Source: a virus
Virus record (IMG/VR): IMGVR_UViG_3300025930_000237
Span: 1-21,487 of that record
Length of the DNA stretch: 21,487 nt
Reading direction: 5' to 3' (one strand)
Shown here: positions 1 through 21,487 of the stretch, piece by piece
Layout of the letters: every line of letters begins with the position of its first letter
Numbering within the stretch: the stretch's first letter is position 1
Program-made: the position numbers and the translations under genes
The notes under the pieces: generated by a model
Seen by the model: the letters and a program-made list of their open reading frames with translations, nothing else
What the model was told of the DNA's origin: nothing
Database searches by the model: none

Positions 1-52
1 TACTTACTTATCACACGTAACAAATAGGAGAGGCATCCGCGATGGATGCACT

Positions 53-220
53 TTACAAGTCTTTCTCATTTTGTACGTTCTTAAAACAACTTTTGCAAAT
101 TTTTGCTTTTACATGCGTGTCACTCTTTGCCTTATAAAGAAGTCTCATTTCTTCTCTAGTTGGGTGTTCATTAACAAAGAACCTTTTACACCTTGGGCAC
201 CATATCAAATATGTTTTCAT
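53..220 (-). CDS. Small CxxC zinc-ribbon protein (55 aa)
   Basis: Not a recognised family. It has two cysteine pairs, WCPRC near residues 8-11 and CKSC near residues 42-45, about 30 residues apart, which suggests one zinc-ribbon site; the rest is basic and hydrophilic with no membrane span. It is the last gene of a leftward set after the integrase. A longer reading frame with a TTG start at 295 exists but overlaps the upstream gene. I prefer the ATG at 220 because the conserved-looking zinc segment begins there; neither start has a convincing ribosome site. A DNA-binding or regulatory role is inference only. Confidence 0.55.
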   Translation of the reverse strand: MKTYLIWCPRCKRFFVNEHPTREEMRLLYKAKSDTHVKAKICKSCFKNVQNEKDL

Positions 221-278
221 GTTAAAGATTATGACCATATAGCAGCAAAAAGATTTGGTAAAAAAATCCTGATCAAAA

Positions 279-491
279 TTACAAGTCTTTACCAAAGTGC
301 TTTTCTAATTCTTTTACTGTCATATCTTTTAACTTTTCTCCTTTTGCTTGGCGTTCTAAATTCTCTTCAAAATGTTTAATAGCAATCGCAACATGCAAAG
401 CAAATTTACTTGTAGCATGTTCATAAGTATCTTTTTTAGTTTCTTGAAAGTGTCTTTTTGCATTTTCTAAAATCTTATCTGTATTTTTCAT
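279..491 (-). CDS. Small charged hypothetical protein after integrase (70 aa)
   Basis: Not recognised. A soluble, mostly helical, lysine- and glutamate-rich protein of 70 residues without cysteines or membrane segment. Its ATG overlaps the integrase stop codon by one base (TAATG arrangement on the minus strand), and a GGAG lies about 8 bases upstream inside the integrase tail, so it is translated in the same message. Such coupling would fit an accessory factor such as an excisionase or a helper of the recombinase, but it shows no clear winged-helix motif, so that role is speculative. Confidence 0.65.
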   Translation of the reverse strand: MKNTDKILENAKRHFQETKKDTYEHATSKFALHVAIAIKHFEENLERQAKGEKLKDMTVKELEKHFGKDL

Positions 492-1072
492 TATCCAAGC
501 TCCATATTAATATAAATTTCGTCTAACTCTTCTTTTGTAATGCCTATATAACTTAAAGTAGTTGCAGGGCTATCATGATTTAAAAGTTTTTGTATGCGTG
601 TTATGTCAATTCCTTTTTTATATGCCATGTAGCCAAATGTTTTACGTAGCGTATGCGTGCCTATGCTTTCCGTAATACCTACAGCCTTTGCACATTCACT
701 TATTACATAGTGGGCATGTTGACGGCTAATAGGAGCTTTGGAGCCGTCTTTTCTTTTCTTGCTAAAAAATAACGGCTCATGTAATTCGTATGATTCAAGC
801 GAATATATATATTCTTGAAGAGCACTTATAGTAATTTTACCAAGGGGAAATGCTTTTGTTTTCTTTGTCTTTTTTTCTTTTACCTCAATTGCAGGTTTTA
901 GCTTATCTTTATTTAACACATCGTTAAAAGTTAAATTTAAAATATCACTTATGCGTAAACCGGAATTAATGCCAAGTGTAAACCAAGCATAGTCACGTAA
1001 ATTTTGAGCATATAGAATTTTTCGCATGTCTTTTATTTTCTTTTCGTCTCTAATTGGTTGTACTGTCTTCAT
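491..1072 (-). CDS. int: Minimal tyrosine recombinase / phage integrase
   Basis: Catalyses site-specific DNA strand exchange, presumably integration of the phage into the host chromosome. At 193 residues it is almost only the catalytic domain; the usual N-terminal arm-binding and SAM-like core-binding domains of 300-400 residue integrases are missing. Visible catalytic residues: Arg40 in GLRISD, a lysine in the beta-hairpin around 68-71, His140 and Arg143 in GTHTLRKTFG, His166 in LLNHDSP, and the nucleophile Tyr175 in LSYIGI. The ATG at 1072 has AGGA about 8 bases upstream. Small stand-alone recombinases of this type are common in Firmicutes phages and plasmids. An alternative role is resolution of phage multimers. 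Confidence 0.92.
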   Translation of the reverse strand: MKTVQPIRDEKKIKDMRKILYAQNLRDYAWFTLGINSGLRISDILNLTFNDVLNKDKLKPAIEVKEKKTKKTKAFPLGKITISALQEYIYSLESYELHEPLFFSKKRKDGSKAPISRQHAHYVISECAKAVGITESIGTHTLRKTFGYMAYKKGIDITRIQKLLNHDSPATTLSYIGITKEELDEIYINMELG

Positions 1073-1110
1073 TTTTATTCCTGCCTTTCCTTATCTGACA
1101 TATATACTAT

Positions 1111-1154
1111 TTTACTAGAAATATATAAGATATAATACAGGTAATTCTAGTAAG
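1111..1154. promoter_or_regulatory. Inverted TTACTAGAA / TTCTAGTAA pair upstream of int
   Basis: TTACTAGAA at 1112-1120 and its exact reverse complement TTCTAGTAA at 1145-1153 are separated by 24 very AT-rich bases that include TATAAT-like words, about 40-80 bases upstream of the integrase start. The 8-mer TTCTAGTA recurs only in the promoter region of the repressor gene (7414-7421), so this is a likely repressor or integrase operator. No single -35/-10 pair for int could be fixed. Confidence 0.55.
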
Positions 1155-1186
1155 TGCTTAGAAACGTTGATTTGACGCGGTTTTCA

Positions 1187-1213
1187 ATCTGACAAAACTA
1201 ACTTTTGTCAGAT
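1187..1213. repeat. 11-bp perfect inverted repeat, candidate recombination core or operator
   Basis: ATCTGACAAAA (1187-1197) and TTTTGTCAGAT (1203-1213) are perfect reverse complements around CTAAC. It lies in the control region between the leftward integrase and the first rightward early promoter. It has no run of T beyond the stem, so a terminator is unlikely. Arms of this length around a short centre resemble a tyrosine-recombinase core site; an operator is equally possible. Confidence 0.5.
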
Positions 1214-1235
1214 ACAAGCCCGTATAAAATAAGTG

Positions 1236-1264
1236 TTGCAAAGGGCGTACACATATGCTAGTAT
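1236..1264 (+). promoter_or_regulatory. Early promoter with TGCAAAGGGCGTAC operator
   Basis: TTGCAA at 1236-1241 and TAGTAT at 1259-1264 with a 17-base spacer form a sigma-A-like promoter for the DUF3846 operon. The 14-mer TGCAAAGGGCGTAC (1237-1250) overlaps the -35 and the spacer and occurs identically at 2370-2383, with variants at other early promoters. Confidence 0.75.
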
Positions 1265-1270
1265 GTAGAA

Positions 1271-1287
1271 GTGGGCAAGGGAACCAC
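1271..1287 (+). promoter_or_regulatory. 5' leader hairpin with AGGGAA loop
   Basis: GTGG (1271-1274) pairs with CCAC (1284-1287); the 9-base loop holds AAGGGAA. The predicted transcription start, about 7 bases after the -10, falls on the first base of the hairpin. Comparable elements lie at 2411-2427 and 6209-6230. Role unproven: mRNA 5' stabiliser or binding site for a regulator. Confidence 0.5.
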
Positions 1288-1314
1288 ACACAACAAAATA
1301 TAGGAGGCAATAAC

Positions 1315-1737
1315 ATGAGTAAACTTGACATGTATTCTCTTTTGCAATTAGCAAGACAGCATGTAGAGGAAGCGGAACAAGACGCCAAGGAGAACCCGAC
1401 AAGCGATAGCATACAAGTTGTTATTGTGGAGCCGAACAAAAAGCCATATAAAAAGACAATACCTAACACGCTTGAAGCGATGAAAGAAATTGTTGGCGGC
1501 TATATAGAAGTAATTCCGTGCGGCGTCACAGATAAGAAACAGCAAATAATTTTAACATTGAATGAAGAGGGTAAGCTTTTAGGCTTGCCAGTTAACCGCA
1601 AAATCATGGGCAAAGATATTTTAGTTGGCACGTTCTTTATAAGTGCCGCAAATATGCAAGGCGATAACATCACGTTATCAGACCGCCAATGTTTTGAAAT
1701 CATTCGCAAATTTGCACCTTTGGAGGTTTACTTATAA
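1315..1737 (+). CDS. DUF3846 family protein
   Basis: A 140-residue protein whose segment VVIVEPNKKPYKKTIPNTLE (about residues 34-53) followed by GGYIEVI matches the pattern of DUF3846, a family of phage and plasmid proteins with no settled function. The C-terminal part, with LPVNRKI and DILVGTF, also fits that family. I chose the ATG at 1315 because it follows AGGAGGCAATAAC; the frame is open upstream but without a ribosome site. First gene of a three-gene early operon; its stop shares one base with the next start. Controlled by the promoter at 1236-1264. Confidence 0.8.
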   Translation: MSKLDMYSLLQLARQHVEEAEQDAKENPTSDSIQVVIVEPNKKPYKKTIPNTLEAMKEIVGGYIEVIPCGVTDKKQQIILTLNEEGKLLGLPVNRKIMGKDILVGTFFISAANMQGDNITLSDRQCFEIIRKFAPLEVYL

Positions 1738-2087
1738 TGTTAGAAAATCCAGTAGCCGCGTTTATGTATAAAACATCGCCGGAAGTAGCAGAAAAGCCGA
1801 AAAGGCTTTTCCATGCTACGCCGTTAAAAAATTATGCTCGTATCAAAGACCAAGGATTAATGCCACATGCTGTTTTTGGACAAACATACATGTGCGAAAA
1901 AGAAAAGCAATGTTTGAAGTTTGTACAAAAGCCTTGCATTGTCTTTGAAATTGATACAAGCCAAATAGACATGGAATTTTTACGCGTATCACTTGACCAT
2001 AACAAAGCCGTGTACAAGTTTGAATGCTTTACCTACTATCAAGACATACCGGCTACAGCATTAAAGAATTGGAGAGTTCACACATGA
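1737..2087 (+). CDS. Possible ADP-ribosyltransferase-fold (KptA/DarT-like) protein, 116 aa
   Basis: No firm family match, but the layout resembles small proteins with the RNA 2'-phosphotransferase/DarT ADP-ribosyltransferase fold: RLFHATPLKNYARIKDQGL near residues 23-41 (histidine, then a helix ending in a GL turn), an aromatic strand GQTYMCEKEKQCLKFV near 48-63, the strand CIVFEID near 67-73, and a C-terminal YYQDIPATALK resembling the usual end of these domains. If right, it would use NAD to modify, or remove a phosphate from, a nucleic acid or protein, for example to subvert the host. The fold call is by eye. Translation is coupled to DUF3846 (one-base overlap) and to the next gene (ATGA overlap). 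Confidence 0.5.
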   Translation: MLENPVAAFMYKTSPEVAEKPKRLFHATPLKNYARIKDQGLMPHAVFGQTYMCEKEKQCLKFVQKPCIVFEIDTSQIDMEFLRVSLDHNKAVYKFECFTYYQDIPATALKNWRVHT

Positions 2088-2323
2088 CTGAACTAGAATT
2101 CATTCTTTACACAGCTAAAGACATTCGACAGAACATAAGAAAAATAGAAAGTGAATTGGATTATTGCAATAGACGCATTGAAGAATATAAAGGCACAGCA
2201 ATTGACCCAAGCGGCATTGAATCGCATAAAGAAATGGTGCAAAGTAGTTTAGATTTTGAACTAGAAAAGCTCGCCGCACTTGGCAAAATAAAAGAATTGA
2301 TTGAACAAAGCTTGTCCAAATAG
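2084..2323 (+). CDS. Small coiled-coil protein (79 aa)
   Basis: Not recognised. Highly charged and helical, with heptad-like stretches around residues 10-35 and 50-75, so probably a coiled coil; no cysteines or membrane span. The ATG at 2084 overlaps the previous stop (ATGA) and follows GGAG by about 9 bases; a longer reading frame upstream lies inside the previous gene and lacks a ribosome site. Last gene of the operon: its stop codon lies inside the terminator hairpin. It may be a partner of the protein encoded just before, but that is only positional inference. Confidence 0.7.
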   Translation: MTELEFILYTAKDIRQNIRKIESELDYCNRRIEEYKGTAIDPSGIESHKEMVQSSLDFELEKLAALGKIKELIEQSLSK

Positions 2324-2337
2324 GACAAGCTTTTTTT
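2308..2337 (+). terminator. Intrinsic terminator after first early operon
   Basis: AAGCTTGTCC (2308-2317) pairs perfectly with GGACAAGCTT (2323-2332) around AAATA, followed by a run of T to 2337. A 10-bp stem plus T-tract is a textbook rho-independent terminator; it contains the stop codon of the upstream gene. Confidence 0.92.
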
Positions 2338-2368
2338 CGCCTTCCGAAAACTTTTCCTATATTTACTA

Positions 2369-2397
2369 TTGCAAAGGGCGTACAAACGTAGTAAGAT
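2369..2397 (+). promoter_or_regulatory. Early promoter with TGCAAAGGGCGTAC operator (ardC)
   Basis: TTGCAA at 2369-2374, 17 bases, TAAGAT at 2392-2397. The operator 14-mer at 2370-2383 is identical to the one at 1237-1250, although the surrounding sequence differs, which marks it as functional. Confidence 0.75.
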
Positions 2398-2410
2398 ATA
2401 AATATCAACA

Positions 2411-2427
2411 GGGCACAGGGAAAGCCC
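2411..2427 (+). promoter_or_regulatory. 5' leader hairpin of ardC
   Basis: GGGC (2411-2414) pairs with GCCC (2424-2427) around ACAGGGAAA. Same position and loop motif as the leader at 1271-1287, but with a different stem sequence, i.e. the stem is preserved by compensating bases. Confidence 0.5.
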
Positions 2428-2445
2428 AAACAGGAGGCAATTAAA

Positions 2446-3279
2446 ATGGCAAACGAAAAAATTTATGAAATGGTAACTAACAAAATTGTGGAGCAACTAG
2501 AAAAAGGCGTAGTGCCTTGGCGTAAACCTTGGGTAAATGGCGGCGCGGTATCTTGGAACACACAAAAAGCATACCGAGGCATTAACACAATGCTTTTAGA
2601 TGCCGGCGAATGGGCAACATTCAAGCAAATTAAAGAAGCAGGCGGCAAGGTTAAAAAAGGCTCTAAAAGTTCTTTTGTTATCTTCTTCAAATGGATTGAG
2701 AAAGAAGACAATGACGGCGAAATTGAACGTATTCCATTACTACGCTTTTACAACGTGTTTGAAATTAATACACAAGTTGAAGGCTTAGAAAGTAAACGCG
2801 GCGGCAAGGGTGACAGCTTCGACCATGACCCAATTAAAGCATGTGAAGACATTGTGAAAGGCTACTTGAATGCACCTAGCTACACATACGAGCGAAACGG
2901 CGCATGGTACCGACCAAGTGCCGACCAAGTGAACGTGCCGCCAATGAGCGACTTTACAAGCGCAGAAGAATTTTATAATACATTGTTCCACGAAATGACA
3001 CACAGCACCGGACATGCTAGCCGCTTAAACCGTGAAGGTGTAACAGGGCAAGTTAACTTTGGTTCACAGACTTACAGCAAAGAAGAATTAGTAGCCGAAA
3101 TGGGCGCGAGCTTCTTAATGGGTACGGCAGGCATTGAAGATTTTACACTAGAAAACACAGCTTCTTATATTGAGTCATGGCTACGCCAATTAAAGAAAGA
3201 CAAAACGCTTTTAGTAAGAGCCGCAGGACTAGCACAAAGAGCAACAGACCACATTTTAAATATTAAATGGGACAACTAA
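2446..3279 (+). CDS. ardC: ArdC-like antirestriction protein
   Basis: A 277-residue ArdC-family protein, as found on conjugative plasmids and some phages; family members bind single-stranded DNA and protect incoming DNA from host restriction. N-terminal ssDNA-binding domain about residues 3-125 (EKGVVPWRKPW and SWNTQKAYRGIN are typical), then a zincin metallopeptidase-like domain with HEMTHSTGH at 182-190 (ligands His182 and His186, Glu183) and a downstream KEELVAEMGA helix near 212-221 that supplies the third ligand. The metal site looks intact. ATG follows CAGGAGGCAATTAAA. Alone in its own promoter-leader cassette, so it is likely made early after DNA entry. Its presence agrees with the GATC and GGCC depletion of the window. 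Confidence 0.9.
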   Translation: MANEKIYEMVTNKIVEQLEKGVVPWRKPWVNGGAVSWNTQKAYRGINTMLLDAGEWATFKQIKEAGGKVKKGSKSSFVIFFKWIEKEDNDGEIERIPLLRFYNVFEINTQVEGLESKRGGKGDSFDHDPIKACEDIVKGYLNAPSYTYERNGAWYRPSADQVNVPPMSDFTSAEEFYNTLFHEMTHSTGHASRLNREGVTGQVNFGSQTYSKEELVAEMGASFLMGTAGIEDFTLENTASYIESWLRQLKKDKTLLVRAAGLAQRATDHILNIKWDN

Positions 3280-3304
3280 AAAAGAGCCGGCACAAAGCCG
3301 GCTC
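3277..3304 (-). terminator. GC-rich hairpin; T-run on the leftward strand only
   Basis: GAGCCGGC (3284-3291) and GCCGGCTC (3297-3304) form an 8-bp stem around ACAAA, right after the ardC stop. Six A precede it on the plus strand, so on the minus strand it reads as hairpin plus T-run, a terminator of leftward transcription. Rightward it lacks a T-tract and may only protect the 3' end or terminate weakly. Confidence 0.65.
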
Positions 3305-3358
3305 CACTCTTAGAATGGGGTGTTAACCAAGGATGATTTATAGAATTGTTAGAACCCA

Positions 3359-3387
3359 TTTACATGTAAGGACATGCCATATATTAT
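3359..3387 (+). promoter_or_regulatory. Probable promoter in the 3305-3514 intergenic region
   Basis: TTTACA (3359-3364), 17 bases, TATTAT (3382-3387). Unlike the neighbouring cassettes there is no TGCAAAGGGCGTAC-type element. It would transcribe a leader of more than 100 bases before the small gene at 3515. Confidence 0.5.
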
Positions 3388-3405
3388 ATGCAGTATAAAA
3401 AGAAA

Positions 3406-3432
3406 GTGTGAACGCTTTCCACACGTTCACAC
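3406..3432. repeat. Inverted repeat GTGTGAACG / CGTTCACAC
   Basis: Nine-base arms at 3406-3414 and 3424-3432 around a 9-base loop; an alternative pairing GAAAG (3402-3406) with CTTTC (3415-3419) overlaps it. Located about 20 bases after the -10 at 3382-3387, so it could be an operator or a leader RNA hairpin. Apart from this, the promoter and the ribosome site, nothing else is seen in 3305-3514. Confidence 0.45.
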
Positions 3433-3514
3433 AATACTAGAGAGAAATCAAAATAAAATAGGTTGTTCTTACAGATACAACGCCATTATATGCAATTAGA
3501 GGGGAATTGGTGAC

Positions 3515-3712
3515 ATGAAAAAGAAATTTATCGTAGCTATCATTTTATATAAAAACAATAATGTTTTAACCACAATAGAGCGCGAATTTTTAGCACATGA
3601 GCAACACGAAATAACCGACATAGTAAGTCAATATGTTCAAAAATTAGAAGTAAGCATAGACGGTTTTAATTTTGTTATTTGCAATTGGTTTTACCAAAAT
3701 GTACTAGCATAA
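3515..3712 (+). CDS. Small hypothetical protein (65 aa)
   Basis: Not recognised. Residues 1-25 form a hydrophobic strand followed by a polar turn (MKKKFIVAIILYKNNNVL), then an acidic helix and a hydrophobic end. It looks like a small alpha/beta protein, not a membrane protein. The ATG follows GAGGGG by about 10 bases. It stands alone behind a 200-base intergenic region and ends just before the inverted-operator promoter at 3720. Function unknown. Confidence 0.6.
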   Translation: MKKKFIVAIILYKNNNVLTTIEREFLAHEQHEITDIVSQYVQKLEVSIDGFNFVICNWFYQNVLA

Positions 3713-3719
3713 AAAAGTG

Positions 3720-3749
3720 TTGATTTGTACGCCCATTGCATGTTATACT
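3720..3749 (+). promoter_or_regulatory. Early promoter with inverted operator
   Basis: TTGATT (3720-3725), 18 bases, TATACT (3744-3749). The spacer holds GTACGCCCATTGCA (3727-3740), the reverse complement of the shared early operator with one mismatch. Its leader carries AAGGGA about 6 bases after the predicted start, but no clear hairpin. Confidence 0.7.
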
Positions 3750-3797
3750 ATGTATATAGCAAGGGACAAACAAAACAAACATACGGAGGCACTACAC

Positions 3798-4085
3798 ATG
3801 ACAAATTCAGTAATGACATTTAACGAAAGATATTTTAACCTAGTAGAAGACAAGAAAGAATTACAAGAGCAATTGGACAAAGCTTCTCGCTTTTATTTTG
3901 ACGAGGCACAATGGTATATGGACGCCTTGACGTTATTCGCATTAGAAGGCGAGCTTAAAAGAATGCGTGAAGAAATTGCACTTATAAATAAAAATCTTGA
4001 AAACATGCGAGAAGGTTTATCAAGAGAACAATTAAAAACAATGAAAGTTGAATATAAACTTTGGCTAGAAAGGAATGATTTTTAA
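3798..4085 (+). CDS. Coiled-coil hypothetical protein (95 aa)
   Basis: Not recognised. Mostly helical and charged, with a probable coiled coil from about residue 45 to 80. ATG at 3798 chosen because it follows CGGAGGC by about 9 bases; the open frame upstream runs through the promoter and cannot be coding. First gene of a three-gene operon; its stop shares one base with the next start. Function unknown. Confidence 0.7.
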   Translation: MTNSVMTFNERYFNLVEDKKELQEQLDKASRFYFDEAQWYMDALTLFALEGELKRMREEIALINKNLENMREGLSREQLKTMKVEYKLWLERNDF

Positions 4086-4285
4086 TGGAAAAGAAAGAAG
4101 CAAATGTGCAAGTGCAAGTACACACCGGTAAATGGGGCTATGAAACGTTGCTATTTACTACAAACGATTACGCTAGAACGCTTTACATGGTATTAAAATC
4201 AAGCAGACCGAACGAGAAATTTAGAATACTTGACAAAAATTTAAACGTGATTTTTAAAGATGAATTGGAGCCGGCAAATGGGTGA
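4085..4285 (+). CDS. Hypothetical protein (66 aa)
   Basis: Not recognised. A small beta-rich protein (strands near residues 8-14, 18-24 and 46-58 alternate with a helix containing ARTLYMVLKSS). The ATG overlaps the stop of the previous gene by one base, so translation is coupled. It overlaps the following zinc protein by 8 bases. Position in the early operon suggests a host-takeover or regulatory role, but nothing in the sequence identifies one. Confidence 0.65.
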   Translation: MEKKEANVQVQVHTGKWGYETLLFTTNDYARTLYMVLKSSRPNEKFRILDKNLNVIFKDELEPANG

Positions 4286-4397
4286 ATTTAGCGATTTGAT
4301 TTTAGAAGGCTTTCTATGTGAAATGTGCGGCGAAATGATTGACGGAAAAGAAAGCGGCTATCCAAGATTATGCGATGAATGCAAGGAAGAGGCTTAA
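4278..4397 (+). CDS. Mini zinc-finger protein (39 aa)
   Basis: Thirty-nine residues with LCEMCGE (Cys14, Cys17) and LCDECKE (Cys32, Cys35): a compact treble-clef- or ribbon-like zinc site common in phage mini-proteins. It overlaps the upstream gene by 8 bases; GGAG lies about 10 bases before the ATG. A short GAAG/CTTC hairpin followed by six T lies at its end (about 4387-4410) and may be a weak terminator. Likely binds nucleic acid or protein; function unknown. Confidence 0.65.
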   Translation: MGEFSDLILEGFLCEMCGEMIDGKESGYPRLCDECKEEA

Positions 4398-4430
4398 CAG
4401 CTTCTTTTTTCTTTCTTCCATATTTTGATA

Positions 4431-4459
4431 TTGCAAAAGGCGTAAATTCGTTATAAGCT
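4431..4459 (+). promoter_or_regulatory. Early promoter with operator variant
   Basis: TTGCAA (4431-4436) followed by TGCAAAAGGCGTAA (4432-4445), two mismatches from the shared operator. The -10 is TAAGCT at 17 bases or TATAAG at 15 bases, so it is the weakest of the set. The leader has a tiny CTG/CAG hairpin (4458-4467) at the predicted 5' end. Confidence 0.55.
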
Positions 4460-4504
4460 GTTTACAGAAAGAAAAAAACAAACACACAAAGGGAGAGACA
4501 AAAA

Positions 4505-5143
4505 ATGAATAAATTAGTAGCTTGTAAAGCATGTAATAAAGAAATTGCAAAGGGTGTTAAAAAATGCCCAAGTTGCGGAAAAGACCAAAGAAACTTTTTT
4601 AGAAGACATAAGATTTTAAGTTTTATTGGCGCTTGTGTGATTATTGGTGTTATTGGTTCGGCGGCAAGCGGCGGCGGTAGCGACACAGCAAGCACGGAAC
4701 CAAGTAAACAAGAAACGAAAAGCGAGAGCGTTCATAAAACAGGGGAAACATTCAAAACGAACGGCGGTAAAGCAGAAGCAAATTTGGTTAAGGTTGAACA
4801 AGCCGACACAGTAGGGAACCAATACGGAAATAAAAAAGTTTCAGACGGCGGCACATTTGTTGCAATTCAATACACAATCAAAAACGTATCAAAAAAACCT
4901 ATTGGCGCTTTCTCATTGCCAAGCGCAACACTTGAAGACCAAGAAGGCACAAGCTACGATAGTGACATTGACGCGTCAAGTTATTATGCAGTAGCAAAAG
5001 ACATTGATAATTCTAAGTTTATGAGCGATTTAAACCCTAACATTTTAGTAACTAATACTATGGTGTTTGAAATTTCAAAAGATGCTTATGCAAAAGGAAA
5101 ATGGTTTGTCGTGATTGATGGCGAAAAAGTACAAGTGAAATAA
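4505..5143 (+). CDS. Zinc-ribbon, membrane-anchored DUF4352 protein
   Basis: A 212-residue protein with three parts: an N-terminal zinc ribbon (Cys7, Cys10, Cys22, Cys25 in ACKACNK and KCPSCGK), one membrane span about residues 36-54 (LSFIGACVIIGVIGSAA), then a Gly/Ser/Glu-rich linker and a C-terminal immunoglobulin-like DUF4352 domain (about 80-212; FVAIQYTIKNVSKKPI is typical). The zinc ribbon would be cytoplasmic and the DUF4352 domain outside the cell. DUF4352 proteins are widespread in Firmicutes and their phages, function largely unknown. As a single-gene early cassette it could alter the cell surface, e.g. block superinfection; inference. ATG follows AAAGGGAG. Confidence 0.8.
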   Translation: MNKLVACKACNKEIAKGVKKCPSCGKDQRNFFRRHKILSFIGACVIIGVIGSAASGGGSDTASTEPSKQETKSESVHKTGETFKTNGGKAEANLVKVEQADTVGNQYGNKKVSDGGTFVAIQYTIKNVSKKPIGAFSLPSATLEDQEGTSYDSDIDASSYYAVAKDIDNSKFMSDLNPNILVTNTMVFEISKDAYAKGKWFVVIDGEKVQVK

Positions 5144-5194
5144 GTTGAACTAAAGTTAACCTTATAAAAAAGGACAAGTTGAACATAAGTTAAA
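5143..5194. repeat. Imperfect direct repeat AGTTGAACNNAAGTTAA
   Basis: AGTTGAACTAAAGTTAAC (5143-5160) and AGTTGAACATAAGTTAAA (5177-5194) match at 15 of 18 positions, 34 bases apart; each is itself a rough dyad. The rest of the 5144-5286 gap holds a short GCCC/GGGC hairpin near 5208-5220 without a T-run and no gene. Possible regulator-binding pair; no function known. Confidence 0.4.
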
Positions 5195-5286
5195 CAAGCA
5201 CACACGCCCAACATGGGCATATGTTTATATTAGGTATCGGCATACACCATTTAGCTAAACTTCGTTTATATATATCTATTGCATTG

Positions 5287-5314
5287 GAAAAGCGCCTACA
5301 CAGAGGCGCTTTTC
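5287..5314. terminator. Bidirectional terminator between DUF4352 and LysM-CAP genes
   Basis: GAAAAGCGCC (5287-5296) pairs with GGCGCTTTTC (5305-5314) around TACACAGA; T-rich sequence follows on both strands (TTTT after the stem rightward; the A-run gives T leftward). It sits 3 bases beyond the LysM-CAP stop, between converging genes. Confidence 0.85.
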
Positions 5315-5317
5315 TTT

Positions 5318-5929
5318 TTAGTTGCCTATAAATTGTTGTGTCCACATGTGCCCATATTGACCGCCTTTTACATAACCTACGCCAATTTCATCAAATGACG
5401 GATTCATGATATTTTCGCGGTGCCCTTGGCTATTCATCCAACTTTGCATAACCGCCGCCGGTGTTTGTTGACCGCTTGCAATGTTTTCGCCTGCCGTGCG
5501 GTATTGGATGCCAAATTGTTTCATCATTTGGAACGGTGAACCATACGTAGGTGATTGATGACTAAAGTAATTTTTATTAACCATGTCTTGGCTCTTTGTA
5601 CGAGCTACCCTAGACAATTCCCAATTTAACTTGCAAGGGGCTATGCCTTGCTTTGCTCGCTCTTTGTTTACCAAGTCTACTACTTGTTGTTCAATTCCTT
5701 TTGTTGCAGAGATATTAGGAATTTGTAACTTTTGCATAGGATATATAAGATTCGGATTTTTAATTGAAGAGTTTGCATTGATGATTTCAGAAACGCCAAT
5801 TTGGTACTTTGAGGCGATTTTCCACATTGAGTCACCACTTTTAACGGTATAGGTATCAAAACCTTGAGCACCTGCAAAACTGGGTAACACCAAGAAAGTT
5901 AACAATGCTAATGTGATAATTCTTTTCAT
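5318..5929 (-). CDS. Secreted LysM-CAP domain protein
   Basis: A 203-residue exported protein. Signal peptide about 1-22 (MKRIITLALLTFLVLPSFAGA). One LysM peptidoglycan-binding domain about 26-71 (YTVKSGDSMWKIASKYQIG ... NPNLIYPMQKLQIP). CAP/SCP domain about 80-201 with the family signatures YFSHQSP (121-127), AGENIA (146-151), GHRENIM (169-175) and VGYVKGGQYGHMWTQQF. Related YkwD/SafA-neighbour CAP proteins act at the Bacillus envelope or spore, biochemical activity unsettled. Strong GGAGG upstream of the ATG. It is the only leftward gene in the early region besides integrase and repressor sets, so it is probably a lysogenic-conversion gene expressed from the prophage; lytic use cannot be excluded. 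Confidence 0.88.
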   Translation of the reverse strand: MKRIITLALLTFLVLPSFAGAQGFDTYTVKSGDSMWKIASKYQIGVSEIINANSSIKNPNLIYPMQKLQIPNISATKGIEQQVVDLVNKERAKQGIAPCKLNWELSRVARTKSQDMVNKNYFSHQSPTYGSPFQMMKQFGIQYRTAGENIASGQQTPAAVMQSWMNSQGHRENIMNPSFDEIGVGYVKGGQYGHMWTQQFIGN

Positions 5930-5971
5930 GTCATTGCCTCCATTTTTTCATTTTAAAACCCTTCACACGAA

Positions 5972-5984
5972 TGCAAAGGGCTAC
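5972..5984. promoter_or_regulatory. Operator variant between divergent genes
   Basis: TGCAAAGGGCTAC (5972-5984) is the shared early operator minus one G. It lies in the 110-base gap between the leftward LysM-CAP gene and the rightward mini-gene at 6040. On the leftward strand a weak TTGCAT ... TAAAAT pair with a short spacer overlaps it. No strong promoter could be fixed in either direction. Confidence 0.5.
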
Positions 5985-6039
5985 AAAGGGGATTTCACTA
6001 CATGCCAACATCTTTATTTTGACCATAGGAGGCGAAAAC

Positions 6040-6150
6040 ATGCTTAAACCATACCAAACTAAGCAAAGACCCGAAAAGCCGCAAAATAGCGAATTTGACG
6101 AGGTTAAGCCATTAAAGCCAAACGAACCGGCACAAGAACCCAAAAAGTAA
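6040..6150 (+). CDS. Proline/lysine-rich mini-protein (36 aa)
   Basis: Thirty-six residues, mainly Lys, Pro, Glu and Gln, with no hydrophobic core, so probably disordered. Support for coding is the AGGAGGCGAAAAC just before the ATG, a spacing typical of this phage, and its place between an operator and the next promoter. Not recognised. A peptide that binds a host protein is conceivable but unproven. Confidence 0.55.
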   Translation: MLKPYQTKQRPEKPQNSEFDEVKPLKPNEPAQEPKK

Positions 6151-6171
6151 TATAGCTGCATGTTATTTCCA

Positions 6172-6200
6172 TTGCCTTATGCGTACAAAAGCCTTATAAT
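6172..6200 (+). promoter_or_regulatory. Early promoter with operator variant
   Basis: TTGCCT (6172-6177), 17 bases, consensus TATAAT (6195-6200). TGCCTTATGCGTAC (6173-6186) keeps the TGC and GCGTAC ends of the shared operator but differs in the middle. Confidence 0.75.
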
Positions 6201-6208
6201 TATATACA

Positions 6209-6230
6209 TAAGGCAAAGGGAAATGCCTTA
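6209..6230 (+). promoter_or_regulatory. 5' leader hairpin with AGGGAA loop
   Basis: TAAGGCA (6209-6215) pairs with TGCCTTA (6224-6230) around AAGGGAAA. It begins about 2 bases after the predicted transcription start and is the most stable of the three leader hairpins. Confidence 0.55.
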
Positions 6231-6249
6231 ACTAAAAGGAGGCAATAAC

Positions 6250-6408
6250 ATGATTAAAGAACTAGAAAGATACATTAGTGATTTGGAACTAGAATATATT
6301 AATACCGGTTTTCGTACCGAAGTTTACGCAAGACTTGAAGAGGCTTATAGAATCCAAAAAGTGATGATACAAGCCCAAGTGCAAGAAGCAACAAAAATTT
6401 TAGCATAA
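6250..6408 (+). CDS. Helical mini-protein (52 aa)
   Basis: Not recognised. Fifty-two residues, almost entirely predicted helix (MIKELERYISDLELEY ...), amphipathic and acidic, probably a helical hairpin or coiled coil. ATG follows AGGAGGCAATAAC, the same ribosome site as the DUF3846 gene at 1315. First gene of a short operon ending at the terminator 6722-6755. Confidence 0.65.
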   Translation: MIKELERYISDLELEYINTGFRTEVYARLEEAYRIQKVMIQAQVQEATKILA

Positions 6409-6445
6409 GACAATACGCCGCCTGCATATGGTTAGGAGACTGACT

Positions 6446-6469
6446 ATGAAAGGGGGCGTATCTTGTTAA
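6446..6469 (+). CDS. Possible 7-residue upstream peptide
   Basis: ATG at 6446 preceded by AGGAG with ideal spacing opens a 7-codon frame (MKGGVSC) whose stop overlaps the TTG start of the next gene. The AGGGGG ribosome site of the next gene lies inside it and in the 3' arm of an inverted repeat ATACGCC (6413-6419) / GGCGTAT (6455-6461). It may couple translation; low certainty. Confidence 0.35.
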   Translation: MKGGVSC

Positions 6470-6615
6470 GAGGGCTTTCATGGATTGAAGAGCAGGAAAT
6501 GATTGAACTTTTTTTACCTCCTTTGCAAGACAAAAAAGCTATAGTGGACGCACGGCGAATTGAGCAGTTAGAACAGGAGAATTATTATTTTTACACCGAA
6601 GTTGAGCGGCAATGA
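6463..6615 (+). CDS. Small acidic hypothetical protein (50 aa), TTG start
   Basis: Not recognised. Reads MLRGLSWIEEQEMIELFLPP and continues as an acidic helix ending VERQ. The TTG at 6463 is supported by AGGGGG about 7 bases upstream, and the stop overlaps the next ATG (ATGA). Translation may depend on the short upstream frame at 6446-6469, because its ribosome site can be folded into a hairpin. Some similarity of layout to small phage helicase-loader- or repressor-adjacent proteins is too vague to use. Confidence 0.55.
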   Translation: MLRGLSWIEEQEMIELFLPPLQDKKAIVDARRIEQLEQENYYFYTEVERQ

Positions 6616-6722
6616 GTAAAAAAGTAATTGAGCGTAAACCTTCCGATTCATGGCTAATACCTTTGGACATTTTGCAAGAATACATTAAGAGGCGATTCAA
6701 AAAGAAAAAAGGGAAAAAATAA
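6612..6722 (+). CDS. Basic mini-protein (36 aa)
   Basis: Thirty-six residues, ending in a run of Lys/Arg (RRFKKKKGKK), so probably binds nucleic acid. The ATG overlaps the previous stop by four bases (ATGA), implying coupled translation. Its stop is the first part of the terminator stem. Not recognised. Confidence 0.55.
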   Translation: MSKKVIERKPSDSWLIPLDILQEYIKRRFKKKKGKK

Positions 6723-6755
6723 GCTCTAGGCGTGAGCATTCGCCTAGAGCTTTTT
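6722..6755 (+). terminator. Strong intrinsic terminator
   Basis: AGCTCTAGGCG (6722-6732) pairs perfectly with CGCCTAGAGCT (6741-6751) around an 8-base loop, then TTTTATTTT. The 11-bp stem makes it the strongest terminator of the early region; it separates the early cassettes from the lysogeny switch. Confidence 0.93.
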
Positions 6756-6776
6756 ATTTTGGAAAGGGTGTTTAGT

Positions 6777-6926
6777 TTGGAATATAACGAAAAACAAGAA
6801 CTAGAAAGAATTAAAAAACTTATAGATAAAAAAGAAGAATTGCTACACAATCCATTCGCTAACATGCCTTTGTCAAGCGTTCAAAAAGCATTAAAGCTTT
6901 TAGAAGAGTATAGCGAGGAATTTTAA
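6777..6926 (+). CDS. Small helical hypothetical protein (49 aa), TTG start
   Basis: Reads as an acidic/basic helical protein (EYNEKQELERIKKLIDKK ... LKLLEEYSEEF). The TTG at 6777 has GGAAAGGG about 9 bases upstream, more convincing than the ATG-less longer frame that crosses the terminator. It lies between the terminator and the end of the converging repressor gene, and their stops overlap by 2 bases. With no visible promoter it depends on read-through; it may be a real early gene or weakly expressed. Confidence 0.5.
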   Translation: MEYNEKQELERIKKLIDKKEELLHNPFANMPLSSVQKALKLLEEYSEEF

Positions 6927-7348
6927 ATTTTCATGATTGTGTCGCCTTTTTCGACAAGCATAGCCTTTTGAGCGTCCGACATTTCTTGACCTTTCCATAA
7001 CACCGTGTCTCTTAAAAGCACGTTGTCGAAAACATCTTTGCTTGGGCGCTCCATTTCATCGGACAAACCATAAATAAAATCAAGTGAACAGTTATATAAG
7101 TTCGCCAATGTCAATAATACATGTGAGCTAGGGTAACGGTGATTTTGGTTTGATTCGCTCGCCTCGTAACCTTGTAAGGTTGAAGTAGCTAATTCTAAAC
7201 CATGTTCATTTTTAAGTAGCTCTACTACTTTTCGTAAGGATAAGTTTCTATGGTGTCTTACTTTTTTTAGTCGGTCATTAATTGGCAAATTAAATTTTGT
7301 GCGCTTCATATCCGCTTCTTTTGGAAAGCGTTTTGCAGTTGCAGGCAT
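6923..7348 (-). CDS. XRE-family HTH repressor (CI-like)
   Basis: A 141-residue DNA-binding protein, likely the lysogeny repressor. The XRE-type helix-turn-helix domain spans about 24-95 (RLKKVRHHRNLSLRKVVELL, then TSTLQGYEAS as recognition region, and HVLLTLANLYNCSLDFIYGLSDE as the typical domain end). The short C-terminal tail has no LexA/S24 self-cleavage domain, so induction must work differently from lambda CI, e.g. through an antirepressor or protease. ATG follows AAAGGAG. Transcribed leftward, divergent from the Cro-like gene at 7548, with the palindrome ATTCTAGTAGAAT and a shared early operator in the gap. The N-terminal 13 residues could be removed by an alternative start at 7309. Confidence 0.85.
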   Translation of the reverse strand: MPATAKRFPKEADMKRTKFNLPINDRLKKVRHHRNLSLRKVVELLKNEHGLELATSTLQGYEASESNQNHRYPSSHVLLTLANLYNCSLDFIYGLSDEMERPSKDVFDNVLLRDTVLWKGQEMSDAQKAMLVEKGDTIMKI

Positions 7349-7382
7349 TTTATCATTCTCCTTTCAAAGCTTTGTACCCTAT

Positions 7383-7425
7383 TTCAAAGGGCGTAACACT
7401 TTGTATATATATATTCTAGTAGAAT
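7383..7425. promoter_or_regulatory. Switch operators: TTCAAAGGGCGTAA and ATTCTAGTAGAAT
   Basis: TTCAAAGGGCGTAA (7383-7396) differs from the early operator at two end positions. ATTCTAGTAGAAT (7413-7425) is a perfect 13-base palindrome with a central G and shares TTCTAGTA with the sites near int. Between them lies TATATATAT (7404-7412), usable as a leftward -10 for the repressor gene. The arrangement suggests autoregulation plus control by the early-operator protein. Confidence 0.6.
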
Positions 7426-7473
7426 TTTTTAAAAACGTCTACTTGGTAATTATTTGATTTACGCCATAGGCTA

Positions 7474-7502
7474 TTGTGTTGTACGCAAAAGGCACGTATA
7501 AT
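7474..7502 (+). promoter_or_regulatory. Rightward promoter of the cro-like/recombination operon
   Basis: TTGTGT (7474-7479), 17 bases, TATAAT (7497-7502). A GTACGCAAAAGGCACGTA stretch in the spacer resembles a scrambled early operator. After the predicted start, ACGC (7515-7518) and GCGT (7524-7527) form a small leader hairpin, again at the 5' end of the message. Confidence 0.65.
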
Positions 7503-7547
7503 AGGTTATATAAGACGCATACGGCGTTATAAATTGGAGGAATTAAC

Positions 7548-7790
7548 ATGAAAAACATGAGAACAGGTTTAGTTAAAAATCGCAAAGGCGAAATGGTGGA
7601 GCGCCGCCAATGGTTAAAAGATATTCGCGCAGAAAAAGGGTTAACAGTGAGAGAAGCGGCACAAACGCTTGGCATGTCTTGGACGCATTTAAGTGATATT
7701 GAAAACGGCAGACGCCGACCAAGTTTAGAGTTAGCCGTTAAAATTGGGCATTTCTTTGGATTTGAAGCAGAAAAATTTATTGCGAATTGA
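7548..7790 (+). CDS. Cro-like XRE HTH regulator
   Basis: An 80-residue protein that is little more than an XRE helix-turn-helix domain: RRQWLKDIRAEKGLTVREAA (19-38), turn, recognition helix MSWTHLSDIENGRRRPS (43-59), and the closing helix LELAVKIGHFFGFEAEKFI. By position (divergent from the repressor, first gene of the rightward operon) it should act as the Cro-type regulator opposing it. ATG follows TTGGAGGAATTAAC. Ten bases separate it from the nuclease gene, whose message it shares. Confidence 0.88.
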   Translation: MKNMRTGLVKNRKGEMVERRQWLKDIRAEKGLTVREAAQTLGMSWTHLSDIENGRRRPSLELAVKIGHFFGFEAEKFIAN

Positions 7791-7799
7791 GGTAGCGGC

Positions 7800-8759
7800 A
7801 TGAAAAAAATTCTCGACAAACGCAAAATGAGTGATAGTTGGCAAGAATACCGGAAAAATCAAAAAGGCATTGGCGGTAGTGAAGTTGCAACGATTTTAGG
7901 CGTTCAACCGGATTATATGAAGAGCGCTTTTATTTTATGGCTTGAAAAGACCGGACAAAAGGAACCCGATGAAGTAGACAATGAGTTTGTTTTGTGGGGG
8001 AACCTTTTGGAACCGGTCATAAGAAAGCAATTTGCAGAAGAGACAGGCTTCAAAGTCTACCAAAGTCATTATGTGTTACAGCATGATAAGTATGAGTTTA
8101 TGGTGGCAAACCTTGACGGCGAGATTAAAGACCCGAACCGCAAAGGGCGCGGCGTTCTTGAAATTAAGACCACAAGCGAATGGAACCATAAAGAATGGCA
8201 AGGCGACCACGTGCCCTTGGCTTATATGGCACAGGTTCAACATTATCTAGCCGTTACAGGTTATGAGTATGCTTACATTGTTGTGCTTATTGGCGGCAAC
8301 AAAATGCGCTATTGGCTCATAGAACGTGACGAGAATTTAATAAACATGATAATTCAAAAAGAGCAAGAATTTATGCACATGGTAGAAAACGATATAGCGC
8401 CGGAAATAGGCGGAAAAGAAAGTGATAGTGAATGGTTAGCGGCTACTTATCCGCAAGCAATTGACGAGGTTATGAGCATACCGCCGACAATTGAACAATT
8501 AGCATTGGAATATAACGAATTGCAAGAACAGCAAAAAGAAGCAACAGCAAGAATGAAAGAGATAAAGAACAAGATTAAGAAAGAAGGCAAAGCGACACAA
8601 ACACTACAAGGCAACAAAGTAAAAGTGTACATGCCTACCGTAACAAAAACACTCTTAGATACTAAGCGCCTAGCCGAAGAGCAACCGGAAATAATGGCGC
8701 AGTACAAAACAAAAATAAGCAGTTATCGAGATTTTAAAATACTACCCTTGGAGGCATAA
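7800..8759 (+). CDS. yqaJ: YqaJ-type phage exonuclease
   Basis: A 319-residue nuclease of the YqaJ/lambda Exo family, which degrades one DNA strand from ends so that the partner RecT can anneal the rest. Motifs: GIGGSEVATILG (23-34), WGNLLEP (66-72) with Glu71, the catalytic NLDGE (104-108, Asp106), LEIKTTS (120-126, Glu121 and Lys123) and QVQHYL (145-150). The C-terminal part from about 225 is a charged coiled coil seen in many relatives. ATG follows GAGGTAGCGGC. It lies just before recT, as expected for the pair, and the two probably form a complex. Confidence 0.92.
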   Translation: MKKILDKRKMSDSWQEYRKNQKGIGGSEVATILGVQPDYMKSAFILWLEKTGQKEPDEVDNEFVLWGNLLEPVIRKQFAEETGFKVYQSHYVLQHDKYEFMVANLDGEIKDPNRKGRGVLEIKTTSEWNHKEWQGDHVPLAYMAQVQHYLAVTGYEYAYIVVLIGGNKMRYWLIERDENLINMIIQKEQEFMHMVENDIAPEIGGKESDSEWLAATYPQAIDEVMSIPPTIEQLALEYNELQEQQKEATARMKEIKNKIKKEGKATQTLQGNKVKVYMPTVTKTLLDTKRLAEEQPEIMAQYKTKISSYRDFKILPLEA

Positions 8760-8762
8760 CAC

Positions 8763-9620
8763 ATGGCAACGAAAGCAAATACAAAGGACTTACAGAACGC
8801 AATTACAAACCAACAAAACAAGCAAGCGGCACAACTTGACCCATACCGCAAAGCACAAGCCTATTTAAAGAAAATGGAACCGGCTATAAGCGAGGCACTA
8901 CCAAAGAACGCAGGCATGAGCGCCGAGCGTTTGAGCCGTATTACATTGACCACGTTAAAGACCACACCAAAGCTTTTAGAATGTAGCATAGAAAGCCTGC
9001 TAGGCGCCGTGTTACAAAGCGCACAACTAGGACTAGAGCCAAACTTACTTGGCTCATGTTATTTCATCCCATATGGCAACACAGTGAGTTTTCAAATAGG
9101 ATTCAAAGGGCTTATTGACCTTGTGACACGTAAAGGCGAGGTAAACACGATTGTAGCCAAAGAAGTGCGAGAAGGTGATACATTTATTTATGAGTGGGGG
9201 CGAAACGAAACATTAAAGCATATACCGGCACCGGCAAACCAACGCGGCGAGATTCAGTATTTTTATGCCTATGCTCATTTGAAGAATGGCGGCTTTACAT
9301 TTGAGGTTATGCACGTGTCAGAGATTGAGAAAATCAGAAACGAACATTCAAAGGCTTATAACAACGCCGTGAAATACAAAAACGAAGAAAGCTCTATTTG
9401 GGTAAAGCATTATGAAGCAATGGCGAAAAAGACCGTAATTAAACAGCTTATTAAGTATTTACCGATAAGCGTGGAGACACAAAACGCCGTAGCTCATGAC
9501 GAAACAATACGAAAAGATATTACACAAGAAGCCGTGCATGTTGACTTGGAAAATGACGGCACAGAAGGCATGACTTTTGAGGGAGAAATTTTAGAGAAAC
9601 AGGAAGAAAAACAAGAATAA
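8763..9620 (+). CDS. recT: RecT single-strand annealing protein
   Basis: A 285-residue RecT-family annealase: binds single-stranded DNA and pairs complementary strands, working with the exonuclease encoded 3 bases upstream. Signatures: KLLECSIESLLGAVLQSAQL (about 75-94), then GLEPNLLGSCYFIPYGNTV and FQIGFKGLIDLVTRKGEV (115-133), and the AMAKKTVIKQLIKYLPIS helix (about 222-239). The C-terminal 40 residues are acidic, usual for this family. ATG follows TTGGAGG. A strong terminator at 9636 ends the operon. Likely used for recombination-dependent replication or repair; no single-strand-binding protein is seen in the window. Confidence 0.95.
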   Translation: MATKANTKDLQNAITNQQNKQAAQLDPYRKAQAYLKKMEPAISEALPKNAGMSAERLSRITLTTLKTTPKLLECSIESLLGAVLQSAQLGLEPNLLGSCYFIPYGNTVSFQIGFKGLIDLVTRKGEVNTIVAKEVREGDTFIYEWGRNETLKHIPAPANQRGEIQYFYAYAHLKNGGFTFEVMHVSEIEKIRNEHSKAYNNAVKYKNEESSIWVKHYEAMAKKTVIKQLIKYLPISVETQNAVAHDETIRKDITQEAVHVDLENDGTEGMTFEGEILEKQEEKQE

Positions 9621-9635
9621 TTGGCAACGATATTG

Positions 9636-9666
9636 AGACAAGGCGAAAAAGCCTTGTCTTTTTTTT
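9636..9666 (+). terminator. Intrinsic terminator after recT
   Basis: AGACAAGGC (9636-9644) pairs with GCCTTGTCT (9651-9659) around GAAAAA, followed by T to 9666. It closes the recombination operon; no clear promoter is seen in the 23 bases before the next gene, so replication genes may need read-through or antitermination. Confidence 0.92.
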
Positions 9667-9689
9667 AGTTTATAGGAAGGGGCAAAAAA

Positions 9690-10256
9690 ATGAAGCATTT
9701 TAGAATACCGTACAGCATTTTAAGCCATGACATTATGCAAGCCGAACGCCAAATAGAATTAAGATTATTTCTAACTATTGTTGGCAACGCTTGTTATAAG
9801 GACGGCGTACAGGTGGCAAAGAGTCAAATAATTTTAGGGAAGGGGCAATGGTTACGAGCTAATAGGAAATTACAAAAAGATTTAAAAGCAAGCCCTAACA
9901 GCTTAACAAGGGCAATTGCTTGGCTAGTCGAAAAGAATTTAATATCTATTGAGCATGTAAGACTAGGAACTATTTTCACCGTTACAAGCTTTGAAATTTA
10001 TCAAGGAAATGAGCGTTATCGAGAGGATAACGCAAACAATTTAGCGTTATCGACAGAGAAGCGCAAAGAATTAGAGCGTTATCATGAGGATAACGAAGAG
10101 CGCTATCGAGAGGATAACAATACTAATAAAGATATAAATACTAATAAAAAAGATAATATATATCCTTTATCTAGTAGTAAGAACATAAAGGCAGGTTTTT
10201 ACGATGAAAGAGATACAAGCACTATTGAATGGGAAAAGTATGATTGGAAATTTTAA
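9690..10256 (+). CDS. Replication initiation protein (winged-helix, DnaD-like N-terminus)
   Basis: A 188-residue protein. The first 110 residues resemble the N-terminal winged-helix domain of Firmicutes phage replication proteins: MKHFRIPYSILS, then GQWLRANRKLQKDLKASPNS, LTRAIAWLVEKNLISIEHV and IFTVTSFEIYQ, the wing and the typical end of this domain. From 111 on it is low-complexity, with ERYREDN, ERYHEDN and ERYREDN repeats encoded by the iteron-like DNA at 10011-10119, then a KEWDKYDW-like tail that overlaps the loader gene by 53 bases. It probably binds the origin inside its own gene and recruits the loader. ATG follows AGGAAGGGG. Confidence 0.78.
   Translation: MKHFRIPYSILSHDIMQAERQIELRLFLTIVGNACYKDGVQVAKSQIILGKGQWLRANRKLQKDLKASPNSLTRAIAWLVEKNLISIEHVRLGTIFTVTSFEIYQGNERYREDNANNLALSTEKRKELERYHEDNEERYREDNNTNKDINTNKKDNIYPLSSSKNIKAGFYDERDTSTIEWEKYDWKF
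10011..10167. other. Candidate replication origin: iterons plus AT-rich element
   Basis: Copies of GAGCGTTATCGAGAGG-type units start at 10011, 10074 and 10098 (22 bases each, all ending GGATAAC) with a partial copy AGCGTTATCGA at 10043. Each full unit contains the dyad TATC/GATA, GTTATC with GATAAC in two of them. TTATCGACA at 10047-10055 is one base off a DnaA box (TTATCCACA). Directly after comes about 50 bases of nearly pure A/T (10117-10167) with TACTAATAAA twice. Iterons next to an AT-rich unwinding region inside the initiator gene match the lambda-type origin plan. Confidence 0.68.
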
Positions 10257-11007
10257 AGGCTTTGAAAAATGCGAAGGATGCCAAGAAGAAATAGAATTGG
10301 TTGAATATCCAATTATTGGCGGTCCGAACAAAGGGCAACCGGCTATTTTTAGAAAAGGTTGCAAATGTGAAGAGAGAAAGCTTGCAAAAGAAGCCTTAGA
10401 AGCAAGAGAAAGAGCCAAAAAGCAATATGCCTTAGATTTATTCGATTCTAAAAGCCTTATAAACGAGGATTTAAAAAAGGCAACACTTAAAAATTATATG
10501 CCAAAGAACCAAACGCATCAGAATGCCCTAGAATGGGCGGTAGACTATTGCAAGTCATTTAATACTAGAGAGAATAAAAAAGCGATTCTAGCCGGCTCCT
10601 ATGGCTTGGGTAAGTCACATTTAAGCGTAGGTGTGACCAAGTATCTTATGAGCCAAGGAATAACATGTATTTTTATAAGCGTGCCGAAATTATTCACACG
10701 CATTAAGAGCACATGGGAAAAAGAAAGCACAGTAAGAGAATTAGAACTGTTAGAAGCGCTTGAAACGGTTGACTTGCTTGTATTTGATGATTTTGGCGCC
10801 GGAAAGTGTACCGATTGGCAACTAGATAAACTATTTGAAATCATAGACAGCCGAGAAGGTAAGCACACTATTTTTACAACGAACTTAGATTCTAAAAGCC
10901 TTGTGAAATGGACAGGCAAACGGAACTTTGACCGGCTTTTACACCATACAGACGAAATTAAGTTTGAAGGTGAAAGCTACCGTTGGAAAGATAGAAGGAG
11001 GCATTAA
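10204..11007 (+). CDS. DnaC/DnaI-like helicase loader (AAA+ ATPase)
   Basis: A 267-residue AAA+ protein that would load the host replicative helicase at the phage origin. N-terminal zinc-binding part with CEGC (23-26) and CKC (53-55); helical linker; Walker A GSYGLGKS (131-138); Walker B LLVFDDFG (191-198); sensor-1-like TIFTTNLD (about 222-229); arginine-finger region RNFDRLLHH near 240-250. The order and lengths match DnaC/IstB family loaders of Bacillus phages. It overlaps the initiator gene by 53 bases in another frame; AGG lies 11 bases before ATG 10204, and an internal ATG at 10240 is possible. Probably binds the initiator C-terminus. Confidence 0.92.
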   Translation: MKEIQALLNGKSMIGNFKGFEKCEGCQEEIELVEYPIIGGPNKGQPAIFRKGCKCEERKLAKEALEARERAKKQYALDLFDSKSLINEDLKKATLKNYMPKNQTHQNALEWAVDYCKSFNTRENKKAILAGSYGLGKSHLSVGVTKYLMSQGITCIFISVPKLFTRIKSTWEKESTVRELELLEALETVDLLVFDDFGAGKCTDWQLDKLFEIIDSREGKHTIFTTNLDSKSLVKWTGKRNFDRLLHHTDEIKFEGESYRWKDRRRH

Positions 11008-11010
11008 ACC

Positions 11011-11295
11011 ATGTTTAGCAACAAGACCCGACACGAATTATATAAAAAATTTTATGACCAATACGAATCATGGGATATATACGACAAAGCCCTAAAGATT
11101 TTTGAAGTAAACAAAGGGCACCGAAAAGCCGCAAATGATTTTGCGAAAGAACATAAAGAGCTACGCGGCTACTTAATTTTTCCGCATAGACAGGGCGGTA
11201 TTATGTTCTATGACATAGACGAGGGCATAGCCGAGGAAACAGGCTCCTTTGATTTGTTTTTAAAATACGAGCTAGGGATTGATTGTGATGTTTGA
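11011..11295 (+). CDS. Hypothetical protein (94 aa)
   Basis: Not recognised. Mixed helix and strand; an aromatic-rich N-terminal half (YKKFYDQYESWDIYDKA) and an acidic end. ATG follows GAAGGAGGCATTAAACC, 3 bases after the loader stop, so it is part of the replication operon. It overlaps the resolvase gene by 8 bases. May assist replication or recombination; nothing more can be said. Confidence 0.7.
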   Translation: MFSNKTRHELYKKFYDQYESWDIYDKALKIFEVNKGHRKAANDFAKEHKELRGYLIFPHRQGGIMFYDIDEGIAEETGSFDLFLKYELGIDCDV

Positions 11296-11803
11296 AAACA
11301 ACCAAGGGCAAGAATTCGAGCAAGTAATTGAATGGGCGAATATGAGTTATTACTTGAAGCGTGAAGCGGTGATACAAAAAATAGCCGTGCCGTGGAAAGT
11401 AGAACGCCGCTTTGATTATGTGAGCAATTCAAATACAATCGTTTCAGCTTATCCCGAAAAGAAAAGTACGGTGGATTTTGGCGGAACGGCTAGAGGCTTT
11501 TCGATTTGGTTCGATGCCAAAGCGACCAAGAACAAAACAAACTTTCCTTTGGCGAATTTAAAGAGTCACCAAATAGATTATTTACAGCGTGTGCATGAGC
11601 AAGGCGGCAAAGCGTTTTGGCTTATCTTTTCGCAAACAGAAAATAAGACATGGCTATTGTGGCAACACATGTTAGACAAGTTCATGGAAGACTATAAAAG
11701 AAAGTCTATTCCTTTTTCTTGGCTTGACGAAAACGCGCCGCTTTGCTATCCGAGCAAAGACAATGCCCTAGATTATTTAGCCGAGGTTTTCAGAAATGAA
11801 TGA
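11288..11803 (+). CDS. RecU-like Holliday junction resolvase
   Basis: A 171-residue protein resembling RecU, the Gram-positive Holliday junction resolvase with a PD-(D/E)XK nuclease fold. Markers: EQVIEWANMSYYLK (11-24), PEKKSTVDFGGTARG (56-70, with Asp63), FDAKAT (75-80) as the variant of the E-x-K catalytic pair with Asp77 and Lys79, then NFPLANLKSHQIDYLQ (85-100) and GKAFWLIF. It would cut recombination or replication junctions before packaging. I use ATG 11288, which has AGGGA about 9 bases upstream, rather than the TTG at 11279. It overlaps both neighbours by 8 bases. Confidence 0.87.
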   Translation: MFENNQGQEFEQVIEWANMSYYLKREAVIQKIAVPWKVERRFDYVSNSNTIVSAYPEKKSTVDFGGTARGFSIWFDAKATKNKTNFPLANLKSHQIDYLQRVHEQGGKAFWLIFSQTENKTWLLWQHMLDKFMEDYKRKSIPFSWLDENAPLCYPSKDNALDYLAEVFRNE

Positions 11804-12173
11804 GCTACTTTTTAACCGTGAATTACTAAGAGATATTATGTTAACAGGCGTAAGGATTTTACGCGATAACTTTTGTTACACCTACGAAACCGCGCAAATT
11901 TTTGGGAATGCCTTTGTAACCAACATGAATAAAGAGCACATGTATTATGTGATGAATTGGAGCGATGAACACAAGCTTTTTATCCATGAGTGGGAAGGCG
12001 CAAAAGATAAATTTACAACCTACGTTGCCGGCTTACAGCTATTCGACACATTGACCGCACACATGAATTTTAGCGATGAAGAACTAAAGCAATTCCAAAA
12101 CATTTTCACAAAATATGTGAAAGTAGTTGAGCCGCATGAGTATACAGAAAATGAAAGACGAACGAACGATTGA
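11796..12173 (+). CDS. Hypothetical protein (125 aa)
   Basis: Not recognised. A soluble mixed-fold protein, helical in the first 45 residues, with HEWEGAKDKFTTYVAGLQLF in the middle and an acidic C-terminus. It overlaps the resolvase gene by 8 bases and the regulator gene by about 38 bases, so it is read from the same message. Small genes of unknown role are common here between replication genes and the late regulator. Confidence 0.7.
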   Translation: MNELLFNRELLRDIMLTGVRILRDNFCYTYETAQIFGNAFVTNMNKEHMYYVMNWSDEHKLFIHEWEGAKDKFTTYVAGLQLFDTLTAHMNFSDEELKQFQNIFTKYVKVVEPHEYTENERRTND

Positions 12174-12588
12174 AAGCCATTTAAGGCATTACATGACCTA
12201 CAGAACCGGCATTATTAATTGCCAAAAACAATTAGATTACATCATGCCGAACATGACCGCACATTATGACTTTGTAGGGGGTTCGACATTTCACATAAGC
12301 AACAGCACCGAGAAAGTAGCAATAGACCGCATAGAAAGCAAACGCGCATTAGATTTACATGAAACGATTCAGCGCTATTTGATTATTGTACAAAGCATCG
12401 AAAATGCACTAGGCGATTTAAAAAATCAAGAACGCGAATTTATAGAACACCGTTACTTTAATTGCATGAGCATACAGGAAGTAAAATTGGTAATGGGTTA
12501 CAGTGAGGAAAAGAGCATATACAGAATTAGGCGCCACGCATTAGACAAGCTATTAATAAGCCTTAATAACTTATTAAGCTTGAAATGA
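12136..12588 (+). CDS. Sigma-region-4-like late gene regulator (ArpU/RinA type)
   Basis: About 150 residues. The last 50 form a helix-turn-helix resembling sigma-70 region 4: NQEREFIEHRYFNCMSIQEV, then MGYSEEKSIYRIRRHALDKL. Proteins of this layout (ArpU, RinA and related families) sit at the end of the early region of Firmicutes phages and switch on packaging and structural genes. Its place just before the terminase cluster agrees. The start is uncertain: ATG 12136 and ATG 12151 both lack a strong ribosome site, and the longer TTG frame starts at 12127. The target promoter may be in 13841-14049. Confidence 0.78.
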   Translation: MSIQKMKDERTIESHLRHYMTYRTGIINCQKQLDYIMPNMTAHYDFVGGSTFHISNSTEKVAIDRIESKRALDLHETIQRYLIIVQSIENALGDLKNQEREFIEHRYFNCMSIQEVKLVMGYSEEKSIYRIRRHALDKLLISLNNLLSLK

Positions 12589-12600
12589 GGGGGCGCGGTA

Positions 12601-12774
12601 ATGCTACTAATATGCGACTTTTGCGATTCTATAAAAAGCGGAATCTTTAAAATAGAGGCGGCTTTCTATATCACCGAGGACGAAATTCTATTCCCAAGTG
12701 ATACAAGCCGCTATCAAAATATTTGCCTTGACTGTATGGGCGTTACTGTATGGGAGGATTTAGAAGATGATTAA
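12601..12774 (+). CDS. CxxC mini-protein 1 (57 aa)
   Basis: Fifty-seven residues beginning MLLICDFC and containing ICLDC near residues 41-45: two Cys pairs about 36 apart, a likely zinc site around an inserted beta segment. Good ribosome site (GAGGGGGCGCGGTA). Its end overlaps the next gene, which has the same Cys layout, so the two look like diverged tandem copies. Role unknown. Confidence 0.68.
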   Translation: MLLICDFCDSIKSGIFKIEAAFYITEDEILFPSDTSRYQNICLDCMGVTVWEDLEDD

Positions 12775-12943
12775 ATGTGATTTTTGTGGGCGCGAATATA
12801 TGACAGGCATAAGCTTGCCGGTTACGGTGACTTATGACGAAACCACAACCACAATAGAGCAAGGAACAGACCGCAACACCATTTGCACGCCATGTTTAGG
12901 GCAAGAGGCTTATGCCGCTAACTATAACGCTACAAACGAATAG
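12767..12943 (+). CDS. CxxC mini-protein 2 (58 aa)
   Basis: Fifty-eight residues beginning MIKCDFCGRE, with ICTPC near residues 39-43. Spacing of the cysteine pairs equals that of the preceding protein; the loop between them is different and Thr-rich. GGGAGG lies about 15 bases upstream, and the frame overlaps its neighbour by 8 bases. Probably zinc-binding; function unknown. Confidence 0.68.
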   Translation: MIKCDFCGREYMTGISLPVTVTYDETTTTIEQGTDRNTICTPCLGQEAYAANYNATNE

Positions 12944-12954
12944 GAGCTAACAAC

Positions 12955-13554
12955 ATGCTTAAAAAACTAACAGCCGTTTGCTTATCGGTTTTTATTTTAG
13001 GATTTGCCACGATAGCAAGCGCAGAATATACCGTAAAAGCAGGCGACACGCTAACAGGCATTGCAAAGAAGTATGGCATGTCCTACGCGGATTTAAAAAG
13101 CCTAAACCCACAAATTAAGAACCCGAATTTAATTAAAGTGAATGACTATATAAACGTGAGAAGCGGCAACAAAGCAAAAGACCTTGTTGACTATGCACGC
13201 TCCTTACAAGATGTAACAACTTATGTTTACGGTGGACAACAAAACCAAGCGCCGCCGCTAAGAACTGATTGTAGCGGATGGACGCAATATATTTATAAAA
13301 AGTTTGGCGTGAACTTGCCGCGTGTGAGCCGTGACCAAGCGAGAGTGGGCACACCTGTAAAGTTTGCGGATATGAGAGCCGGCGACTTAATGTTTTTTAG
13401 CACAAGAGCCGACCACGTTATAACGCATGTAGGAATATACATGGGAGGAAACTATTGGATCTCGAATTTGTCAACTGGTAAAGATGTCCGTATTTTCTCA
13501 ACCTTTGGCACGTGGACAAAAACCTATTTCCAATGGGCTACACGTGTGCTATGA
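12955..13554 (+). CDS. Secreted LysM-NlpC/P60 peptidoglycan hydrolase
   Basis: A 199-residue exported cell-wall protein. Signal peptide about 1-23 (MLKKLTAVCLSVFILGFATI). One LysM about 25-69 (YTVKAGDTLTGIAKKYGM). NlpC/P60 cysteine-peptidase domain about 74-199: Cys106 in RTDCSGWTQYIY, His158 in ITHVGIYMGG. The position that is usually His in the third catalytic residue (FIHAS-type motif) reads WISNLS, so Ser170 or Asn171 may stand in. Such enzymes cut the peptide links of peptidoglycan. With a signal peptide and no tail gene nearby it could help early wall remodelling or lysis; a complete lysis cassette is not visible. ATG follows TAGGAG. Confidence 0.88.
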   Translation: MLKKLTAVCLSVFILGFATIASAEYTVKAGDTLTGIAKKYGMSYADLKSLNPQIKNPNLIKVNDYINVRSGNKAKDLVDYARSLQDVTTYVYGGQQNQAPPLRTDCSGWTQYIYKKFGVNLPRVSRDQARVGTPVKFADMRAGDLMFFSTRADHVITHVGIYMGGNYWISNLSTGKDVRIFSTFGTWTKTYFQWATRVL

Positions 13555-13646
13555 GAGCATATGAGATTTTAGGCGGCATTGTATTAGGCTACTTTGGTAG
13601 CGTGTTTTTACAAGCCGTGAAAGAGCTTATAAAGTTATGGATATAA
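13551..13646 (+). CDS. Membrane micropeptide (31 aa)
   Basis: Thirty-one residues, mostly one hydrophobic helix (ILGGIVLGYFGSVFLQAV). The ATG overlaps the stop of the cell-wall hydrolase (ATGA), so translation is coupled. It resembles a tiny holin-like or helper peptide. Too short for a family match; only the position and hydrophobicity support it. Confidence 0.5.
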   Translation: MRAYEILGGIVLGYFGSVFLQAVKELIKLWI

Positions 13647-13747
13647 AAGAGTTAACAATAATTTTTAACGTGCTCATAACCTGTTTTAATGCGGTTATGG
13701 GCGTTATTAACTATAGGCTAGGCAAACAACGAACAAAAGGAGAATGA
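13637..13747 (+). CDS. Membrane micropeptide (36 aa)
   Basis: Thirty-six residues with a hydrophobic stretch TIIFNVLITCFNAVMGVI and a basic tail. It overlaps the previous micropeptide by 10 bases and is followed at once by an AAAGGAG for the next gene. A possible small holin or antiholin partner; inference from size and neighbours only. Confidence 0.5.
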   Translation: MDIKELTIIFNVLITCFNAVMGVINYRLGKQRTKGE

Positions 13748-13750
13748 GCC

Positions 13751-13840
13751 ATGAGCAAAAGCAAGCGTAAAAGAAGACGTAAGAACATTTATTTTCAGCC
13801 GAAAATGTTAATTGGACAAGTAAAAAAGTTTCACATTTAA
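13751..13840 (+). CDS. Very basic micropeptide (29 aa)
   Basis: Twenty-nine residues, starting MSKSKRKRRRKNIYF: nine of the first twelve after Met are Lys/Arg/Ser. The ATG has AAAGGAGAATGAGCC before it. It may bind DNA or RNA, e.g. at the packaging site 13841-14049. No family known. Confidence 0.5.
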   Translation: MSKSKRKRRRKNIYFQPKMLIGQVKKFHI

Positions 13841-14049
13841 GAAAAAAGGGCGCTATGACAGGTTTTTGACAGTAAAAGTACCATATAAATCATGGTTTTA
13901 TTGGCTAGAATAGAGAATAGGCGCAAAGCGGTAAGCCCTTTCCTGCTTTGCTTTAATCTTTCTTTGGCTTGTAAAGCTTCTATATCCCTTTGTTAGCAAC
14001 CGGCACACAAGCTTGGTTGCTTTGTTTTTTCTAAGGAGGTACAGACACC
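13841..14049. other. Non-coding region before terminase; candidate packaging site
   Basis: 209 bases with no gene. It holds TTGACA (13866) without a clear -10 at the right distance, a GCAAAGC (13923-13929) / GCTTTGC (13945-13951) stem followed by T-rich sequence, and the terminator at 13995. In phages of this type the cos or pac site and the late promoter commonly lie just before the small terminase gene, so this is the natural candidate for both; no cos sequence can be proven by eye. Confidence 0.4.
13995..14030 (+). terminator. Intrinsic terminator before terminase
   Basis: AGCAACC (13995-14001) pairs with GGTTGCT (14015-14021) around a 13-base loop, followed by TTGTTTTTT. It ends only about 19 bases before the terminase small subunit gene, so late transcription must start inside the loop-to-gene gap or read through. 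Confidence 0.7.
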
Positions 14050-14520
14050 ATGAGCACCACAAAAAAACGTGGAAGACCAAATAAACTTACTAAAGAATTA
14101 CAAGATAAATTATGCGGCTATATTGCCGAGGGAAATTATTTAGATACAGCTTGCCGCTTATCCGGCATTGATTACGCAACTATGCGCCGTTGGATATTGC
14201 AGGGCGAGCAAGACATGAGCGGCAAGTTTTTTGAATTTCAAGAAGCAGTACAACAAGCCGAGGCGGTAGCAGAAGCGGAACGAGTTAGATTGATTTTAAA
14301 AGCCGGTAAATACGATGATTGGAAAGCGAACGCATGGTATTTAGAGCGTAAATATCCCGAACGTTGGGGAAGGAAAGAGCGCATAGACGCCCATGTGACA
14401 AGTGAGCACACCGAACGCAAAGAAATGCTAATAGAACACCAAATAGAAACAGACCCACAAACGGTTGAATTAGTGCGCCAGTTATGGAGAAGGCAACAAT
14501 CATTGGAGCAAAACGAATGA
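14050..14520 (+). CDS. terS: Terminase small subunit
   Basis: A 156-residue DNA-recognition subunit of the packaging motor. The N-terminal helix-turn-helix domain (KKRGRPNKLTKELQDKL, then GNYLDTACRLSGIDYATMRR) followed by a coiled segment FFEFQEAVQQAEAVAEAERV and YLERKYPERWGRKERID is typical. It binds the packaging site on phage DNA and passes it to the large subunit. Strong ribosome site AAGGAGGT. Its stop overlaps the large-subunit start (ATGA). Confidence 0.9.
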   Translation: MSTTKKRGRPNKLTKELQDKLCGYIAEGNYLDTACRLSGIDYATMRRWILQGEQDMSGKFFEFQEAVQQAEAVAEAERVRLILKAGKYDDWKANAWYLERKYPERWGRKERIDAHVTSEHTERKEMLIEHQIETDPQTVELVRQLWRRQQSLEQNE

Positions 14521-15887
14521 TAAGCGCAAAAGACCAAGAATTATATATAAGGGCGGCGGCACGTAAAGACTACGCTTTTTATTGTGAATTGGTGCATAAC
14601 GGTAGATATATACCGGCTAGGCACCATTTTTTGTTGTGCGATGCCGTACACCGCATATGTGAAGGCAAGCTAAAAAAGTTAATGGTTTTTATGCCGCCGC
14701 GACATGGTAAAAGTCAAACGATAACGGAAACATTGCCGAGCTATTTAAACGGCAAATTCCCAAATAAAAAAGTAATGACCATTTCATACGGTGACAGCCT
14801 AGCAAAAGAGTTTGGACGAAAGAACCGGCAAAAGGTAAAAGAATACGGCAAAGAGATTTTTAATGTTGAGCTTGACCCTGCTAATAAGTCTATGAGCGAT
14901 TACACAATCAAAGACAAGTTGGGCGGCTCTTATTTTAGTTCTATCTTGGGCGGCGTGACTGGACGCGGCGCACACTATTTAATTATTGATGACCCGATAA
15001 AAACACGCCAAGAAGCAGAAAGCGAAACATACCGCAACCGTGTTTGGGAAGAGTACCAAAGTTCACTAAGTACGCGTTTAATGCCAAACGGTGTAACGAT
15101 TGTGATTCTCACACGTTGGCACCATGACGACTTAGCCGGACGCATTCTAGCCAGTGAGCCGGACGAATGGGAAGTTATAAGCCTGCCTGCAATAGCAGAA
15201 GAAAACGACCTATTAGGGCGTGAAGAGGGCGAGCCTCTTTGGTCTGAATTTGGCTATGACAATGAATGGGCAGCAAAGAAAAAAGTGGAAGTTGGTAGCA
15301 AGGTTTGGTACAGCCTTTTTCAACAGCGACCCACACCGGATAGCGGCGATGTATTCAAGCGTGAATGGATTCAATTCTACAAGACATTGCCACAGTTAGA
15401 CGAACAATTAATAAGCGTGGACGCCTCTTTTAAAGACAAAAAAACAAGTGATTTTTGTGTGCTCCAAGCATGGGGCAAGAAGGGCGCGAACAAATATCTT
15501 ATAGACCAAGTGAGAGACAGAATGAACTTTCCACAAACCGTTGCCGCTATCCGTACTTTTTCCGCTAAACATCCAAAGGCTCATACAAAGCTAGTTGAAG
15601 ATAAAGCAAACGGAACGGCAATAATTGACTATTTAAAGAAAGAGATTAGTGGAATGATACCTATTGAGCCAATGGGCGGCAAAACCGTGCGAGCGGATGC
15701 CATAAGCCCACAATGGGAAGCAGGCAATGTATTTTTACCGCATCCGAGCATATGCCCTTGGATTAATGATTTTATCGAGGAATTAATTCAGTTTCCAGCC
15801 GGAAAGCATGACGATATGGTAGATGCAATGAGCCAAGCCCTTACACGTTGGCAAACCGCTATTAATTTCTTTATAGGAAGGGCGTAA
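14517..15887 (+). CDS. terL: Terminase large subunit
   Basis: 456 residues: ATPase and nuclease of the packaging motor. Walker A PPRHGKS (60-66), Walker B LIIDDP (155-160), then the motor's coupling region TRWHHDD. RNase-H-like nuclease: Asp302 in SVDASF, Glu361 in VEDKANG and the acidic cluster KHDDMVDAM (430-438). Start chosen at 14517, where GGAG lies 8 bases upstream and the ATG overlaps the small-subunit stop; a 33-base longer frame exists. Length and motifs are complete. Confidence 0.95.
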   Translation: MISAKDQELYIRAAARKDYAFYCELVHNGRYIPARHHFLLCDAVHRICEGKLKKLMVFMPPRHGKSQTITETLPSYLNGKFPNKKVMTISYGDSLAKEFGRKNRQKVKEYGKEIFNVELDPANKSMSDYTIKDKLGGSYFSSILGGVTGRGAHYLIIDDPIKTRQEAESETYRNRVWEEYQSSLSTRLMPNGVTIVILTRWHHDDLAGRILASEPDEWEVISLPAIAEENDLLGREEGEPLWSEFGYDNEWAAKKKVEVGSKVWYSLFQQRPTPDSGDVFKREWIQFYKTLPQLDEQLISVDASFKDKKTSDFCVLQAWGKKGANKYLIDQVRDRMNFPQTVAAIRTFSAKHPKAHTKLVEDKANGTAIIDYLKKEISGMIPIEPMGGKTVRADAISPQWEAGNVFLPHPSICPWINDFIEELIQFPAGKHDDMVDAMSQALTRWQTAINFFIGRA

Positions 15888-15892
15888 CTATC

Positions 15893-16066
15893 TTGTTTGA
15901 AACATTAGACGAAGGCGCTAAAAAAGCCTTTGAAGAGCTAACAGAAAACGCACAAGTAGCATTTGGATTTAGCAAGTATTCTTTCTTGCATGGGTGGAGC
16001 CTTTTATTTTTGGTTGTAGCCGTGGCAATTGTGTTTGCATTGATTTTAAACAACAAGGATGATTGA
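15893..16066 (+). CDS. Single-span membrane protein (57 aa), TTG start
   Basis: Fifty-seven residues: an acidic N-terminal helix (MFETLDEGAKKAFEELTENA), then one membrane span about 34-51 (WSLLFLVVAVAIVFALIL) and a short charged tail. TTG at 15893 follows AGGAAGGG. First of three small membrane proteins between the terminase and portal genes. Not recognised; holin-like or a membrane-attached head-assembly factor are possible. Confidence 0.6.
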   Translation: MFETLDEGAKKAFEELTENAQVAFGFSKYSFLHGWSLLFLVVAVAIVFALILNNKDD

Positions 16067-16068
16067 CC

Positions 16069-16248
16069 ATGTTTGACTATTTCAAGCATTGTCTACAGGA
16101 TTTTAACGTTTTCATGTTCCTTGCTATTGTGATAGTCAATACAGCACTAAGCAAAGCAAATAGCACCAAGCTTTTAAAAGAGCAAAGCCAAGAACTGTAT
16201 AACGAAATCGAAGAAATAAAAGACGAAATAAGAGAGTGTAGAAAATGA
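16069..16248 (+). CDS. Single-span membrane protein with coiled coil (59 aa)
   Basis: Fifty-nine residues: N-terminal hydrophobic segment about 11-27 (FNVFMFLAIVIVNTALS) and a charged coiled coil from 30 to 58 (EQSQELYNEIEEIKDEIRE). AAGGATG lies about 9 bases before ATG 16069. The end overlaps the next start (ATGA). A membrane-anchored coiled coil is reminiscent of small holin-associated or spanin-like proteins, without proof. Confidence 0.6.
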   Translation: MFDYFKHCLQDFNVFMFLAIVIVNTALSKANSTKLLKEQSQELYNEIEEIKDEIRECRK

Positions 16249-16517
16249 GTGAAACTATCACATTAACCATTATCGAATTTATAGCAAGCGTCATTGTTGA
16301 AGGTGTTATATTAGCCGGCATCTTTTCACATATAAGCAACCAAGCGCAAACCAAACAGCAACAGAACTTGCAACAAGAAATGAATAACATAGAAATCCAA
16401 AACAAGTTTATTTATACACAGTTGCAAGCCGAGATACACCGAGCCAAGCAAGACATACTAAGCGAAATAAAAGAGTCTCAACAGAATAATAAACAGGCGC
16501 CGACCCACAATGAATAG
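16245..16517 (+). CDS. Single-span membrane protein with long coiled coil (90 aa)
   Basis: Ninety residues with the hydrophobic segment LTIIEFIASVIVEGVILAGI (about 7-26), then a glutamine-rich coiled coil to residue 85. Same design as the preceding gene but longer. Its last codons are inside the terminator stem at 16497-16530. The three-gene set overlaps and is thus one transcription unit. Function unknown. Confidence 0.65.
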   Translation: MSETITLTIIEFIASVIVEGVILAGIFSHISNQAQTKQQQNLQQEMNNIEIQNKFIYTQLQAEIHRAKQDILSEIKESQQNNKQAPTHNE

Positions 16518-16530
16518 GGGGCGCTTTTTT
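16497..16530 (+). terminator. Intrinsic terminator before portal gene
   Basis: GCGCC (16497-16501) and CCC (16504-16506) pair with GGG (16517-16519) and GGCGC (16520-16524), with a two-base bulge, followed by six T. It lies over the end of the third membrane-protein gene, so portal transcription needs read-through or its own promoter, which I did not find in the 34 bases before it. Confidence 0.75.
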
Positions 16531-16564
16531 CCGTTTGTAAATATACGAAAAGGAGGGGCAAAGC

Positions 16565-18694
16565 TTGAAATTTAACCCTTTCAGAAAAAAATCAATGCGT
16601 TATAGTCAGTTGTTGCCAAGTTGGAAGACAAACCAAGACGCAAAATTTAATGATTGGACAACCGAGAAAGCCATAAGCGAGGGGCTAAAGTCTAGCACAT
16701 ATGTATATGCCTGTATTCAGTTAATTGCTAGGAGCGCGGCAAGTGTGCCGTGGTACGCGTATAGACAAAAGCGCAATGGTGATTGGCAACAAATAAAGCG
16801 GCATCCTATGGAGCTTTTAATTGAAAATCCTACGCCCTTTCACAACCGAAAAGACCTTATAGAAGGCATGGTTCACCATTTATATTTGGGCGGTAATGCC
16901 GTGTTTACAAAGGTAAGAGCCGGAGGGGTGCCGGTAGAATTGTGGCAATTGCCGCCGGATGCAATGAAGGTTATACCAAGTAAAACGGATTTTATTGACC
17001 ATTATTTATACGAGAAAGACGGCGTAAGACAGCGCTTTGAACAACGCGACATTATGCACAATAAGTTTTTAGACCCTGCAAACCCTTATTGGGGCATGGC
17101 ACCGCTACAAGCCGGAGCAAGAACGGTTGATAGTGAAGTTGAAGCCGTGCGCTTTCAAAAAGTTTCACTTCAAAACCGTGCCATTTCAGACGGTATTTTC
17201 ACATTTGAAAGCCATTTGACACGTGACCAATGGGAAGAGGCACGCCAAATGATACGCGACCAACACCAAGGCTTTGAAAATGCACGCTCGCCGTGGGTAT
17301 TAGGAGCAGGCGCCAAGTGGCAACAAATGAGCCTATCACCGGCGGAGCTAGATTTTTTAAATAGCCGCAAATTTACACGTGAAGAGATATGCACAATCTT
17401 TAATGTGCCGCCGCCGATGATTGGCGTATTAGAGAACAGCACATACAACAATATCGAAACAGCAAGGAAGATTTTTTGGCAAGACCATTTGGTGCCGCTA
17501 CTTGAAGATATTAAGAATTGCTTTAATCAGTCAATAGCGCCGGAGTTTGGGCAAGGCGTTATTTTGGATTATGACCTTTCAAACGTGGAGGCACTACAAA
17601 CAAGCAACACCGAAAAAATGGCAACAGCCGCACAGCTTTTTGCAATGGGTGTGCCGTTTAATATCATCAATCAGCGCTTAGACCTAGGCTTTGACGATAT
17701 AGAAGGCGGCGACATGGGCTATTTACCAAGCGGATTAATGCCGGCGACTATCCTAGAGAACATGGAAGACCCGACACAACAAGAAGACCCACAAACTACG
17801 CCGCCGGATGAAGAGCCGCCGCCGGATGATACAGAACAACCGGCAGACGATTCAGAAGAGCCGACACAAGCCGGAATGGGTTCATTTAATACTAAGAGTA
17901 GGGGCACCGCTCAAAATCAAAAAGCAAGCGGTTACAGTGATGCTCAAAAGGATTTTCATTTCAAGCGTATTGACCGAAAGCGTGAGCAATGGGTTTTAAA
18001 TATGACACGCAAAAGCGCCAAGCTTTTTGAAAGTGAAGGCGAGCTATTAGCCAATGCAGTTAAAAGCGGCGATTGGAAAAAAGCGCTAGAGAAGAACGCC
18101 GCCAAGTGGGAAACCTTTTTAATAGCTAGTTACACCGGCATTGTTGAAGACATTGGCGCGGCACATTATGACGACTTAACAAAGAACCATGAGCCGAGCG
18201 AATACAAAGCGTTAAGCGACTTTTTTAATCCGTACACCGAGACAATAAAAGCCTACATACGAAAGCTTGCAGGCACAAAAGTTGCAATGGTGAGCGATTG
18301 GACAAGGCAAGTCATTGGCGCAATGGTTGAAGAGGCGAACGAAGCAAACGCCACAATGGACGAACTAGCCAAGAACATTAAAGACCAATACAAAGAATTT
18401 AGCCGTTATAGAGCATACCGCATTGCAAGAACCGAGACACAAAACGCACTAGGCTATGCACAGCACCAAGCAGGCTTAAAAGCGCAAGAGGTGTTAGGGC
18501 AAACGCTTGTAGGTGAATGGTATACGAGCCTAGATGACCGCGTGCGAGATAGCCATGAAAAGATGCACGGCGAACGTGTGCCGCTTGGAGAAGCTTTTTC
18601 AAACGGCTTGAAATATGCAGGCGAATACACACAAACCGAAAAGACCGGCGAGAATATCAATTGCCGTTGCGTTATATTACATCACTTTGAATAG
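16565..18694 (+). CDS. Portal protein fused to MuF-like minor head domain
   Basis: 709 residues, nearly twice a normal portal. Residues 1-395 are an HK97-type portal: ring-forming channel for DNA entry (YVYACIQLIARSAASVPWYA near 46-65, NVPPPMIGVLENSTYNNIE near 280-298). Residues 398-435 form an acidic Pro/Asp/Glu linker. Residues about 455-709 match the Mu gpF/SPP1 gp7 minor head family: YRIARTETQNALGYAQHQAG, WYTSLDDRVRDSHEKMHGE and the closing NINCRCVI. In many phages these are separate adjacent genes, here one chain, so the minor protein would be present at portal copy number. TTG start with AAGGAGGGG upstream. Confidence 0.92.
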   Translation: MKFNPFRKKSMRYSQLLPSWKTNQDAKFNDWTTEKAISEGLKSSTYVYACIQLIARSAASVPWYAYRQKRNGDWQQIKRHPMELLIENPTPFHNRKDLIEGMVHHLYLGGNAVFTKVRAGGVPVELWQLPPDAMKVIPSKTDFIDHYLYEKDGVRQRFEQRDIMHNKFLDPANPYWGMAPLQAGARTVDSEVEAVRFQKVSLQNRAISDGIFTFESHLTRDQWEEARQMIRDQHQGFENARSPWVLGAGAKWQQMSLSPAELDFLNSRKFTREEICTIFNVPPPMIGVLENSTYNNIETARKIFWQDHLVPLLEDIKNCFNQSIAPEFGQGVILDYDLSNVEALQTSNTEKMATAAQLFAMGVPFNIINQRLDLGFDDIEGGDMGYLPSGLMPATILENMEDPTQQEDPQTTPPDEEPPPDDTEQPADDSEEPTQAGMGSFNTKSRGTAQNQKASGYSDAQKDFHFKRIDRKREQWVLNMTRKSAKLFESEGELLANAVKSGDWKKALEKNAAKWETFLIASYTGIVEDIGAAHYDDLTKNHEPSEYKALSDFFNPYTETIKAYIRKLAGTKVAMVSDWTRQVIGAMVEEANEANATMDELAKNIKDQYKEFSRYRAYRIARTETQNALGYAQHQAGLKAQEVLGQTLVGEWYTSLDDRVRDSHEKMHGERVPLGEAFSNGLKYAGEYTQTEKTGENINCRCVILHHFE

Positions 18695-18708
18695 ATGGAG
18701 GCACACGA

Positions 18709-19506
18709 ATGCTTTTAAAAAATCTTAACTTTGAATATAAAGCCAATTCAGATAAGCGAGAGTTTGAAGGCTATGCAAGCACATGGGATAGGGATTTAGG
18801 CGGCGACCAAATAGAAAAGGGCGCATTTAAAAAGACAATCAAAGAACGCTTTCCGCAAAACAAGGTAAAAATCCTATGGCAACATAATGAGCCAATTGGA
18901 CTTCCTACGCACATGGAAGAGGATAGCAAGGGGCTTTATGTAAAAGGGCGCATTAGTAAAACACGCCTAGGCGATGAAGCACTAGAGCTTATTAAAGACG
19001 GCGTGGTTGACCAAATGAGCATTGGTTATGACGTTGTAGGAGATGACATAAGCGAGGATGGACAAACACGCTTTCTTAAAGAGCTTGTGTTATATGAGTT
19101 TTCGCCGGTTACGTTCCCGATGAATCCAAACGCCGACATTGTAAGCGTGAAGACGCATTTTAATAGCCTTGTGAAAGAATTTTCTAACCCTGTTATGGCA
19201 AACATGTTGAAAGAGCATAAAAACTTTGCAAAAGCCGATATTAAAAGCATTGAAAACACGATTAGAACACTTGAAACGCTTTTAAAACAGCTTGAAGCAG
19301 GCACAGTTGAGCCGAATGACCTTCACTCAATTAATCCTTTCCAAGCTCTTATAGCCGACATGAAAGGCTATAAACCGACTCAAACGAAGAGCAAGAAAGA
19401 TGACCAAGACGAGTTTATAAGCGCTTGTATGAGCCGCTTACATTCACGTTATCCCGACCAAGAACAGCGCCTTGCCATTTGTTTTTCTGAATGGGAAGAC
19501 CAATAA
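18709..19506 (+). CDS. HK97-type prohead protease
   Basis: A 265-residue maturation protease that cleaves scaffold or delta-domain parts from the assembled head. Catalytic triad by motif: His59 in LWQHNEPIG, Ser104 in DQMSIGYD and Glu130 in LYEFSPVTFP. The extra C-terminal region (after about 150) includes a helix near 170-200 and the conserved block SACMSRLHSRYPDQEQ ending CFSEW, often found in these phage proteins; it may act as scaffold. ATG follows TGGAGG. Between portal and capsid genes as usual. Confidence 0.92.
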   Translation: MLLKNLNFEYKANSDKREFEGYASTWDRDLGGDQIEKGAFKKTIKERFPQNKVKILWQHNEPIGLPTHMEEDSKGLYVKGRISKTRLGDEALELIKDGVVDQMSIGYDVVGDDISEDGQTRFLKELVLYEFSPVTFPMNPNADIVSVKTHFNSLVKEFSNPVMANMLKEHKNFAKADIKSIENTIRTLETLLKQLEAGTVEPNDLHSINPFQALIADMKGYKPTQTKSKKDDQDEFISACMSRLHSRYPDQEQRLAICFSEWEDQ

Positions 19507-19526
19507 ACCAACAGGAGGAACACACC

Positions 19527-20795
19527 ATGTATATTAAAAAGCCATTTGTACCGCTTTTAAAATTAGATATTCAATTCTTTGCAGAAAATAAAAAGGATGA
19601 AGCAGTAGACCTTAAAACGCTTCAAACTGAATTTAACGCATCATGGAAGAGCTTAAAAGGTTTATTAGACCAACAAGCAGACGAAATGAGAACACACGGA
19701 GAAACGGCACAATCTACAGCCGATTCTATCACAGCGATTGAACAAAAAATCAATCAATATGAGCAAGAACTAAAAGGCGTAACAGACAAATACAAAGACT
19801 TTGAAACAAAAATGCAACGTCCTTCATTTGGTGGCGGCGAGCGTGCGAAAAGCGCCGGCGACTTACTAATTGAATCAGATTCTTATAAAAACATGGGTAG
19901 CGGCGAGTTTAAAGCTAGCACAAGCCTAAAAGGATTCTTTACAAAAGACCTAGATTCAACAGACCCTAAAGGCGGCATTCTTGTAAGCCCACAAACAATT
20001 GCAGGCGTTCTTACACCGCCGCAAGAAGATTTACGTATTCGTGACCTATTAAACGTTCAACGTACTACTAGCAACGCTATTGAGTACATTGTGGAAACAG
20101 GCTTTACAAATGCGTCAGCAGTAGCGCCGGAAAAATCACTTAAACCACAATCAGACTTAACGTTTGACATTGAGAGCGCAACAGTTAAAACATTAGCGCA
20201 TTGGATTCCGGCAACACGCCAAATCATTCAAGATGCTCCAATGTTACGTAACTATGTTGACGGACGTTTAACATATGGACTAGCACTAACAGAAGAGGCA
20301 CAAATTCTTTACGGTGACGGCGTGGGCGACAATATGGCAGGGATTATGACAAATCCAAACGTGCAAAACGTTGGAGGCGTAGCGGCGGCAGACACACGCA
20401 TTGACCATTTACGCCGTGCGATTACACGTACATTACTTGCAGGCTATCCGGCAACAGGTATTGTATTACATCCGTCTGATTGGGAAGACATTGAGCTTCA
20501 AAAAGGCACAGACGGTCATTATATTTGGGTATCAGTGGTTAACGGTGGAGAAACACGCCTATGGAGAGTGCCGGTTGTTCAATCTACAGGCATGAACGAA
20601 GGCGAATTCTTAGTAGGTGCATTTGGACTTGCAGGGCAATTATGGGATAGAGAGCAAGCAAATGTGCGTATCTCTGAACACCATGCAGATTACTTTGCAC
20701 GTAACATGCTAGCTATTCTTGCAGAAGAGCGCTTGGCATTAACTGTATACCGTCCAGAAGCATTTGTTCGCGGTGCATTCACAGCGGCAGTATAA
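19527..20795 (+). CDS. HK97-fold major capsid protein
   Basis: 422 residues. It starts with a short leader (MYIKKPFVPLLKLDIQFFAE), then a coiled-coil delta domain (about 25-95) that acts as internal scaffold and is probably cut by the protease near the GGGERAKS region. The body (about 120-422) has the usual HK97 pattern: LVSPQTIAGVLTPPQEDLRI, AHWIPATRQIIQDAPMLRN, LYGDGVGDNMAGI, GTDGHYIW and NMLAILAEERLALTVYRPEA. Start chosen at 19527, after CAGGAGGAACACACC; the frame opens 36 bases earlier inside the protease gene. A terminator follows, as often after capsid genes. Confidence 0.94.
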   Translation: MYIKKPFVPLLKLDIQFFAENKKDEAVDLKTLQTEFNASWKSLKGLLDQQADEMRTHGETAQSTADSITAIEQKINQYEQELKGVTDKYKDFETKMQRPSFGGGERAKSAGDLLIESDSYKNMGSGEFKASTSLKGFFTKDLDSTDPKGGILVSPQTIAGVLTPPQEDLRIRDLLNVQRTTSNAIEYIVETGFTNASAVAPEKSLKPQSDLTFDIESATVKTLAHWIPATRQIIQDAPMLRNYVDGRLTYGLALTEEAQILYGDGVGDNMAGIMTNPNVQNVGGVAAADTRIDHLRRAITRTLLAGYPATGIVLHPSDWEDIELQKGTDGHYIWVSVVNGGETRLWRVPVVQSTGMNEGEFLVGAFGLAGQLWDREQANVRISEHHADYFARNMLAILAEERLALTVYRPEAFVRGAFTAAV

Positions 20796-20810
20796 CCCTA
20801 GACGCATGAG

Positions 20811-20834
20811 AAGGGGGCAAATTGCCTCCTTTTT
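20811..20834 (+). terminator. Partial terminator after the capsid gene
   Basis: AAGGGGGCA (20811-20819) pairs with TGCCTCCTT (20823-20831) around AAT, with one G-T pair, then TTT. It probably lets through only part of the transcription, setting the high ratio of capsid to downstream products. Confidence 0.75.
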
Positions 20835-20871
20835 CAGTTTTTAATACTAAGACAGCAGGAGGACAAACAAC

Positions 20872-21219
20872 ATGGAATTAGTAGCCTTAAAAACGTTCTC
20901 GCGCGGGGGCGTGAATACTGTTAAGCAAGGTGACACATTCACAGCGAATGAAGCACATGCACAGGAATATATTCGACTTGGTTTAGCAAAGCCGACAGAC
21001 GCAAAAGAAGCGGCTAAGGTTGAAGCGGCAAGCGCACCGGCAACAGACGTTGCAAAGAGCGACTACACCGAGGACGAATTGAACCAAAAAACTATTACTG
21101 ATTTAAAGAAAATTGCAAAGAATATTGGTGTTACAGGCTATAGCAATTCGACAAAATCAGAATTAATTTTTGCTATCTTAGCCAAACAAAAATCTAATGC
21201 AGAAAAGATGGAGGGATAA
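20872..21219 (+). CDS. Rho-N/SAP-like domain protein near capsid (115 aa)
   Basis: A 115-residue protein with two parts: an N-terminal beta segment (residues 1-40, FSRGGVNTVKQGDTFTANEA ... YIRLGLAK), of the kind seen in small head or head-fibre-associated proteins, and a C-terminal helical domain about 68-107 (LNQKTITDLKKIAKNIGVTG, then KSELIFAILAKQ) resembling the Rho N-terminal/SAP-type fold, joined by an Ala-rich linker. Proteins of this kind often follow the capsid gene in Firmicutes phages; role in the head is presumed, not shown. Ribosome site AGGAGG. Confidence 0.68.
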   Translation: MELVALKTFSRGGVNTVKQGDTFTANEAHAQEYIRLGLAKPTDAKEAAKVEAASAPATDVAKSDYTEDELNQKTITDLKKIAKNIGVTGYSNSTKSELIFAILAKQKSNAEKMEG

Positions 21220-21222
21220 CAC

Positions 21223-21487
21223 ATGAAAGATACAAATGGACAAGATATGAACGAACCTAAACGCAACCAAGCACCACAAAGCGAGCCGGCAGAACGTCCA
21301 CAAGAAACACAATTTGGACAAGAATTTTCCGAAGAAGTGGGCGTGAATGATGTAAACCGTGAAGAAAGCGGCTACCCAAGCGAGCAGAAAGACGCACGCG
21401 GCGGAAACCATAACCCTAAAGGCGCAAACCAATATACAAGTGGGCGAGTTGATGACCGTGGACGCAAAGGCAAAGAAGGCGGCATGG
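21223..21487 (+). CDS. Disordered hydrophilic protein, cut by window edge
   Basis: At least 88 residues, open at the right edge. No Leu, Ile, Trp or Cys is seen; it is rich in Gly, Gln, Glu, Arg and Asn and thus likely disordered. GGAGGG lies 8 bases before the ATG, 3 bases after the previous stop. Position suggests a head protein or head-tail joining accessory. No family recognised. Confidence 0.6.
   Translation, partial: MKDTNGQDMNEPKRNQAPQSEPAERPQETQFGQEFSEEVGVNDVNREESGYPSEQKDARGGNHNPKGANQYTSGRVDDRGRKGKEGGM

Follow-up and report, generated by a model that had tools for sequence, protein, structure and literature searches.

A probable replication origin of dyad repeats inside the winged-helix initiator gene of a temperate-type phage

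The initiator gene, its repeat array, and its protein

The window, a 21,487-base IMG/VR virus record analyzed over its whole length, had the gene content of a temperate-type tailed phage, including genes for an integrase, HTH regulators, RecE/RecT, an initiator, a DnaC-like helicase loader, RecU, and terminase, together with head genes (Table 1). An ArdC-like protein encoded at 2446-3279 combined an N-terminal anti-restriction domain with a zincin metallopeptidase domain. GC skew along the window was uninformative, showing a steady bias towards the coding strand. The loader gene that the initial annotation had placed next to the initiator gene was confirmed by matches to the Pfam family IstB_IS21 (1.7e-17) and to the PHROG DnaC-like helicase loader (7.5e-70). 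A 40-kb contig shared the initiator-loader segment at 100% identity, and a DnaC-seeded search for diverged relatives returned near-identical contigs only; the contigs of the window's own lineage were so similar that they offered no usable variation.

Table 1. Features of the initiator locus and the HTH regulator genes (window positions)
Feature	Position	Strand	Description
HTH regulators	6926-7348 and 7548-7787		Pfam
Initiator gene	9690..10256	+	188 aa; PHROG DnaD-like/O-like matches, AlphaFold, viral fold matches
Dyad 1, perfect	10014..10032		CGTTATC-GAGAG-GATAACG
Orphan half-site CGTTATC, partial unit 2	10045..10051	+	other reading frame, encodes part of LALSTEK
Dyad 3, perfect	10077..10095		CGTTATC-ATGAG-GATAACG
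Dyad 4, outer bases degenerate	10101..10119		CGCTATC-GAGAG-GATAACA
A/T tract, presumed unwinding element	10114..10163		90% A/T
DnaC-like helicase loader	10204..11007	+	267 aa; start overlaps initiator gene end

Seven CGTTATC/GATAACG half-sites lay in the initiator gene, starting at 10014 (+), 10026 (-), 10045 (+), 10077 (+), 10089 (-), 10101 (+), and 10113 (-), the last two with one mismatch each, and five of the window's eight exact CGTTATC copies fell inside 82 bp of the array. Dyads of the form GTTATC-N5-GATAAC occurred at 10015-10031 and 10078-10094 (both exact) and at 10102-10118 (one mismatch), with only the left half remaining of unit 2 at 10045; these are the dyad-bearing repeat units recognized initially, and direct-repeat and tandem-repeat tools also detected the array. 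With up to two mismatches allowed, shuffles of the window gave a mean of 0.7 dyads per 21.5 kb, against three in the real window, all within 104 bp, and no further copy was found at this tolerance elsewhere in the window, intergenic regions included. The related 40-kb contig had no additional dyad either. The half-sites are inverted in a 6-5-6 geometry, so that the centre distance within a dyad is 11 bp. Counted from the first, the half-site centres lie at 0, 11, 31, 63, 74, 87, and 98 bp, so units 1 to 3 lie close to a common helical phase and the final unit is off by about 0.3 turn.

The A/T tract abuts the array and exceeds every other 50-bp stretch of the window in A/T content; its initial description as nearly pure A/T was slightly strong. 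An 18-bp direct repeat, GATAACAATACTAATAAA/GATATAAATACTAATAAA, which includes TACTAATAA, lies at 10113-10148. The octamer TACTAATA of this tract also recurs every 15 bp in the putative origin annotated for Staphylococcus phage 80alpha. A DnaA box had been proposed at TTATCGACA (10047-10055); this is a one-mismatch match whose TTATC belongs to a half-site, and the window holds nine such matches against 4.5 +/- 2.2 expected, so that the match carries no weight.

In an AlphaFold model built on a 17-sequence alignment, which superseded a single-sequence model with a pLDDT of 39, a winged-helix domain spanned residues 21 to 106 or thereabouts of the initiator (pLDDT about 80 to 90), with the presumed recognition helix at residues 69 to 81 and the wing strands at residues 85 to 98. 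Residues 107 to 158, whose codons make up the array and the beginning of the A/T tract, had a pLDDT of <50, and the array-encoded linker between the winged helix and a short tail is predicted to be disordered. Named viral fold matches were mostly replisome organizers, plus one DnaD-domain protein. Fold matches to solved structures were weak and went to generic winged helices, 4pt7 (“Structure of initiator”) among them, with none below an E value of 0.001, and a sequence search of solved structures returned nothing relevant. The DnaD-like family phrog_2514 matched over residues 9 to 159 (9.6e-15), with the N-terminal winged-helix part fitting the family; the match broke off at position 159 of the 270-position profile, and the window initiator has no C-terminal DnaD-like domain. 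The O-like family phrog_345 matched weakly (3.1e-06), and Pfam gave no family match, neither to Phage_rep_O (PF04492) nor to RepA_N. By its profile matches, the window protein is a DnaD-like or replisome-organizer-type winged-helix protein and, as far as Pfam places it, not an O protein. Its tail, EWEKYDWKF (window 10164-10253), resembles the ARKYDLPF tail of the Bacillus phage Pony protein and is possibly a loader- or helicase-contact peptide. Most GTTATC users have an Asn at the start of the presumed recognition helix; this candidate recognition residue was dropped, since the window protein has Ser at the position.

Homologous initiators and selection on the repeats

The array encodes ERYREDN, ERYHEDN, and ERYREDN, the ERY(R/H)EDN peptides noted initially, and the orphan half-site is read in another frame, not as ERYREDN. 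Random synonymous recoding of the array peptide produced a mean of 1.2 half-sites versus six observed (P = 5e-5); for the two dyads, the corresponding P value was 0.004.

Sixteen homologs of about 32 to 41% identity (Bacillus phage Pony, L126, and the IMG/VR relatives L134 to L147 and L149), a set dominated by one phage group, all carried repeats at the same place, directly after the winged-helix end (YQG or YQD). Runs of nnGAAC half-sites advanced in steps of exactly 11 bp in 14 of the 16, and the steps in L136 and L137 were 12 or 23 bp instead. Since 11 is not a multiple of three, the repeat falls into each reading frame in turn and encodes differing peptides; lag-11 self-similarity exceeded that of synonymous recoding in the same 14 homologs (P <= 0.0125). 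The repeat run usually ended with GAACAATAA(T/G), followed by an A/T-rich stretch, the window counterpart being GATAACAATACTAATAAAGATA, and the 50 bp that follow the final half-site ranked in the gene's top 3% for A/T in 12 of the 16 homologs, with the automatic pick of the last half-site having overshot into the A/T tract in L126 and L134.

The initial proposal that selection acted on the DNA was thus upheld by the out-of-frame half-site, the recoding result, and the homologs' 11-bp register. The contrary pattern, relatives keeping the peptides and losing the DNA repeats, was the opposite of what was seen, with repeated DNA kept in a helical register and peptides that differ. As the homologs keep the position and the DNA periodicity and not the peptides, the peptide repeats stem from DNA selection, and the comparison by itself shows that DNA rather than protein constraints dictate the initiator linkers in these phages.

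Pony and its relatives resemble the window in their homologous winged-helix domain, in the position of the array, and in the junction between array and A/T stretch. They differ in having head-to-tail half-sites (nnGAAC in 11-bp steps), whereas those of the window are head-to-head, and in the size of their proteins (245 to 328 aa versus 188 aa), which match families further and carry an extra C-terminal domain absent from the window protein. Both arrangements have an 11-bp centre distance, so that half-site orientation appears to have switched within one initiator family while the one-turn spacing stayed. A literature search found no description of Pony-type arrays as origins.

The dyad in other phages

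IMG/VR was scanned for GTTATC-N5-GATAAC with a further GTTATC behind it, which yielded 105 stretches, and 22 of these remained when at least three clustered units were demanded. In 20 of the 22, the array lay in a gene matching replication-initiator families or in a clear sibling of such a gene; the array genes of the remaining two, L070 and L115, had no family match. With phage groups told apart by family matches, about six further groups, true lambda-O relatives included, had dyad arrays inside their initiator genes. The array genes encoded the following: Phage_rep_O proteins in the L034 group (31.7% identical to lambda-type O across 36% of the query); proteins matching Phage_rep_O below Pfam's cut-off in L041 and L060; PHROG O-like proteins in the L038/L067/L093 group; and DnaD-like proteins in L055 and L087. 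The window's kin were also among the array carriers, and the named isolate Paraburkholderia phage IPK, whose initiator is O-type, carried four dyad units. A DnaC-like loader was encoded by the next gene in L067 and L093, and a DnaB helicase was encoded shortly downstream in L087. Units alternated frames in several array genes, e.g., YQNDN plus VIETIT or VINTIT plus YQDDN. In L060, four GTTATC dyads (1414-1512) began within the final codons of an O-like open reading frame of 140 aa and continued past its stop codon, and the array there is therefore mostly non-coding.

Two control arms were scanned. GTATTC, of the same composition, gave no such array in 73 stretches, and TGTCAT gave nine in 110, two of them (L258 and L334) within a single plausible initiator gene, with the others being different repeats. 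Set against these results (0/73 and at most 2/110), the 20 of 22 initiator arrays indicate that the dyad is favoured by several initiator groups, without being exclusive to them. The tandem TGTCAT-N5-ATGACA dyads at L258:4250-4329 and L334:3521-3600 lie inside a probable initiator and encode YDTGG peptide repeats, which suggests that further operator classes exist.

Viral matches with one dyad and a half-site were set aside, since many were due to chance or driven by protein, a porin-like family that carries GTTATCGTGGTGATAAC being one example. A scan of genome contigs for tandem dyads gave eight matches with one clear initiator (L118, Caballeronia). A Verrucomicrobia MAG contig (L123:6899-7440) contained 20 units in a 21-bp register, in which GTTATCGATTTGATAAC-like dyads alternate with GTTGTCTCCGAGAGAAC-like ones, and no initiator was recognized at that locus.

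Tentatively, and with rather less than even confidence, we suggest that GTTATC/GATAAC is a recurrent operator of several barely similar winged-helix initiator families, the lambda-O relatives among them, the unit being a pair of half-sites 11 bp apart that flips between head-to-tail, as in the window's relatives, and head-to-head, as in the window and lambda, while the origin stays in the linker. If so, phages could cross-activate or disturb one another's origins. The GTTATC dyad as a phage origin element was not found in a search of mainly open-access literature.

A candidate origin, its alternatives, and known systems

The array at 10014-10119 and the A/T tract to about position 10163 very probably constitute the replication origin of the phage, located inside its own initiator gene, and both the layout and the relatives' arrays support the origin-in-initiator reading given initially. 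The N-terminal winged-helix domain would bind the GTTATC/GATAAC half-sites, with each dyad holding two monomers spaced by 11 bp, one turn of the helix. With several dyads occupied, and the first three separated by nearly whole numbers of turns, the DNA would be wrapped or strained and the adjoining A/T tract opened. The initiator, perhaps via its short C-terminal tail, would then recruit the DnaC-like loader encoded by the next gene, which would put the host's replicative helicase onto the opened DNA; this may be the only origin that the phage uses. Several observations count against the origin reading: just one full dyad pair is perfect, with half of unit 2 gone; the closest homologs of the window initiator have direct, not inverted, half-sites; and the C-terminal domain of those homologs is missing from the window protein, a difficulty for its presumed contact with the loader.

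It is very unlikely that the dyads are simply operators through which the initiator or a phage HTH regulator controls transcription into the loader gene. Dyads of 6-5-6 geometry are typical of operators too, and the window encodes HTH regulators (Table 1), but promoter-like signals around the array showed no excess, and the dyad, unlike repressor operators, is absent from the intergenic DNA of both the window and the 40-kb contig. Such control would also leave the adjacent A/T tract and the conserved position within initiators unexplained, although autoregulation by the initiator may be an additional role of the dyads. Slightly less probable still is selection of the ERY(R/H)EDN peptide for a role as charged linker or in contacts with protein, with the DNA repeat as the trace of an in-frame duplication. 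Three of the four units do share a frame and encode near-identical heptapeptides; the fourth half-site, however, is out of frame, the half-sites exceed synonymous recoding, the homologs' 11-bp steps shift the frame so that the peptides differ, the dyad in other phages encodes two peptides via two frames of one gene, and the array-encoded segment is predicted to be disordered.

The least likely explanation is that the dyads form RNA hairpins in the initiator transcript, serving attenuation or translational coupling to the loader. Each perfect dyad can fold into a 7- to 8-bp stem with a 5-nt loop, and dyad 1 has a terminator-like score on its minus strand, of a kind about as frequent in shuffles. 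At the corresponding place, however, the homologs have direct repeats, which do not fold in this way, and the A/T tract would be left unexplained.

If the array is an origin, helically phased half-sites just 3' of a winged-helix domain would provide a rule for locating phage origins. In addition, with one dyad turning up in unrelated initiators, cross-recognition of origins between phages can be put to the test, and direct versus inverted half-sites within one family are material for a half-site recognition code.

The lambda plan invoked initially held for the layout of initiator, loader, and A/T tract, which matches lambda, SPP1, TP901-1/r1t, and RepA_N plasmids, but not for the protein, which lacks the Phage_rep_O match of the lambda O family. 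In lambda and its Stx-phage relatives, the origin lies inside gene O (PMC7466680). As in the window, the lambda origin has 6-5-6 dyad iterons after the winged-helix part, an adjacent A/T-rich tract, and a loader gene next door; the annotated iterons (TCCCTC-AAAAC-GAGGGA) differ from those of the window in their arms (TCCCTC versus GTTATC), and the loader is P rather than DnaC-like. In SPP1 (gp38/oriL), TP901-1 (Orf13), Tuc2009, and r1t, the replisome organizer gene contains binding repeats and an A/T-rich region (PMC6316719, PMC8965321). These Gram-positive phages resemble the window in having a DnaD-like or replisome-organizer protein with in-gene repeats and an A/T-rich region and, in r1t, an adjoining DnaC-like loader. 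Their repeats are direct, whereas those of the window are inverted, SPP1 being set beside the window by description. The TP901-1 rep gene had neither 11-bp phasing nor the GTTATC dyad, and the 80alpha gene had no 11-bp phasing; the best lag was 15 bp in both, arising from A/T-rich repeats. The RepA_N protein pSK41 Rep has a winged-helix DnaD-like N-domain, with origin boxes midway along the rep gene and an ori-encoded, dispensable linker (PMC5703833). The RepA_N proteins thus share the winged-helix N-domain and in-gene origin boxes with the window, whose initiator had its weak fold match to 4pt7, but they belong to a plasmid system without an adjacent loader gene, and the window protein has no RepA_N match. 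Half-site binding by the winged helix, opening of the A/T tract, and recruitment of the loader would together follow the plan of lambda O/P, SPP1 gp38/gp39, and pSK41 Rep (PMC7466680, PMC6316719, PMC8965321, PMC5703833). An origin within the initiator gene is therefore a known plan, of which the repeat sequence and geometry described here are, on the present comparison, a new variant that recurs in several unrelated phages.
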